This document shows positions 1 through 64,000 of a DNA stretch of 64,000 bases, one piece after another; positions within the stretch are counted from its first letter, which is position 1; each line of letters opens with the position of its first letter. A program made the translations under genes and the position numbers. The stretch comes from Planifilum fulgidum (GTDB lineage: Bacteria; Bacillota; Bacilli; Thermoactinomycetales; DSM-44946). The notes under the pieces were generated by a model. It saw only the letters and a list, made by a program, of their open reading frames with translations, ran no database searches and was not told where the DNA came from. The stretch lies in the NCBI RefSeq assembly GCF_900113175.1, contig NZ_FOOK01000012.1, positions 2,771 to 66,770 on the forward strand. The letters run 5' to 3'.

Positions 1-962
1 GTTTGTAGGTTACCTATGAGGAATTGAAACAAGGACAGGAGCCTAAATACAGCGTCTGCATCATGGTTTGTAGGTTACCTATGAGGAATTGAAACCTTTT
101 TCCTCTTTACTGTACCATCTTTGGTACAGTAGTTTGTTTGTAGGTTACCTATGAGGAATTGAAACTTTTATAAAACCCTCGGGCGTTCCCAAAAGAAGGA
201 TGTTTGTAGGTTACCTATGAGGAATTGAAACTCCTTGGCCTCTTCAAGCCCTTCGGTGACTTCCGCCGTTTGTAGGTTACCTATGAGGAATTGAAACGCG
301 AACCTTTTCCATCGTGAAACCATGCTGGACCATTTCGTTTGTAGGTTACCTATGAGGAATTGAAACTCCTTGGCCTCTTCAAGCCCTTCGGTGACTTCCG
401 CCGTTTGTAGGTTACCTATGAGGAATTGAAACGCGAACCTTTTCCATCGTGAAACCATGCTGGACCATTTCGTTTGTAGGTTACCTATGAGGAATTGAAA
501 CAGAGTCCACCATCTCCTGCGCGTGATCGATGGCCTTGTTTGTAGGTTACCTATGAGGAATTGAAACCGGCAGAAAATCGAGCGAATAACTGGAATTAAA
601 TTCGTTTGTAGGTTACCTATGAGGAATTGAAACATCCACAACAATTTATTCATAGACCAGAATGCGTCCCGGAGTTTGTAGGTTATCTATGAGGAATTGA
701 AACAGTATTTGGCGGTGGTTGAATTTCAAAGAGAAAGTGGTTTGTAGGTTACCTATGAGGAATTAAAACCTTTCGCCGAACACGTTACACACATTGCACT
801 GGAAAGTTTGTAGGTTACCTATGAGGAATTAAAACAACTTCCCTCTAGTATCAACCCCCGCATAAAGATAAGGTTTGTAGGTTACCTTGAGGAATTGAAA
901 TACTTCCTGAGTCTCAGTTGCGGTTCAGAAACGTTTGTAGGTTACCTATGAGAGATTGAAAC
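1..962 (+). CRISPR. CRISPR array, 15 repeats and 14 spacers (trailer end)
   Basis: Fifteen 30-bp repeats beginning GTTTGTAGGT and ending ATTGAAAC start at 1, 66, 136, 202, 268, 337, 403, 472, 538, 604, 674, 740, 806, 873 and 933. Spacers are 31-40 bp. The first repeat begins at base 1, so the array probably continues upstream. The last five repeats carry changes: one substitution at 674, 740 and 806; a 1-bp deletion and altered last base at 873; altered bases near the 3' end at 933. Decay at the right end marks the trailer, so the leader lies to the left and the array is read on the + strand. The ATTGAAAC end is the usual 5' crRNA handle of type I-B/III-like repeats (family knowledge). No cas gene is in the window. 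Confidence 0.98.
232..501 (+). repeat. Tandem duplication of two spacer-repeat units inside the CRISPR array
   Basis: Bases 232-366 and 367-501 are identical 135-bp blocks, each holding two spacers (36 and 39 bp) and two repeats. Spacers 4 and 5 are therefore present again as spacers 6 and 7 in the same order. Confidence 0.97.
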
Positions 963-986
963 TAGGCTAAAGCACCAATAGTCGCC

Positions 987-1094
987 GTTTTTTATTTCGG
1001 AGGGCTTTATGACGGGAAGCTGCACAGGGCGATGGTTTACGGCATTGACGGGATCATCGTCGAGGTGGAAGTCGACATCCATAACGGCTTGCCC
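987..1094 (+). repeat. Partial copy of the comM upstream region and first ~30 codons
   Basis: This stretch aligns with 3132-3241, the ribosome binding site and 5' end of comM, with about 8 differences and one missing base just after the ATG, so about 93% identity. The missing base shifts the frame. Several of the remaining differences are synonymous in the comM frame, which suggests a diverged allele rather than a fresh local duplication. Similarity ends near 1094, where unrelated nuclease-like sequence begins. Confidence 0.9.
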
Positions 1095-1456
1095 GGGTGG
1101 GGTAGTTTACAAGTTCCGCCGGAGATTCGCGAGGGAGAAGAAGCTCGGGATCTGGCAGTGTCCGGGGTACGTGACGGATGAAGGATTCAACAAGGACAAG
1201 TGGTGCAAGGATGGAGCCGAAAAGAAGCCGGATGCGGGTTATACTGGACCGTATAACCCTAAAGGCCCCGACCGAGACTGCTCCGACTTCGCGACCCGAG
1301 CCGAAGCCCAAGCCTTTTATTAGGCGGCCTGGGGACCGGAACGGAATCTCCACCGCCAAGTCCCGGACAAATAACGGCGCAGCCTGTGAGTCCCTCCCAC
1401 GAAGGGCTTTTTTATGCCAAAAGCGGTCCATTGCGCAAACGAACAGGGAATATTGA
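1009..1456 (+). pseudogene. Remnant of thermonuclease-Excalibur gene fused to a comM 5' fragment
   Basis: The ATG and ribosome binding site belong to the comM fragment. From about 1110 the frame starting at 1009 encodes EKKLGIWQCPGYV, which resembles the C-terminal helix and KLGIW motif of staphylococcal-nuclease-fold proteins. It is followed by a linker and DRDCSDFATRAEAQAFY, the first half of an Excalibur calcium-binding domain. The frame stops at 1321-1323. The second half of the domain (NNGAACESLP) continues in another frame to about 1456. The gene is thus headless and frameshifted. A related, longer nuclease-like protein is encoded at 13685-14425. Family assignment rests on motif recognition. 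Confidence 0.75.
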
Positions 1457-1529
1457 AATTATGGATTGGAGCAACAAGCACACATGAAGGGAGAGGATCA
1501 AAATAAAGCACAAAAGAAAGCAATGGTCG

Positions 1530-1985
1530 TTGGAGGAGCACTGGAAAGCTTTGCGTGAGCAATTTATATTTTTCTTTTGCTTTGGATTAATGTTCTTGGG
1601 GGCTTTGATGGTCCCTTCCAGCTTGCGGGAAGGACTGCAGGTTTCTTCGTTTTTCATGGGGTCGATGTTGGTGCTTATTTCGGTGTGGCTGAGTTATGTG
1701 GCGTATGTGCAAGGGTGGGCCAAACATTGTATTCGATGGTTTGAGATGCAGGGGAAAAATCCGGGGCGGTTTCTTCTCATCCCCTGGTGGCTGGTGGTGG
1801 GGGTGGGTTTGTCCCATTTGTTGGCTTCGCTGTACTCTTTCTATGCGGATCTGGCCACCCCTGCGATTCAGGGCTTGCTGTTTCATGTATACTGCGTGGG
1901 CGTATCCGGGACTTTGATTTGGCTGGGGGTGAAGATCAGAGCGATTCAGCACAACCACCGGACGAAAAAGAAAAAAGCGGCTTAG
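1530..1985 (+). CDS. Membrane protein of unknown function
   Basis: A 151-residue protein with four likely membrane segments (about residues 11-30, 40-60, 84-106 and 113-134) and a strongly basic C-terminus (RTKKKKAA). I do not recognise the family. The TTG at 1530 is the only standard in-frame start before the first segment, yet it has no good ribosome binding site. A clear GGAGAGG at 1490-1496 lies upstream, and the reading frame stays open and basic back to 1488, so a nonstandard start near 1503 is possible. It is separated by 15 bp from the next gene and is probably co-transcribed with it. Confidence 0.6.
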   Translation: MEEHWKALREQFIFFFCFGLMFLGALMVPSSLREGLQVSSFFMGSMLVLISVWLSYVAYVQGWAKHCIRWFEMQGKNPGRFLLIPWWLVVGVGLSHLLASLYSFYADLATPAIQGLLFHVYCVGVSGTLIWLGVKIRAIQHNHRTKKKKAA

Positions 1986-2000
1986 GAGGATGTAGGGGAT

Positions 2001-2428
2001 GTGGAGAATGTGTTGACCGCTTTGATGGTGCTGGGAGCCGCATATTTGGGCCTCCGTGTGTTTTGGTTTTTGCGGGACTTGCGGTGGCGGATCACCGATC
2101 CGATCGGGTATTACCGTGCCCGTACCGAAAGCCGGATCGAGCTTCGGCTGTACAATGCACTGGTCAAACGGGGGTATCGGGTGGTCACGCAGTATCCGTG
2201 CGGTCCCTATCGGATTGATATCGCTTTACCGGATTACCGCCTTGCGATTGAATGCGACGGGAGAAAGTACCACAGCACGCCGGAGCAGAAGAGACACGAT
2301 CGGAGGAAGGATCGCTATTTCCGAAAGAACGGCTGGTCAATATACGGGCGAAGGGCAAGCAAATCAACGGTGAGTTACCAAAGGTTATCGCGAGGATTGA
2401 ATGGAAAATCGAGTCGATGACGTCATAA
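2001..2428 (+). pseudogene. DUF559/Vsr-like endonuclease-fold protein, frameshifted near its end
   Basis: GTG start with AGGAGGA 10 bp upstream. An N-terminal membrane segment (about residues 4-26) is followed by a domain of the DUF559/very-short-patch-repair-like PD-(D/E)XK class: ESRIE, then YRIDIALPDYRLAIECDG and a basic KYHST region. The expected last strand and helix are in another frame: after about 2344 the frame encoding KGKQINGELPKVIARIEWK continues to a stop at 2426-2428, whereas the actual frame ends at 2420. Adding one base to the GGG at about 2345-2347 restores a full-length protein. Nuclease activity is inferred from the fold; no substrate can be named. Confidence 0.7.
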
Positions 2429-2812
2429 AAGTTCGAAAAAAGAGCCCCCCAACCGGGTGCCGTTTTGATTCCTCTTCCGCTCCGATGATTTGGGCCAAAG
2501 GGATCGTCTTCCGGTCCTCTTCGCTTTGAAGAATCAACCACCGCTTGATCGGGTCGAGCCGAACGACAACCCCGGTGATCCGCTTGGGGCTGTATCGTTC
2601 AGCATAGATCAAAGTGATGGCCGCTCTTGCGCCTTGGACCAAGAAATAAGGCGGCTGGTTTTCTCGATCTCGTGCTCTATCAGCTCTGCCGGCTGATACT
2701 CTCTCATTTTCTGCCTGCGATCCAAAGATCCAATTTCGGGAAGGATCACCTGATGACCTTCCCATAGCTTGTTTCCGAGATCCAGTGCCACCGCCTCATT
2801 TTTATAACACAA
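2385..2812 (-). pseudogene. YolD-like protein, frameshifted
   Basis: Reading from a TTG at 2812 (AAAGGA 7 bp upstream), the first frame gives a short N-terminal part with LWEGHQVILPE, typical of YolD-like proteins. It stops at 2609. The conserved second half (AITLIYAERYSPKRITGVV, then VRLDPIKRWLIL and IPLAQIIGAEEE) is in another frame, running to 2385. One extra base at the CGGCC at 2619-2623 would join them. YolD-like genes usually accompany a Y-family polymerase (UvrX type) in the SOS response; no polymerase is nearby. A LexA-type box overlaps the start. The 3' end overlaps the convergent DUF559-like gene. Confidence 0.7.
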
Positions 2813-2823
2813 ACGTATGTTCC
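2810..2823 (-). promoter_or_regulatory. LexA (SOS) box at the yolD-like gene
   Basis: On the minus strand the sequence is GGAACATACGTTTG, matching 13 of 14 positions of the Bacillus LexA/DinR consensus CGAACRNRYGTTYG. It overlaps the ribosome binding site and TTG start of the YolD-like gene. The consensus is established knowledge; binding here is inferred. Confidence 0.6.
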
Positions 2824-3131
2824 TTTAAAGTTTAAATATATTACAGTAGCATACGGGTGAGGGGGTTTGGAGATAAAAAACGCGGCCCATATCTTCAGAG
2901 AAATAGATGGAGATCGATATAGACGCGCTTTTGATTTCAACGAACGTCCACATAAACCGGGCGGGGTAATGCTATCTCCAATTCGGCAAGTCGTCGTCAG
3001 CGAATCAAAAGATTGCAGCCAAAAAGGTCTCTGGCACAGACAGACCCGCATGTTGCGGCATGCGGTTTTTTGCTTTTTGAAGGGAAGGATTTGCCAATTC
3101 CGGGAGCGAATTATACTTTCTTGAACTGATG
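2824..3131. other. Intergenic stretch, no convincing gene
   Basis: An AT-richer stretch (2824-2850) lies upstream of the YolD-like start. A + strand frame from TTG 2867 runs about 85 codons through a terminator hairpin; I see no family resemblance and do not call it. The stretch ends at the comM leader repeat. Confidence 0.5.
3046..3071 (+). terminator. Rho-independent terminator
   Basis: A perfect 7-bp stem CCGCATG/CATGCGG with a 6-base loop is followed by six T residues. It shields comM from upstream transcription. Confidence 0.8.
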
Positions 3132-3241
3132 GTTTTTTTATTTCGGAGGGCTTTATGTACGCGAAGCTGCACAGTGCGACGGTTTACGGCATTGACGGGA
3201 TCATCGTCGAGGTGGAGGTGGACATCCACAATGGCTTGCCC
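3132..3241 (+). repeat. Intact copy of the direct repeat: comM leader and 5' end
   Basis: This is the functional counterpart of the copy at 987-1094. Together they form direct repeats bracketing about 2.1 kb of degraded genes. Confidence 0.9.
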
Positions 3242-4681
3242 GCTTTTGACGTAGTTGGATTGCCCGATTCCGCCGTGCGGGAATCCCGCGAACGGGTGCG
3301 GTCGGCCATCAAAAACAGCGGCGGCCGGTTTCCCCTCCAGCGGATCACCACCAATTTGGCCCCGGCGGATTTAAAAAAGGAGGGGTCCGGGTTTGACCTG
3401 GCCATCGCATTGGGCGTGATGGGGGCCAGCGGCCAGGTTCCCCTGGAACCGGCGAAGGGTCTCCTCCTGCTGGGGGAGTTGGCCTTGGACGGCACGCTCC
3501 GCCCGCTGACGGGAGTGCTTCCGATGGTGATCGCGGGGCGGGAGCGGGGAATTCGCCGGGTGATGCTTCCCCGGCAGAATGCTTCCGAGGCCCGGTTGGT
3601 CGAGGGGATGGAGGTGCTCGCCGTCGGTTCCCTGCGGGAGGCGGTTCTGGTGCTGCGGGGGGAGACCCGGCCACAGGCTCCGGAGCCGGAAACCGGGGAG
3701 GCGGAGGAGCCCGCCCTGGATGACTTCGCCGATGTTCAAGGCCAGTTCCATGTGAAGCGGGCTCTGGAGGTGGCTGCCGCCGGCATGCACAATCTTCTCA
3801 TGATCGGTCCGCCCGGATCGGGCAAGACGATGCTGGCCAGGCGCATTCCCTCCATCCTGCCCGAGATGACCGACCAGGAATCCCTGGAAGTGACCAAGAT
3901 TTTCAGCATCGCCGGGCTTTTCGGCGGCCGTGGAAAGCTGATCACCCGGCGTCCCTTTCGCAGCCCCCATCACACCATCTCACAGGCGGGGTTGATCGGG
4001 GGCGGCAATATCCCGAAGCCGGGGGAAGTGTCGCTGGCCCACCGGGGAGTGCTGTTTCTCGATGAGATGCCCGAGTTTTCCAAGAGCGCCCTGGAGGTGC
4101 TCCGCCAACCCCTGGAGGACGGGGAGGTGACCATTTCCCGCGCCCGGGCGGTGTTCACCTATCCGGCGGAGTTCATGCTGGTCGGTTCGATGAATCCCTG
4201 CCCCTGCGGCTTTTTCGGGTGGGAGGAGGATCGGCCCTGCACGTGCACCCCTCTCCAGGTGCAGCGGTACCGGTCCAAAATATCGGGCCCCTTGTTGGAC
4301 CGCATCGACATCCACGTGGAAGTGCCCCGGGTGGACTTCAAAACCCTCACTTCCACAAAGCCGGGGGAACGTTCCGCGTCGATCCGGGAGCGGGTCAACC
4401 GGGCGCGGCGAATCCAGCAAGAACGGTTCAGGGGGAGAGCGAACCCGACCAACAGCGGGATGAAACCGTCGGACATCCGCCGCCATTGTCCCCTGGACGA
4501 TGCGTCCCGCCGCCTGCTCCGGGCGGCCTTCAACTCCCTCGGACTCAGCGCCCGGGCCCACGACCGCATCCTTAAGGTGGCGCGGACCATTGCCGACCTG
4601 GCGGGGGAGGAGAAAATCCGGGAGGAGCACATGGCCGAGGCGATCCAGTATCGGGTGCTGGACCGCAAGTTTTGGGAGTGA
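3155..4681 (+). CDS. comM: ComM/YifB family Mg-chelatase-like AAA+ ATPase
   Basis: A 508-residue protein of standard family length, started at ATG after GGAGGG. The N-terminal ChlI-type domain (about 1-165) has the typical MYAKLHSATVYGIDG opening. The AAA+ core has Walker A GPPGSGKT (about 218-225), Walker B LFLDEMPEF (about 300) and the cysteine-bearing NPCPCGFFG loop, and a C-terminal chelatase domain follows. In transforming Gram-negatives ComM is a hexameric helicase that promotes branch migration during integration of donor DNA. The role in Gram-positives is less clear. Its 5' end is duplicated at 987-1094. A terminator follows. Confidence 0.97.
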   Translation: MYAKLHSATVYGIDGIIVEVEVDIHNGLPAFDVVGLPDSAVRESRERVRSAIKNSGGRFPLQRITTNLAPADLKKEGSGFDLAIALGVMGASGQVPLEPAKGLLLLGELALDGTLRPLTGVLPMVIAGRERGIRRVMLPRQNASEARLVEGMEVLAVGSLREAVLVLRGETRPQAPEPETGEAEEPALDDFADVQGQFHVKRALEVAAAGMHNLLMIGPPGSGKTMLARRIPSILPEMTDQESLEVTKIFSIAGLFGGRGKLITRRPFRSPHHTISQAGLIGGGNIPKPGEVSLAHRGVLFLDEMPEFSKSALEVLRQPLEDGEVTISRARAVFTYPAEFMLVGSMNPCPCGFFGWEEDRPCTCTPLQVQRYRSKISGPLLDRIDIHVEVPRVDFKTLTSTKPGERSASIRERVNRARRIQQERFRGRANPTNSGMKPSDIRRHCPLDDASRRLLRAAFNSLGLSARAHDRILKVARTIADLAGEEKIREEHMAEAIQYRVLDRKFWE

Positions 4682-4752
4682 AGGTTGCCGGATGTTTCCG
4701 GATTCACGCAGCAGATTGAGGGGATTCATTATCACGCGACAATGCATTGTGG

Positions 4753-4794
4753 GAACCGCGTTCATCTCTTTTCCGAGATGGATGCGGTTCTTTT
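4753..4794 (+). terminator. Rho-independent terminator of comM
   Basis: A 16-bp stem (GAACCGCGTTCATCTC with its partner, two G-T wobbles) with loop TTTTCC is followed by a T run. Confidence 0.85.
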
Positions 4795-5207
4795 CATTTT
4801 GATAAGGAAGGAGAAGGTCCAAAGGTTGACCCTCTTTGAAACATTGGCGCCGATCCGCAAAAAGCATCCTGTCACCGTTTCGGGCTTGTAACTGTGCCAA
4901 GACCCCATGGACGGAATAGTCACTATCGCATCCGTCAGACAGAGGTCAGCCCGAACACTGCCCGACATTGTAGTTCCGCTCAAGTTAAAGACCGGCCAGC
5001 GGCCGGTCGGTTGGGAATCGTCCATACTCGGCCGAGATGGGTGATCAAAAATTAGGGGATGTGAAATGGGAACAAAGCATTTGAGGAATGGGGAAGGGGT
5101 TTGAAAAGCTATCCGCTTTTGCAATCCTTTGTACCGATTTGCGGGGCAAATTCCTCATGGTTGCGATAAAAGAGGCGCTTCCTGATCGGATGGGGCAGCG
5201 GCATCAG
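4795..5207. other. Intergenic region without a recognised gene
   Basis: There is no supported coding frame. A GC hairpin (ACCGGCC/GGCCGGT) lies near 4990-5007. Nothing else is interpretable. Confidence 0.5.
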
Positions 5208-5237
5208 AAAAAGCCTGGTCCAAAAACCAGGCTTTTT
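5208..5237. terminator. Bidirectional terminator
   Basis: The stem AAAAAGCCTGGT/ACCAGGCTTTTT (loop CCAAAA) has T runs on both strands. On the minus strand it ends the kinase gene at 5248. Confidence 0.85.
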
Positions 5238-5247
5238 TTGATCGAGT

Positions 5248-5916
5248 TTACCAGGAGGATTTTTTGCGCCGCCAGGGCCGGTCTGATGAATGATGGTGCC
5301 TGCGTGGGGAGGAGCCGCTGTGGCTGTGGCGGCGGTGGCGGTCGGAAGAGAACCACGGGCGCTTCCGTCTGGAGGAGGAGAAAAACCGGAACAGGCCGCA
5401 GTATTTCACCATTTCCAGGTTTTCCGCCAGCGCCTCTTTGTGGGCGGCCGACTGTTGGGCACGGAAAAAGCGACCCACGTCCACCACTTTTACCCGCCCC
5501 TCTTGGTCCACCATGATGTTGTTCAGGTGGAGGTCATCGGGGATGATGCCCCGGGCGTAACAGTATTCCACGGCTTCCTCGATCTGATCGTACAGACGGC
5601 CCTTCAGCTTTTCGCCCCCCTGAAGGGCTTGCCACAGGGTGGGACCGTTTACTTTGTCCACGATCATCCATCCTTCCTCCCGGTAGTGCACCCGGGGGAA
5701 AGAGGCGTGCCCGGAAAGGCGGGACAACAGGAACGCGTCTTTTCTTTCGGCGGCATCCGGCTTGAACACTTTGACCGCATAGTCTTCAAATTCATAAACT
5801 TTGCCGTTCAATCCTTCCCCGAGGAGAGGATAGCGGCGATCCATCCCGCCGCTGGCGATGACGGAGCGAAGGTGCTCCACGATGGCCGGATCGATGGTGA
5901 AATCCGTTTGAGCCAT
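5248..5916 (-). CDS. YrzF-like serine/threonine protein kinase
   Basis: A 222-residue protein with a compact kinase fold. It has a glycine-rich GEGLNGKVYEF loop, the lysine of YAVKVFKPD, a catalytic-loop-like IIPDDLHLNNIMVD and a DVG in place of DFG. This resembles the small RIO/YrzF-type kinases of Bacillus. The last 40 residues are Arg/Ser/His-rich (RRHSHSGSSPRRHHHSS), a basic tail that may be low complexity or bind nucleic acid. The ATG at 5916 is preceded by GAAAGGGG; the frame is open further upstream but without a better site. No partner gene is adjacent, and a target cannot be named. Confidence 0.75.
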   Translation of the reverse strand: MAQTDFTIDPAIVEHLRSVIASGGMDRRYPLLGEGLNGKVYEFEDYAVKVFKPDAAERKDAFLLSRLSGHASFPRVHYREEGWMIVDKVNGPTLWQALQGGEKLKGRLYDQIEEAVEYCYARGIIPDDLHLNNIMVDQEGRVKVVDVGRFFRAQQSAAHKEALAENLEMVKYCGLFRFFSSSRRKRPWFSSDRHRRHSHSGSSPRRHHHSSDRPWRRKKSSW

Positions 5917-6068
5917 GCCGGATCCCCTTTCTAGGTTGGAATGGAAGTCCAAGATTCGCTTTCCCGCCGCGGCGATGACGTAAACGTTCAATTGATGTTC
6001 TTTTCTACATACCCAGGCAAGGATGCGGAGATAATAACCAAGTGTTGGATAACGGGGGGTTATTTTCC

Positions 6069-7565
6069 ATGAGGTTATTCCGGAGAAGGGGCCGTTCCGC
6101 CCGATCGTCGGAAACCGTCGATTTTTCGCTGACGGGTCATTTGGAGCGCGATCTGAGAAATCTGGAGCAACTGTTTTCTTCCCACGACTTGACGATTCGC
6201 CGCATTTCGGGGAAAGCGGAGCTGGCGGTCGCTTTTTTGTCCAGCCTTTGCAATCAGGATATCCTGGAGCGGGATGTGATTGCGCCGCTGAACAGGGAGG
6301 CGGCGGAACGGGGATTGGCCCGGGAGGATCTCCTCCGGTGCATTCACACGGGGGATGTCCGGCGGATCTTGGACGAGACTGAGCTGTTGGAACTGTTATT
6401 GGACGGTTTTGCCGTCATCTTGATGGACGGTCGGCGCGAAGCCCTGGCCGCGTGCGTCGAAGATATGAAACGCCGGGATATCTCCAAGCCGATCACGGAA
6501 GTGGTGATCCGCGGTTCCCATGAAGCCTTCAATGAATCGATCATTGATTCGATCAGTCTGATCCGGCGAAGATTGGCCACGGAACGCTTTCGGATCGAAA
6601 TGATAAAAGTGGGCAAAGTCGCCAAGAGCCGGATCGCATTTTGTTATATCGACGGGATTGCCCGGCCCGAATTGGTGGAGGAAGTGCGCCGGCGGATTCA
6701 AAGGATTGAAAAATTCATCTTTGATTCGGGAAATCTGGAGCAGCTTATTGCGGATCACCCTTTGACCCCGTTTCCGCAGCTATATTATACGGAGCGCCCG
6801 GACAAGGTCGTGGCCAGCCTGTTGGAGGGTCGGGTCATTCTTCTCACCGACGGCTCCCCCTATGCCTTGATCGCGCCCACGACGCTGTTCGATCTGCTGC
6901 ATCCGTCGGAAGACTATTATTTTCACTTCCTTCCGGCTTCGGCCATCCGGATCGTCCGCTATATTTCCGCCTTTTTCGCCCTGTTTTTGCCGTCCATTTA
7001 CGTCGTGATCGTGATGTACCGTCCGGAGCTCATTCCCACGGAGCTGTTTTTTCGGTTGATTGCCCAGCGGGAAGGGGTACCCCTTCCCACGGTGTTGGAG
7101 ATTTTTCTGATGGAAGTGTCCTTCGAACTGATGCGGGAGGCGGGCATCCGCCTGCCTCCGCCGGCGGGACAGGCGGTCAGCATTGTCGGGGCTTTGATCG
7201 TGGGCGAAGCAATGATTAATGCCGGGCTGGTCGCGCCGGTGACGGTGATCGTTACGGCCACGACCGGCCTTTCCTCCTTCACGATTTCGGCCTTCCATCT
7301 GTCCTACGGATTGCGCGTCCTTCGCTTTCTGATCCTGCTTTTTGCCGCCTTTATCGGGATTTTCGGGTTGATCATCGCAACGTTTTTGATCCTGTTGCAC
7401 CTTTTATCCCTGAAATCCTTCGGGTTTCCCTATCTGTCACCGGTTGTTCCCGGTCGCTCAGGTGACTGGCGCGATGTGTTCATTCGTTTTCCGATGCCCT
7501 TCGTTCAGCGCCAACCGGTTTTCTTGAAAAACAAACCCCTTCTCGGCAGGCGGAGGAGGCGATGA
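6069..7565 (+). CDS. Spore germination receptor subunit A (GerA family)
   Basis: A 498-residue protein. An N-terminal soluble domain of about 290 residues is followed by several membrane segments starting at IRIVRYISAFFALFLP, with the family's PPAGQAVSIVGALIVGEA stretch. ATG 6069 is preceded by GGGGGG with 9-bp spacing; a GTG at 6042 is a weaker alternative. It is the first gene of an A-C-small-B germinant receptor operon. Receptors sit in the inner spore membrane and sense germinants such as amino acids or sugars. The ligand cannot be read from sequence. The C-terminus is basic (GRRRRR). Confidence 0.93.
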   Translation: MRLFRRRGRSARSSETVDFSLTGHLERDLRNLEQLFSSHDLTIRRISGKAELAVAFLSSLCNQDILERDVIAPLNREAAERGLAREDLLRCIHTGDVRRILDETELLELLLDGFAVILMDGRREALAACVEDMKRRDISKPITEVVIRGSHEAFNESIIDSISLIRRRLATERFRIEMIKVGKVAKSRIAFCYIDGIARPELVEEVRRRIQRIEKFIFDSGNLEQLIADHPLTPFPQLYYTERPDKVVASLLEGRVILLTDGSPYALIAPTTLFDLLHPSEDYYFHFLPASAIRIVRYISAFFALFLPSIYVVIVMYRPELIPTELFFRLIAQREGVPLPTVLEIFLMEVSFELMREAGIRLPPPAGQAVSIVGALIVGEAMINAGLVAPVTVIVTATTGLSSFTISAFHLSYGLRVLRFLILLFAAFIGIFGLIIATFLILLHLLSLKSFGFPYLSPVVPGRSGDWRDVFIRFPMPFVQRQPVFLKNKPLLGRRRRR

Positions 7566-7566
7566 T

Positions 7567-8685
7567 GTGCGGTATCCGTGGTGGATGGCTCTGTTTTTGA
7601 TCCTCATGCTGACAAGCGGGTGCTGGTCGGCGAGGGACATCAAGCAACTTTCGATCGTCAGCGGTGCGGCCGTCGATCCCGGGAAACAGGCACCTTACCG
7701 CCTGACGATTCAGTTCGCCGATCCCACGGCAATGGTTCGTCAACAGGAACGCCCCCATCCCTATTACGTCAAACAGGCGGAGGGGTATTCCGTTCTCGAT
7801 GCCGTTCGCAACATCAGCCGGAGGGATTCCCGGCGAAGACTTTGGTCCCACATGGAGATGCTCCTGATCAACGAGAAGTTGGTACGGCGGGAGAACCTGT
7901 TTCGTTTGCTCGATGTCGCCCAACGCTATCACGAAATGCGGCGGGACATCGTCGTCGCGCTGGTGTCCGGAACCGACGCGGCCCGATTCTTGGAGCGAAA
8001 AGTGGAGCCTCCCCTATTGGGGGGATTCGTCTTGAGGAGGATCAATCAGGAATCCTATGAATCCGGTGAGGCGCTCCTGACGACGATGTTTGATTTGTTG
8101 CTCGTCAAATACGGAGAGGTAAAGGATATGCTGCTGGTGGAGGCGAGGGAGACGGAGGGGGATGTTTCCTTTAACGGGGCCGCCGTGCTGAAGGACGGGA
8201 GAAAGGTGGGCCGCGTGGATTTTCCGGAGATCCGGGGTTATCTTTTGATCAAAAATCTGTTGAAGAGCGGAACGGACATCATCCGAACCAAACGGGGAAG
8301 TGTCACGGTATGGTTGGAAGGCGGGAAGATCAAAACGAAAGTGACTTCGCTCCGGCCTCTCACGTTCACGATAAAAGGCATGGTGAAGGGGCATATCCAG
8401 GAAATCAACTCGTCGGAGGATTTCAGCCGGATTTCCTCCCTCCGGAGATTGGAGCGGCGGGTTGCCCGTGAGGTGACCGGCGAAATCCGGAGGAGTCTGC
8501 GGACATCCCAACGGTTTCGGGCGGATTATTGCCAATTGGGGAATCTGTTGGCTCAGTATCATCCATCTTACTGGAAAAAGGTGAAGGAACATTGGAGCGA
8601 CCGGATTTGGCCGCAGGCGAAATTCCGTATTGAAATCCACGTGCGATTGCTCCACAGCGGCAGGGAAAATCCGAAAGGAAGATGA
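7567..8685 (+). CDS. Spore germination receptor lipoprotein subunit C (GerC family)
   Basis: A 372-residue protein starting at GTG one base after the gerA stop, with GGAGGAGG upstream. The signal peptide ends in LTSGC, a lipobox with Cys19, which predicts lipidation and anchoring in the inner spore membrane. The body shows Ger(x)C features (KQLSIVSGAAVD, then three-domain length). It is translationally coupled to its neighbours: its TGA overlaps the ATGA of the next frame. Confidence 0.93.
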   Translation: MRYPWWMALFLILMLTSGCWSARDIKQLSIVSGAAVDPGKQAPYRLTIQFADPTAMVRQQERPHPYYVKQAEGYSVLDAVRNISRRDSRRRLWSHMEMLLINEKLVRRENLFRLLDVAQRYHEMRRDIVVALVSGTDAARFLERKVEPPLLGGFVLRRINQESYESGEALLTTMFDLLLVKYGEVKDMLLVEARETEGDVSFNGAAVLKDGRKVGRVDFPEIRGYLLIKNLLKSGTDIIRTKRGSVTVWLEGGKIKTKVTSLRPLTFTIKGMVKGHIQEINSSEDFSRISSLRRLERRVAREVTGEIRRSLRTSQRFRADYCQLGNLLAQYHPSYWKKVKEHWSDRIWPQAKFRIEIHVRLLHSGRENPKGR

Positions 8686-8687
8686 CG

Positions 8688-8930
8688 ATGTATGAAATCG
8701 CCCTATCCATCGCATTTATTCTCATTGCCATCGGGGAATGGAGAATGGATCCTTTCCCCAAACCCTTCCGGCTGCGGCTGGGGTATGCTCTGCTGTACGG
8801 GATGGATGTCGTGCTTGTTTTACTGCGATTTTGGGACCTTCCGCTGCCCAATTTCAACCAACTGATGATTTGGTTGATGGATCCTGTGGCACGTCCCTTG
8901 TTTGATTGGTTGAAAGGGGGAGAGGTGTGA
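8688..8930 (+). CDS. Small two-segment membrane protein of the ger operon (possible D subunit)
   Basis: About 80 residues with two hydrophobic segments (EIALSIAFILIAIG and LGYALLYGMDVVLVLL). ATG 8688 lies 7 bp from AAAGGAAG; an ATG at 8682 overlaps the gerC stop. Some ger operons encode a small two-helix D subunit that modulates receptor function (established for several Bacillus species). Position and topology fit, but sequence similarity cannot be tested here. Confidence 0.75.
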   Translation: MYEIALSIAFILIAIGEWRMDPFPKPFRLRLGYALLYGMDVVLVLLRFWDLPLPNFNQLMIWLMDPVARPLFDWLKGGEV

Positions 8931-10066
8931 GATCGTCCGCATCTGCACCGAGCGCAAGGGATCGATTGATGACTCCGGTCCAAGCCCAGGCCGTGATGTT
9001 TCTCTTTATCCTGGGAACAGCCATCCTGAATGTTCCCGTCATCATCACCGCTCTGGCCAAACAGGGCGCCTGGTTGTCCGTCCTCCTTGCCGCCCTGGTC
9101 GGTTGGCTTGCTCCCTTGATGGTGTTTACCTTGTGTCAAAAGCATCAAGGGCGATCCCTGATAGAGGTGTGCCTGTCCGTCCTGGGACCTTATGCGGGAG
9201 CCCTGTTGGGGGCCGGATATGTGCTTTACGCGGTTCATCTCGGGGTTCTCGTCGCCAATGATGTGGGCATGTTCGAGACGATGATGCTGCAGCCGGAGAC
9301 GCCCCTGTGGGCGTTTCACCTCCTGCTTCTGCTCGTCGCCGTCTGCGCCTATCGCTTGGGCCCCGAAGTCCTCGGCCGATTCAGCCAAATGTTGCTCCTC
9401 ATTGTCATCGTGGTGATTGCGTTGACCTTTCTGTTGCTGATCGGAAAGCTCCACCCCGAAAACCTCCTCCCGGTCCTGGGCGGAGGATGGAGGCGGATTG
9501 TTGCCGGAGCGTATCCCGCCGTCGGGTTCCCTTTCCTGGAGACGGTCATCGTGACCGGGTGGATTCTTCCTCGGGTGGAGGAAACCGCCCGTTTTCTCCT
9601 GAGGATGGCCGTGGCATATTTTCTGGGAACGGGATTTCTGGTGCTGGTCATGCTGTTCACCCTGATGGTTTTCGGAGCCGAATGGACCGCCCATCTCACT
9701 TATCCATTGTACGCCTTGGCGCAACAAGCGGGGATCTCGGATGTCATTGAGCGCATTGAAGCCCTGACACTGATCGCCTGGATCGCGTGCGTGCAGATCA
9801 AGTTAATCGTCTGCTTTGCTTTCGCTCTGGATGGACTCCGAACGCTGTTGCGCCTTCCCGACGCACGCCTGTTTTCCATCCCGTTGGCGGTCGCCATGAT
9901 TATATTTGCCGAAACCATTGTCCCCAGCGAGGTCCATCTCACCGAGAGCGTGAACATCTACTGGACGCCCTATTCCTCCTTGTTCGGGGTGTTCGTGCCG
10001 CTTCTCCTGCTGGTCGTCACCTGGATCCGGGGAATGGGAAAAAAGAGGAGGAAAGCGTCCCTTTAA
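8927..10066 (+). CDS. Spore germination receptor permease subunit B (GerB family)
   Basis: A 379-residue APC-superfamily protein with about ten membrane segments, starting MTPVQAQAVMFLFILGTAILNVP after a short N-terminal extension. The GTG at 8927 overlaps the preceding TGA and follows GGGGGAGAGG. GerB subunits bind germinant and are related to amino-acid transporters. It is the last gene of the operon and ends in KKRRKASL. A GC-rich hairpin follows. Confidence 0.93.
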   Translation: MRSSASAPSARDRLMTPVQAQAVMFLFILGTAILNVPVIITALAKQGAWLSVLLAALVGWLAPLMVFTLCQKHQGRSLIEVCLSVLGPYAGALLGAGYVLYAVHLGVLVANDVGMFETMMLQPETPLWAFHLLLLLVAVCAYRLGPEVLGRFSQMLLLIVIVVIALTFLLLIGKLHPENLLPVLGGGWRRIVAGAYPAVGFPFLETVIVTGWILPRVEETARFLLRMAVAYFLGTGFLVLVMLFTLMVFGAEWTAHLTYPLYALAQQAGISDVIERIEALTLIAWIACVQIKLIVCFAFALDGLRTLLRLPDARLFSIPLAVAMIIFAETIVPSEVHLTESVNIYWTPYSSLFGVFVPLLLLVVTWIRGMGKKRRKASL

Positions 10067-10147
10067 TCCGTTTTTTCCGGAATTGAACAAGGGAGAAGCT
10101 TACAGGTTTCGGGGGGGAACCCCTGCAGATTTTTTGCGGAAACTGCA

Positions 10148-10171
10148 CGCCCCCTGCGGGCGCAGGGGGCG
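10148..10171. other. Strong GC hairpin between convergent genes
   Basis: A perfect 10-bp stem CGCCCCCTGC/GCAGGGGGCG with a 4-base loop. No clear T run follows on either strand, so termination is possible but not proven. Confidence 0.5.
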
Positions 10172-10185
10172 AAACCGGCTTACTC

Positions 10186-10743
10186 TTAGCTTTGTCCGCT
10201 GAGATCAGAGTCACGCTCTTTCAGTGCGAAATCGGAGCGGAGCAGGCCCATCACCAGCACGTCGTGATACCGCCCGTTCCGATACAATTCCTCCCGCAGA
10301 ATCCCCTCCACCTGGAAACCGCATTTTTGGTAAGCGCGGATCGCCCGTCGGTTGAAGGCGAAAACCGTCAGCTTGATTTTTCGGAGATTCATCTGCTGGA
10401 AGGCGAAGTCAGCCAGGACGCGGATGGCGTCGGTTCCGTATCCCTTTCCCTGATAGGGCTTTCCGATGGAGATGCCGATCCGGGCGAAGCGGTGGTGCCA
10501 GTTGATGTCGAAGAGGGCCAGGGAACCGATGAATTCCCCGTCCAGGGTTTCCACCGCAAGCAGAAAGGCATTCTCCTTTGAACCCAGGGTTTCCGGCAGA
10601 GACCGGAGCTTCTCCGGTTGGGGCGGGAAGGGGATTGCGTCATCCATCAGCAGGCGGGTTTCCAAATCGCTTTCCCATTCGACAAACCGGTCGGTGTCTT
10701 CTTCCCTGAAGGCGCGCAATCGCGTTTTTTCGCCGGTGAACAA
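10186..10743 (-). CDS. GNAT acetyltransferase (RimJ/RimL-like)
   Basis: A 185-residue protein of standard family length. It opens with TRLRAFREEDTDRFVEW, has the acetyl-CoA loop (GKPYQGKGYGTDAI) and ends with the FAFNRRAIRAYQKCGF motif seen in RimJ/RimL-type and spermidine-type acetyltransferases. The TTG start follows AAAGGAGG with 9-bp spacing. A vegetative-type promoter lies about 110 bp upstream. The substrate (protein N-terminus, amine or antibiotic) is unknown. It is monocistronic and convergent with gerB. Confidence 0.88.
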   Translation of the reverse strand: MFTGEKTRLRAFREEDTDRFVEWESDLETRLLMDDAIPFPPQPEKLRSLPETLGSKENAFLLAVETLDGEFIGSLALFDINWHHRFARIGISIGKPYQGKGYGTDAIRVLADFAFQQMNLRKIKLTVFAFNRRAIRAYQKCGFQVEGILREELYRNGRYHDVLVMGLLRSDFALKERDSDLSGQS

Positions 10744-10848
10744 TCGTTTTTGCCTCCTTTACGACGCGGAAAATTCCGGCGGGACGACACTTTTGCGGCA
10801 ATGGGCGGCATCACTGGGCGTTCCTCCCTAAAATGTTGGACTGAGAGG

Positions 10849-10878
10849 ATGATACGAAAAACTGATAAAATGCGTCAA
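10849..10878 (-). promoter_or_regulatory. Sigma-A-type promoter of the GNAT gene
   Basis: On the minus strand, TTGACG, 18 bp, then TATCAT. Transcription would start near 10842, leaving a leader of about 100 bases. Confidence 0.6.
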
Positions 10879-11057
10879 GGGCTCGGCAGGCAACGGGTTT
10901 CAGGGGGTTCGGCAGTGTGCGTGGAAAGGGTCAAACATGCGGACCAGCTTCCCGCGCCGCGGTCCGCGGCCGCTCCGGCCGTTCCGGATTCCGATTTGCT
11001 CTCCCTCCCGCTGTCCTCTTCGCGAAGGGGTTCTGCACCGCAACAGGAGAAAGGCCG
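10879..11057. other. GC-rich intergenic stretch
   Basis: I see no gene, terminator or repeat that I can support between the GNAT promoter and the 3' end of the NRDE gene. Confidence 0.4.
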
Positions 11058-11816
11058 TCACTCCGCTTCGATGGAAAAGCGGTGGCAAACCTCCCTTGTC
11101 CCTTCCCGGGAAAAGGTGCGTTCGATGAAGGTGACATCCCCTTTTGCGCGGATGATCAAGACGGAGGAGGAACGCGTGCCGTAGCCGGGCATCCGGATAA
11201 ACGCGGGGGAGAGGAGACGTTCCATTTCCAACCCGACGCCGGTGTCCGGCAGCTGCTCGTCAGGGGCAGGTTCCTCATCCGCCAACAGTTCAAAGAGGAG
11301 GGAGGGGTCCGGATTCCGAAGGCAGGCCGTCAGGCGTTCCCGTCCTTTGACCACCTTGGGCCAGGGGGTGTCCAGAAGAGCGTTGCTGAGCCCGTGGATT
11401 CCGGGTTCGACGGGGGAAATTTTGTCGTTTTGGTTGGAGTAGTGCCACAGTTCCCAGGGAGTGCCGACCAGCAGATTGAAGCCGGGGTAGGATGTGCGCT
11501 GTTTTGACAGCTTTTCCAGATAGATTCGGGGGGGAATCTCCGACGTCAGATAATCCCGCACGAGCAGGCCGCGGGATTTTTTGTTTTTCACGGAAGCGAA
11601 AGGGTCGCGGAAATTGGTGAGGGCGGCGAACCGTCCCCTGCGGGTGATGCCCATCCACGTCCCCCCTTTGACCCGATCGCGCCCGGCCAGCACGTCGGGA
11701 TGATCCTCCCAGAATCGGGCCGGTTCCGTCGGCCGGTCCAAGTATTCGTCCCGGTTGGCGGCTACGACCAAGGGGTAATCCGGGTGGGCTTGGAAGGCGA
11801 AAAGGATAAGACACAT
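11058..11816 (-). CDS. NRDE/TANGO2 family protein
   Basis: A 252-residue protein beginning MCLILFAF, with NRDEYLDRPT close to the N-terminus and GGTWMGI after it. These are the defining motifs of the NRDE family, which includes eukaryotic TANGO2. Cys2 would be the N-terminal residue after Met removal, as in Ntn-type hydrolases. The start at 11816 follows GAGAGGTG; the open frame upstream to 11915 lacks such a site. The biochemical role in bacteria is not established. No operon partner. Confidence 0.9.
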   Translation of the reverse strand: MCLILFAFQAHPDYPLVVAANRDEYLDRPTEPARFWEDHPDVLAGRDRVKGGTWMGITRRGRFAALTNFRDPFASVKNKKSRGLLVRDYLTSEIPPRIYLEKLSKQRTSYPGFNLLVGTPWELWHYSNQNDKISPVEPGIHGLSNALLDTPWPKVVKGRERLTACLRNPDPSLLFELLADEEPAPDEQLPDTGVGLEMERLLSPAFIRMPGYGTRSSSVLIIRAKGDVTFIERTFSREGTREVCHRFSIEAE

Positions 11817-11985
11817 GACTGCACACCTCTCGGTGAAAGTAACACTTTTGGGCGACGGGATGAATAGGATAGTGCGGAATGGGTGAAAGCCGAGTCTGTC
11901 TGTATTGTACACCATGAGACAGCGTTCGAGCGGAAAGGTTTATCGATCATTATTTTAATATTTTGAATGAAAGCGGGGATCTGCC

Positions 11986-13413
11986 ATGACACTGACCGCA
12001 GCCCACGGGATCTATGCGGGGGTGACGCTGGCGATTATCGGCGCCATGCTGTTTCGCCGGGGAGTGGTCCTCCCCGCCCTGCTCGGAACCTTGCTGGTCG
12101 CCTGGGTGCACGAGAAAAGCTTTGCGGGCGGATTGCAGGCGATTTTCAAGGCCAATATGGTGGCTGCCAAGGAACTGTTCGGCATTTTCCTCATCATCAC
12201 CTTCATGGTGGCCCTTCTCCGCTCCCTCAACGATTTGGGGGCGGATCGGCGGATGGTTGTCCCCATCGGCAAAATGATGGTGAACGGACATGTGGCGTTT
12301 TTGATTCTGGCGGGAGCGACCTATATTCTCTCCCTGTTTTTCTGGCCCACTCCCGCGGTTCCCCTGGTGTGCGCCCTGCTGGTGCCTCCGGCGGTTCGCG
12401 CCGGGCTTCCGAAGATGGGGGCGGCTGTGGCCATCGCCCTCGCCGGACAAGGGATGGCCCTGTCCTCCGATTATGTGATGCAGGTGGCTCCGATGTTGAG
12501 CGCTAGGGCCGCGGGCGTCCCGGCGTCGGAGGTGGCGGATAAGGCGATGATGCTGTCCCTCATCACCGGCGTGGTGTCCATCGGTCTGGCCTACCTGACC
12601 TTGTTTTCCAAGATACGGCGCTCCGATGACCCCTGCAATGAGCGGGAATGGGAGTCCGTCGTCAGCGTTCAGGAAAAGGGGGAAGAGGGCCCCCGGCAGG
12701 CGCGTCCCCCGGGCCGGTGGGCCGGCGTGTTTGCCCTGTTGGTTCCGCTTTCCCTCTTCGGCATTGTGGCCGTCATGATCCGCTCTAAATTGGACGGCGG
12801 AAGCGGCCTGGAGGGGGAGGACGGGGCCGCTTTTGTCGGTGGCGTGGGGGCCCTTTTGCTGATTTTGGCCACGTTGGCGCATTGGAAAGGCCGGGCGCTG
12901 GATCGGATTGCCGACCATTTGGTGGAAGGATTGATCTTTGCCGTCAAAGCGATGGGACCCGTCATTCCCATTGCCGGCTTTTTCTTTCTGGGGAACGGGG
13001 AATTTTCCGGACAGATCCTGTCCGATCCGGAGCGCGCGCCCGCCTTCCTCTTTGATCTGATAAACAGCGCGCAATCGCTCATACCGGACAACCGCTTTCT
13101 GGCCGGCTTCGGTTTGTTGATCGTCGGCATGATGACCGGGTTGGACGGCTCGGGATTTTCCGGCCTGCCTCTGACCGGCGGACTGGCCGGAGCGATGGCG
13201 GGTGCTTCCGGGACGGATCCCGCCATGTTGGCTGCCATCGGCCAAATGGGAGCGATCTGGAGCGGGGGAGGGACCGTCATCGCCTGGTCTTCGCTGGTGG
13301 CGGTGGCAGGATTGACGGGGGTGTCCACCGTCGAACTGGTGAGAAAAAATTTCTTCCCCGTGCTTTTCGGTCTGATCCTATCCACAGGAACGGCCATTCT
13401 CATCGGAGGATAA
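11986..13413 (+). CDS. Multi-pass membrane transporter, substrate unknown
   Basis: A 475-residue integral membrane protein with about twelve hydrophobic segments and two related halves. Each half has a Gly/Ser-rich re-entrant-like stretch (ALAGQGMALSSDYVMQ in the first, GMMTGLDGSGFSGLPLTGG in the second). This looks like an ion-transporter-superfamily carrier (organic acid or gluconate/C4-dicarboxylate type), but I cannot assign a family firmly. It is monocistronic with a terminator downstream, and no enzyme next to it hints at the substrate. Confidence 0.75.
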   Translation: MTLTAAHGIYAGVTLAIIGAMLFRRGVVLPALLGTLLVAWVHEKSFAGGLQAIFKANMVAAKELFGIFLIITFMVALLRSLNDLGADRRMVVPIGKMMVNGHVAFLILAGATYILSLFFWPTPAVPLVCALLVPPAVRAGLPKMGAAVAIALAGQGMALSSDYVMQVAPMLSARAAGVPASEVADKAMMLSLITGVVSIGLAYLTLFSKIRRSDDPCNEREWESVVSVQEKGEEGPRQARPPGRWAGVFALLVPLSLFGIVAVMIRSKLDGGSGLEGEDGAAFVGGVGALLLILATLAHWKGRALDRIADHLVEGLIFAVKAMGPVIPIAGFFFLGNGEFSGQILSDPERAPAFLFDLINSAQSLIPDNRFLAGFGLLIVGMMTGLDGSGFSGLPLTGGLAGAMAGASGTDPAMLAAIGQMGAIWSGGGTVIAWSSLVAVAGLTGVSTVELVRKNFFPVLFGLILSTGTAILIGG

Positions 13414-13571
13414 GGGGAAAAGGCAGGTGGCTTGAATGCGGCGGGTGGCCGCGGCGGGACAAAATCCTGAAGATAAATTTTTTTTGGTGAAGAGGAAAAA
13501 GGGATTGATTCGGGAGGAAAGTTGAATAAAATGGTTTTTGGGACCAAGATCAAAGGCTTTCAGATAAAGGA

Positions 13572-13596
13572 ACCGGGAGGAATGGATCCTCCCGGT
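13572..13596 (+). terminator. Hairpin terminator after the permease gene
   Basis: A perfect 10-bp stem ACCGGGAGGA/TCCTCCCGGT with a 5-base loop is followed by ATAAAATTTATAT, an A/T-rich but not pure T tail. Confidence 0.6.
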
Positions 13597-13662
13597 ATAA
13601 AATTTATATAAAGGAGAAAAAAATGAGGTGGTATTATTCGGGCGGGTTTCCCCATTTTGAAA

Positions 13663-13679
13663 GGGCGGGAATCCCGCCC
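13663..13679 (-). terminator. Terminator of the LPNTG nuclease-like gene
   Basis: The palindrome GGGCGGGA/TCCCGCCC is followed on the minus strand by TTTCAAAAT. Confidence 0.5.
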
Positions 13680-13684
13680 GATGA

Positions 13685-14425
13685 TCAAGCCGCGCTTCGC
13701 CGCATGAGAAGACCGATCAGGAGAAGTCCGGCGCCGAGCAGGGCATGGGTCGGGTGATCCGTTCCGGTATTCGGCAGCCGGCCTCCGCTGTTGCCGGATT
13801 TGGATTGTTCCAGGGTGCTTCCCGGATTGGAATCGTCTTCCGGGGATTTTTTCTCCCCGACGGAGTCCTTTGTCCGGTCCGCTTTTTTGCAGGGGGCGGA
13901 TGCCCAAATTCCCTTTTCCAGCGTTTTGGCGTGATCTTCAAAAACCCGGTATTGTTCCGCGTATTTGCCGTTGCCCGGATTGGCGGCAACCTTTGCCAGT
14001 CCCTCGTTGAGAAGGGCCTGCTGTACGGATTTCCCGTTCGCGTAGACATATGCCAAAAGGCGGCCGTCCCCGTCTCGTTCCGGATTTCCCAATTCCAGCC
14101 GGACGGTTTTTCCGAGCACCAACTTTCTGACCAGAGCGGCGGCTTCCGGTGCGCAGGAACCCGTCGGAACCTCGATCTGCAGGAGGCGGACCATCTCCCG
14201 CCGGCCATCAGGCAGGTTGATCTCGATGGTGGCTCCGTCGATCACCCGAACCGCTTCGCCCTCCAGCTGGGTGGGGGAGGGAAGCTGCTGGGTGGGCGGT
14301 TCCTGGCCGATCGGCGGTTGATCGGAAGCGCGTTCCCGCTCTGCATTTTCCCCCGCCGCGTGGACATGCGGTTGGAGGGACAGGACCAGGATCAATGCGA
14401 GGGCCAAGGATCGGAACGTTCGCAA
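13685..14425 (-). CDS. Secreted, LPNTG-anchored thermonuclease-fold protein
   Basis: A 246-residue protein from a TTG at 14425 that sits exactly 6 bp after GAAGGGAGG; the open frame to 14467 lacks a ribosome binding site. It has a signal peptide (about 1-23, ending VHA), an acidic/Pro-rich linker, a staphylococcal-nuclease-like domain (about 58-180), and a C-terminal LPNTG (217-221) followed by a hydrophobic stretch and RRSAA: a sortase cell-wall anchor. Aligned to micrococcal nuclease, Arg35 and Arg87 have counterparts (RLL at about 80, GRLLAYV at about 122). However, the Asp40-Thr41-Pro42-Glu43 loop reads EVPT, so the catalytic Glu is Thr. Activity is therefore doubtful. Confidence 0.88.
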   Translation of the reverse strand: MRTFRSLALALILVLSLQPHVHAAGENAERERASDQPPIGQEPPTQQLPSPTQLEGEAVRVIDGATIEINLPDGRREMVRLLQIEVPTGSCAPEAAALVRKLVLGKTVRLELGNPERDGDGRLLAYVYANGKSVQQALLNEGLAKVAANPGNGKYAEQYRVFEDHAKTLEKGIWASAPCKKADRTKDSVGEKKSPEDDSNPGSTLEQSKSGNSGGRLPNTGTDHPTHALLGAGLLLIGLLMRRSAA

Positions 14426-14858
14426 GGAAATCCTCCCTTCTGCCGTGGTTTGCCGGATCGCTTTCATTTCTATGATACTATTTCAGTTTATAGATTTCAC
14501 GATGATTTTATCGATTTTTACTAAATTCTTGACGGATTTGGCCGGGAAAGAGGATGTTCCGCTTTTCCCGGTCTTACTTTATTTGAATCGAATTAAAGGA
14601 TCCCTCCGCTTGTTGCGGGAGGCGATCCGGTGGTGGAGAAACGGCCCCATGCTTGTGGATGAAAGAGAAGCGGCCGCTTTTTTTGTCACATGGATAATGA
14701 TAAGTGTTGAGGATGGTCATGGCCGCCGGAAGCGGAATTTTCTTTCTTTTCCCGACTTAACAGCCAAAAGATTTTTTCGCCCCTAGGATGACATTGTCAT
14801 ACATGCCGGCGGAGGCGCATCGGGAAAAAGCGCCTTTCATGAAGAGAGGGGATAGGTT
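14426..14858. other. Intergenic region, no recognised gene
   Basis: An AT-rich start (14460-14530) gives way to ordinary composition. A short palindrome ATGACATTGTCAT lies at 14787-14799. A + strand frame over 14445-14786 has no ribosome binding site or family resemblance and is not called. Confidence 0.4.
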
Positions 14859-14927
14859 GTGGCGGCAGCGGCGGCATATTGTCTCGTGGATGAATGGTAT
14901 CGCCGGCGGTTGAAAAATAAGTTCTAA
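14859..14927 (+). CDS. Possible 22-residue small protein
   Basis: A GTG start 6 bp after AGAGGGGA opens a 22-codon frame encoding an Ala-rich start and a basic end (DEWYRRRLKNKF). It stops at the first bases of a strong terminator stem. Tight spacing to the terminator and a good ribosome binding site are the only support. I know of no homologue. The same leader could instead be a small non-coding RNA. Confidence 0.35.
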   Translation: MAAAAAYCLVDEWYRRRLKNKF

Positions 14928-14960
14928 CCCGGCTCCTCCGGACTTAGGAGCCGGGTTTTT
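14926..14960 (+). terminator. Rho-independent terminator
   Basis: A perfect 12-bp stem AACCCGGCTCCT/AGGAGCCGGGTT with an 8-base loop is followed by TTT. No annotated gene other than the small frame at 14859 precedes it, so something upstream is transcribed. Confidence 0.85.
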
Positions 14961-15145
14961 GATTCAACGCAGATCACCAAGACGAGTTCGCATCAGGATA
15001 TGATGACAGTGCCGCTCTTCGGTCGGCTTATTGATTCCGCGCCGACCGGACTATACAGCCGATGCGGCCGCTGTTGAAGCGATGATATGTTATTGCGCCC
15101 GGTAGATTGTTTGAAATCCTGCACCGATCCCGCGCAGTTTCTTTT

Positions 15146-16234
15146 TTATTCGACCACCCGCAGTTCTTTGGGGAATTTGGTCAGGATTTCGCAGCCATCC
15201 CGGGTGATGACCACGTCATCCTCGATTCGCACGCCGCCCTTGCCGGGGATGTATATGCCGGGTTCGACGGTGAAGGTCATCCCTTCCCGGAGCGTCTGGT
15301 CGTTGGAGGCGCTCATGGAGGGAAATTCGTGGACCTCCAGGCCCAGGCCGTGACCGACGCGGTGGGGGAACCGGTCCCCGTATCCGGCGGCGGTGATCAC
15401 CTTCCGGGCGGCCTGGTCGACTTCGCTGATGGGGATGCCGGGGGAGCAGCGCCCGAGGGCGGCCTGCTGGGCTCTTAAAACCGTTTCGTAGATTTGCCGG
15501 CACTGATCGTCGATTTGCCGGTATGCCACGGTCCGGGTGATGTCGGAACAATACCCGTCCACAATGACACCGAGGTCGAACAGCACCAGGTCCCCGGGAG
15601 ACAGCTTGCGGCTTCCGGGGGTGCCGTGGGGGAGGGCCGTATTTTCACCGAACAGGACGGTGGTGGAGAAGGACATTCCCTGCACCCCTTTTTTCTTCAG
15701 CTCGTATTCGATTTCGGCGACGATTTCGATCTCCGTGCACCCCTCCCGCAAGGCGTCGATGCCGATTTCCACCCCATAGTCGGCCAGCCGGGCCGCCTTG
15801 GCGAGACGGCGGATTTCCTCCTCGTCCTTGATGGCGCGAAGTTCGTACATCTTCTCCTCGACGGAGACCAGGGTTGCATCGGGATTCAGCGCGAGGAGCC
15901 GTTCGGCCCGCCCGAAGGTCAGGTGTTCCTTCTCCACGGCGATCGTGCCTGCCGCCCGGTTCCATCTTTCCCGGATGCGGTCCCAGGGGTCTTCCGCGTC
16001 GCCGTAACCCAGGACTTCCCCTTTCCAGCCCGCCTCCTTGGCCCGCTGCACTTCCAACAGGGGACAGATCAGGAAGGGTTCCTCCTCGGCTGGAACGAAC
16101 AGGGCCAAAAGGCGTTCGTGGGGATCGCAGTGGAAGCGGGTCAGATACAAGATGTTGGCCGGGGAAGTGAGCAAGGCGAGGTCAATGCCCTGATCCTTCA
16201 TCCAACGGGAGAGTTCCTTGATTTTTTGGTTCAT
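15146..16234 (-). CDS. M24 family Xaa-Pro aminopeptidase
   Basis: A 362-residue cytoplasmic metallopeptidase of standard length. An N-terminal creatinase-like domain (about 1-125) is followed by the pita-bread catalytic domain. All five metal ligands are visible: Asp in VLFDLGVIVDG, Asp in YCSDITRT, His in HRVGHGLGLEVHE, Glu in FTVEPGIY and Glu in RIEDDVV. Such enzymes release N-terminal residues preceding proline. It is monocistronic and divergent from chrA; the ATG follows GAAAGGGG. Confidence 0.93.
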   Translation of the reverse strand: MNQKIKELSRWMKDQGIDLALLTSPANILYLTRFHCDPHERLLALFVPAEEEPFLICPLLEVQRAKEAGWKGEVLGYGDAEDPWDRIRERWNRAAGTIAVEKEHLTFGRAERLLALNPDATLVSVEEKMYELRAIKDEEEIRRLAKAARLADYGVEIGIDALREGCTEIEIVAEIEYELKKKGVQGMSFSTTVLFGENTALPHGTPGSRKLSPGDLVLFDLGVIVDGYCSDITRTVAYRQIDDQCRQIYETVLRAQQAALGRCSPGIPISEVDQAARKVITAAGYGDRFPHRVGHGLGLEVHEFPSMSASNDQTLREGMTFTVEPGIYIPGKGGVRIEDDVVITRDGCEILTKFPKELRVVE

Positions 16235-16403
16235 GTTTCCGCCCCTTTCCCGAGGTTCTCTTACTCAATGTATCAAAAAACGGGGGAAAGGACGATCCCC
16301 GGGGGATGCGGACCGGCCGTCGGGCCGGAACCCGGAGGCGTCGGCCTTGCCGGTTCTGACCGGGCGCTTCGGGTGTGTATATTAAAACCGGGAGGGGAAG
16401 GAG

Positions 16404-17657
16404 ATGGAAAAGGACCGGGATGGTTTCCGGCAAAACCGGGGGGATTGGGCCGGGGGAACGTGCGCTTCGGAAACCCAAAGGGCGCGGAAGGGGTCCGCCT
16501 TGGAGGTGTTGAAAGTGGCCGTCCGGTTGGGGCTGACGTCCTTCGGCGGCCCCGTCGCCCATTTGGGGTATTATCGGGAGGAATGCGTGATCCGGAGAAA
16601 ATGGCTGGATGAAAAGACGTATGCGGACCTAGTGGCCTTGTGTCAGATGCTTCCGGGACCGGCGAGCAGTCAGGTGGGGATGGCCATCGGTCTGATCCGG
16701 GCGGGATTTCCGGGAGCATTGGCTTTCTGGACGGGATTCACCTTGCCTTCCGCCCTGGCGCTGATGGCGTTTGCTTGCGCCTTGCAGGGAATCCAGATCA
16801 AAGGGACGGGTTGGGTTCACGGATTGTTGGTCGTCGCGGTGGCGGTGGTCGCCCGGGCTGTTTGGGGCATGGCCCGGGGGCTGGCTTCGGATCGCCTCCG
16901 GGGGACGATCGCCGTTTTGTCGGCCGTCGTCGCGGTGCTTTGGCAATCGGCGCTGAGTCAGGTGCTGATCATCGCCTCCGCGGGGGTGTTCGGTTGGATC
17001 CTTTTGCCCAAAGGTCCCGGCCGGGAAGCCTCTCCGCTGAGGATTCCTTTTTCCCGGAGGGCCGCGTGGATCGCCTGGGGGCTGTTTTTCGGGCTGCTCT
17101 TTCTTCTTCCGTTGTGGCGCGAAGTCGCCTCGAGCCGATGGCCGGCGATTTTGGACAGCTTTTACCGGACGGGTTCGCTGGTGTTTGGCGGCGGCCACGT
17201 GGTTCTTCCGCTCCTGGAGGCGGAAGTGGTGTCGCCCGGGTGGATGACTCCCGACCAGTTTCTCGCCGGGTACGGGGCGGCTCAGGCCGTGCCGGGGCCC
17301 CTCTTCACCTTTGCCGCCTACCTGGGGATGCTGATCGGCGGGTGGCCGGGGGCGCTGTTGGCGACGGTGTCCATCTTTTTTCCCTCCTTTTTGTTGATTG
17401 TCGGGACACTCCCCTTTTGGGACCGGATCCGCACGCGACCGGAGTTTCAAAGGGCCCTGGACGGGATCCATGCGGCGGTGGTGGGAATATTGTCGGCGGC
17501 CCTTTATGATCCCCTGTGGACCGAAGCAATTCGGACTCCGTGGGATTTCAGTTTGGCGCTGATGGCTTTCGCCTTGCTGATGATTTGGAAAGTGCCGCCC
17601 TGGGCGGTCGTCCTTCTGTGCGCGGCGGGAGGGGCACTCCTGTATCTCTGCGGATAG
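16404..17657 (+). CDS. chrA: Chromate transporter (ChrA/CHR family)
   Basis: A 417-residue long-chain CHR protein with two homologous halves. The first has TSFGGPVAHLGYYREE and LCQMLPGPASSQVGMAIG; the second has VFGGGHVVLPLLEAEVV and YGAAQAVPGPLFTFAAYLG. Both are the signature FGG-H and Q-PGP motifs. Members export chromate using membrane energy, though some family members transport other anions. About ten membrane segments. The ATG directly follows GGGGAAGGAG, and about 36 extra hydrophilic residues precede the first conserved motif, so a later start is possible. Confidence 0.92.
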   Translation: MEKDRDGFRQNRGDWAGGTCASETQRARKGSALEVLKVAVRLGLTSFGGPVAHLGYYREECVIRRKWLDEKTYADLVALCQMLPGPASSQVGMAIGLIRAGFPGALAFWTGFTLPSALALMAFACALQGIQIKGTGWVHGLLVVAVAVVARAVWGMARGLASDRLRGTIAVLSAVVAVLWQSALSQVLIIASAGVFGWILLPKGPGREASPLRIPFSRRAAWIAWGLFFGLLFLLPLWREVASSRWPAILDSFYRTGSLVFGGGHVVLPLLEAEVVSPGWMTPDQFLAGYGAAQAVPGPLFTFAAYLGMLIGGWPGALLATVSIFFPSFLLIVGTLPFWDRIRTRPEFQRALDGIHAAVVGILSAALYDPLWTEAIRTPWDFSLALMAFALLMIWKVPPWAVVLLCAAGGALLYLCG

Positions 17658-17812
17658 ATCCAGCTGCGGCATTGCGGAAGGAGTTTTTTCGTTGGTCATC
17701 CAAGTATGATATCCGGCGGGAATTTTTCGTCTTTTGAAGGGAATGGATGAATGGGCAATGATTCTCGGGACTCATGCGGAAATTGATCAAGGATTCGGTT
17801 GGTGGTGAGCCG

Positions 17813-19264
17813 ATGAGGGAACTTCTTGACATGGACGCCTCCGCCCTGGCTGAAAAAATCCGGTCGGGAGAGATCACGTCCGCCGAAGCCGTCGAAGGGT
17901 ATATCCGGCACATCGAGCGGGTCAATCCCCACATCCGGGCGATGATCGAACCCCGGTTTGATGAGGCCAGGCAGGAGGCGGAAGAACGGGATCGGTTGCT
18001 CAGGGAGGGAAAGGCGAAGGGCAGGTTGTGGGGCGTCCCCATCAGCATGAAGGAAGCCTTTTATGTCAAGGGGATGCACACCACCGGCGGCCTGCCCCGC
18101 CGCAGGGAGGCGGTGGACCGGGAAGACGCGGAGATCGTGAGGCGGTTGAAACAAGAAGGTGCCGTTATTCTGGGCAAGACCAACACCCCCGCCCTGTGTT
18201 ATTGCCAGGAGACGGAAAATACGCTGTTCGGCCGAACCAACAACCCCTGGGATCTGAGCCGCACCGCCGGCGGCTCCAGCGGCGGGGAAGGGGCCCTGAT
18301 GGCGGTGGGAGGCGCTGCGGTGGGAATCGGTTCCGACATCGGCGGATCAATCCGATTTCCCGCCCATTTCAACGGGGTGATCGGTTTTAAGTCGGGCAAC
18401 CGCCGGGTTTCCCCCGCCGGGGCGTTTCCGGAGGTGAAGGAGCCCCATCAGGTTTCCATGTTTGGAATCGGCGCCCTTGCCAAATCGGTGAGGGATGCGG
18501 AACTTGTCAATGACATTCTTGCCCTCCAGAAGCCCTCCCCGGTGGATGCCGGAGCCTTTCAGCTGGTGGTTCCCCCTCCTCATCCCGACGCGCCGGTGGG
18601 GGAGGAGACGGCGGAGTATTTGGATGCGGTCCGCCGGGAGTTTGCCGCCGGTTCCCGCCATGCGGAGCATCCTCCCCACTTTGAGCGGGCGACCCGGATG
18701 TGGCAATGGATCATGTCCCACGACGGAGGGGAGGAACTGGTCCGGCTGTGCGGGGAGAAGGGCTTTTCCGGCGTTTTTCTGGAGTATTTGAAGGCGCGCC
18801 TGACGGGAAGGTCGGAGCTGCATCCCTATCTGACCTGGGCCCTGCTGGGCACACGGCTTTTCCGTCCCTCCGCTAAGGAGTGGATGCGCATGTCGGAAGA
18901 GCTCCGCGGCGGGGAGCGGGAGGTGGCGGCGTTTTTGCGAAACCGCGTGCTGGTTCTTCCGGTGTACCACTGCGCCGCCCCGGAACACGGAAAGGTGTAT
19001 GCGGAGCTTTTCTCCATTCGCCAAACCTTTCTCCGGTATCTTCCGTATGTCGCCTATGCCAACACCTTCGGATTGCCTTCCCTGACCGTTCCCGTGGGGA
19101 CCGACCGGTCCGGGATGCCGATCGGCCTCCAGCTCATCACCGCCGTCGGCCAGGAGGCCGCCCTTTTTCAGTGGGGGCGCCGGGTGGAATCCGCCTTCCG
19201 GGGGTATGTGCGCTGCACGAAATACGATGCCGAGAGCGGCGACGAACCCGGAGGGGGATCTTGA
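17813..19264 (+). CDS. Amidase-signature-family hydrolase
   Basis: A 483-residue protein. The Ser-cisSer-Lys triad is present: Lys80 in ISMKEAF, Ser155 in GGSSGGEG and the nucleophile Ser179 in GSDIGGSIRFPAH. The family hydrolyses amides, including fatty acid amides, nitrile-derived amides and glutaminyl-tRNA intermediates. This length and context do not match GatA, and no gatB/gatC adjoin. ATG 17813 follows GGTGGTGA; an in-frame ATG at 17774 is an alternative. The natural substrate is unknown. Confidence 0.88.
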   Translation: MRELLDMDASALAEKIRSGEITSAEAVEGYIRHIERVNPHIRAMIEPRFDEARQEAEERDRLLREGKAKGRLWGVPISMKEAFYVKGMHTTGGLPRRREAVDREDAEIVRRLKQEGAVILGKTNTPALCYCQETENTLFGRTNNPWDLSRTAGGSSGGEGALMAVGGAAVGIGSDIGGSIRFPAHFNGVIGFKSGNRRVSPAGAFPEVKEPHQVSMFGIGALAKSVRDAELVNDILALQKPSPVDAGAFQLVVPPPHPDAPVGEETAEYLDAVRREFAAGSRHAEHPPHFERATRMWQWIMSHDGGEELVRLCGEKGFSGVFLEYLKARLTGRSELHPYLTWALLGTRLFRPSAKEWMRMSEELRGGEREVAAFLRNRVLVLPVYHCAAPEHGKVYAELFSIRQTFLRYLPYVAYANTFGLPSLTVPVGTDRSGMPIGLQLITAVGQEAALFQWGRRVESAFRGYVRCTKYDAESGDEPGGGS

Positions 19265-19562
19265 CAACCGCCTGCGATCGGGGAATCCGAGAAAAAGACC
19301 GGATCCCTTTGCGGCGTGGATGAACCGGGAGGACTTCCCCACGTCCGGGGCCATCCGCTTTGAGGAGAAAGGAGCGCGGCCAGCGGGTGATCGTGGAGCA
19401 TATCGGTTGGGGGGAAAGAGAAGAGGGGACGGAGGGTCGCCGCATCGGACGGCCTGGTCCGGTTGCCTGGAGAGTCTGCGTTCGGCACGGGAATCGAGAG
19501 AGGGGGAGATCTGCTGTCTTCTGGGAGACCGGGGCCGACCCCCTCGGGGAAGGAGGATGCAC

Positions 19563-20402
19563 ATGTTGCCGTCAGCGGTTGTATCGCCGGAGTGGTTGCG
19601 GGAGAGGCTGGAAAATCCCGATCTGGTTGTCGTCGATTGCCGCTTCGAACTGGGAAAGCCCGATGCGGGCCGAAAAGCGTACGAACAGGATCACGTTCCG
19701 GGAGCCGTCTACATGGATCTGGAGAAGGATCTCTCAGGTCCCGTCGGCCGGCACGGCGGGCGTCACCCCCTGCCGGAGACGGACGCCTTTGCGGAGAAGT
19801 TGGGAAGGGCCGGAATCGACCACACCAAAATCGTCGTCGCCTACGACGATCAGGGAGGGGCGATGGCGGCCCGCCTGTGGTGGTTGCTCCGCTATCTGGG
19901 GCATGAACCGGTGGCGGTTTTGGATGGGGGGTATCAGGGGTGGAAGGAGAAGGGGTATCCCGTGACGGCGGAACGGATCCAGCCTTCGCCCGTCCGGTTC
20001 GTCCCCCGAATCCGCCATCCCGAATGGTTGGTGGACATGGAGGAAGTGAGGCGTCACCGGGGGCTGTTGATCGATTCCCGGGACCCCGAACGGTATGCGG
20101 GACGGTTTGAACCGATCGACGCCAAGGCGGGGCACATCCCCGGCGCAGTAAACCGGTTTTGGAAAGACAATTTGGCGGAAGGGCAGCGGTGGAAATCCCG
20201 GGAGGAATTGCGGCGGGATTTTTCCTTCATTCCGGAAGGGGAACGTCCCATCGTCTACTGCGGTTCCGGCGTGACGGCGTGTGCCAATCTGCTGGCCCTG
20301 CATCTCGCCGGCCGGGAAGGGCGCCTGTATGCGGGAAGTTTCAGCGATTGGATCAGTTATGAGGAAAATCCGATCGCGCAAGGAGAGGAGGAGCCCCGTT
20401 GA
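19563..20402 (+). CDS. Sulfurtransferase with two rhodanese domains
   Basis: A 279-residue tandem rhodanese. The inactive N-terminal domain has VVDCRFELGKP and DHVPGAVYMDLEKDL. The C-terminal domain carries the active cysteine in VYCGSGVTAC, closest to thiosulfate/3-mercaptopyruvate sulfurtransferases. ATG 19563 is 6 bp from GGAAGGAGG; an ATG 6 bp earlier abuts the site. The ~300 bp upstream (19265-19562) contain no feature I can support. It lies just upstream of the SARP-type promoter of the ligase operon. Confidence 0.9.
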   Translation: MLPSAVVSPEWLRERLENPDLVVVDCRFELGKPDAGRKAYEQDHVPGAVYMDLEKDLSGPVGRHGGRHPLPETDAFAEKLGRAGIDHTKIVVAYDDQGGAMAARLWWLLRYLGHEPVAVLDGGYQGWKEKGYPVTAERIQPSPVRFVPRIRHPEWLVDMEEVRRHRGLLIDSRDPERYAGRFEPIDAKAGHIPGAVNRFWKDNLAEGQRWKSREELRRDFSFIPEGERPIVYCGSGVTACANLLALHLAGREGRLYAGSFSDWISYEENPIAQGEEEPR

Positions 20403-20518
20403 GGGAAGCCTTGCAGGGCGGCTTCCCCCGCGGGGTGCCGGAAGCAACTTTTTCCGAAAATTTAAACACAAGGCGTGCGGCCAAGTCCGCTTGCAGGGGG
20501 GCTCCGGGAGGGGAGCAG

Positions 20519-20551
20519 TGTAACCCGTTTGCAACCCGTTCCTGGTATCTT
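20519..20551 (+). promoter_or_regulatory. SARP-type activator site and -10 box of the ligase-regulator operon
   Basis: TGTAACC (20519-20525), four bases, TGCAACC (20530-20536), nine bases, then TATCTT (20546-20551) as the -10. There is no consensus -35; the repeats occupy that place. The arrangement equals that at 25401-25433. SARP/AfsR proteins bind heptamer direct repeats with 11-bp period ending about 8 bp before the -10 (established for Streptomyces). Confidence 0.7.
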
Positions 20552-20588
20552 CCTTGTGGGATTTTGCATCACGGGAATACGAGGAGCG

Positions 20589-22088
20589 ATGTCGGTGTAC
20601 CGGGAAACGGGTTGGCTCGAAGGGCGCAAACGGCTTGCTCCGGATCAGATCGCCCTTGTTGACGGAGAAACCGGAAGGCGCTGCAGTTACGATCTCCTGT
20701 ACCGGCGCTCGGTCCGGGCGGCCCGGTATTTGTCGGAGATGGGCATTTCAAAGGGAGACCGGGTGGCATTTCTTGCTCCCAACGATATGGCCGTTTTCGT
20801 CTGTTTTTTTGCCTGTGAGCGGCTGGGGGCGATTTTTGTCCCCCTGAACTGGAGGCTTTCGCCCCGGGAATTGAACGGGATCCTGGAAGATGCCGGGCCG
20901 AAAGTGTTGCTATTTCACCGGCGAATGGAGCATTTGGCGGCAGCGCTCGCCGCCCCGTCGATCGTCCCCTTGGATCTTTTGGATCCGGACGATCCGCCGG
21001 AGCCGGAAGGAGAGGAAGAGGCGGATTATCCCTCGCTGTCGGACCCGGCCATGATCCTCTATACGGGCGGGACGACGGGGAAGCCGAAGGGGGTGGTGCT
21101 CACCCATGGCTCCATCTTTTGGAACTCCATCAACACGATTTTGAGCTGGCAGCTGACGGCGAAGGACAGGGCCCTCTCCTGCTTGCCCCTGTTCCACACC
21201 GGGGGATTGAACGTCCTCTCCCTTCCGGTGTTGCAGGCGGGGGGGACTCTCGTCATCATCGACCGATTCGACCCTGACAGGGTGATGGATGTGATTGACC
21301 GGGAACGGTGCACCATCGCCCTGATGGTTCCGACGATGTACCACCTGCTCATCCGGTCGCCCCGGTTTGCCGAAAAATCCTTCCCCACCATGCGGGAGTT
21401 TCTCTCCGGGGGCGCGCCGTGCCCGCGGGAAGTGCACCGGGCCTTCGCCAACAAGGGGCTTCCCTTCCGGGAGGGTTACGGCTTGACCGAGGCGGGACCC
21501 AACAATTTTGTCACCGATCCTTCCACCGCCCGGAAAAAACCCGGAACCGTCGGGAAGCCGATGCTCTACAACCAGGTCCGGATCGTCTCGGAGGACGGGA
21601 CGGATTCCCCGGCGGGAAGCGTGGGAGAGATTTGGATCCGGGGCGGTCACCTGTTCGACCGTTACTGGAACAATCCGGAGGCGACCGACGAGTCGCTGGT
21701 CGACGGCTGGCTCCGGACCGGGGATTTGGGGATGCGGGATGAGGAGGGGGACTTTTACATCGTTGGGCGAAAAAAGGAGATGATCGTCACGGGGGGAGAA
21801 AACGTTTATCCTGCGGAAGTGGAACAGATCATCGCCGAACACCCCGAAGTGGAACAGGTGGTCGTGGTGGGTGCGCCGGATCCCAAATGGGGGGAGGCGG
21901 TGGCGGCCGCCGTCGTTCCGAGGAAGGGTTCCTGCCTGACCGGCGAGGGACTGAGGTCCTACCTGAGGGGCAGACTGGCCGCGTACAAGATTCCCAAAGC
22001 CGTCCTTTTCATGGACGAACTGCCGAAGACGCCCGTGGGCAAGATCGACAGGCGGGCCATCCTCCGCCTCTTTGTCCAAAAGGATTGA
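20589..22088 (+). CDS. Acyl-CoA ligase (AMP-forming, class I adenylating enzyme)
   Basis: A 499-residue protein that would activate a carboxylic acid to an acyl-AMP and then acyl-CoA. Visible motifs are the P-loop YTGGTTGKPKG, GYGLTEAGP, WLRTGDLG, the hinge VGRKKEMIVTGGENVYPAEVE and the catalytic lysine in TPVGKIDRR. It is of typical length for a medium/long-chain or aromatic acid ligase; the chain preference cannot be read. ATG 20589 follows GAGGAG closely. It is the first gene after the SARP-type promoter and 20 bp upstream of the regulator gene, so the two are probably one transcript. Confidence 0.92.
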   Translation: MSVYRETGWLEGRKRLAPDQIALVDGETGRRCSYDLLYRRSVRAARYLSEMGISKGDRVAFLAPNDMAVFVCFFACERLGAIFVPLNWRLSPRELNGILEDAGPKVLLFHRRMEHLAAALAAPSIVPLDLLDPDDPPEPEGEEEADYPSLSDPAMILYTGGTTGKPKGVVLTHGSIFWNSINTILSWQLTAKDRALSCLPLFHTGGLNVLSLPVLQAGGTLVIIDRFDPDRVMDVIDRERCTIALMVPTMYHLLIRSPRFAEKSFPTMREFLSGGAPCPREVHRAFANKGLPFREGYGLTEAGPNNFVTDPSTARKKPGTVGKPMLYNQVRIVSEDGTDSPAGSVGEIWIRGGHLFDRYWNNPEATDESLVDGWLRTGDLGMRDEEGDFYIVGRKKEMIVTGGENVYPAEVEQIIAEHPEVEQVVVVGAPDPKWGEAVAAAVVPRKGSCLTGEGLRSYLRGRLAAYKIPKAVLFMDELPKTPVGKIDRRAILRLFVQKD

Positions 22089-22108
22089 AGTTCCGAGAGG
22101 TGGATGCC

Positions 22109-25100
22109 ATGAGAAGGGGAATGCGGCTCCTGAAAACGAAATGGATCCCTCCGGCTCCCAAATCCAGCACCTTTCGCAGGCCGGAAGTGTCGAAAAAGTT
22201 GAAGGGGTTGGTCCCTCTCACCCTGGTCCATGCCGCTCCGGGTTACGGAAAAACCACCGCCGTCGCCTGTTTCATGCAGGACGAACAACTGACTGCCGGC
22301 TGGTATCGAATCGGAGAGGACGATGCGAAACCGGCCGTTTTTTTCCGATATCTGCTCGGTGCGCTGAATGTCCGCTTTCCTTCGGTCGGCGAAAAATGGA
22401 TGCGGCACTTGGAGCGGGAGGAGGAAGACCGGGAAACGGAAGTTTGGTACGACCTGGGATCGGATCTCCTCAATGAATTGGCCCTGCTCGGGAAAAGGTC
22501 CGTGCTCGTGCTGGACAACTGGCATTTGGCCGAAGAAAATCCGCTCCTTTCCGGATGGATGGAGTGGTTTTTTTCCCATTTGCCGGAAAATTCCCGTCTC
22601 GTTCTCATCAGCCGGACCCGCCCCGATTGGTCCCGGTTGGCGGAGATGCGGGTGAAGGGGAGCCTGCTGGAGGTGACCGGCGACGACCTGTCCTTTTCCG
22701 AGGAGGAAGCGGAGGTGTGGCTGTCCGACGAATACGGGCTCGCCCTTTCGCCGGAGGATTTCAGGCGGCTTCATGGGCAGACGGGAGGATGGGTGCTGCC
22801 CCTTCGGCTGATCGGGGAGAAGTTCGCCGCTTCCCGAAGGTTGGAAGAGGGGTTTGAAAAAAAGATTGAGGAGGATTTGTTTCCTTTTCTGGACGCGGAG
22901 GTCTGGGAAAGGCAGCCTGAAGAAGTCCGCCGGTTTTTCATGCAGACGGCGCTTCTGGAGAAGTGGTCTCCGGAGGATTTGGAGGCGCTGTTTCCGGAGG
23001 CGGAGGCCCGGCGAATCCTGGAGGAACTTCTCCGTCAACATCTTTTTTTGGCGCCGGCCGAGGGGGGGCAGATTCCGTTACCTTCCCCTCTTCCGGGATT
23101 ATCTCCGGGAAAAGCTGCGCCGGAAGTCCCGGGAACAACGGGTTTTCTTTTACCGTCTCGCCGCCGAACATGCCTTTCGGAACCGGCGGTTTGACGAGGC
23201 GATTCGCCTGATGCTGGAGACGGGGGATGCGGAGAGCATCGGCCGGTTTTTGGAGGAACACGGCTCGGTGATGATGGATCGGGGCCGGTTGAACCTGATT
23301 GAAAAAGCCCTTTCTGAATTGTCCGAAGAGGTGAAGGATCGGCGCTATTGGCTCTGGGTGCTGGAGGGGGAGGTGAATCGTTACCGCTGTGCCTACGCGC
23401 GGGCGAGGGATTGCTATCTCCGCGGGGAAGGAATTGCCCGCGAAAGGGGAGACTTCCGGGGAGTCAGCATGGCGCTCGAAGGGCAGGCGCGAATTTTCCT
23501 CGATACGATTCAGCCCAGGGAGGCGGAACGCCTTTTGAATCGCGCCCTGGATGTGCTGGAAGGCATCCCGGGAGCCGAGGAGCAGCGGAGTCGCCTCACC
23601 CGTTTGATCGCCGAAAACCTGGTCAATTACGGCCGGGCCGATGATGCCGGCGAGTGGGTGGCCAAGAGCCGGGAGCAACCCGACGGGGAGGAGGAGTTGG
23701 AGGCCCGCTATTTCCTGCGAACCGGCCGGCTCGTTCAGGCCAAACAAATCCTTGAGCGGAAAAAGCGGGCGGAGGCGGGCCGCGAGGATCGCCGCCTCCC
23801 CCGGGCTCACCGGGAGACGGATGTTCTTTTGTCCCTGATCCACGCGATGATGGGGGACCCCGAAATGGCAAAGCAATATGCCGAGGCCGGGATCATGCAG
23901 GGGGTCCGGTGGCAGGTTCCCTTTGTGGAGGCCTGCGGATGGATGCGGATGGGTCATGCCGTTCAGCTGTTGAACCGGTATGAGTCGCAGCTGGCCGCCG
24001 ACTGTTACCGGACGGCCCTGGATCTGATGGAGGAGATGAAGGTTTCGCGAGGGAAAGCGGAACCGCTGATGGGCCTGTGTCTGCTCCACGGGCGGGAAGG
24101 CGCCGTCGAATCGGCTTTGGCCTGCGGGGAGGAGGCTCTGGCCGAAACGGAGAAAGCGAGGGATTTTTGGCTTTCCACCTTGATCCGGCTTTCCATGGGG
24201 ATCGCCTGCGCCCATGCCTCCCGGTGGGAGGAGGCCGCCGGATGGTTTGCCGATTGCAGCCGGGACTTCGCCCGCTGCGGCGACAGCCACGGTTTGACCG
24301 TCGCTTCCCTGTGGCAGGCCCTGACCGCCTTCAAATTGAAGGAACAGGATCAATTCTCCACATGCATGGAGCGCTTTTTAAACCTGATGCGCACGGGGGA
24401 ACACGATTACCTCCTCCGGCGCCGCACCCTCTTCGGCCCGTCGGATGTGCAGAAGGTGACCCGGCTGCTGTTTGAGGCCCAGCGGCAAGGCGTGAAGGAG
24501 GAGTATGTCTCCCATTTGTTGTCGGAGTTGGGCTTTGAACGGATCACCTTCCACCCCGGCTACACCCTGCGGATTGAGACCCTGGGCGGTTTCCGCGTGT
24601 GGCTGGGGGATGAGCCGGTGGAGGAGAAGGGTTGGCAAAGGTGGAAGGCGAGGGAGCTCCTCCAATTGTTCATCACCCGGCGGCAGCATCTGCTTCCCAA
24701 GGAGGAGATTCTCTCCCTCCTGTGGCCGGGGGTGGAGAAATCGGCGGCATCCCGGGATTTTAAAGTGGCCCTCCACGCGCTGAACCAGGTGTTGGAACCC
24801 GGCCGTCCGGCCCGGTCGACCCCCTTTTTCATTCAGCGGCAAGGGTCGATGTACGGATTGAACCCGGCGTCGGGATTTGAGTTGGATGCCGCCGAATTTG
24901 AGCGGCGGATTCTGGAGGGATTGCAAACCCGGGATCCGGATCGCGCCCGGAGCGTTCTTGCCGCCGGACTGTCCCTGTATAAGGGGGAGTATCTTCCGGA
25001 ACGGCGTTACGATGATTGGTGCATGGAGGAGAGGGAGCGGCTGGATGCGCTGTTTTTGCGGGGAGCGGAGCGGCTGGCGCAGCTCTTGTTGGAAGCGGGG

Positions 25101-25370
25101 GACGATGATGGGGTGATCCACTGGAGCGAACGCATTCTTCGGCGGGATCCCTGCTGGGAGGAGGCGTACCGCCTGCTGATGATCGCCTATTTCCGCAAAA
25201 ACAACCGCCCCCAGTCCATCAAATGGTATCTCCGTTGCCTGCAGACGCTGGAGCGGGAGCTTCACATCGAGCCGATGCCCGAGACAGAGCGGCTTTACCG
25301 GATGATCCGGGAAGGAAATCTGGTGCTTGAACCCCGGTTTGACGGCGCTCCGGAGGCTTCCGCCCCATGA
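22109..25370 (+). CDS. Large SARP/AfsR-type transcriptional activator, frameshifted in a G run
   Basis: When the frame is corrected this is a ~1,086-residue STAND-like regulator. It has an NTPase with Walker A APGYGKTT (about 43-50) and VLVLDNWHL, then a long helical TPR-like region. The C-terminus has an OmpR/SARP winged helix (about 815-915; LGGFRVWLGDEP, WKARELLQLF) and a bacterial transcriptional activation domain (about 920-1070; ELDAAEFERRI, EEAYRLLMIAYF). No LuxR helix-turn-helix is present. ATG 22109 follows GAGAGG. The first frame is lost at the G7 run 23062-23068 and the rest is read in the next frame; six Gs would give one continuous protein. It likely controls the operon it lies in and the importer operon downstream. 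Confidence 0.85.
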
Positions 25371-25400
25371 GAGTACGCAATACGCGGCCGGTTTGCCCGC

Positions 25401-25433
25401 TGTAACCGCTTTGTAACCCTCCGGGGCTATGAT
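25401..25433 (+). promoter_or_regulatory. SARP-type activator site and -10 box of the importer operon
   Basis: TGTAACC (25401-25407), four bases, TGTAACC (25412-25418), nine bases, then TATGAT (25428-25433). Repeat length, gap and distance to the -10 are identical to 20519-20551. An imperfect cre (CcpA) match also overlaps the first repeat, a less likely reading because the other promoter lacks it. Confidence 0.72.
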
Positions 25434-25465
25434 CGGATGGAAGAAGCTTCAAGGAGGGGTGAGGG

Positions 25466-26680
25466 ATGAGGAGGCGGATCAGCCGCATCGGATGGGCTTT
25501 GGTGTTTTCATCCATATTGGTGCTGGGCGCGGCTTGCGGTTCGGCGGGATCCGAATCGGATGCCGAAAGCGGAGAGCCGATCCGGATCGGGGTTCTGATT
25601 TCAAAGACGGGAGCGCTGGAGTCCTACGGAAAACAGACGATCAACGGGTTCGAACTGGGAATCGAATATGCCACCGGAGGAACGAAGAAGGTGGCGGGAC
25701 GACCCATCGAGTGGATCGTGGAGGACACGGAGACCAAGCCGGATGTGGCGGTCCAGAAGGCGACGAAACTTTTGGAGGAGGACGAGGTGGACATTCTGGT
25801 GGGAGCGTCCAGCTCGGCGGACACCCTGGCCGTCCTGCCCCTGGCGGAGGAATATCAGCGGGTGATGGTGGTGGAACCCGCGGCGGCGGACAGCATCACC
25901 GGGGACAATTGGAACCGGTATATTTTCCGGACGGCGCGCAATTCCTCCCAGGACGCCGCGGCCGGGGCCCGAGCCATCGCCGCCCCGGGGGTGAAAATCG
26001 CCACCTTGGCACCCGATTACGCCTTTGGTCGGGACGGAGTGGCCGCCTTCAAAAGGGAGGCGGAGAAACTGGGGGCCGAAATCGTTCTGGAGGAGTATGC
26101 CGATCCGAAGGCCACGGATTTTACTCCGAATATCCAGAAAATTATTATGAAAAAGCCGGACTATCTCTTCGTCATCTGGTCGGGGGCCAACACTCCCTGG
26201 AAGCAGCTGGCGGACATGAAGGTTCAGGAGCGGGGGATCAAGATTTCCACCGGCGTGCCGGATTTTGCGGCGATGCAGGTCATGAAGCCGATGGTCGGGA
26301 TGGAAGGCTTCACGGTGTATCACTACACCCTTCCGAAAAATCCGGTCAACGATTGGCTGGTGAAGGAGCATCGGAAGCGCTTTGGAGGTCCTCCGGACCT
26401 GTTCACCCCCGGGGGGATGTCCGCGGCGATCGCAATTGTCGAAGCCTTGAAAAAAACCGGCGGGGATCCGGAGGCGGAGCGGTTGATTCAAACGATGGAG
26501 GGCATGTCTTTTGAAACACCCAAGGGGAAGATGACGTTCCGCCCGGAAGATCATCAGGCCCTTCAGGCGATGTACGCGGTGAAGCTGGAAAAGAAAGAAG
26601 GTTCCGATGAGCCGGTGCCGGTGTTGATACGCGAAATTTCACCGGAGGAGGCGGCGCCGCCGGTCGAAAACAAGCGGTGA
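25466..26680 (+). CDS. ABC importer substrate-binding lipoprotein (LivJ-like)
   Basis: A 404-residue extracytoplasmic binding protein. The signal peptide ends in LGAAC (Cys24 lipobox), and the rest is a periplasmic-binding-protein type 1 fold (IRIGVLISKTGALESYGKQ opening, TPGGMSAAIAIVEAL near the end). The family binds branched-chain amino acids, amides, urea and aromatic or short-chain acids. The ligand here is not readable, and the neighbouring acyl-CoA ligase argues for a carboxylate. First gene of the importer operon, 33 bp downstream of the -10 box. Confidence 0.9.
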   Translation: MRRRISRIGWALVFSSILVLGAACGSAGSESDAESGEPIRIGVLISKTGALESYGKQTINGFELGIEYATGGTKKVAGRPIEWIVEDTETKPDVAVQKATKLLEEDEVDILVGASSSADTLAVLPLAEEYQRVMVVEPAAADSITGDNWNRYIFRTARNSSQDAAAGARAIAAPGVKIATLAPDYAFGRDGVAAFKREAEKLGAEIVLEEYADPKATDFTPNIQKIIMKKPDYLFVIWSGANTPWKQLADMKVQERGIKISTGVPDFAAMQVMKPMVGMEGFTVYHYTLPKNPVNDWLVKEHRKRFGGPPDLFTPGGMSAAIAIVEALKKTGGDPEAERLIQTMEGMSFETPKGKMTFRPEDHQALQAMYAVKLEKKEGSDEPVPVLIREISPEEAAPPVENKR

Positions 26681-26754
26681 GGGCGGCGGATCGGCACCCG
26701 ACCGCGGGAAGAAGCGGTGCGTGCCTTTCCTCGTCGGAAGGGAGGGATGAACCG

Positions 26755-27515
26755 ATGGAGACCCTACTGGAGACCCGTGATTTGACCGTCTCTTTCGGGG
26801 GCATGTCGCCGTCAACGGGGTGAGCGTCAACATCCCAAAAAACCGCCTCACGTCCATCATCGGTCCCAACGGCGCGGGAAAGACCACCTTTTTCAACCTG
26901 CTGAGCGGGCAACTGAAGCCGACCCGGGGGAGCATCCGGTTTAAGGGGCGGGACATCACCCGCCTCTCTCCGCACGCCCGGACCCGGGAGGGGATCGGCC
27001 GTTCCTTCCAGATCACCAACGTGTTTCCCGGCCTGACGGTCCGGGAGAACGTCCGGCTGGCGGTCCAATCCCGCATGGGCATCCGCTATCCGATGTGGAC
27101 CCGGGCCGACAAATACCCGAAAGTGGAGGAAAAGACGACGCATTGGCTGAGGATGGTTCGCCTCCTGCCCAAGGAGAATCTGCCGGCCAAAAATTTGACC
27201 CACGGGGAGCAACGCCAACTGGAAATCGCCATGCTCCTCGCCCTGGAAACGGAGCTGCTTTTGCTGGATGAGCCGACCGCCGGCATGTCCCGGGAAGAGG
27301 TGCCGGCCATCCTGGAGCTGCTCCGCCTTCTGAAGGAGGGAGGGGAACGGACCCTTCTCCTGATCGAACACAAGATGGACCTGGTTCTCAACCTTTCGGA
27401 CCGGGTGTTGGTGCTGGCCGGCGGAAGTCTTCTGGCGGAGGGAACGCCGGAGGAGATCATGAGGGACGAACGGGTGCAATCGGTCTACTTGGGAGGGGTT
27501 GTTCATGCTCCTTGA
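26755..27515 (+). CDS. ABC importer ATPase (LivG-like), frameshift near the N-terminus
   Basis: The ATG at 26755 follows GGAGGGATGA and encodes METLLETRDLTVSFGG, the normal start of a LivG protein. The frame is then lost at a G5 run (26797-26801). From there the next frame supplies the expected VAVNGVSV and the rest: Walker A GPNGAGKTT, THGEQRQLEIAMLLA signature, Walker B LLLLDEPTAGM and the H-loop IEHKMD. One more G would make an intact ~253-residue protein. Without it, only initiation at the internal GTG 26820 would be possible, losing the first strand. Confidence 0.85.
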
Positions 27516-28206
27516 GTTGAGGGATCTCCACACCGTGATCGGACGGCACCACATCCTGCAGGGGGTTTCCTTCGGGGTTCCCCGGGGGGAGGTGACGGTG
27601 CTTCTGGGGAGGAACGGTGCGGGGAAGAGCACGACGCTCCGGTCGATCATGGGGCTTTCCCCGGTGGTGCGGGGGGAGGTACGGTTTGAAGGGGAGGCGA
27701 TCCAGTTCCTGCCCACCCATGTGATCGCCCGGAAGGGGATCGGATATGTTCCCGAGGATATGGGCCTTTTCGGCGATCTGACGGTGGAAGAAAATCTGAA
27801 GTTGGCCATGGGAAAGGAAGATCCCCCCGCGGCGGAGCGGCTCGCATGGATTCTCGGGCTCTTTTCCGACTTGAAGATGTATTGGCGGCGAAAAAGCGGA
27901 GATTTGAGCGGGGGACAGAAACAGATGCTGTCGATCGCCCGGGCCTTCGTCCAGAACCGGTCTCTTCTGCTGATCGACGAACCGAGCAAGGGGCTCTCTC
28001 CCATCATGGTGGGCAAAATGGTCGAAGGGATCCGGGAGATCAAGGAGCGGACCACCATTTTGTTGGTGGAGCAGAACTTTTCCATGGCCCGGGCCGTGGG
28101 CGATCGGTTTGTGATCCTGGACGGCGGCCGCTGCGTCCATAGCGGCCCGATGGAAGAATTGAAAAGGGACAAGGAATTGCAGAGGCGGTTTTTGGGAATC
28201 GCCTGA
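27505..28206 (+). CDS. ABC importer ATPase (LivF-like)
   Basis: A 233-residue ATPase with Walker A GRNGAGKST, signature DLSGGQKQMLSIARA, Walker B SLLLIDEPSKGLSP and VEQNFSMA. ATG 27505 lies 7 bp after GGGAGGGG and overlaps the livG-like 3' end by 11 bases. It would pair with the LivG-like ATPase to power the LivH/LivM-type channel. Confidence 0.92.
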   Translation: MLLELRDLHTVIGRHHILQGVSFGVPRGEVTVLLGRNGAGKSTTLRSIMGLSPVVRGEVRFEGEAIQFLPTHVIARKGIGYVPEDMGLFGDLTVEENLKLAMGKEDPPAAERLAWILGLFSDLKMYWRRKSGDLSGGQKQMLSIARAFVQNRSLLLIDEPSKGLSPIMVGKMVEGIREIKERTTILLVEQNFSMARAVGDRFVILDGGRCVHSGPMEELKRDKELQRRFLGIA

Positions 28207-28266
28207 GGCGATTCCGCAGGGCCGTTTTGAAAGGGAGTTTCCGCGGGGAAGTGGGTGTGGGTCCGC

Positions 28267-29127
28267 ATGGACATTGTGATCAATCTGATCATCAACGGTT
28301 TGGCGACGGGAATGCTGCTTTTTCTCCTGGCCGCGGGATTGACTCTCATTTTCGGTCTCATGCACGTGCTCAATTTCGCCCACGGCGGCCTGTTCGTCTG
28401 GGGCGCCTATGCCGGAGTGTGGCTGTATCTTTGGACCGGGAGTTTTGCTGCGGGGCTTTTGGGCGCCTGTTCGGCCGGGCTGCTCTTGGGCTTTGTCATG
28501 GAACGCCTGATTATCCGGCCGGTTTACGGGGATCCCACGCGGCAGATTTTGATCACGCTCGGTGTGATGCTGGTGCTGAGCGAACTGGTGAAGGTATTCT
28601 GGGGTTCCAACCAGATCAGCGTTCCGCCCCTCGACTTCCTGGAGGGCAGCTGGCGGATCGGCGAGATCGTCCTCATCAAGTACCGGGTGTTTGTCATAAC
28701 GGCGGGGGTTTTGATCTTTGCGCTGCTGCAGGGGCTTTTGAAGAAGACGCGGGTGGGGCTGATCATCCGGGCGGGCGCGATCCATCGCGAGATGGTGGAA
28801 TCGCTGGGTATCAATGTTAAACGATATTTTTTGTTGGTGTTCATGCTGGGAGCCGCACTGGCGGCGTTGGCCGGCGTGCTGTTCGCTCCCTATTCGGGCG
28901 CGATTTATGCGGAAATGGGGATGGAGTACGCGATTCTCGCCTTCATCGTCGTGGTGGTGGGGGGACTGGGCAGTGTGTCCGGTTCCGCTTTGGCGGCGCT
29001 GATGGTGGGGCTGGCCAGCGCCTTCATGAATTATTTTCTTCCCGATGCCGCTTTGGCGGTCAACATGCTGCTGATGGCGGCGGTGCTCCTGTTCAAACCG
29101 TCCGGCCTGTTCGGAGCGAGGGGGTGA
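28267..29127 (+). CDS. ABC importer permease (LivH-like)
   Basis: A 286-residue integral membrane protein with about eight segments and the LivH hallmarks GLTLIFGLMHVLNFAHGG near the N-terminus and VVVGGLGSVSGSALAAL near the C-terminus. ATG 28267 is preceded by a weak site (GGGTGTGG); an in-frame start 12 bases earlier is an alternative. It is followed after 4 bp by the second permease. Confidence 0.92.
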   Translation: MDIVINLIINGLATGMLLFLLAAGLTLIFGLMHVLNFAHGGLFVWGAYAGVWLYLWTGSFAAGLLGACSAGLLLGFVMERLIIRPVYGDPTRQILITLGVMLVLSELVKVFWGSNQISVPPLDFLEGSWRIGEIVLIKYRVFVITAGVLIFALLQGLLKKTRVGLIIRAGAIHREMVESLGINVKRYFLLVFMLGAALAALAGVLFAPYSGAIYAEMGMEYAILAFIVVVVGGLGSVSGSALAALMVGLASAFMNYFLPDAALAVNMLLMAAVLLFKPSGLFGARG

Positions 29128-29131
29128 GGGG

Positions 29132-30136
29132 ATGGTTCGGCGAATCGCCGCTTTCCGGTCGCGGCTTCTATGCGGCGGCATCACGGCGCTTCTTTTTTTG
29201 CTTCCCTTCTTGACCGATTCCCGCAGCCTCTTGATTCTGCTGACGCAGATATTCATCTTTGCCGTTTTTGCCATGAGTTACGATCTGCTGTTGGGATACA
29301 CCGGCATCGTTTCCTTCGGCCATGCGATGTTTTTCGGAATCGGGGCCTACACCGTCGGGATCTGGATGAAGCGGGGGGAAGCGACGACGGAGAGCTTTTT
29401 GCTCTCCATCCTGGTGACGATCGCCCTGGCCGCGTTGGTCAGTTATCTGGTGGGCATGTTGTCCCTGCGGCTGAAAAGCCACTATTACGCCATGCTGACC
29501 CTGGCCTTCGCCGGTTTGTTTCAGGTGGCGGCGGAGAAATGGCGTGGCCTCACCATGGGCAATGACGGGTTCACCTTTTCGGTCCCCGATTGGCTGCGGG
29601 ACCGGGAAACCGTCTATTTCATCGCCCTGTTTTTCATGATTTTCGCCTTTTACTTCCTGCTTCGATTCACCCGGTCGCCGATGGGGCGGGTGCTGCAGGC
29701 GATCCGGGAGAATGAGCAGCGGACGGAAGCCCTGGGATATCGGGTGCTCGATTACAAAGTGGCGGCCAGCGTCCTGTCGGGGATTCTCGCCGGCCTCAGC
29801 GGACTGATGTACGGATTGACCCTCCGCTTCGTCAACACGTCGGTTTTTTCCGTCGAGATCACCCTGGACGTGCTGCTGATGACCATCATCGGCGGTGTCG
29901 GCACCCTGGTGGGGGGCATCGTCGGGGCGGCGCTGATCGAGCTGACGCACGATGCGCTGACCGATTTGGCCAAGGTGCACCCGCTGTTCGAGCGATGGAT
30001 CATTTTGTTCGGCATCGTGTACATTTTGGCTGTCCTCTTTTTTCCCAAAGGGATTGTCGGAACGCTCCAAAATTGGCGGTTCGCCCGCCCGGTGCGGAGA
30101 GAACCCGATGCCGGATTTGAGGGGGAGAAGGTCTGA
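29132..30136 (+). CDS. ABC importer permease (LivM-like)
   Basis: A 334-residue membrane protein with LivM features: YDLLLGYTGIVSFGHAMFFG near the N-terminus, AIRENEQRTEALGY in the cytoplasmic loop and IIGGVGTLVGGIVGA near the end. The stop codon overlaps the ATG of the condensing-enzyme gene by one base, so importer and enzyme are translationally coupled. Confidence 0.92.
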   Translation: MVRRIAAFRSRLLCGGITALLFLLPFLTDSRSLLILLTQIFIFAVFAMSYDLLLGYTGIVSFGHAMFFGIGAYTVGIWMKRGEATTESFLLSILVTIALAALVSYLVGMLSLRLKSHYYAMLTLAFAGLFQVAAEKWRGLTMGNDGFTFSVPDWLRDRETVYFIALFFMIFAFYFLLRFTRSPMGRVLQAIRENEQRTEALGYRVLDYKVAASVLSGILAGLSGLMYGLTLRFVNTSVFSVEITLDVLLMTIIGGVGTLVGGIVGAALIELTHDALTDLAKVHPLFERWIILFGIVYILAVLFFPKGIVGTLQNWRFARPVRREPDAGFEGEKV

Positions 30137-31173
30137 TGGCGACCCGCGAGAGGATCGGCATCCTGGCCACCGGCGTCTATCTTCCGGAACGGGTGATGAC
30201 GGGGCGGGAGATAGCGGCGGCCGCCGGCCTGCCGGTGGAGGTGGTGGAAAAAAAGATGGGGATCGTGCAGAAACCGGTACCCGGAGATGACGATCACACC
30301 TGTGAGATGGGGGCCCGCGCCGCCCGGAGGGCCATCGCCGGGGCGGGAATCGATCCGGAGGAGATCGATGTGGTCGTTTACGTCGGTGAAGAGTACAAGG
30401 AATACCCCGTTTGGACCGCGGGGATTCACCTGCAGCGGCTGGTGGGGGCGAGGCGGGCCTGGGCCTTCGACGTGTCCCAGCGCTGCGGGACGTTCATTCT
30501 GGGGCTCAAGTTGGCGAAGGACATGATGCGCGCCGATCCGTCGGTCCGCACGGTGCTCCTGGCCGGCGGATACCGAAATGTGGACTTGGTGGATTACCGG
30601 AACGAGCGAACCCGGTTCCTGTTCAATCTGGCAGCCGGAGCGGGGGCGGCGATTCTGCGGCGGGGTTTGTCCCGAAACGAAGTGCTGGAAAGTCACATCA
30701 TCACCGACGGCTCCTTCTCCGAGGACGTGGTGATCCGGGCCGGGGGAACCAAGAAGCCGCTGACTCCGGAGGGGATCGCCCGGGGGGATCACCTGCTGGA
30801 TGTCCCGGATCCCCGGGGGATGCGGCGGCGGCTGGAGGAGCGGTCGATCCGCAACTTTCTCGAGGCGATCCGGCAAGCCTTGGCCAAGAGCGGTTATACG
30901 GAGCGGGACATCGATTATCTCGGCATTCTTCACATGAAGCGGTCGGCCCACGAACGGGTTCTGGAGGAGCTGGGGCTGTCCGGGGACCAGACGATTTATC
31001 TGGATCATTACGGACACATCGGGCAGTTCGATCCCGTTTTGTCCCTGGAGCTGGGGCTCCGGGAGAAAAAAATCCGGGAAGGGGATCTGGTCGTCCTCGT
31101 CAGCGCGGGGATCGGTTATGCCTGGGGGGCGACGGTGATCCGGTGGGGAGAAGGAACGTCCAAGGAGGGTTGA
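30136..31173 (+). CDS. KAS-III-like (FabH-fold) condensing enzyme or acyltransferase
   Basis: A 345-residue thiolase-fold protein with a FabH-like opening (IGILATGVYLPERVMTG) and active-site Cys117 in FDVSQRCGTFILG. The second catalytic residue appears as His266 (LGILHMKRSAH). The Asn of the canonical Cys-His-Asn triad is replaced by His294 (DHYGHIGQFDP). It lacks the HQAN motif. It is therefore unlikely to be the housekeeping FabH and may condense or transfer the acyl group made by the nearby CoA ligase. It is coupled to the importer genes and 3 bp upstream of a hydrolase gene. Confidence 0.85.
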   Translation: MATRERIGILATGVYLPERVMTGREIAAAAGLPVEVVEKKMGIVQKPVPGDDDHTCEMGARAARRAIAGAGIDPEEIDVVVYVGEEYKEYPVWTAGIHLQRLVGARRAWAFDVSQRCGTFILGLKLAKDMMRADPSVRTVLLAGGYRNVDLVDYRNERTRFLFNLAAGAGAAILRRGLSRNEVLESHIITDGSFSEDVVIRAGGTKKPLTPEGIARGDHLLDVPDPRGMRRRLEERSIRNFLEAIRQALAKSGYTERDIDYLGILHMKRSAHERVLEELGLSGDQTIYLDHYGHIGQFDPVLSLELGLREKKIREGDLVVLVSAGIGYAWGATVIRWGEGTSKEG

Positions 31174-31176
31174 ACC

Positions 31177-32070
31177 ATGAAACCGATTCGCATCGGCACG
31201 GTGGAACTTTCCAACGGGGAGAAGCTGGGGTATCGAATGCGGGAGGGAGGGGAACGGGCGCTGGTCCTGATCCACGGAAATATGACTTCTTCCGCCCATT
31301 GGGACCTGGTCCTGGAGCGAATCGACGAGCGGTTCAAGGTGTATGCCGTCGATCTGCGGGGATTCGGCCTTTCCACCTATCGCCGTCCGGTGGAGTCCCT
31401 TCGGGATTTTGCGGCCGATGTGAAGGAGTGGATCGACGCCCTGGGACTGAATCGCTATTCGGTCATGGGCTGGTCAATGGGAGGCGGAGTGGCCATGCAT
31501 CTGGCGGCGGATCGCCCGGAGCAGGTGGAAAAACTGATTCTCCTCGCGTCGGTGTCGACCCGGGGCTACCCCTTTTATGAGACCGATGACAAGGGGCAGC
31601 CCACGGGCCGGCGGCTTAGGACCAAAGAGGAGATCGCCGCCGACCCGGGAAAGACGCTTCCGATCCTCCGCGCCCTGAAGCGGCGGGACAAGGAGTTTCT
31701 GCGCAAGTTGTGGGAAACGCTCATTTACACCCATCGCCGCCCCGATCCGGATCGGTATGAGGCGTATCTGGAGGACATGCTGACCCAGCGGAATTTGGCG
31801 GAGGTGTATCACGCGCTGAATACCTTCAACATCAGCGATCGGCACAACGGGCTGGTGGGCGGGACGGGGGAGGCGAAGCGGATCGTCGCTCCCACCCTCG
31901 TGCTGTGGGGGGATCGCGACCGCGTCGTGCCGGAGAGGATGGCTTTGGAGATTGTGGAGGACATCGGGCCGGGCGCCCGGCCGGTCGGCCTGACCGATTG
32001 CGGCCATTCCCCGCTGGTGGATGATCCGGATCAGCTGTTGGATCGGGTGACGCAGTTTCTCGATGAATAG
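31177..32070 (+). CDS. Alpha/beta hydrolase
   Basis: A 297-residue alpha/beta-hydrolase-fold protein without a signal peptide. It has an oxyanion region (VLIHGNMTSSAHW), a nucleophile elbow GWSMGGG, Asp in LWGDRDRVVPE and His in DCGHSPLVDDP, giving a Ser-Asp-His triad. The insertion of about 60 residues after the third helix forms a cap. It is the last gene of the importer operon and might hydrolyse an ester or thioester linked to the transported substrate. It is convergent with the PHB-depolymerase-family gene 16 bp away. Confidence 0.9.
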   Translation: MKPIRIGTVELSNGEKLGYRMREGGERALVLIHGNMTSSAHWDLVLERIDERFKVYAVDLRGFGLSTYRRPVESLRDFAADVKEWIDALGLNRYSVMGWSMGGGVAMHLAADRPEQVEKLILLASVSTRGYPFYETDDKGQPTGRRLRTKEEIAADPGKTLPILRALKRRDKEFLRKLWETLIYTHRRPDPDRYEAYLEDMLTQRNLAEVYHALNTFNISDRHNGLVGGTGEAKRIVAPTLVLWGDRDRVVPERMALEIVEDIGPGARPVGLTDCGHSPLVDDPDQLLDRVTQFLDE

Positions 32071-32086
32071 GGGGTGCAAAGCTTCT

Positions 32087-33073
32087 TCAGCGGGAGGAGA
32101 AGAATTCCCACAGGATGCGGCTGGCCTCCGGCCCCCGGGAATCGGTGTAGGTCCCGGAGGCGCTTCCCCCGGACCAGGCGTGCCCCAACCCGTTTACGAT
32201 CCATTTTTCCAGCAGGCGGTTCCCGTGACGGTCGTTGTAGATGTAACGGGTGTAGGTCCGTCCGTTGGCGCTTCCGGTGATGGTTTGATCCGCGGCGGCG
32301 TCCACCGACCCATTGTCGCTAAAGTCGTCGGCGTAATCGTTGGTCTGGGCCCATTGGGCGAGGGTTTGGTGGCCGTTGATGGGGGAGACGGTGTAGTCGG
32401 CGGTCCCGTGGAGGACGAGGACCGGCATCAACCGGCTGTTGCCGCCCATTTCCCTGTAGGCCAAATACCCCTTCGCGTCCGGATCCGGCTCTCCGTACAG
32501 CATGGCCATCGTCGCCTCCAGCAGGGAGTTGGCCGCGTCGTATTCCAAACCGGAATGAACGGCCACCCCGCGGAAAACATCGGGATAGGCGGCGCCCATG
32601 ATCACGCTCATGGCTCCCCCCGCCGAGAACCCGGCGACATAGACCCGGTTTCCGTCGATCCGGTAGCGGCTCTTCACCCAGTCCACCATTCCCTTGATGA
32701 CGGCCGGTTCTCCGGATCCCCGGTGCTGGTTGGCGTCCAAAAACCAGTTCCAACAGCGGTTAATGTTGGCAGAGGGATTCATCTCCGGGTAAAGGACGAT
32801 GAAATTCTCTTCTTCCGCCAGCCGATTCATCTGCGTACCCGCCGCAAAGTCATCGGCGTTCTGGGTGCAGCCGTGAAGCATGACCATGAGGGGAACCGGT
32901 TCCCCCCTATAGCCTCCGGGAACATACACTTTGAAATGGAATCCGCCTCCATACTCATGGCGGGTGAAGCTCCCGGCGGCCAAAACCGGTTTGGTTTCCG
33001 CCGTCAATGCCGCACCGGTCAAGAGTGTGAGGACAAGAATCCAGACGATGCGTTTCCAATTCGGGGAAGCCAC
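32087..33073 (-). CDS. Secreted PHB-depolymerase-family esterase
   Basis: A 328-residue exported protein: GTG start, signal peptide to about residue 33 (VLA-AGS), then an esterase-PHB/LpqC-type alpha/beta hydrolase domain. It has LMVMLHGCTQNADDFA (oxyanion), the nucleophile elbow GFSAGGAMS, VLHGTADYTV (acid) and GLGHAWSGG (His). The family cleaves polyhydroxybutyrate, feruloyl or other esters outside the cell. GAGGAG lies 11 bp before the GTG, and a TATAAT is seen at 33115-33120 on this strand. It abuts, but is convergent to, the importer operon, so it may feed it with released acids; this link is speculation. Confidence 0.9.
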   Translation of the reverse strand: MASPNWKRIVWILVLTLLTGAALTAETKPVLAAGSFTRHEYGGGFHFKVYVPGGYRGEPVPLMVMLHGCTQNADDFAAGTQMNRLAEEENFIVLYPEMNPSANINRCWNWFLDANQHRGSGEPAVIKGMVDWVKSRYRIDGNRVYVAGFSAGGAMSVIMGAAYPDVFRGVAVHSGLEYDAANSLLEATMAMLYGEPDPDAKGYLAYREMGGNSRLMPVLVLHGTADYTVSPINGHQTLAQWAQTNDYADDFSDNGSVDAAADQTITGSANGRTYTRYIYNDRHGNRLLEKWIVNGLGHAWSGGSASGTYTDSRGPEASRILWEFFSSR

Positions 33074-33183
33074 CGTGACGGCATCTCCTCGTTACAATCG
33101 TCAATCTATTCAAAATTATAATTCGAATCGTCACAAACCAATTGCAAACCGGTTACAGAAGGAGTGGAGTGCCAAGGATAAAG

Positions 33184-33207
33184 AAAACCCGGACGAAGCC
33201 GTCCGGG
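33184..33207 (-). terminator. Terminator of the treP-treC operon
   Basis: An 8-bp stem CCCGGACG/CGTCCGGG with a 4-base loop is followed on the minus strand by TTTTCTTT. Confidence 0.8.
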
Positions 33208-33234
33208 ATTTCATGTGCGCCCGGGGGCGCCGCG

Positions 33235-34899
33235 TCACCGGGTGAAGTGGAAGACGACGGATTCATAGGGTCTAAGGAGAATCCGCCTGAAATCGGAGGG
33301 GGCGTCTTCGTAGTTGGCGATGAGCACCCGGTGTTTCCAGCGGGCGAAGGGAAGGCCCTCGGGCAGGTGAAATTCGGTCTCCTTTTCGGAAAAGTTGTTT
33401 ACGACCAGAAGCGCCTCGCCTTCCAGACTGCGCGTATAGGCCCACAGGCGGGGATGGTCTTCCAAAAGGAGTTCGTATTTTCCGTAGGTGATGATATCGT
33501 AGTCTTTCCTCAGCCGGATCAGTTTTTTGTAGTGATGGAGGATGGAACGCGGATCCTTGAGTTCCTTTTCCACGTTGATCTCTTTGTAGTTGGGAGCGAC
33601 TTTGATCCAGGGCTCGACGGTGGAAAATCCGGCGTATTTTTCGCTGTTCCACTGCATGGGCGTGCGCGCGTTGTCCCGGGATTTTTGCTTGATGGCTTCC
33701 ATGACGGCCTTTTTGTCCGGGTGAAGGCGGTAGGCGTTCAATGTTTCCACATCGCGGTATTCATCGATGGATTCAAAATGGGGATTGGTCATGCCGATCT
33801 CTTCGCCCTGGTAAATAAAGGGAGTTCCCTGGAGCATGTGCAGCGCCGTGGCCAGCATGGTGGCCGACTCGCGCCGAAAGACGGTGTCGTTTCCAAACCG
33901 GGAGACGACGCGGGGCTGATCGTGGTTGCACCAGAAAAGGGCGTTCCAACCCCCGCCTTCATGCATCCCCCTTTGCCATTCGGACATCACTTTTTTCAAT
34001 TTCAAGAGGTCGAAGGAGCCTTTCACCCATTTCTCACCGCCGGGATAATCCACCTTCATGTGGTGAAAGCTGAAAATCATGTTCAGTTCCTTCCGGTCCG
34101 GCCGGGAGTATTTCACCCCGTGTTCGATGGTGGTGGAGGACATTTCCCCCACGGTGATCAGGTTGGTGCCTTCCAGCACCTCCCGGTGCATTTCCTGAAG
34201 GAACTCGTGGACCCTGGGGCCGTCGGTGTAAAATTTGCGGCCGTCGTTCATCGGCCCCTCTCCGGTGGCGTCCGGAAAGCGCTGATCCTTGGAGATCAGA
34301 TTGATGACGTCCAGGCGGAATCCCGCGACGCCCATGTCCGCCCAGAATTTCATGATTTTGTAGATTTCCCGCCGCACCCGTTCGTTTTCCCAATTCAGGT
34401 CCGCCTGGGTTTTGTCGAACAGATGCAAGTAGTATTGCTGGGCCGTCTCGTCATACTCCCAGGCGGAACCGCCGAATTTGGAGCGCCAGTTGTTGGGCCG
34501 ATCCCGCCAGATATAAAAGGAGCGGTACGGATTGTCCGGGGATTTGCGGGCCTCCTGAAACCATTTGTGCTCGGTGGACGTGTGGTTGAACACCATGTCC
34601 ATGATGATGCCGATCTTGCGCCGGCGCGCTTCTTCGACCAGCCTTTTGAACTCCTCCATCGTTCCGTAGCGGGGGTCGATGGCGTAATAATCGCTTACGT
34701 CATAGCCGTTGTCCCTTTGCGGAGAGGGATAGATCGGCGTGATCCAGATGTAATCGACGCCCAGATAGGCGAGGTAGTCCAGTTTTTCGATGATGCCCGC
34801 GAGATCTCCGGTGGGTTGGTTTTTGGCGCTGTAAAAGCTTTTGGGGTAGATCTGATAGATGACCGATTTTCTCCAGTCTTCGTTTCTGAGGTTCTTCAT
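33235..34899 (-). CDS. treC: Trehalose-6-phosphate hydrolase (GH13)
   Basis: A 554-residue cytoplasmic GH13 enzyme that splits trehalose 6-phosphate to glucose and glucose 6-phosphate. The catalytic residues are visible: nucleophile Asp197 (GFRLDVIN), acid/base Glu252 (TVGEMSS) and Asp327 (CNHDQPR). The start MKNLRNEDWRKSVIYQIYPKSF is typical of TreA/TreC and related oligo-1,6-glucosidases. The preceding trehalose-type PTS gene in the same operon decides for TreC. ATG after GGAGG. No treR repressor is nearby. Confidence 0.93.
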   Translation of the reverse strand: MKNLRNEDWRKSVIYQIYPKSFYSAKNQPTGDLAGIIEKLDYLAYLGVDYIWITPIYPSPQRDNGYDVSDYYAIDPRYGTMEEFKRLVEEARRRKIGIIMDMVFNHTSTEHKWFQEARKSPDNPYRSFYIWRDRPNNWRSKFGGSAWEYDETAQQYYLHLFDKTQADLNWENERVRREIYKIMKFWADMGVAGFRLDVINLISKDQRFPDATGEGPMNDGRKFYTDGPRVHEFLQEMHREVLEGTNLITVGEMSSTTIEHGVKYSRPDRKELNMIFSFHHMKVDYPGGEKWVKGSFDLLKLKKVMSEWQRGMHEGGGWNALFWCNHDQPRVVSRFGNDTVFRRESATMLATALHMLQGTPFIYQGEEIGMTNPHFESIDEYRDVETLNAYRLHPDKKAVMEAIKQKSRDNARTPMQWNSEKYAGFSTVEPWIKVAPNYKEINVEKELKDPRSILHHYKKLIRLRKDYDIITYGKYELLLEDHPRLWAYTRSLEGEALLVVNNFSEKETEFHLPEGLPFARWKHRVLIANYEDAPSDFRRILLRPYESVVFHFTR

Positions 34900-35001
34900 G
34901 GGGTTCCGCCTCCTTGACTTGATGGCGAGGAGACAAAAGGGAAGGGGCTGGTTTCCGCAAGTGGTTCGTCGGGAAACCGGCCCCGTATCGCCTCCGGGGG
35001 A

Positions 35002-36444
35002 TCAGGCTGGGGATTTTTGGGTCCTTTTTTTGCCGATGTGGTGAAACAGAATCGTCAGCACGAAGGGCACGATGAGGACAATCGCCATGCCGACCAGGAA
35101 CATCGGGATGTGTTGCACCATGATGGAGATGAAGGCCGGCAGTCCCCCGACGCCGATGGCGGGTGCCAACACGCCGTTGAGGGAGATGAAGACCGCCCCC
35201 AGAGCCGAACCGGTAAGCGCCGCGTAGAAGGGGAATTTATGCCGCAGGTTCACCCCGAACATCGCCGGTTCGGTGATGCCGAAATAGGCGGACAGGGCCG
35301 AGGTGGAAGCCATGCTCTTCTCGTTGGCGTTTTTGGCGACCCAGAACATGGCGAGGGCCGCGCTTCCCTGGGCGATGTTGGACAGGGCGATCATCGGCCA
35401 GATGAAGGTGCCGCCGTTTTGAGTGATCAGTTGCAGGTCGACGGCGATGAACATGTGGTGCATCCCCGTGATCACCAGGGGAGCGTACAGGGAACCGAAA
35501 AGCAAAGCTCCCACCGCCGGGGCGGCATCGTAGATCATCACGATTCCCTGGGTGAGCAGGTCCCCGAGGTGACGGGTGACGGGTCCGATGACCGCCAAGG
35601 CGAGCCCGCCGGTGATGACGATCGTCGTGATGGGGACCACAAGCAGTTGGATGGCGTTGGGCACCCGCTTTTTCAGCCATTTTTCAACGACGCTCAGGAC
35701 GTAGGCCGCCACAAACACGGGCAGAATCTGGCCCTGGTAACCCACTTTTTCGATCTGGAAAAGGCCGAGAATGTCGAAATAGGGAATCTCCCCTTCGATT
35801 CCCGCCGCCGCCTTTCCGTAATTCCAGGCGTTCAAGAGGTCGGGATGAACCAGAAGCAGTCCCAACACGATTCCCAGGATTTCCGAGCCTCCGAACCGTT
35901 TTGCGGCGGACCAACCGACGATGGCGGGGAGGAAGACGAAGGCGGTGTTGGCCATCGTGTTGATGAGATCCCACAGGCCCTGGAGATCGGGGTAGGCTTC
36001 CAGCAGACTTTTGTCCTCGATAAACAGCCCTTCCGCCCCGATCAGGTTGTTGATTCCCATCAGCAGACCGGCGGTGATGATGGCCGGCAAAATGGGCATG
36101 AACACATCGGAAAAGGTTTTGATCAATCGCTGGAATGGATTCAGTTTTTTGGCCCCCACCTCTTTCACGTCCGAGACGGTGGCGGTTTCAACGCCGGCCA
36201 GTTCCACAAATTCCTTATATACTTTTTCCACCTCGTTGGGTCCGATGACGATTTGAAAAACGCCCGCATTGGTGAAATGTCCCTTTACCAATTCCACCTT
36301 TTGCAGCTTGTCCGCATCGACTTTTCCCTCATCCTTCAGCACGAGCCGAAGCCTCGTCACGCAATGGGCCGCTTGGACGAGATTCTCTTTTCCCCCGATG
36401 CCTTGCAGGATTCCTTCGGCGATTCGACGGTAATCCTTGGACAT
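35002..36444 (-). CDS. treP: PTS trehalose-type EIIBC component
   Basis: A 480-residue phosphotransferase permease. The EIIB domain (about 1-85) has the phosphorylated cysteine in AAHCVTRLRLVL. It is followed by the EIIC membrane domain of the glucose/sucrose/trehalose superfamily (LPAIITAGLLMGINNL, ITGMHHMFIAVDLQL). No fused EIIA is present. The glucose-type EIIA at 40240 could supply phosphate, as in Bacillus where TreP depends on a separate EIIA. ATG 36444 is 6 bp from AAGGAGG; an ATG 6 bp earlier touches it. First gene of treP-treC, with about 100 bp to the hydrolase gene. Confidence 0.92.
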   Translation of the reverse strand: MSKDYRRIAEGILQGIGGKENLVQAAHCVTRLRLVLKDEGKVDADKLQKVELVKGHFTNAGVFQIVIGPNEVEKVYKEFVELAGVETATVSDVKEVGAKKLNPFQRLIKTFSDVFMPILPAIITAGLLMGINNLIGAEGLFIEDKSLLEAYPDLQGLWDLINTMANTAFVFLPAIVGWSAAKRFGGSEILGIVLGLLLVHPDLLNAWNYGKAAAGIEGEIPYFDILGLFQIEKVGYQGQILPVFVAAYVLSVVEKWLKKRVPNAIQLLVVPITTIVITGGLALAVIGPVTRHLGDLLTQGIVMIYDAAPAVGALLFGSLYAPLVITGMHHMFIAVDLQLITQNGGTFIWPMIALSNIAQGSAALAMFWVAKNANEKSMASTSALSAYFGITEPAMFGVNLRHKFPFYAALTGSALGAVFISLNGVLAPAIGVGGLPAFISIMVQHIPMFLVGMAIVLIVPFVLTILFHHIGKKRTQKSPA

Positions 36445-36605
36445 ATCCATCCTCCTTTTCTGTGACTTCAGAAAGCCCGGCGACAGGATGTTTTTTGGTG
36501 CGGAAAAACAAAGGCATTATGCCCTAAAAAACGCCCAGGGTCAACCGGGGGGAGAAATTGCCGCGCCCCCCGTCTTATCCAGTGTAGGGAACACCGGGGG
36601 AAATT

Positions 36606-36623
36606 ATGTGATTATATTCACAA
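36606..36623. promoter_or_regulatory. Rex- or Fnr-type palindrome, left site
   Basis: ATGTGA-TTATAT-TCACAA, one mismatch from TTGTGA-N6-TCACAA. That consensus is shared by the redox repressor Rex of Bacillaceae and by Fnr/CRP-family activators. It overlaps a possible -10 for treP on the minus strand. Confidence 0.55.
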
Positions 36624-36748
36624 TAATAGCTGTTTGGTGTAGCCGTTTTTTTACATTTCGCGAAGGAGAATAATTCGATATTTACTAGGTTATTGACAAT
36701 AAGAAAATCGGAGGGATTTTCGGGGGGAGAGGATGCAACGTCAATTTA

Positions 36749-36766
36749 TTGTGAAATAGTTCACGA
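36749..36766. promoter_or_regulatory. Rex- or Fnr-type palindrome, right site
   Basis: TTGTGA-AATAGT-TCACGA, one mismatch from the consensus, centred about 52 bp upstream of the predicted start of the PTS-ldh transcript. A lactate dehydrogenase gene in the operon is a classic Rex target. Confidence 0.6.
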
Positions 36767-36866
36767 TTTGTTCAACCCTTTTGGCCCTTGCGCGACTTAT
36801 AATGAAAGTGCGGAAGGGACTAGCTTTTAGCTGTCATGGTTAGACTCGGAAAAAGGGGGGGTGAAC

Positions 36867-37094
36867 ATGAATCGGCGTTATTGGGTGGGTTATGCCGCTG
36901 TGTTTTCGATGATCTGGATCGCAACGGGATTGTTTTCCGTCATCGAGGGAGGGCCGCAGTCGCAGGCGGTGCTGGTTTTCAGCTTCGCCTTTGCGCTGGT
37001 TCTCATTGCGGCGACCTGGCTGAGCAGCCGGCTGCTCGCCCATATTCGTCGATTCGAAGCCAAGCGGGATGCCCTCTATCGACGCGGGAAGTGA
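36867..37094 (+). CDS. Small membrane protein heading the PTS-ldh operon
   Basis: A 75-residue protein with two hydrophobic segments (YAAVFSMIWIATGLFSV and AVLVFSFAFALVLIAATWL) and a basic C-terminal tail (HIRRFEAKRDALYRRGK). ATG 36867 follows a G7 run; a GTG at 36861 is also possible. I do not recognise the family. It lies 39 bp upstream of the EIIB gene in the same orientation, so a role linked to the sugar PTS is possible but unproven. Confidence 0.7.
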   Translation: MNRRYWVGYAAVFSMIWIATGLFSVIEGGPQSQAVLVFSFAFALVLIAATWLSSRLLAHIRRFEAKRDALYRRGK

Positions 37095-37133
37095 TTTCGG
37101 TATCGAATGCTGTGAATGAAGGAGGAGTTTGCC

Positions 37134-37463
37134 ATGTCCGAGCCGATCCGACTGATCATCTTGTGCAGCTGGGGAGCGACCTCCAGTCAGCTGGCCAAAA
37201 AAGTGAAGGAGGCGGCGGACAAGCGGGGAATCGAATTGACGGCCGATGCGGGCGGAACGGGCGAATTCAAAAAGAAAGCCGACCAGTATAATGTCGCCCT
37301 GCTGGAGCCCCAGGTACGCCATCTGAAGAAGGAAATGGAGAAAATCGCTGAAGAACACGGCATTCCCCTGGAAATCGTCGATCAAAGGGCCTTTGCCCTG
37401 ATGGACGGAGACAAGGTGTTGGATCAAGTCCTGACGATGATGAAAGGGAGACGGGAACCATGA
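37134..37463 (+). CDS. PTS lactose/cellobiose-type EIIB
   Basis: A 109-residue cytoplasmic phosphocarrier with the phospho-cysteine Cys11 in LIILCSWGATSSQLAKK, where family members usually have CSAGMSTS. ATG 37134 follows GGAGGAG. It transfers phosphate from EIIA to the incoming sugar at EIIC. Its stop overlaps the ATG of the EIIC gene. Confidence 0.9.
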   Translation: MSEPIRLIILCSWGATSSQLAKKVKEAADKRGIELTADAGGTGEFKKKADQYNVALLEPQVRHLKKEMEKIAEEHGIPLEIVDQRAFALMDGDKVLDQVLTMMKGRREP

Positions 37464-38752
37464 ACATCATGAATTGGCTGGAAAACCGGCTCATGGAACC
37501 CCTTGGGCGATTGGCCCAAAACACCTATCTCCAAGCAATCCGGGACGCCTTCGTCATTTTTGCGCTGCCGGTCATCCTGACGGGTGCGATTTTTCTCATC
37601 ATCGCCAACCCGCCCACCTCGATTGAATGGGCGCCGATCCAGGCCTGGGCGAACGCGGTCGAGCCGATTCAGGCGCAGATCCTGTTCCCGTTCCAGCTCA
37701 CGTTTGGCATCATGGCCGTCACGGTCGCCTTCGGCATCGGGTACAGCCTCGGCGAACGCAGGGATGTGGATTCGGTCATGGCGGGAATCCTTTCCATGCT
37801 CGCCTTTTTGATGACCGCCTTCCCGGTGGAGGACATCACCAAGATCCCCTTCGGAAAGATCTTGGATTATCTCGGCGGGCAAGGGTTGTTCGTCGCCATC
37901 ATTTTGGGGATCTTGACAACCGAGGCGATGCGCTTTCTCATCAAGCGGGGATTCGCCTTTGAATTGCCGGCGGGCGTTCCCCCGTACGTGATGCGGACCT
38001 TCCGCGTTCTGGTTCCTTTCATGGTGATTTTGCCGACCGTCTGGATCCTGGAATGGATCGTCTGGGCCAATTTCGGCATCACGATTCCGCAGGCCGTTCT
38101 GGAGTTGTTCAGCCCCCTCGTCGCGGCATCCAACTCCTATCCTGCCGCCCTTGGCATGATCCTGTTGATGATGGTGCTCTGGGGGATGGGAATCCACGGA
38201 ATGAACGTGGTGTCTTCCGTGGCGTATCCCTTCTGGATGACTCAGTTGGCGGAGAACGCTGAGGCCGTCAGCGCCGGAGCGACCGCCCACGGAATCGTGA
38301 CGGAGCCCTTCTTCCACATGTTCGCCCATATCGGCGGGTCCGGGGCGACCTGGGGTCTGGTGATCTTCATGTTGCTCTCGCGTTCCCGCCAATTGAAGGA
38401 AGTGGGGAAAACGGCCCTGATTCCGGCGATCTTCAACATCAACGAACCCGTCATCTTCGGTCTGCCGATCGTGTTGAATCCGATCATGTTCATTCCCTTT
38501 GTTCTCGGACCGGCGGTGATCGTCACGATCAACTACATTCTGTTCGCCACCGGGATTTTGCCGCCGGTGATCATTCAACCGCCGTTCACCGTCCCGATTT
38601 TCCTCGGTGGTTTCATCGCCACCGGCGGTTCCGTCCTTGCCGGATTGGTTCAGGTGATCGATGCGGTGATCGCCGCCCTGATTTACTGGCCGTTCTTTAA
38701 ACGGTACGAAAAGACGCTGATCGAACAGGAACAATCGGCCCAAGAGGGCTGA
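37460..38752 (+). CDS. PTS lactose/cellobiose-type EIIC permease
   Basis: A 430-residue membrane protein of the Lac/CelB EIIC family with about ten segments. It has the conserved GMGIHGMNVVSSV, FHMFAHIGGSGATWGL and INEPVIFGLPIVLNP stretches, the last containing the glutamate that contacts sugar in this family. The natural sugar could be a beta-glucoside, galactoside or chitobiose. No phospho-glycosidase gene accompanies it in the operon, which is unusual. Confidence 0.93.
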   Translation: MNIMNWLENRLMEPLGRLAQNTYLQAIRDAFVIFALPVILTGAIFLIIANPPTSIEWAPIQAWANAVEPIQAQILFPFQLTFGIMAVTVAFGIGYSLGERRDVDSVMAGILSMLAFLMTAFPVEDITKIPFGKILDYLGGQGLFVAIILGILTTEAMRFLIKRGFAFELPAGVPPYVMRTFRVLVPFMVILPTVWILEWIVWANFGITIPQAVLELFSPLVAASNSYPAALGMILLMMVLWGMGIHGMNVVSSVAYPFWMTQLAENAEAVSAGATAHGIVTEPFFHMFAHIGGSGATWGLVIFMLLSRSRQLKEVGKTALIPAIFNINEPVIFGLPIVLNPIMFIPFVLGPAVIVTINYILFATGILPPVIIQPPFTVPIFLGGFIATGGSVLAGLVQVIDAVIAALIYWPFFKRYEKTLIEQEQSAQEG

Positions 38753-38772
38753 GCGGACAAGGAGTGACGCCG

Positions 38773-39105
38773 TTGGATCTGGAACAAGCGATTTTCCATC
38801 TCGTGCTTTACGGAGGAAACGCCCGCGGAAAGGCGTATGAAGCGCTGGATGCGGCGGAGGAATTCCGGTTTGAGGAAGCGGAGAAGCTGCTTCAGGAAGC
38901 GGAAGCGGAGTTGATGAAGGGGCACAAGTGGCAGACGGATTTGGTGCAATCGACGGGGGATGATCCCCCGAGCTTTCTCGCCATCCATGCCCAGGATCAT
39001 CTCATGACGGCGCTGGCGGAATTGAATTTGGTCAAGCGGTTTGTAAAAAACTACCGTTTGATCGAGGAGCTGAAAAAGCGGGTGGAAGCATTGGAGAATC
39101 GTTGA
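38773..39105 (+). CDS. PTS lactose/cellobiose-type EIIA
   Basis: A 110-residue helical phosphocarrier. The active histidine lies in FLAIHAQDHLMTAL. The start is best placed at TTG 38773, 8 bp after AAGGAG; a GTG at 38764 overlaps that site. With EIIB and EIIC it completes a Lac-family PTS. Confidence 0.9.
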   Translation: MDLEQAIFHLVLYGGNARGKAYEALDAAEEFRFEEAEKLLQEAEAELMKGHKWQTDLVQSTGDDPPSFLAIHAQDHLMTALAELNLVKRFVKNYRLIEELKKRVEALENR

Positions 39106-39124
39106 CCCGGAGATGGGCGGGTTT

Positions 39125-39148
39125 CCCGCCGCCTGTGCGGGCGGCGGG
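39125..39148 (+). other. GC-rich hairpin inside the PTS-ldh operon
   Basis: A 9-bp all-GC stem CCCGCCGCC/GGCGGCGGG without a T tail sits between EIIA and ldh. It may act as an mRNA-stabilising or processing element rather than a terminator. Confidence 0.5.
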
Positions 39149-39211
39149 GACCTGCCTTTCCGTGAGAAGGCGATGAGAAGGAGAAGCCCGCGCCCGCTTG
39201 CACGGTCATGA

Positions 39212-40180
<969 letters not shown>

Positions 40181-40239
40181 TCCACGATACTAGATTTGTG
40201 CATTCAAAATCGTGATCAAGGAAATGGAAGGGTCAGACG

Positions 40240-40794
40240 ATGTTCAGACAGGCGATTGAAAAACTGCAACGTTTCATCGGAAAAAGCTCCTCCGAAAAGG
40301 AAGCGGAACGTTCCGCCGGAACGCCTTCTGCCGGTGAGGGGGAGGAGGAGACCTTTGTTTGCCCGATGACCGGCAGGCTGCTTCCGATCACCGAAGTGCC
40401 GGACCAGGTGTTTTCCCAAAAAATGATGGGGGACGGCTTTGCGATCGATCCGGCGGAGGGGGTTGTCGTTTCTCCCGTCGAGGGGGAAATCGTCAATCTC
40501 TTTCCCACCAAGCACGCCATCGGCATCCGTTCCAGGGGAGGACGGGAGATCCTGATTCACATCGGGATCGACACCGTCAACCTGAAGGGAGAAGGCTTCA
40601 AACCCCTGATTTCTGAAGGGGATCAGGTCAAACCGGGGCAAAAATTGATGGAAGTGGATCTGGACCTTCTCCGGAACAAGGCGACCTCCGCCATCACTCC
40701 GGTCCTTTTCACCAACCTGCGGGAAGGGGAAAAGGTGGAGCTGAAAAAGGCGGAGGCCCGGCAGGGTGAAGAAGCCGTCGTGGCGGTGACATGA
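40240..40794 (+). CDS. PTS glucose-type EIIA domain protein
   Basis: A 184-residue cytoplasmic phosphocarrier. An acidic/Ser-rich N-terminal linker (about 20-40) precedes the EIIA-Glc domain with [27 protein letters not shown] (first His) and [14 protein letters not shown] (phosphorylated His). It can phosphorylate EIIB domains lacking their own EIIA, such as the TreP protein encoded nearby. It is 60 bp after ldh, probably the last gene of that transcript, and is followed by strong terminators. Confidence 0.92.
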
Positions 40795-40807
40795 CATTTC
40801 GAAAAAA

Positions 40808-40829
40808 CGGGGCGGACCGGTCCGCCCCG
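40808..40829 (+). other. Hairpin between the EIIA gene and the terminator
   Basis: The perfect palindrome CGGGGCGGA/TCCGCCCCG has no T run. Confidence 0.5.
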
Positions 40830-40843
40830 TGATGGCTCCAATT

Positions 40844-40875
40844 CCGAGGCGGACGTTCGTCCGCCTCGGTTTTTT
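40844..40875 (+). terminator. Strong terminator of the PTS-ldh operon
   Basis: A perfect 12-bp stem CCGAGGCGGACG/CGTCCGCCTCGG with a 2-base apex is followed by six T residues. Confidence 0.92.
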
Positions 40876-40894
40876 GGTTTGCGAAATCTCATGT

Positions 40895-40924
40895 GGACGG
40901 GATATTGGGCCCGTCCAGTTTTTT
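40895..40924 (+). terminator. Second tandem terminator
   Basis: A stem GGACGGG/CCCGTCC is followed by AG and six T residues. The bases from here to 41104 contain only a GAACCGGC/GCCGGTTC hairpin (41074-41096) next to the end of the leftward gene. Confidence 0.65.
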
Positions 40925-41104
40925 GTCTCCGTACCCGGGCCTCGGATCCCGGGCGGCCTCCGGCTGCCGACGAGCGCGGCGCTGTTCGCTCCCGGGAGAA
41001 CGAGATTCCTTGTTCCTTCGCTTCTTCATCGCCGGATGCTCCTTTGCATTCCCTTTTTTTGCAGTTTTCCCCGGAACCGGCGGACTATGCCGGTTCGGTG
41101 AAAA

Positions 41105-41524
41105 TCATGCTTCGGGCTTCTCCGCGACATATTCGGGAAATTCCTCCGCAAAGGTTTTCACCACTTCCTGATATTCCTCATCGGGAATTTCTTCGGGGGA
41201 GCCCTTTTCGATTTCGAAGAAGTAGGGAGGGCCCGAAGGATTTTTTTTGTCGTAGTACATGCCGATCAGCCTTCCTTGGTGGTAGAAGGTGGCGCCCAGG
41301 ACCGCTTCCACCCCGCCCTCCAGGTCCAGAAAGAAGACGGGTTCCACCTGCTCCAGCACGGTTTCGGTGTAGACTTCCCCCGGATAGCGGAGCACCAGGG
41401 CGTCTTCCTCGTCTTCCGCAATGAAGAGTTGCTTTTTGGAGTCCTTGGACCAGACCAGCAGCAAGTGCTTCACGTTTTCGTGGATGAAGACGTACTGGTG
41501 GGGGGTTTCGAAACGGACATGCAC
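41105..41524 (-). CDS. Conserved-looking cytoplasmic protein of unknown function
   Basis: A 139-residue soluble protein, acidic at its C-terminus (PDEEYQEVVKTFAEEFPEYV). It contains alternating strand-like stretches (YVFIHENVKHLLLVW, QLFIAEDEEDALVLRYPG, VFFLDLEGG). I do not recognise a family. GTG 41524 follows GGAGGG with 8-bp spacing; the longer open frame upstream runs through the opposite-strand dinB leader and is not credible. Divergent from the DinB gene. Confidence 0.7.
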   Translation of the reverse strand: MHVRFETPHQYVFIHENVKHLLLVWSKDSKKQLFIAEDEEDALVLRYPGEVYTETVLEQVEPVFFLDLEGGVEAVLGATFYHQGRLIGMYYDKKNPSGPPYFFEIEKGSPEEIPDEEYQEVVKTFAEEFPEYVAEKPEA

Positions 41525-41643
41525 GGTTTGATCCCTCCGCGATGGGTGATATGAAGGTGCGATCCAACTATAACACAATTTCCGGCCGGCTCCACCCGAA
41601 CGGAAAGGGGAGGAGATTTTCCGGGAGAGGTCGAATAGATAAA

Positions 41644-41657
41644 CGAACATATGTTCT
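41644..41657. promoter_or_regulatory. LexA (SOS) box upstream of the DinB-family gene
   Basis: CGAACATATGTTCT matches 13 of 14 positions of CGAACRNRYGTTYG and contains the perfect palindrome GAACATATGTTC. It lies 44 bp upstream of the DinB start; dinB of Bacillus is a known LexA target. Confidence 0.75.
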
Positions 41658-41672
41658 TTATGAAAGGAGGAA

Positions 41673-41694
41673 GGCGCTTCCTGCGGGAAGCGCC
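41673..41694 (+). promoter_or_regulatory. Hairpin between ribosome binding site and start codon of the DinB gene
   Basis: AAAGGAGG (41663-41670) lies 30 bp before ATG 41701, too far to work normally. A 9-bp hairpin GGCGCTTCC/GGAAGCGCC sits between them and would bring the effective distance to about 8 bases. Confidence 0.45.
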
Positions 41695-41700
41695 GCGGAA

Positions 41701-42189
41701 ATGACCGGGGGAACAGAGACATTGCGGGAACTTTTGCTTGAGGAATTGGGCGCCGGCGTAAGGACGACCAAGAAACTGCTGGCCCGGGTGAGGCCCGGAG
41801 AGTGGGATTTCCGACCGGCGGACAACATGCGTTCGCTGGGAGAGCTGGCCAATCATCTGGCGCAGATTCCGTTCGTCGATCTGGCCATCCTCCAGGAAAA
41901 GAGCGAGGAGGAAGTGCGCAAGCTGGAGTCGGAACACGCCTCTTCCGATCCGGAGAAGCTGTGTGAATGGATGGAAGAGGGCTTTCAGTCCTTGTGCGAT
42001 TACATGCGCGGTTTGGACGAAGAGAGCTTCCTGACCCGAAGGACGAAGCCCTTCTATGCCGATCACGGCTCCACCCAGGCCAAATGGCTCGTTGAGATCG
42101 TCACCCACGTGTATCACCACCGGGCCCAGCTGTTTCAGTACCTGAAACAACTGGGCCATCCGGTCAACATGTTCGATTTGTACGGGTGA
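41701..42189 (+). CDS. DinB/YfiT-like four-helix metalloprotein
   Basis: A 162-residue DinB-superfamily protein. Likely metal-binding histidines are in LANHLAQ and in VTHVYHHRAQL. The family includes damage-inducible proteins and bacillithiol or mycothiol S-transferases. A LexA box upstream favours an SOS-induced role. ATG 41701 is the first in-frame ATG; its ribosome binding site is displaced by a hairpin. A short overlapping frame (41660-41704) that ends across this ATG might couple translation. Confidence 0.85.
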   Translation: MTGGTETLRELLLEELGAGVRTTKKLLARVRPGEWDFRPADNMRSLGELANHLAQIPFVDLAILQEKSEEEVRKLESEHASSDPEKLCEWMEEGFQSLCDYMRGLDEESFLTRRTKPFYADHGSTQAKWLVEIVTHVYHHRAQLFQYLKQLGHPVNMFDLYG

Positions 42190-42249
42190 AGGGGATTTGC
42201 GGCGGATGCCCGCGGGAGGGCATCCGTTTTTTTGCGTTTTCGATTTCCC

Positions 42250-43677
42250 CTACAGCTCGGCGATGCGAAAGCGGATTTTGGCTCCTCCCCCGGGTGCGTT
42301 GCCCGCGGTGATCCATCCGCCGTGTTTCTCCGCAAGGGTTTTGGCGATATACATTCCCAGACCGGCATGCCCCGATTTTCGCGCCGGGTCTCCCCGGTAG
42401 AAGGGCTGGAAGAGGCGGCGCAGGTCCTCTTCGGAAAGGCCGGGACCCGTGTCGGTGATCTCCATTTCCACCCCCTCCTCATCCAGGAGAACGCGCCAGC
42501 GGATCTCTCCCCGGGCGGGAGTGTAGCGAAGGGCGTTGGTGATCACATTGTCGAGAATTTGCGACAGGCGATGGCCGTCCAGCCGCATCGGCCGGGGACG
42601 GCGGCGAGAATCCTCCAGACTGAAATGCAAACGGATTTTCTTGCGGTTGCAGAGGGAAAGGTATTCTTCCTTCTTCTCCTCCAGGTAAGCGCCAAGGTCC
42701 AGGGGGGAGGGGGAAAGGGAAAAATCGGCCCGCTCCAGACGGTTGGCCTCCTGCATCTCTTCCAGCATCCGGATCGCCCGTTCGCTATTTGCAAAAATGG
42801 CCCGGAGGGGGCGGTGAAGGCGCCCTTCTTCCTGCGGCACCCGATTCAGGAGGTTTTCGGCGTGCCCGCGAATGATCGTGAGCGGGGTGAACAGGTCATG
42901 GGCCAGGGCGGCCAGCATCTCCCGCCGTCCCTGTTCCGCCCTCCACTGGGTTTCCAGGGACGTGCGAAGGGAATGGCGCATTTTTTCAAAGGCTTCGCCC
43001 AGGGCGTACAGCTCCCGGGTTCCGCCCACTGCGCCCAAGGTGAAGTCCAGATCTCTCCGTTCCACCCGGGCCGCCCCCTCCATCAGGGCGTCGATCGCAG
43101 GGGAGATCCGCCTTTCAAGGCGACGGCCGAACCAGTAGGCGAAGAAGGCGATGGCGACAAAGGGAGTGGCCATCGCCAGGATGAGTACGACCGCCGCCAG
43201 AGGGGAATCGTTGGCCTTAAGAAAGGAGATCTCATAGCCGAGCACGAGCACACCCGCCAGCCGGCCCCGGCCGTCGCTCAGGGGAATATACCGGTAGACC
43301 AGTCCTTCCCGGGTTTCCGTCGTGTTCAGCTTTCGGATCCACTGTTTTGGATCCGTTTTTTCCGGCGGGGGAAGGGTCCCGTACCCCTTTCCCCCCTCCA
43401 GGGGGAGGACCCGGTAGGCGATTCCTTCGGTCGGGATTTTCTCTTCCAAAAGGGGACGGGTTTCGGGATCGAGCAGTTTTTCCCCCGATTCTTCCGCGAA
43501 GCGGAGGATGGCCGGCACCTGTTTTTCGTAATAGTTGGCGGGCCGGAAGAAGAGAAGAAGCGTCAGGCCGAGGAGGAGCCAGATCAGCGCGGACACCACG
43601 GCGCTCCACAGAATGACGGACAGGGCCAGGCGGATGAATTGACGGCGAAAGCTGGGAGGAGGATTTATTTTTCCCAA
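42250..43677 (-). CDS. Sensor histidine kinase of the immunity-type cluster
   Basis: A 475-residue membrane kinase. TM1 (about 16-45), an extracytoplasmic sensor of about 120 residues, TM2 (about 165-190) and a HAMP linker precede the HisKA domain (His in MLAALAHDLFTPLTIIRGH). The ATPase has N box DNVITNALRYTP, G1 DTGPGLSEED and G2 HAGLGMYIAKTLAE. The TTG at 43677 overlaps the regulator gene's 3' end by 13 bases. The sensor probably detects a membrane-active peptide, judging by the ABC genes upstream; the signal is not known. Confidence 0.9.
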   Translation of the reverse strand: MGKINPPPSFRRQFIRLALSVILWSAVVSALIWLLLGLTLLLFFRPANYYEKQVPAILRFAEESGEKLLDPETRPLLEEKIPTEGIAYRVLPLEGGKGYGTLPPPEKTDPKQWIRKLNTTETREGLVYRYIPLSDGRGRLAGVLVLGYEISFLKANDSPLAAVVLILAMATPFVAIAFFAYWFGRRLERRISPAIDALMEGAARVERRDLDFTLGAVGGTRELYALGEAFEKMRHSLRTSLETQWRAEQGRREMLAALAHDLFTPLTIIRGHAENLLNRVPQEEGRLHRPLRAIFANSERAIRMLEEMQEANRLERADFSLSPSPLDLGAYLEEKKEEYLSLCNRKKIRLHFSLEDSRRRPRPMRLDGHRLSQILDNVITNALRYTPARGEIRWRVLLDEEGVEMEITDTGPGLSEEDLRRLFQPFYRGDPARKSGHAGLGMYIAKTLAEKHGGWITAGNAPGGGAKIRFRIAEL

Positions 43678-44345
43678 CGGTATCCAATCCCCCAGACGGT
43701 GGTGATGGGGTTCAGTCCCGGTTCGGCGGCGGCAAGCTTTGCCCGGATTTTTTTGATGTGTTCGGTCACCGTGGCGCTGCTTCCCTCTCCGAACCCCCAA
43801 ATTTTTTCATAGATTTGCTCCCTGGAAAACACCTGTCCCGGATGGAGGGCCAAAAAGCGAAGGATGTCAAATTCCTTGCCCGTCATCGGCACTTCCCGGT
43901 TCCGGACGTGCACTTTCCGCTGTTTCAGATCGATGGTCAGGTTTCCGAAGCGGAGGACCGTCATCTCCTTGCCCAGGGCGGAGCGCTGTTCCCGGCGCAG
44001 GTGGGCGGCGATCCGCGCCTTCAGTTCCCGCAGGCTGAAGGGTTTGGTCAAGTAATCGTCGCCCCCGGCGGTTAAGCCCTCGATCCGGTCTTCCACCTCC
44101 CGCCGGGCGGACAAAAAGAGGATGGGGCACGCCACCGTCTCCCTGATGGCCCGGCAGACCTCGATTCCGTCCAGCCCCGGCATCATGATGTCCAGCACGA
44201 TCAGATCCGGCTGGTGCTTGAGGAGCGGAAAGATCCCATTTCCGTCCGTGGCGGTGAGGACCCGGTATCCCTCGTCCTCCAGGGCGTCCTTGATCATGTC
44301 GACTAGGTCTTGTTCATCATCGACGATCAGGATCGTCGCCGGCAC
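43665..44345 (-). CDS. OmpR-family response regulator
   Basis: A 226-residue regulator. The receiver domain has the acidic pair in IVDDE, phospho-acceptor Asp in IVLDIMMPG, SAR and the Lys of LTKPFS. The C-terminal winged helix has MTGKEFDILRFLALHPGQVF and TVTEHIKKIRAKL, ending WGIGYRWEK. GTG 44345 follows GGGAGG; an ATG at 44360 is an alternative. It likely controls the upstream ABC genes and is co-transcribed with them. Confidence 0.93.
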   Translation of the reverse strand: MPATILIVDDEQDLVDMIKDALEDEGYRVLTATDGNGIFPLLKHQPDLIVLDIMMPGLDGIEVCRAIRETVACPILFLSARREVEDRIEGLTAGGDDYLTKPFSLRELKARIAAHLRREQRSALGKEMTVLRFGNLTIDLKQRKVHVRNREVPMTGKEFDILRFLALHPGQVFSREQIYEKIWGFGEGSSATVTEHIKKIRAKLAAAEPGLNPITTVWGIGYRWEK

Positions 44346-44372
44346 GTTACATCCTCCCATCCTGTTCTGATC

Positions 44373-45161
44373 TCACTCCGTCTTTTTCCTTCCTTCCCAG
44401 CGGGCAAACCATATCATTCCCCCGCCCAACATCACGAGCGAGGTGATGGTCGACGAAATCAATCCCTGAAGGGAAAGACGGATGATTTTTCCCGAAGCGA
44501 TGACGTCCGGAGGGGAATCCATCCCGGGGAGATAGGTCAAATAGGCTCCGGCCAGCAAGGGAAGACGGACGGGCCATGCCCACGGCACGTAGGGCCAGAT
44601 GGTATCCCCGATGCTGGTCGCCATCAGGGCGGCGATCAAAAGACCCACTCCGCCGACGCCGATCGACGGGCCGAATCCCCAGGAAAAGCTGATCCAATAA
44701 TGGATGGCCGAAAGGGGCAAGCTTCCAACCAACGCCATCAAGGTGGCCGTCAGGAAAATGGGCCAGGCGATGAGAACATCCTGGATCAGCTTAAATCCCA
44801 GGATGAGGGCCGACGTTGCCGTCAGGGTGCTCGCCGTGATCAGGAACAGAAGGATGGCCAGTTTTCCGAAGAACAACTGACTCCGGGGCCTTCGACTTCC
44901 GAGGAATCCCTGGAAGTTGCCGGCCAATTCCTCCTGGTGAACCATGAATCCGGACAGGATGCCGATTCCGACGGGGATCACCAGGATGGTCCACCCTTCA
45001 AAAAAGGTCAGGAACAAAGAAAGCTGTTTTTCCGGCGTGATTTCCCACCTGGAATAGTACCAAAGGATCAGCGCCGCATACAGAAGGGGAAAAGCAAAGG
45101 CCAGGGGGCGAAGGGGCGTTCGCTTCGTCTTCAGCCATTCTAATCTTAGGATTGTCGCCAT
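44373..45161 (-). CDS. Lantibiotic-immunity-type ABC permease (MutG/SpaG-like)
   Basis: A 262-residue ABC-2-type membrane protein with six likely segments. It starts MATILRLEWLKTKRTPLRPL, typical of NisG/MutG-like immunity permeases. ATG 45161 follows AAAGGAGG. It lies 1 bp downstream of a second, related permease and 27 bp upstream of the regulator gene. With its partners it should expel cell-envelope-active peptides. No lantibiotic precursor or modification gene is visible. Confidence 0.85.
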   Translation of the reverse strand: MATILRLEWLKTKRTPLRPLAFAFPLLYAALILWYYSRWEITPEKQLSLFLTFFEGWTILVIPVGIGILSGFMVHQEELAGNFQGFLGSRRPRSQLFFGKLAILLFLITASTLTATSALILGFKLIQDVLIAWPIFLTATLMALVGSLPLSAIHYWISFSWGFGPSIGVGGVGLLIAALMATSIGDTIWPYVPWAWPVRLPLLAGAYLTYLPGMDSPPDVIASGKIIRLSLQGLISSTITSLVMLGGGMIWFARWEGRKKTE

Positions 45162-45162
45162 T

Positions 45163-45918
45163 TTAGATGGCCTCCTTTCTTTTAAACCATGCGGCGGTGA
45201 TCCAAGTAAAGAGGACAAAGGCGATGATTCCCAGGAGAATGCCCACCGGTATGACGGAGGGATCCCTGAGGGGATGGTTTTCTTCCATCAGCACACCGTT
45301 GGGATGCACCCCCACCACCGGGGACATCAGCCGGATCGGCCAGCTCCAGGGAATATAGACCCAATAGGGTTCGGGTGCCGCCAGAACACCGGCGATTCCC
45401 CCGGCGAAACCGACGGCCATGCTGAAAATGGTGCCCTTCCAGGCCGCCGCCCACAGTTGAATCGGAATGAGGGGAAGGGATGTCAACCACATCAGCAAAC
45501 CGCCGGCAACAATCGTGGACCACGGGGTCGCTCCACCGGCCGTGGTGAGGCCGGAGATGAGAACGGCAACCATGAGTATGCAGCTGGAAAGCAGGGTGTG
45601 GTAGGCCAACACGGCGATTTTGCCCGTCCAAAGGGCGGTCGTTGACACGGGATGAATCCGCAGATTTTGAAACTTGCCCGCCTTTTTCTCTTTCTGTTGT
45701 GCCAGGGCTGCGAGCAGCGCCGTTCCGAGCGGGAGGAAGAGGACCGGCCACCAGTTGTAAATTTGCGCGAGCAACATTTCCCAGGCCCCGATGTAATCGG
45801 GCAGGAACAGTTTGACGCGCAGGGAGATCAGGAAAAAAACCAGGGGCGCAAAGAGTATCAGGCGCTTCATGAAGGTTCTTTTGTATTTCAGGTGTTCCGA
45901 TCGCAGAACGTTAAGCAT
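45163..45918 (-). CDS. Lantibiotic-immunity-type ABC permease (MutE/SpaE-like)
   Basis: A 251-residue six-segment membrane protein starting MLNVLRSEHLKYKRTFMKRL, a hallmark of NisE/MutE/EpiE-like permeases. It contains HPVSTTALWTGKI after the first segments. It overlaps the ATPase gene by 8 bases and is followed immediately by the second permease gene. Confidence 0.85.
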   Translation of the reverse strand: MLNVLRSEHLKYKRTFMKRLILFAPLVFFLISLRVKLFLPDYIGAWEMLLAQIYNWWPVLFLPLGTALLAALAQQKEKKAGKFQNLRIHPVSTTALWTGKIAVLAYHTLLSSCILMVAVLISGLTTAGGATPWSTIVAGGLLMWLTSLPLIPIQLWAAAWKGTIFSMAVGFAGGIAGVLAAPEPYWVYIPWSWPIRLMSPVVGVHPNGVLMEENHPLRDPSVIPVGILLGIIAFVLFTWITAAWFKRKEAI

Positions 45919-46612
45919 GGGCGACCCCCCTCACGGTTTTGATGAACAGCGCCTCGAGATCCTCTTCATGGCTGATGGGCGATTGATACTTTAACTCCCC
46001 TTCGTTGATGATGCCGATATGGTCGACCAGTTGGGCCACTTCCGACAGAATGTGACTGGACAAAAGGATGGTTTTTCCCCTGGAGTGGAGGGACCGGACC
46101 ATTTCCCGAAATTCTTCGATACCGATCGGATCCAGTCCGTTGGTCGGTTCGTCCAGAATCAGAATTTCCGGATCTCCGAGGAGAGCGATGGCGAGACCGA
46201 GCCTTTGTTTCATCCCGAGGGAAAAGTGGGAGACCAATTTTTTGCCGGTGTTCTCAAGCCCGGTGGTGACGAGAACCTTATCGATCTCATCCTCGGAAAG
46301 GCCCATCAGCCGGCTGTGGATAAGCAGATTTTCAAAGGCGGTCAGATTGCCGTACAGGGCCGGGGTTTCGATCAGGGCGCCGATCCGGCCCAGGCACTTT
46401 CTGTCCCAGGGCTTCCCAAAGACGCGCACTTCGCCTTCCGACGGGCGCAAAAGTCCTGTCAACATCTTCAGGGTGGTCGATTTCCCCGCCCCGTTCGGTC
46501 CCAGCAAACCGTAAACGGATCCTCTGGGTATTTTGAGGGAAACGTTTTTTACAATCCGCCGGCCCCGCATGCGTTTGGTCAAGTTTCGCGTTTCGATGGC
46601 GTATTCGATCAT
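45911..46612 (-). CDS. Lantibiotic-immunity-type ABC ATPase (MutF/NisF-like)
   Basis: A 233-residue ATPase with Walker A GPNGAGKST, the Q-loop followed by ALIETPALYGNLTAFENL (typical of bacitracin/lantibiotic protection ATPases), signature SHFSLGMKQRLGLAIAL, Walker B LILDEPTNGLDP and an SSH switch. First gene of a five-gene operon: ATPase, two permeases, regulator, kinase. The gene order matches nisin/subtilin-type immunity FEG with RK. Confidence 0.92.
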   Translation of the reverse strand: MIEYAIETRNLTKRMRGRRIVKNVSLKIPRGSVYGLLGPNGAGKSTTLKMLTGLLRPSEGEVRVFGKPWDRKCLGRIGALIETPALYGNLTAFENLLIHSRLMGLSEDEIDKVLVTTGLENTGKKLVSHFSLGMKQRLGLAIALLGDPEILILDEPTNGLDPIGIEEFREMVRSLHSRGKTILLSSHILSEVAQLVDHIGIINEGELKYQSPISHEEDLEALFIKTVRGVAHA

Positions 46613-46719
46613 GTATGCCCACCTCTTTTCGTTGTTTCGGAATCAATGTAACAGGCAAAAATAAAGGATTTATAAAACGGCGGAACCTTTTTCGCCTTTT
46701 TTCGCGCGGGACCGGAACG

Positions 46720-46768
46720 AAAAAAAACAAATGCCCTCCGACATGCCGAAAAGCGGCCTTCGGAGGGC
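46720..46768 (-). terminator. Terminator of the cupredoxin gene
   Basis: A stem GCCCTCCGA/TCGGAGGGC with an inner GCCG/CGGC step is followed on the minus strand by ATTTGTTTTTTT. Confidence 0.82.
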
Positions 46769-46786
46769 GATGCCGGGGGCGGATGG

Positions 46787-47236
46787 TTATTTTTGGTCCA
46801 ATACCGTGATGTAGGCGATCATCGGTCCATGGCTTTCGGCCGTTCTGTGGTCGTGGCAGATCAGCTGATAGGTTCCGGGTTTGTCGGCCGTGAAGGATAC
46901 CCGGGTTTTCTCTCCCTTTCGGACGACTCCGCTGACACCGAATTCCTTGAGGGAAAAGTTGTGGACTTTCCCGTGGATCCCGTGCAGTACGAGGTTGACC
47001 CGGTCCCCCTTGTTGACCACGATGGATCCGGGGTCCCAGCGATAAGCCTCGATTTTTCGCCCGTTCAGTTCGCTTTCGTATTCGACGGCGACGAGATGAA
47101 AGGTTTTTTCCGGCGTTTCGGTCCATTCCTGTATGACGGTCCGGTCGTCGAACCAGGGGAGGAGGAGCAGGGTGACGGCGATCAGCACCAACAGGAACGT
47201 GATGGTGAGCGTCAACCATTGACGCGGGGTTGTCAT
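46787..47236 (-). CDS. Membrane-anchored cupredoxin
   Basis: A 149-residue protein. An N-terminal signal anchor (about 8-28) exposes a cupredoxin-fold domain outside the membrane. Candidate copper ligands are His in GKVHNFSLKEFG, Cys and His in YQLICHDHRTAE and a final Met in HGPMIAYI, comparable to the C-terminal domains of cytochrome c oxidase subunit II and nitrous-oxide reductase. It may carry electrons or deliver copper. No oxidase gene is adjacent. ATG after a GGGGG tract. Confidence 0.82.
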   Translation of the reverse strand: MTTPRQWLTLTITFLLVLIAVTLLLLPWFDDRTVIQEWTETPEKTFHLVAVEYESELNGRKIEAYRWDPGSIVVNKGDRVNLVLHGIHGKVHNFSLKEFGVSGVVRKGEKTRVSFTADKPGTYQLICHDHRTAESHGPMIAYITVLDQK

Positions 47237-47338
47237 GGGCGATCCCCCTTTGGCGAACGTTTTGTGACTATTTATTGACAGATATCCCGGGGTTTTATCC
47301 GCGGAAATGGAAAAAAATTTTTCTCAAACCAAATCGTG

Positions 47339-47367
47339 TTGTAAGCGGGCGGGGATTGATATATAAT
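47339..47367 (+). promoter_or_regulatory. Sigma-A-type promoter of the 74-residue gene
   Basis: TTGTAA, 17 bp, TATAAT. Transcription would begin near 47374, 26 bases before the start codon. Confidence 0.75.
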
Positions 47368-47399
47368 AGGAACGGATGTTCGATTCCGGAGTGGGACCC

Positions 47400-47603
47400 A
47401 TGAGGGACACGGTGTTGAAAAGGGCCGCGAAGACCGGCAGGCCGGTGGAAATCATCTACATGGACGAAAAGGGGAAAATCACCCAGCGGCGGATCCGCAT
47501 CCGGGCCCTGCGGGAGGACCTGGTGGAGGCGTATTGTTTTGAGAGAAAAGGGATTCGCCGCTTCAAGCGCTCCAACATCCTGGCGGCCCGGGAACCGGAA
47601 TAG
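47400..47603 (+). CDS. Small basic protein, possibly WYL-like fold
   Basis: A 67-residue soluble, Arg/Lys-rich protein (EIIYMDEKGKITQRRIRIRAL, then FERKGIRRFKRSNIL). The strand pattern and the YMDEKG...R.I.P-like progression recall the small WYL-type domains of Bacillales, but this is weak. ATG 47400 follows GGAGTGGG; an upstream ATG at 47376 coincides with the predicted RNA start. It has its own promoter. Confidence 0.7.
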   Translation: MRDTVLKRAAKTGRPVEIIYMDEKGKITQRRIRIRALREDLVEAYCFERKGIRRFKRSNILAAREPE

Positions 47604-47654
47604 GCGCACGTGAGCCCTTCGAAGGCGGTTTCGGAAGATTGCCATCGAATCGGT

Positions 47655-47684
47655 GTTTTCCCGAGGGGAAAACCGTGTTATACT
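47655..47684 (+). promoter_or_regulatory. Palindrome overlapping a possible promoter
   Basis: GTTTTCCC, 3 bases, GGGAAAAC (47655-47673) sits where a -35 would be for TATACT at 47679-47684. It may be an operator of the small gene at 47799; the regulator is unknown. Confidence 0.4.
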
Positions 47685-47798
47685 AGTCCCTGAAATCAAC
47701 CCGATCCGATCATGAAAGGGCCGTTTGCACCGATCCGTCCGGATGGTTGATCGGCCCGAAGGCGTTCGGGCGACAGGTGATAACCGGGAGGGTGACAG

Positions 47799-47933
47799 AT
47801 GAGCCTGAAATGGAAAAACCAAGGAGAAAATAGCGACAACGATTTTCTGGACATGGTCTTCGCCACGGCGGCCTCCTTTATCTTCTTTTTCGGGATCGCC
47901 GTGGTGGCGACGGTGATCAGCCTCTTCCGGTGA
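47799..47933 (+). CDS. 44-residue membrane protein, YqzM-like
   Basis: ATG follows GGGAGGGTG at ideal spacing. The product has a hydrophilic start (MSLKWKNQGENSDNDFLD) and one long hydrophobic segment (FATAASFIFFFGIAVVATVI). Size and layout resemble the YqzM proteins of Bacillus (about 44 residues with a similar ND...D start and one segment). The role of that family is not known. A promoter with a palindrome lies about 115 bp upstream. Confidence 0.65.
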   Translation: MSLKWKNQGENSDNDFLDMVFATAASFIFFFGIAVVATVISLFR

Positions 47934-48120
47934 GCGGGGATTCCCGCGCAGGGCTCGGGAAGCGGCCGGGGATCCGCCTGCCCGCGCAAGCTTTCGCGGG
48001 ATATTTCGCAAACGCTCCCATGCGGCCTCGGCCGGGGCCGGCACCGGTCCGGGCTCCGGCCCCGCGCGCCGGGTGAAAGGAACCGACCGGGCTTCTTTTT
48101 TTGTGGAGGAAATCGAGGAT
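47934..48120. other. Very GC-rich leader upstream of sucC
   Basis: About 150 bp of markedly higher G+C than the surroundings contain overlapping GC palindromes (GGCCGGGGCCGG, CGCGCGCCGGG). I see no gene. It could form structured RNA ahead of sucC. Confidence 0.4.
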
Positions 48121-48136
48121 AGGAGGCAGGAGACGC

Positions 48137-49297
48137 ATGAATGTTCACGAGTACCAGGGAAAAGAGATCCTGAAACAGTACGGGGTGGACGTCCCCAGGG
48201 GACAGGTGGCCTTCACCCCCGAAGAGGCGGTGGAGGCGGCGAAGGCCCTGGGCGGGGATCTGTGGGTTGTCAAGGCGCAGATTCACGCCGGGGGACGGGG
48301 AAAGGCGGGGGGCGTCAAGCTGGCCCGCAGCCTGGATGAAGTGCGCGCCCACGCCGAAGAACTCCTGGGGAAAGTGTTGGTCACCCATCAGACGGGCCCC
48401 GAAGGGAAAGAAGTGAAACGCCTCCTGATCGAAGAGGGGTGCAAGATTGAGAAGGAATACTATGTCGGCATGGTGATCGATCGCTCCACCGGCCGGGTCA
48501 CCCTGATGGCTTCCGAAGAGGGCGGGACGGAGATCGAGGAAGTGGCGGCCCGCACACCCGAGAAGATCATCAAGGAGTCCATCGACCCGGCGGTCGGCCT
48601 GTTGCCCTTCCAGGCCCGCAGGGTCGCCTTCAAGATCAACATTCCCAAGGATCGCGTCAACAAGGCGGTTCAGTTTATGATGGGACTGTACCGCACCTTT
48701 GTGGAGAAGGATTGCTCCCTGGCGGAAATCAACCCGCTCGTCACCACCGAGGACGGCCGGGTGATGGCTCTGGACGCCAAGCTCAACTTCGACAGCAACG
48801 CGCTGTATCGCCATCCGGACATCCGCGAATTGAGGGATTTGGATGAAGAGGATCCCCGGGAAGTGGAGGCTTCCAAATACGATCTGAGCTACATCGCCCT
48901 GGACGGCAACATTGGCTGCATGGTCAACGGCGCCGGGCTGGCGATGGCCACCATGGACATCATCAAGCATTACGGCGGGGAGCCGGCCAACTTCCTGGAT
49001 GTGGGAGGGGGCGCTTCCGCCGAGAAGGTGAGGGAAGCCTTCAAAATCATTCTGTCCGACGAAAAGGTGAAAGGGATCCTGGTCAATATTTTCGGCGGAA
49101 TCATGAAGTGCGACGTGATCGCCACCGGCGTGGTCGAGGCGGCCAAACAGGTGGGGCTGGACCGTCCGCTGGTGGTGCGCCTGGAAGGAACCAACGTGGA
49201 ACTCGGCAAGAAGATTCTGGAAGAGTCCGGTTTGAAGATCATCGCCGCCGATTCCATGGCGGACGCGGCGCAGAAGATCGTTTCCCTGGTGAAATGA
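48137..49297 (+). CDS. sucC: Succinyl-CoA synthetase beta subunit
   Basis: A 386-residue ATP-grasp subunit of the TCA-cycle enzyme making succinate and ATP/GTP from succinyl-CoA. It starts [17 protein letters not shown] and shows [24 protein letters not shown] and [19 protein letters not shown], with GGGASAEKV and [10 protein letters not shown] in the CoA-ligase domain. ATG 48137 follows AGGAGGCAGGAG. Operon with sucD 32 bp downstream. Confidence 0.97.
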
Positions 49298-49329
49298 ACC
49301 GAGCATGTTGAAGAAAGGCGGGTTGGGCG

Positions 49330-50235
49330 TTGAGCATATTCGTGAACAAAGACACCAAAGTGATTACGCAGGGTATCACCGGTTCCAACGGAAGGTTTCA
49401 CACCAAGCAGGCACTGGAGTACGGAACGAAAGTGGTCGCGGGGGTCACGCCGGGGAAAGGCGGAGCCACCGTCGAGGGCGTTCCGGTTTTTGACACCGTG
49501 GAGGAGGCGGTCAAGGAGACGGGGGCCAACGCGTCGGTCATCTACGTTCCCCCGGCCTTTGCCGCCGATGCGATCATGGAGGCGGTGGATGCGGAGCTGG
49601 ATCTGGTGGTCTGCATCACCGAAGGGATTCCCGTCCTCGACATGGTCAAGGTGAAGCGGTACATGGAGGGGAAGAAAACGCGCCTCATCGGCCCCAACTG
49701 CCCGGGAGTGATCACGCCGGGCGAGTGCAAGATCGGCATCATGCCCGGATACATCCACATGCCCGGAAAGGTGGGGATCGTCTCCCGCAGCGGGACCCTC
49801 ACCTATGAGGCGGTTCATCAGCTGACCACCCGCGGCATCGGGCAATCGACGGCGGTCGGGATCGGCGGAGACCCGGTCAACGGGACCAATTTCATCGATG
49901 TACTCAAGGAGTTCCAGGCGGATCCGGACACCCTGGCGGTCATCCTGATCGGTGAGATCGGGGGCACGGCCGAGGAAGAAGCCGCCGAGTGGATCCGCCA
50001 GAACATGGATAAACCGGTGGTGGCCTTCATCGGCGGCCAGACGGCTCCTCCGGGCAAGCGGATGGGCCATGCGGGGGCCATCATTTCCGGAGGAAAGGGA
50101 ACGGCCGCCGAAAAGATCGCCAAGCTTCAGGAATGCGGCGTGAAGGTGGCTCCCACCCCGGCCGACATCGGCGAGACGCTGGTTCAGGTCCTGGAGGAGA
50201 AGGGTTTGCTTGAGCAGTGCATCACGAAGAAATAG
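49330..50235 (+). CDS. sucD: Succinyl-CoA synthetase alpha subunit
   Basis: A 301-residue subunit. The CoA-binding domain has [15 protein letters not shown], and the phosphohistidine is in [17 protein letters not shown]. It starts at TTG after AAAGGCGGG. It is followed by a clear terminator, so sucCD is one transcript. Confidence 0.97.
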
Positions 50236-50248
50236 ACACCGGTTTTCT

Positions 50249-50277
50249 GGGGACCGCCCTGCGGTCCCCCGTTTTTT
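50249..50277 (+). terminator. Terminator of sucCD
   Basis: A perfect 9-bp stem GGGGACCGC/GCGGTCCCC with a 3-base loop is followed by six T residues. Confidence 0.92.
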
Positions 50278-50289
50278 GGAGGGAGCGCG

Positions 50290-51375
50290 ATGGAAGAGCG
50301 GGACGGGTTGATCGCGATGCACCAAATCCAGGGAATCGGTTGGCACACGCTGCATAAATTGTTGAAAGCGGGATGGTCCCCTGCGGGAGAATTGACTTTG
50401 GATCTTTTGCGGCGCCTCAGGGATCTCCGCGTTCCGGAGAGCACGGTGGAACGCATCCGCGCAAAGTGGACCCCGTCCTTTGTGCGGCGGGTGAAGGAGG
50501 AGCTGGTGCGGCGCCGAATCACCGCCCTCACCGTTTTTGATCCGGAATACCCGGAATATTTGAAAGAGATCGCCCAGCCTCCCTGGGTGCTCTATATCAG
50601 AGGGGACGCTTCCCTCCTTTCCGGCATCTGCTTTGCCGTGGTGGGCACCCGCAAGCCGACGCATTACGGACGGCGGATGGCGCGGAAAATGGCGTCGGAG
50701 ATCGCTTCCCGGGGATGGGTGGTGGTGAGCGGCATGGCCGCCGGCGTCGATTCCGAGGCCCACCGGGGCGCTTTGGAGGCGGGCGGAAAAACGGTCGCCG
50801 TGCTGGGCACGGGGGTGGATGTGGTTTATCCCAGGCATCTTCGCCGCCTTTACGCGGAATTGGTCGAAAAGGGAGCGGTCTGCTCGGAGATGCCGCCGGG
50901 GACGGCGCCTCATCCCGGTCTTTTTCCCCGGAGAAACCGGATCATCAGCGGCCTTTCCGTGGGCACGCTGGTGGTGGAGGCGGCGGAGCGGAGCGGCGCC
51001 CTCATCACCGCCGACTGCAGCCTGGAGCAGGGGCGGGAGGTGTTTGCCGTCCCCGGCCCCGTCACGTCGGAGAAAAGCGCGGGCACCAACCGGCTGATCC
51101 AGCAGGGAGCCAAGTGCGTGATCGGCGTGCAGGACATCCTGGAGGAGTTTCCTTCCCTGGTTCCCCCTTCAGCGGAAAAATCGACGGAACCTTCCGACCT
51201 TTCTCCGGACGAGCGGCTGTTGCTTTCCTTCATCGGAGACGAACCGGTGCACATCGACGAATTGAGGAACCAGATTTCCCTCCCGCCCGGGGAGCTTCAC
51301 CGGCACCTCCTTTCGCTCCAGTTGAAGAAGCGGATTCTTCAGCTTCCGGGGGCGCGGTTTGTCAGGGAAGGATGA
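50290..51375 (+). CDS. dprA: DNA processing protein DprA (Smf)
   Basis: A 361-residue protein. The N-terminal SAM/HhH-like part (about 10-75) has MHQIQGIGWHTLHKLL. The Rossmann-like core has FAVVGTRKPTHYGRR, SGMAAGVDSEAHRGAL, FPRRNRIISGLS and EAAERSGALITA, and a C-terminal winged helix (about 300-360) follows. DprA loads RecA on incoming single-stranded DNA during transformation. Together with ComM it suggests natural competence. ATG after GGAGGGAGCG. Confidence 0.96.
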   Translation: MEERDGLIAMHQIQGIGWHTLHKLLKAGWSPAGELTLDLLRRLRDLRVPESTVERIRAKWTPSFVRRVKEELVRRRITALTVFDPEYPEYLKEIAQPPWVLYIRGDASLLSGICFAVVGTRKPTHYGRRMARKMASEIASRGWVVVSGMAAGVDSEAHRGALEAGGKTVAVLGTGVDVVYPRHLRRLYAELVEKGAVCSEMPPGTAPHPGLFPRRNRIISGLSVGTLVVEAAERSGALITADCSLEQGREVFAVPGPVTSEKSAGTNRLIQQGAKCVIGVQDILEEFPSLVPPSAEKSTEPSDLSPDERLLLSFIGDEPVHIDELRNQISLPPGELHRHLLSLQLKKRILQLPGARFVREG

Positions 51376-51575
51376 ATCCCGGCGTTTTACGGGGTTTTGG
51401 GAGAATGACATGGCAAAAGGCTGGATACCATTTGGATGAACCGCCGGAGGTCCTGAGGGAGGGCTCCCCGGTTGCCGCAGGCACAGGATATCTGTTATCG
51501 TTACAGATGCGACCTTGTCTTGGATCCGACACGGGAAGAAAATGGAACGGTTTCAAATAGAGGGGAGGACACGGG

Positions 51576-53648
51576 ATGGCCGATTCGCTCGTCATCGTCG
51601 AATCGCCCGCCAAAGCGAAAACCATCGGCAAATATTTGGGAAAAAAATACATCGTCAAAGCTTCGATGGGACATGTGCGGGATTTGCCCAAAAGCCAGAT
51701 GGGCATCGATATCGAGCGCCGTTTTGAACCGAAATACATCACCATCCGCGGCAAGGGAAACGTGTTGAAGGAACTGCGCGAAGCGAAGAAGAAGGTGAAG
51801 CGGGTGTTCCTTGCCGCCGACCCGGACCGGGAAGGCGAGGCGATCGCTTGGCATCTGGCCCTCAGCCTGGATTTGAGCCCGAATGAGAAATGCCGGGTGG
51901 TTTTCAACGAGATCACCAAACAGGCCATCCAGGAAGCCTTTAAAAATCCCCGGCCGATCGACATGGATCTGGTCCACGCCCAGCAAGCCCGGCGCATTCT
52001 GGATCGGCTGGTCGGTTACGGAATCAGCCCGATCCTGTGGAAAAAGGTGAAAAAGGGTTTGAGCGCCGGACGCGTTCAATCCGTGGCCGTCAAATTGATC
52101 ATCGACCGGGAAAAGGAGATCCGTGAATTTCAGCCGGAGGAATATTGGACGGTCACGGCGGAGCTGTTGAAGGGATCCGAGTCTTTCCAGGCGAAGTTTT
52201 ACGGCTTTGGAAAGGAAAAAACGGAGCTGAAGCACAAAGAGGATGTCGAGGCGCTTCTTCAGCGAATCAAAGGAAAGCGGTTCGTCGTCGAAGAAGTGAA
52301 GAAAAGCCAGCGGCGCCGCAATCCGGCTCCGCCCTTCATCACCAGCACCCTGCAGCAGGAGGCGGCGAGGAAACTCAGGTTCCGGGCCTCAAAAACCATG
52401 GCCGTGGCGCAGCAATTGTACGAGGGGGTGGAATTGGGACCCGAGGGCTTTGTCGGGTTGATCACCTACATGCGGACCGATTCCACCCGGATTTCCGAGA
52501 CGGCCCAGCGGGAAGCGCTGGACTGGATCAAGAAACACTTCGGAGAATCGTATCTTCCGGACACTCCGCGCCGGCACCGGGTCAAGGCGGGGGCCCAGGA
52601 CGCCCACGAAGCGATCCGGCCCACGTCGGTGGCGCGTACGCCCGAAATGGTGAAAAGCTACCTGAGCCGGGATCAATACCGCCTCTACAAGCTGATTTGG
52701 GAGCGTTTCGTGGCCAGCCAAATGGCTTCCGCCATCATGGATGCCGTCTCCGCGGATATCCGCGCCGGGGATGCGCTGTTTCGGGCGACGGGTTCGACGG
52801 TCAGATTTCCCGGCTTCATGAAGGTATACGTGGAAGGTTCGGACGAAAACAAAACCGAAGAGGACGGACGGCTGCCGGAGTTGGAGCGCGGGGAAACCCT
52901 GAGGCGCAAATCGGTGCAGCCGAAACAGCACTTCACCCAGCCGCCGCCCCGGTATACGGAAGCCCGGCTGGTCCGGACCCTCGAGGAGCTGGGAATCGGA
53001 AGGCCGTCCACCTATGCCCCCACCCTGGAGACCATCCAAAAACGGGGTTATGTGACGCTGGAAGACGGCCGCCTCGTGCCGACGGAGCTGGGCGAGATTG
53101 TCACCCAGCTGATGGAGGAATTTTTTCCGGAGATTTTGGATGTGGAGTTTACGGCCAACATGGAGGAAGAATTGGATCAGATCGAAGAAGGGGCCGTGGA
53201 TTGGGTTCAAATCGTCGACGAATTTTACCGCCCCTTTCACCGGCGCCTTTCCATCGCGGAAAAAGAGATGGAGGAAGTGGAGATCAAGGACGAGGTTTCC
53301 GATGAGGTCTGCGAAAAGTGCGGAAGCCCGATGGTGTACAAAATGGGCCGGTACGGGCGGTTTTTGGCCTGCTCCGCCTTTCCGGAGTGCCGCAACGCCA
53401 AACCGATCCTCAAATCGACGGGGGTTGCCTGTCCCAAGTGCGGCGAAGGGGAGATTGTGGAGCGGAAGAGCAAAAAGCGCCGCACCTTTTACGGCTGCAG
53501 CCGGTATCCGGAATGCGACTTCGTCTCCTGGGACAAACCCGTCCCCCGTCCTTGTCCCAAGTGCGGCAAGCTGATGGTGGAAAAGAAGAAAAAGCAGGAG
53601 CCCGTGATCCGCTGCACGGAATGCAGTTATGAGGAAGCAAAACCCTGA
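51576..53648 (+). CDS. topA: DNA topoisomerase I
   Basis: A 690-residue type IA topoisomerase relaxing negative supercoils. It has the Toprim domain ([35 protein letters not shown]) and the catalytic tyrosine in [14 protein letters not shown]. It ends with three four-cysteine zinc fingers ([26 protein letters not shown]). Family-standard length. An inverted repeat (ATCTGT/ACAGAT, 51490-51508) lies in the 200-bp gap upstream. Confidence 0.97.
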
Positions 53649-53657
53649 GGAGGTTCC

Positions 53658-54980
53658 ATGATGCGACAGACGGTAACGGTGATCGGTGCGGGTTTGGCCG
53701 GCAGCGAAGCGGCATGGCAGATCGCCCGGCGCGGCGTGCCGGTCCGGCTCATCGAGATGCGTCCCGGCAAAATGACGCCGGCCCACCGGACCGGCCGTTT
53801 TGCCGAACTGGTCTGCAGCAATTCGCTCCGGGCCAAGGCGCTGACCAATGCGGTCGGAATATTGAAGGAAGAGATGCGGCGGATGGATTCGCTGATCATG
53901 CGCTGTGCCGATGCCCATCAGGTTCCCGCCGGAGGGGCGCTGGCGGTGGACCGGGAGGGCTTTTCTGCCGCGGTGACGGAGGCGCTGAAACAGATTCCCC
54001 ACGTGGAGATCGTCCACGAGGAAGTGACGGAGATTCCCGAAGGGATCGCGGTGATCGCCACGGGCCCGCTTACCTCTCCCGCGCTGTCCGAGGCGATCCG
54101 CCGCCTGACCGGGGAGGAGTACCTGTATTTCTACGATGCGGCGGCTCCCATCGTGGAAAAGGACAGCATCGACATGGACAAGGTGTTTGTCGCCTCCCGC
54201 TACGGCAAAGGGGAGTCGGCCTACATCAACTGTCCGATGACGCAAGAGGAGTTCGACCGGTTTTATGAAGCGCTCATCTCCGCCGAGCAGGCTCCCCTCA
54301 AGGAGTTTGAAAAGGAGATTTACTTCGAAGGCTGCATGCCGATCGAAGTGATGGCACGGCGCGGAAAGAAAACGATCCTGTTCGGTCCGTTGAAGCCGGT
54401 GGGCCTTACGGATCCGCGGACCGGAAAACGGCCCTACGCCGTGGTTCAGCTCAGACAGGACAACAGCGCCGGGACGCTGTACAACCTGGTCGGCTTTCAG
54501 ACACATCTCAAATGGGGAGAGCAGAAGCGGGTGATCCGGATGATTCCCGGACTGGAACGGGCGGAAATTGTCCGGTACGGCGTGATGCACCGCAACACCT
54601 TCATCAATTCCCCCAAGTTGCTGCAACCCACGTACCAGCTGATCCGCCGGGAGAATCTGTTTTTCGCCGGACAGATCACCGGAGTGGAGGGTTATGTGGA
54701 ATCCGCCGCATCCGGGCTGATCGCCGGGATCAACGCCGCCCGTTTGGCCATGGGGAGGGATCCGGTGGTTTTTCCGCCGGAGACGGCGATGGGCAGCCTC
54801 GCCCGGTACATCACCACCGCCGATCCGAAGCATTTCCAGCCGATGAACGCCAACTTCGGTCTCTTTCCCCCTCTTCCGGAGCGGATCCGCTCCCGGGAGG
54901 AGCGGAACCTGCAATTCGCCGAGCGGGCACTGAACAGGCTTCATGATTTTTCCAGGGAGCTTGACCGTTTGCCTTGCTAA
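53658..54980 (+). CDS. trmFO: Methylenetetrahydrofolate-tRNA-(uracil-5-)-methyltransferase
   Basis: A 440-residue flavoprotein that methylates U54 of tRNA using methylenetetrahydrofolate and FADH2. FAD-binding [11 protein letters not shown] opens the protein; [13 protein letters not shown] and [10 protein letters not shown] are family signatures, and the C-terminus has [22 protein letters not shown] after AGGAGG, 9 bp downstream of topA. In Bacillus xerC (codV) follows; here it does not. Confidence 0.97.
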
Positions 54981-55003
54981 TGCATCGATCGGTGTGCTAA
55001 GAT
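54974..55003 (+). promoter_or_regulatory. Probable promoter of hslVU
   Basis: TTGCTA, 18 bp, TAAGAT with TG two bases upstream of the -10. It sits at the trmFO stop codon and leaves a leader of about 170 bases. Confidence 0.5.
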
Positions 55004-55179
55004 GAAGACGGAAACGGCTTCCGGAATACGGGCTTTGAGGAAACAGGCAGCAGTCGGTCGTGCTGCTGTTTCTTTTCTTTATGGGTTTTCACCCGGAAAG
55101 CGGCTGTGAAGTCTTTTTTTGTTCGTCTCCGAGCAAAATGGAAAACGGGATGAATCGGGGAGACAAAGGGGGATTTGCG

Positions 55180-55719
55180 GTGGAGGGGTTTCGCGGAACG
55201 ACCATCTTCGCCATCCGCCATCGGGGAAAGGGAGCCATCGCGGGAGATGGTCAGGTCACCTTCGGCAATCAGATGGTGATGAAGAACCGGGCAAAAAAGG
55301 TGCGCAGGCTGTATCGCGGGAAAGTGGTCGCCGGCTTTGCCGGATCGGTGGCCGATGCCATGACCCTCTTTGAGAAGTTCGAGGGGAAACTGGAGGAGTT
55401 CCACGGCAATTTGACCCGCGCGGCCGTCGAATTGGCCAAGGAGTGGCGGGCGGACAAGGTGCTGCGCCGGCTGGAAGCGATGCTGATTGTCATGGATGCG
55501 GAGCAGCTTCTGCTGGTGTCGGGAACCGGTGAAGTGATTGAACCGGATGATCAAGTGCTGGCCATCGGTTCCGGAGGCGGATATGCGCTGGCCGCCGGCC
55601 GTGCCCTGAAAACCTACGCTCCGGAGATGAGCGCCCGGGAGATCGCGGAGGCGGCCCTGAGGATTGCCGGTGAGATCTGCGTGTTTACCAATCAGCACAT
55701 TGTCGTCGAGGAGGTATAG
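55180..55719 (+). CDS. hslV: ATP-dependent protease peptidase subunit HslV (ClpQ/CodW)
   Basis: A 179-residue proteasome-like subunit. GTG 55180 follows AAAGGGGG with ideal spacing; open frame exists upstream but is not family-like. The sequence [12 protein letters not shown] needs removal of the first six residues to expose the catalytic Thr, or else the enzyme departs from the Thr/Ser N-terminus rule. [25 protein letters not shown] and [10 protein letters not shown] are conserved. Coupled to hslU 2 bp downstream. Confidence 0.94.
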
Positions 55720-55721
55720 GC

Positions 55722-57134
55722 GTGAACGGGGGATCGATCCGCCGACAAGAGCAGTTAACGCCGCGCCAGATTGTCGCCGAATTGGACAAATACATCGTCG
55801 GCCAGCAGGCAGCCAAGCGGGCGGTCGCCATCGCCCTCCGCAACCGGTACCGCCGGACGTTGCTGCCGGAGGAGCTCAGGGACGAGGTGGTGCCCAAAAA
55901 CATTCTGATGATCGGCCCCACCGGCGTGGGGAAGACGGAGATCGCCCGTCGCCTGGCGAAGTTGGTCGGCGCCCCCTTCATCAAGGTGGAAGCCACCAAA
56001 TTCACGGAAGTGGGTTATGTGGGCCGAGATGTGGAATCGATGGTCCGGGACCTGGTGGAGACGGCCGTCCGGATGGTCAAGGCGGAGCAGCTGGAAAAAG
56101 TGAAGGACAAGGCGGCCCAAATGGCTGACGAGCGAATGGTTTCCATCCTGGTCCCGTCCAGGAAGACGAGCGGCTTCAAAAACCCCCTGGAGATGCTTTT
56201 CAACCAGTCCGGCCACTCCAACCGCTCCCAGGATGTCGGAGCCGAAGAGGCGGGAATTGAGGAGCGCAGGAGGCAGGTGCGGGAACGGCTGAAAAGGGGA
56301 GAGCTGGAGGAGGAAATCATCGAGATCGAAGTGGAGGAACAGCTCCCGGTCTTCGACATGTTTGCCGGTTCCGGGATGGAACAGATGGGCATCAACATGC
56401 AGGAAATGCTGGGGCAGTTCCTTCCGAAGCGGACGAAGAAGCGCCGCCTGCCCGTCCGGGAGGCCCGGAAGGTGCTGATCCAGGAAGAGGGGCAGAAGTT
56501 GATCGACATGGATCAGGTGATCCAGGAATCGATCGAGCGGGCGGAGCAGATGGGGATCATCTTCATCGACGAGGTGGACAAAATCGCCGGCAAGGACCAG
56601 CGCGGCGGCCCCGATGTTTCCCGGGAAGGGGTGCAGCGGGACATTCTTCCCATCGTCGAGGGATCGACGGTGATGACCAAGTACGGCCCGGTGAAGACGG
56701 ACCACATTCTCTTCATCGCTGCGGGAGCTTTTCACATCGCCAAGCCCTCGGATCTGATCCCCGAGCTTCAGGGCCGGTTCCCGATCCGGGTGGAACTGGA
56801 CGACTTGACCGCCGACGATTTCTTCCGCATCCTGACGGAGCCCAAGGGGGCGCTGATCAAGCAGTACACGGAACTGCTCAGGACCGAGGGGATCGAAGTG
56901 AAGTTCACGGAGGATGCCGTCCGGGAAATCGCCCGCCTGGCCGCCGAGGTGAATCAGGGGACCGAAAACATCGGGGCCCGGAGGCTGCACACGATCCTGG
57001 AGAGGCTGCTTGAGGAGCTGTCCTTTGAGGCGCCGGACATTCATCTGAAGGAAGTCGTGATCACCCCCCAATATGTGCGGGAGCGGCTGGCCGATATCGT
57101 TCGGGATCGGGACATGAGCCAGTACATCCTTTGA
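55722..57134 (+). CDS. hslU: ATP-dependent protease ATPase subunit HslU (ClpY)
   Basis: A 470-residue AAA+ unfoldase with [17 protein letters not shown] at the start, Walker [10 protein letters not shown], the pore motif [10 protein letters not shown], Walker [11 protein letters not shown], sensor region GRFPIRVEL and C-terminal DMSQYIL that docks on HslV. The I domain (about 110-240) is charged. GTG start after GAGGAGG. In Bacillus codY and a flagellar operon come next; here rpsB follows. Confidence 0.96.
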
Positions 57135-57196
57135 CAGGGGCTTTCGTGCCTGCCGAAAAATCGTTCTCCGAGCCGGAAAAATTGAAGGGGGAGTCG

Positions 57197-57226
57197 TTGC
57201 GGAAGCGGTTTTGCCTGTGGTATATT
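57197..57226 (+). promoter_or_regulatory. Probable promoter of rpsB
   Basis: TTGCGG, 18 bp, TATATT. The leader of about 105 bases before rpsB is GC-rich (CGGCGGAGGTGGGCGGGCGG) and could be an autoregulatory S2-binding structure; that is inference. Confidence 0.55.
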
Positions 57227-57339
57227 TATGAACGGTGTTAAGCACACACGTCGGCGGAGGTGGGCGGGCGGTGTCGCGAAGGCGATCCCGGCCGTGATGA
57301 AGCCGACGGAGGAATCAACCGAGAGAGGATGAAAGAGCC

Positions 57340-58038
57340 ATGGCAGTCGTTTCGATGAAGCAGTTGCTGGAAGCCGGGGTTCATTTCGGGCATCAGACGC
57401 GCCGCTGGAACCCCAAAATGGAAAAATACATTTTCACCGAGCGGAACGGGATCTACATCATCGACCTGCAAAAAACGGTGAAAATGATGGAGGAGGCCTA
57501 CAACTACGTCCGCGAACTGGCTTCCCGCGGCGGAACCCTCCTCTTTGTGGGAACCAAGAAACAGGCTCAGGATGCGGTTCGCGAGGAAGCGGAGCGGTGC
57601 GGCATGTTTTATGTGAACCACCGCTGGCTGGGAGGCACCCTGACCAACTTCCAGACGATCCGCAAGCGGATTGAGCGGTTGCACGAACTGGAGAAGATGG
57701 AAGAGGACGGAACCTTCGACGTCCTTCCCAAGAAGGAAGTGGTTCGTCTCCGTAAGGAGCACGCGCGGCTGGAAAAATTCCTCGGCGGCATCAAAGAGAT
57801 GAAGGAGCTTCCCGATGCGGTCTTCATCATCGACCCGAGGAAAGAACGGATCGCGGTGGCCGAAGCGCGGAGGCTGGGAATCCCGATCATCGCCATTGTC
57901 GATACGAACTGCGACCCCGACGAAGTGGATTACGTCATTCCCGGCAACGACGATGCCATCCGGGCAGTTCGCTTGTTCACGTCCAAAATGGCCGATGCGG
58001 TTCTGGAAGGAAAACAGGGCGAACAAAACGCTTCCTGA
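57340..58038 (+). CDS. rpsB: 30S ribosomal protein S2
   Basis: A 232-residue ribosomal protein starting [27 protein letters not shown], with [23 protein letters not shown] and [23 protein letters not shown] after GAGAGG. Paired with tsf, as in most bacteria, with an attenuator-like hairpin between. Confidence 0.98.
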
Positions 58039-58049
58039 TCCTTCAGCGA

Positions 58050-58089
58050 AAGGGTGGGTCCGGGGATTTACGCCTCACCACCCTTTTTT
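58050..58089 (+). terminator. Terminator or attenuator between rpsB and tsf
   Basis: A stem AAGGGTGG/CCACCCTT with a 20-base loop is followed by a T run. Confidence 0.72.
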
Positions 58090-58169
58090 ATACAACCTTG
58101 CGGCATTGCGGATCCAAAGCGGGTCCGAAGGGGTCGGAGAGCCCCGAAGGAAACAAGGAGGGACATGAG

Positions 58170-59631
<1,462 letters not shown>

Positions 59632-59632
<1 letters not shown>

Positions 59633-60189
59633 TGTTGGAAGATGTCAAAAAGCGATCCGCTGAGAAAATGGAAAAGGCGATTCAGGTTTTGAAAAGGGAT
59701 TTGGCCAGCATGCGCGCGGGCCGGGCCACACCCGCCCTGCTCGAAAAGGTGACCGTTTCCTATTACGGAAGCGAAATGCCCGTCAACCAGCTGGCCAGCA
59801 TTTCGGCGCCGGAACCCCGCCTGTTGGTGGTGCAGCCCTGGGACAAGTCCGCCTTGCCGGAGATCGAGCGGGCCATTCTGAAGTCGGAACTGGGGCTTAC
59901 CCCCACCAACGACGGCAATGTGATCCGGATTGCCATCCCGGCTTTGACGGAAGAGCGCCGGGCGGAGCTGGTCAAAGTGGTGAAGAAGAGCGGCGAGGAG
60001 GCGAAGGTGGCCATCCGCAACGTCCGCCGGGATGCCAATGAGGAAATCAAGAAGATGGGGAAAAACGGGGAGATTTCCGAGGACGACGTCCGCCGCGGGC
60101 AGGATGAGATTCAAAAGCTGACGGACCGTTACATCCGGGAAGTGGACGAGGTGATCGCGGCGAAGGAGAAGGAGATCATGGAGATCTGA
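59632..60189 (+). CDS. frr: Ribosome recycling factor
   Basis: A 185-residue protein splitting post-termination ribosomes with EF-G. It has the L-shaped factor's typical [20 protein letters not shown] and the C-terminal helix of repeated heptads. ATG overlaps the pyrH stop. Confidence 0.98.
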
Positions 60190-60286
60190 CGGGGATGCCG
60201 CGGCCGGAGTCGGGTCCATTTTGATCGAGCCGTTATTGTTATATACTTAGATTGAATGGCCGGAGGACTACTGCGGAGGAATGGGC

Positions 60287-61063
60287 ATGATCCGATTTCT
60301 GAAACGATGGTTTGCCGGAGCGAAGGACGCGGATGGGGAAGACCTGCTTTCCAAGGTGCGAAAGGGCCCCATTCCGCGCCATGTGGCGATAATCATGGAC
60401 GGAAACGGGCGGTGGGCCAAAAAGCGGGGACTTCCCCGGGTGGCCGGCCACCGGGAAGGAATGAACACCGTCCGGGAGATTACCCGGGCCGCCGACGAAC
60501 TGGGCATCGAAATTTTGACACTATATTCTTTTTCCACAGAAAATTGGAAGCGGCCCCGGGAAGAAGTGGATTACCTGATGAGGTTGCCCCAGGAGTTTTT
60601 GCATACCGATCTGGACGAGCTTGTCCGTCGCAATGTTCAGGTTCGGATGATCGGCGACGAGACGCATCTTCCGGACCACACCCGGTCGGCGATTCGCCAA
60701 TTTCAGGAAGCGACCCGGAACAACACCGGACTGATCCTCAATTTTGCACTCAATTACGGATCGCGGGACGAAATCCTCCGGGCCGTTCGCCGGATCATAG
60801 AGGATGTCCAATCGGGCAAAATGGATAAGGATGCGGTGGATGAAGCGGTCATGAACCGCTATCTGTACACGGCGGGCCTGCCGGATCCCGATCTGGTCAT
60901 CCGCACCAGCGGCGAGATCCGCATCAGCAATTTCATGCTGTGGCAACTGGCGTACAGTGAATTGTGGTTCACGAATGTTTCCTGGCCCGAATTCAGGCGG
61001 GATCATTTTTTTCGCGCCATCGAAGATTACCAGCACCGTTCCCGTCGTTTCGGCGCGGTGTGA
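60287..61063 (+). CDS. uppS: Isoprenyl transferase (undecaprenyl diphosphate synthase)
   Basis: A 258-residue cis-prenyltransferase supplying the lipid carrier for cell-wall synthesis. HVAIIMDGNGRWAKKRGLPRVAGH contains the catalytic Asp; YSFSTENWKRP, LNFALNYGSRDE and DLVIRTSGEIRISNFMLWQ follow. The last usually reads SGEqRlSNF. ATG 60287 has ideal spacing to GCGGAGGA; an ATG 6 bp earlier touches it. Confidence 0.97.
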   Translation: MIRFLKRWFAGAKDADGEDLLSKVRKGPIPRHVAIIMDGNGRWAKKRGLPRVAGHREGMNTVREITRAADELGIEILTLYSFSTENWKRPREEVDYLMRLPQEFLHTDLDELVRRNVQVRMIGDETHLPDHTRSAIRQFQEATRNNTGLILNFALNYGSRDEILRAVRRIIEDVQSGKMDKDAVDEAVMNRYLYTAGLPDPDLVIRTSGEIRISNFMLWQLAYSELWFTNVSWPEFRRDHFFRAIEDYQHRSRRFGAV

Positions 61064-61081
61064 GGACTGGAGAGTCGGTGG

Positions 61082-61870
61082 ATGAAGCAGCGAATCATCA
61101 CAGGAGGGGTGGGGGCCGCCGGTTTTCTGTTTTTGTTGTGGCTGGGCGGCGGATGGTACGCTGCCCTGGTTTTCCTTCTTGCAACTTTGGGCTACGCGGA
61201 ATTTTGCCGAATGGGAAAAATCCCGTGGCGAAGCGGGTGGTCCGTCCCCGGTTTTCTCATGGTGTGGAGCCTTCTTTTGTCCGTCATGATGTACGGGGAA
61301 ACGGCCCTCTCCTCCTACGGACTGGATGTCGTTCTCGCCGGTTTGGTCATCTTTTTTCTTTTGATGGTCATAAGCCACAATCGAACGGATATTTTCCGGG
61401 CGGCCTACCTCTTTTGCGGCGCCTTGTACATAGGTTTCGGCTTTTCCTTTATGATTCAGATGAGATGGATGGCGGACGGATTGCTTTGGTCCCTGTTTGT
61501 TCTCGGCGTGATTTGGGCGGGAGATACCGGCGCCTACTTTGTGGGACGGAGATTCGGAAAGAGGAAATTGTGTCCGGAGATCAGCCCGAACAAAACGGTG
61601 GAAGGTTCCGCGGGCGGACTGATTTTGTCCCTGGGTGCCGGGCTGTCCATCGCTTCGGCCATCCCGGCGCTCAGCTGGTCGTCCTCCCTCGCCCTCGCAC
61701 TGCTTGTCGCTGTGGCCGGACAGTTGGGGGACCTGGTTGAATCGGCGATCAAGCGGACCACCGGGGTGAAGGATTCCGGAGGTTTGCTCCCCGGGCACGG
61801 CGGTGTGCTGGACCGGTTCGACAGCTTGTTGTTTGCGCTTTTGGTCATCCATCTCTTTCGGGTGGTATAG
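61082..61870 (+). CDS. cdsA: Phosphatidate cytidylyltransferase
   Basis: A 262-residue membrane enzyme making CDP-diacylglycerol. About seven segments; the C-terminal signature is complete ([29 protein letters not shown]), preceded by [13 protein letters not shown] and [13 protein letters not shown]. It is 18 bp after uppS and 11 bp before dxr. Confidence 0.97.
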
Positions 61871-61881
61871 GGGGTAGAGTG

Positions 61882-63045
61882 ATGAAACAACGGATCGCCC
61901 TTCTCGGTTCGACCGGTTCCATCGGCAAAAACACACTGGCGGTGGTCCGGGAGCATCCCGATCAATTTGAAGTGGTCGGACTGGCTGCGGGCAGCAATGT
62001 CCAAGAGATGGTGAGGCAGATCCGTGAATTTTCCCCCCGGATCGTGTCGATGGCTTCCCCGGAGGCGGCGGAGCAGGTGCGAAGGGAGGCGGGGCCTGGG
62101 GTTCGCGTGGTGTGCGGGGAGGAGGGAGTCCTGGAGGTGGCCACCCATCCCGGGGCTTCCATCGTGGTTTCCGCCATCGTGGGCAGCAGGGGACTGCGCC
62201 CCACCCTGGCCGCGATCCGGGCGGGGAAAACGATCGGCCTTGCCAACAAGGAAACGCTGGTGATGGCCGGGTCGATCGTGATGCGGGAGGCCGAAAAGGC
62301 GGGGGTATCCATCCTGCCCGTCGACAGCGAGCATTCCGCGATCTTCCAGTGTCTCAACGGAGAACGGCCCGCGGATGTTCGTCGGATCATTTTGACCGCA
62401 TCGGGCGGGGCGTTTCGGGATCTGCCCCGGGAAGCGCTGGGATCCGTCACCCGGGAGCAGGCGCTGACTCACCCCAACTGGTCGATGGGGGCGAAGGTGA
62501 CCATCGATTCGGCCACGATGATGAACAAGGGCCTGGAAGTGATCGAAGCCCGCTGGCTGTTCGACATGCCCTATGACCGCATCGACGTGGTGATCCATCC
62601 GGAAAGCATCATCCATTCCATGGTGGAGTTTCGGGACGGGGCGGTGATGGCACAGCTGGGAACGCCCGACATGCGGGTGCCGATCCAATACGCTTTGAGC
62701 TACCCCGAACGCCTGCCGTTGCCCGCCCGGCCCCTCGACTTGATCTCCCTCGGGGCGCTTCATTTTCGCCCGGCCGATTTTTCCCGCTATCCGTGCCTGA
62801 GGATGGCCTATGAGGCCGGTCGCGCGGGGGGAACCATGCCGGCGGTGCTCAACGCGGCCAACGAGGTGGCGGTGGAGCGCTTTTTGGCCGGGGAAATTCC
62901 CTTTCTGGCCATCGAAGAGGTGATCGAGCGGGTCCTTTCCAAACACGTGGGCATTTCCGATCCCACGCTGGAAGAGATAGAAGAAGCGGATCGATGGGCC
63001 CGGGAACAGGCGAAGGCGTGCCCGGTCAATCCATCGGCGGTTTGA
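61882..63045 (+). CDS. dxr: 1-deoxy-D-xylulose 5-phosphate reductoisomerase
   Basis: A 387-residue NADPH enzyme of the MEP isoprenoid pathway. NADPH-binding [24 protein letters not shown], metal and substrate-binding [43 protein letters not shown] and [12 protein letters not shown] are all present. Start ATG 61882 (a GTG lies one codon earlier). Confidence 0.98.
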
Positions 63046-63069
63046 TCAACGAAGGCGGTGATCCTTTCC

Positions 63070-64000
63070 ATGCTGACCATCGTGGCGTTTGTTCTGGTGT
63101 TGAGCGCGCTCGTCTTCATTCACGAACTGGGACACTTTCTGTTCGCCAAGCGGGCGGGCATATTGGTCCGGGAGTTTGCCATCGGGTTTGGGCCGAAACT
63201 GTTTTCGGTCTTCAAGGGGGAAACCCTGTATTCGATCCGGGCGCTCCCCCTGGGCGGTTTTGTCCGGATGGCAGGGGAGGATCCCGAAACGGTGGAGATT
63301 CCCACCGGATCGAGGGTGACTGCGGAACGGGATGACCAGGGCCGGCTGATCCGGATCCACCTCGGGGATGTTCCCGCGAAGGGCGAAGCCGTCACCGGCA
63401 AAGTGATGGAATTGGATCTGGAAAAGGAGCTCTACCTCGTCCTGGAAGACGAGGAGGGGAGGCAGACGCGCTTTTCCGTCCATCCACGGGCGGTGATCCA
63501 GCGGGATGAGAAAAACGTTCTGCAAATCGCCCCCCGGGATCGGCAGTTCGGATCGAAGACCGTCGGCCAGCGGGCGGCGACGATCCTGGCCGGTCCGGTG
63601 TTCAACATTTTGCTGAGCGTTATCCTGTTTGCGATTTTGACGATGATGACCGGGGTGGAGACCAAGGTTTCGATCTACAAGGTCAACCCCGACTCTCCGG
63701 CGGAGCGGGCGGGCCTGAAGGCCGGCGACGAGATCGTTTCCATAGACGGGGAACCGATCCGGAATACCGAGGCCGTTTCCATGAACATTCAAAAGTCCAA
63801 GGGAGAACCGCTGACCTTTGTGGTGCGTCGGGCCGGGGCCACCTTCGAGCTCGAAGTGGATCCGGAATGGAACGATCAGAACAAGATGTACTGGATCGAT
63901 GTGCAGCTCCAGCCCCACATGCGGAAGGCCACCCTGTCGGAGGCCGTCGCCAGCGGGTTTAAGGACACGTATCTGTGGACGGTGCGGATTTTTGACGGAT
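63070..64000 (+). CDS. rseP: Site-2 zinc metalloprotease RseP/RasP, 3' end outside the window
   Basis: The first ~310 residues of the intramembrane protease. The first segment holds the zinc-binding FIHELGHFLFAK; GFGPKLFSV, the ALPLGGFVRMAGE loop, GPVFNILLSVILFAIL segment and a PDZ domain (about 200-270; VNPDSPAERAGLKAGDEIVSIDG) follow. The second zinc-ligand motif (NxxPxxxLDG) should lie past the window edge. ATG 63070; a GTG 12 bp earlier is an alternative. Confidence 0.95.
   Translation, partial: MLTIVAFVLVLSALVFIHELGHFLFAKRAGILVREFAIGFGPKLFSVFKGETLYSIRALPLGGFVRMAGEDPETVEIPTGSRVTAERDDQGRLIRIHLGDVPAKGEAVTGKVMELDLEKELYLVLEDEEGRQTRFSVHPRAVIQRDEKNVLQIAPRDRQFGSKTVGQRAATILAGPVFNILLSVILFAILTMMTGVETKVSIYKVNPDSPAERAGLKAGDEIVSIDGEPIRNTEAVSMNIQKSKGEPLTFVVRRAGATFELEVDPEWNDQNKMYWIDVQLQPHMRKATLSEAVASGFKDTYLWTVRIFDG

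Follow-up and report, generated by a model that had tools for sequence, protein, structure and literature searches.

Large SARP (SARP-LAL) regulators such as AfsR and PimR, known from Streptomyces antibiotic clusters, combine a winged helix and BTAD domain with NOD and TPR regions and act on antibiotic genes. SARP-controlled promoters follow a simple rule, in which 11-bp direct repeats lie about 8 bp from the -10 element (PMC10936776), and the repeat geometry described below also agrees with the SARP rule in PMC5930380. The Liv/HAAT importers are ABC systems with a five-gene architecture that take up branched-chain amino acids. The PhaZ depolymerases of the Bacillus thuringiensis type (NF050089; solved relatives 8ynv and 8ynw) are known for mobilizing the cell's own granules, and the KAS III enzyme FabH uses a Cys-His-Asn triad. 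Counterparts of all of these, together with a secreted type-1 PHA depolymerase (NF050058), lie side by side in the window, a 64,000-nucleotide stretch from Planifilum fulgidum (contig NZ_FOOK01000012.1). From the sequence evidence, we put the probability at roughly three in four that this locus is a regulon for scavenging poly-3-hydroxybutyrate (PHB) and 3-hydroxybutyrate oligomers. PHB, a major storage polymer of bacteria, is also a biodegradable plastic, and a formerly unassigned cluster would become a testable pathway for it in compost-type and soil Bacillota. The features of the locus are as follows:

20519..20551, + strand, SARP-type operator-promoter of the ligase-regulator operon (TGTAACC-CGTT-TGCAACC, 9 bp, TATCTT)
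20589..22088, + strand, acyl-CoA ligase of the AMP-binding family, 499 aa (PF00501 and PF13193)
22109..23194, + strand, 5' fragment of the regulator, MalT-like ATPase (NOD/STAND) part (MalT model residues 2-312, 168.7 bits)
22854..25370, + strand, 3' fragment of the regulator, TPR region followed by a C-terminal winged-helix and BTAD (SARP) domain (BTAD 83 bits)
25401..25433, + strand, SARP-type operator-promoter of the importer operon (TGTAACC-GCTT-TGTAACC, 9 bp, TATGAT)
25466..26680, + strand, substrate-binding protein of a Liv/HAAT-type ABC importer (PF13458, 240 bits)
26755..27515, + strand, livG-type ATPase, frameshifted (G5 run 26797-26801)
27511..28206, + strand, livF-type ATPase (PF00005)
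28267..29127, + strand, livH-type permease (PF02653)
29132..30136, + strand, livM-type permease (PF02653)
30136..31173, + strand, KAS-III-fold enzyme of the PRK06840 family (NF005308, 512.4 bits, cut-off 315)
31177..32070, + strand, predicted intracellular short-chain-length PHA depolymerase, PhaZ type (GWS100MGG, D248, H277)
32087..33073, - strand, predicted secreted type-1 short-chain-length PHA depolymerase, 328 aa (NF050058, TIGR01840, PF10503)
33115..33157, - strand, operator-promoter of the secreted depolymerase (three 11-bp repeats, TGTAACC/TGCAATT/TGTGACG, 8 bp, TATAAT)

The initial annotation had described two operons encoding the CoA ligase, a SARP-type regulator, a five-gene Liv-type importer, a KAS-III-like enzyme and an alpha/beta hydrolase. 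Both this content and its order are borne out, as are the matching promoters (elements at 20519 and 25401) and the translational coupling, with stop and start codons overlapping between livM and KAS (ATG at 30136) and a gap of 3 bp between the KAS and hydrolase genes. Its unit, 20519-32070, takes in both operons but misses the convergent secreted PHB depolymerase on the minus strand, which has its own promoter element. The regulator, taken there for a single protein of ~1,086 residues, is not one open frame and appears as two overlapping ORFs. The importer gene set is present as claimed, but the frameshift in livG had gone unmentioned. The regulator frame is lost at the T7 run 23043-23049 or the G7 run 23062-23068, the last in-frame residue of the 5' fragment being ~317, and the same-genus genome G300 (L192) has a homolog that reads across this position in one uninterrupted frame. 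In livG, the shift falls at the G5 run and the long ORF begins only at 26820; livG homologs, such as that of L187, are open in one frame. Comparison with 400 kb of the same-genus G299 showed that the assembly contains one or more other frameshifts, and the two homopolymer frameshifts, each of one base, could be either assembly errors or real mutations. A codon-usage scan for frameshifts was dropped on account of too many antisense false positives.

The regulator carries the domain set of the large SARPs: OmpR-type DNA-binding and BTAD domains, a NOD ATPase and TPRs. A profile search of the 3' fragment matched positions 28-273 of the AfsR model and placed the BTAD domain at fragment residues 677-819; the TPR_MalT match is weak and below its cut-off. 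The SARP domain is N-terminal in the AfsR type, whereas here it is C-terminal. The predicted targets share with those of AfsR and PimR the heptamers repeated at 11 bp near the -10 element, but the PimR heptamer is CGGCAAG as against TGYAACY here. They also belong to polymer catabolism in a Bacillota host, unlike the antibiotic-gene targets of the described large SARPs—a SARP apparently wired to polymer scavenging in another phylum.

The same 11-bp direct repeat, TGYAACY-N4-TGYAACY, followed 8-9 bp downstream by a -10-like hexamer, precedes both operons and the secreted depolymerase gene, with the spacing of the SARP promoter layout (9 bp before the ligase and the binding protein, 8 bp before the depolymerase). 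A genome-wide scan found exactly two perfect operator matches in the genome, at 20519 and 25401, both at the locus. The ligase-upstream operator is kept in G300, the triple repeat ahead of the secreted depolymerase recurs in the same-genus L033, and the same-genus G299, a genome without the regulator and the cluster, has no perfect match. In G410, which has no regulator, a lone perfect match falls within an ORF and was taken as chance. Across loci, in counts that are descriptive only since related sequences are not independent, 32 of the 34 loci with the regulator have the operator ahead of the importer operon, versus 2 of 13 with no regulator in view, and secreted-depolymerase promoters match it at 12/14 positions or better in 12 of 14 regulator-bearing genomes versus 10/14 or fewer in all nine genomes lacking the regulator. 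In the comparison of loci, a TAnnnT lies at a constant 9 bp from the operator, though it was outside the scoring, and the genome-wide scan independently picked up the operator at the unlinked secreted-depolymerase promoters of G399 and G349. We infer that the regulator activates all three transcription units via these repeats, which would provide a predicted activator and a DNA code for secreted depolymerase genes. The claim that the locus is a self-contained regulon is strongly supported.

Two distinct depolymerase families meet in this unit. The PhaZ-type hydrolase scores 432.7 bits with NF050089 (cut-off 300) over 288/288 positions and matches the solved PHB depolymerase 8ynv at E 9e-99. 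Its Ser-Asp-His triad (S100, D248, H277), in a GWSxGG context, is invariant across 8 aligned rows, and by inspection it lacks a signal peptide, as does the Bacillus thuringiensis type; as a candidate of that type, it may hydrolyze amorphous PHB. The secreted enzyme scores 326 bits with NF050058 (cut-off 150; profile 6-276/276), and its N terminus, MASPNWKRIVWILVLTLLTGAALTAETKPVLAA, resembles a Sec signal peptide by inspection only. The literature searched yielded no NF050058-type depolymerase with a gene cluster or regulator of the present kind, nor any homologous cluster already assigned to a substrate. Of 16 cluster-bearing genomes, 13, among them that of P. fulgidum, showed no PHA synthase. 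Hence, the intracellular enzyme, which differs from the Bacillus thuringiensis type in sitting with an importer, probably acts on an imported ester. 

The importer has the complete Liv/HAAT component set, namely a Peripla_BP_6 binding protein, two ATPases and two BPD_transp_2 permeases, and shares architecture and families with the branched-chain amino acid systems, but the best specific models score it below their cut-offs. The closest solved proteins to its binding protein are 3n0x and 3nnd (E ~1e-109), whose ligand was not found in the literature searched. Its genomic context points to 3-hydroxybutyrate products instead of branched-chain amino acids, and there is good support for PHB breakdown products, that is, 3-hydroxybutyrate and its oligomers, as the likely substrate. 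The cluster would thus offer a candidate importer for 3-hydroxybutyrate oligomers. The best NCBIfam models for the ligase are FadD-like and PRK06839, with scores under their cut-offs, and we propose that it is a 3-hydroxybutyrate or acetoacetate CoA ligase.

In the mechanism that we envisage, environmental PHB would be cut by the secreted depolymerase, and 3-hydroxybutyrate, short oligomers or both would enter through the Liv-type importer. The cytoplasmic PhaZ-type hydrolase would take the oligomers to monomer, the ligase would form the CoA thioester, and a FabG-like reductase, encoded directly after PhaZ in almost all relatives but not in the window's cluster, would interconvert the 3-hydroxybutyryl and acetoacetyl forms. 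The KAS-III-like enzyme might then convert acetoacetyl-CoA to acetyl-CoA in the retro-Claisen, thiolase-like direction, the most conjectural step of all, and the large SARP would switch on the three units from repeats over the -35 region. The earlier suggestion, in which a carboxylic acid or its ester is taken up, activated with CoA and then used in acyl transfer or modified in its chain, was right in outline, and its substrate can now be given a probable name.

The KAS-III-fold enzyme has an altered active site and stands in what would be a catabolic pathway. Its predicted model (pLDDT 93) has the FabH/BioZ fold (Z ~39) at just 23-25% identity, and the catalytic Cys and first His are retained as Cys117 and His266, but the position of the FabH Asn is occupied by His294 in all rows, and a conserved Glu85 is added. 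A conserved Glu beside the Cys is expected of non-decarboxylating Claisen enzymes. Unlike those of FabH and BioZ, genes of this family have CoA ligase or CoA-transferase genes and PHA depolymerase-like hydrolase genes as linked partners. A relationship to HMG-CoA synthase was set aside, as the match is weak (63 bits, cut-off 244) and the fold matches are to FabH/BioZ. We propose retro-Claisen cleavage as its direction. Rather tentatively, the PRK06840 family could comprise a new degradative enzyme that cleaves acetoacetyl-CoA (or 3-oxoacyl-CoA) by means of Cys117, His266, His294 and Glu85 in a widespread pathway of 3-hydroxybutyrate-oligomer import and cleavage. In Bacillota, this pathway would be run by a SARP regulon governing secreted PHB depolymerases as well, for the most part in species that produce no PHB of their own.

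The initial annotation had held an anabolic role in a specialized lipid to be equally open. This is now clearly less likely given the two PHB depolymerase families and the importer in the unit. One alternative is an OleABCD-like condensing pathway, in which the KAS, hydrolase, ligase and SDR correspond to OleA, B, C and D and yield a long-chain ketone, beta-lactone or lipid from an acid supplied by the importer. The same four superfamilies do occur together in relatives, and Glu85 beside Cys117 fits such chemistry. OleB has an Asp nucleophile, whereas the hydrolase here has Ser100 (GWSMGG) and passes the PhaZ cut-off; the KAS scores 512 bits with PRK06840 against 37.7 with the PRK09258 model, the SDR of relatives is FabG-like, and both the secreted depolymerase and the importer would be left unexplained, making this pathway very improbable. 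Slightly less probable still is a storage-polymer degradation operon whose hydrolase mobilizes the cell's own granules, although work on Bacillus thuringiensis cited in PMC4908106 dealt with homologs of the hydrolase as intracellular PHB depolymerases, and in family f135 all seven genomes with PhaZ alone have a PHA synthase (PhaC). The missing synthase in P. fulgidum and 12 other cluster-bearing genomes largely refutes it, and it would leave the importer and secreted depolymerase without a role.

A regulon for another hydroxy-acid ester or fatty-acid-like substrate, such as other short-chain hydroxyalkanoates or plant polyester products, with depolymerase names that would be broader than PHB, is unlikely but carries more weight than either of these. 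Only 5 of the 16 cluster genomes of the class sample have a recognized type-1 secreted depolymerase, in a count that covered this type alone, so many carriers may depend on other organisms to free monomer or oligomer, or may use a different hydroxy ester. The cytoplasmic hydrolase of L186-L189 is of a different subfamily (26-30% identity), and a Lipase_2-like secreted hydrolase stands under the operator in Brevibacillus. Aromatic or fatty acids are also common ligands of Liv-type binding proteins (PMC3223731). Against this, two independent depolymerase families over curated PHB cut-offs share one operator-defined regulon in several lineages, which favors PHB scavenging.

The gene order is kept across many Bacillales, in line with the expectation of conserved co-occurrence: ligase, regulator, binding protein, LivGFHM, KAS and PhaZ follow one another in ten or more further genomes (L034, L036, L038, L044, L046-L050 and L110), and a FabG-like SDR adjoins PhaZ in almost all relatives. 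A secreted depolymerase lies beside the cluster, in varied arrangements, in the window, L033, L044, L045, L048 and L186-L189. The secreted hydrolase of Brevibacillus was tried as a member of a known PHB depolymerase family and gave no NCBIfam match, only Lipase_2. The KAS is not the cell's only thiolase-type candidate, as five full-length thiolases are encoded elsewhere in the genome; an ordinary 3-hydroxybutyrate pathway therefore leaves it unexplained. In G194 and G430, the cluster is retained, but its sole KAS is a paralog that has lost the Cys.

The stretch at 20589-32070, together with the gene that follows it, probably represents (we put this at about three chances in four, judging from sequence) a conserved, operator-defined PHB/3-hydroxybutyrate-oligomer scavenging regulon of Bacillota. 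Its components are members of known families; the literature searched seems to hold no description of the gene combination, the importer role, the control by a SARP or the KAS step. All the genes listed by the initial annotation were recovered, and a depolymerase adjoins them outside the region it delimited:

20589-22088: ligase
22109-25370: regulator, with a MalT-like ATPase part, a TPR region and C-terminal AfsR-like DNA-binding and BTAD domains
25466-30136: Liv-type importer, comprising a binding protein (SBP), two ATPases and two permeases
30136-31173: KAS-III-like protein (KAS), passing PRK06840 (512 vs 315 bits)
31177-32070: alpha/beta hydrolase (PhaZ), passing the intracellular short-chain PHA depolymerase model (432.7 vs 300 bits)
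next gene, opposite strand: passing the secreted type-1 PHA depolymerase model (326 vs 150 bits)

The closest solved relatives of the cluster hydrolase are the PHB depolymerases 8ynv and 8ynw. The proposed coupling also holds, with livM overlapping the KAS gene and 3 bp separating the latter from the hydrolase gene. The large regulator is present, but not as the single frame first described: as sequenced, it forms two overlapping ORFs split by a one-base frameshift at a T7 or G7 run (23043-23068), and in the same-genus genome G300 the frame is open through the corresponding point. The livG frame is likewise broken as sequenced, one base short in a G run (26797-26801).

The matching promoters noted earlier resolve into 11-bp direct repeats, TGYAACY-N4-TGYAACY, preceding both the ligase and the SBP gene, with a -10-like hexamer 9 bp downstream; three such repeats precede the secreted depolymerase, 8 bp from TATAAT. 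This arrangement matches the published SARP promoter layout, in which the last 11-bp repeat lies 8 bp from the -10 (PMC10936776) and SARP-LAL regulators have heptamers with 4-bp spacers (PMC5930380). The only two perfect matches in the genome lie at the cluster, and none occurs in the same-genus G299, which lacks regulator and cluster. The operator precedes the SBP gene in 32 of 34 loci with the regulator versus 2 of 13 without one in view (in these two it may lie outside the fetched flank), and the secreted depolymerase in 12 of 14 genomes with the regulator (the window, G300, L044, L045, G538, G399, G349, G429, G440, G472, G396 and G357; not found in G495 or G460) versus none of nine without, counts that are descriptive since shared ancestry inflates any p-value. 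At the SBP sites the TA and T of the -10, though left out of scoring, are constant at 94-97%. A two-mismatch genome scan independently recovers the depolymerase promoters that lie away from the cluster in G399 and G349, and in G440 yields only three sites, all at the cluster. A similar repeat set at G000:C11:49034-49077 in the genome of the window, shared with G299:C9:50108-50151, is perhaps the site of another regulator.

A KAS-protein scan of named genomes gave 42 loci. The co-occurrence in relatives by which the initial annotation proposed to check its regulon is seen across several genera, the full order ligase-regulator-SBP-LivGFHM-KAS-PhaZ being kept in Thermoflavimicrobium, Paenactinomyces, Cohnella and several Paenibacillus; variants occur in Alkalibacillus, Cytobacillus, Oceanobacillus, Halobacillus, Evansella and Brevibacillus. 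A FabG-like SDR directly follows PhaZ nearly everywhere among the relatives and is missing from the window cluster. Secreted type-1 depolymerases adjoin the cluster in L033, L044, L045 and L048 and end the importer operon in L186-L189, their orientations differing between loci.

The hydrolase most likely acts on an imported ester rather than the cell's own granules, because PHA synthase models find no synthase in this genome or in 12 of 15 other genomes that carry the cluster (a synthase is present in G194 and G430, and a fragment in G319), whereas all seven family f135 genomes with PhaZ but no cluster possess it. The KAS predicted structure (pLDDT 93) has a FabH/BioZ-like fold (Z about 39, 23-25% identity); relative to FabH, Cys117 and His266 are kept and His294 replaces Asn. 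Its gene neighbors CoA-transferases and PHA-depolymerase-like hydrolases in Clostridia and other groups, and a MaoC-like protein gene in Oceanobacillus; it thus occupies the place expected of a thiolase in a 3-hydroxybutyrate catabolic set. From this place comes the proposal that KAS might perform retro-Claisen cleavage, a possible but rather doubtful step; ordinary thiolases are encoded in the same genome. In L003-L021, L066 and L070 (Clostridia, Spirochaetes), the KAS gene lies beside genes for a butyryl-CoA:acetate-type CoA-transferase (14 matches among scanned neighbors) and PhaZ-like hydrolases. Glu85 is conserved in KAS proteins, and a joint action with Cys117 is suggested by the sequence of a paralog, KAS2, in which both became Ser together while both His are kept. 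KAS2 is encoded in L035, L040-L043, L051, L104-L106 and L190, where it is accompanied by a separate ligase and at times by MaoC and TetR genes; it is the sole KAS in L105 and L106.

In Brevibacillus (L125:11107-12445, L122), a second perfect operator precedes a gene for a secreted Lipase_2-like hydrolase, and a gene for a second PhaZ-like hydrolase comes next; the Lipase_2-like enzyme may be another secreted depolymerase acting on polyester. Elsewhere in the window, an alpha-amylase-family enzyme adjoining a PTS permease (33235-36450, minus strand) looks like an ordinary trehalose-type utilization pair.
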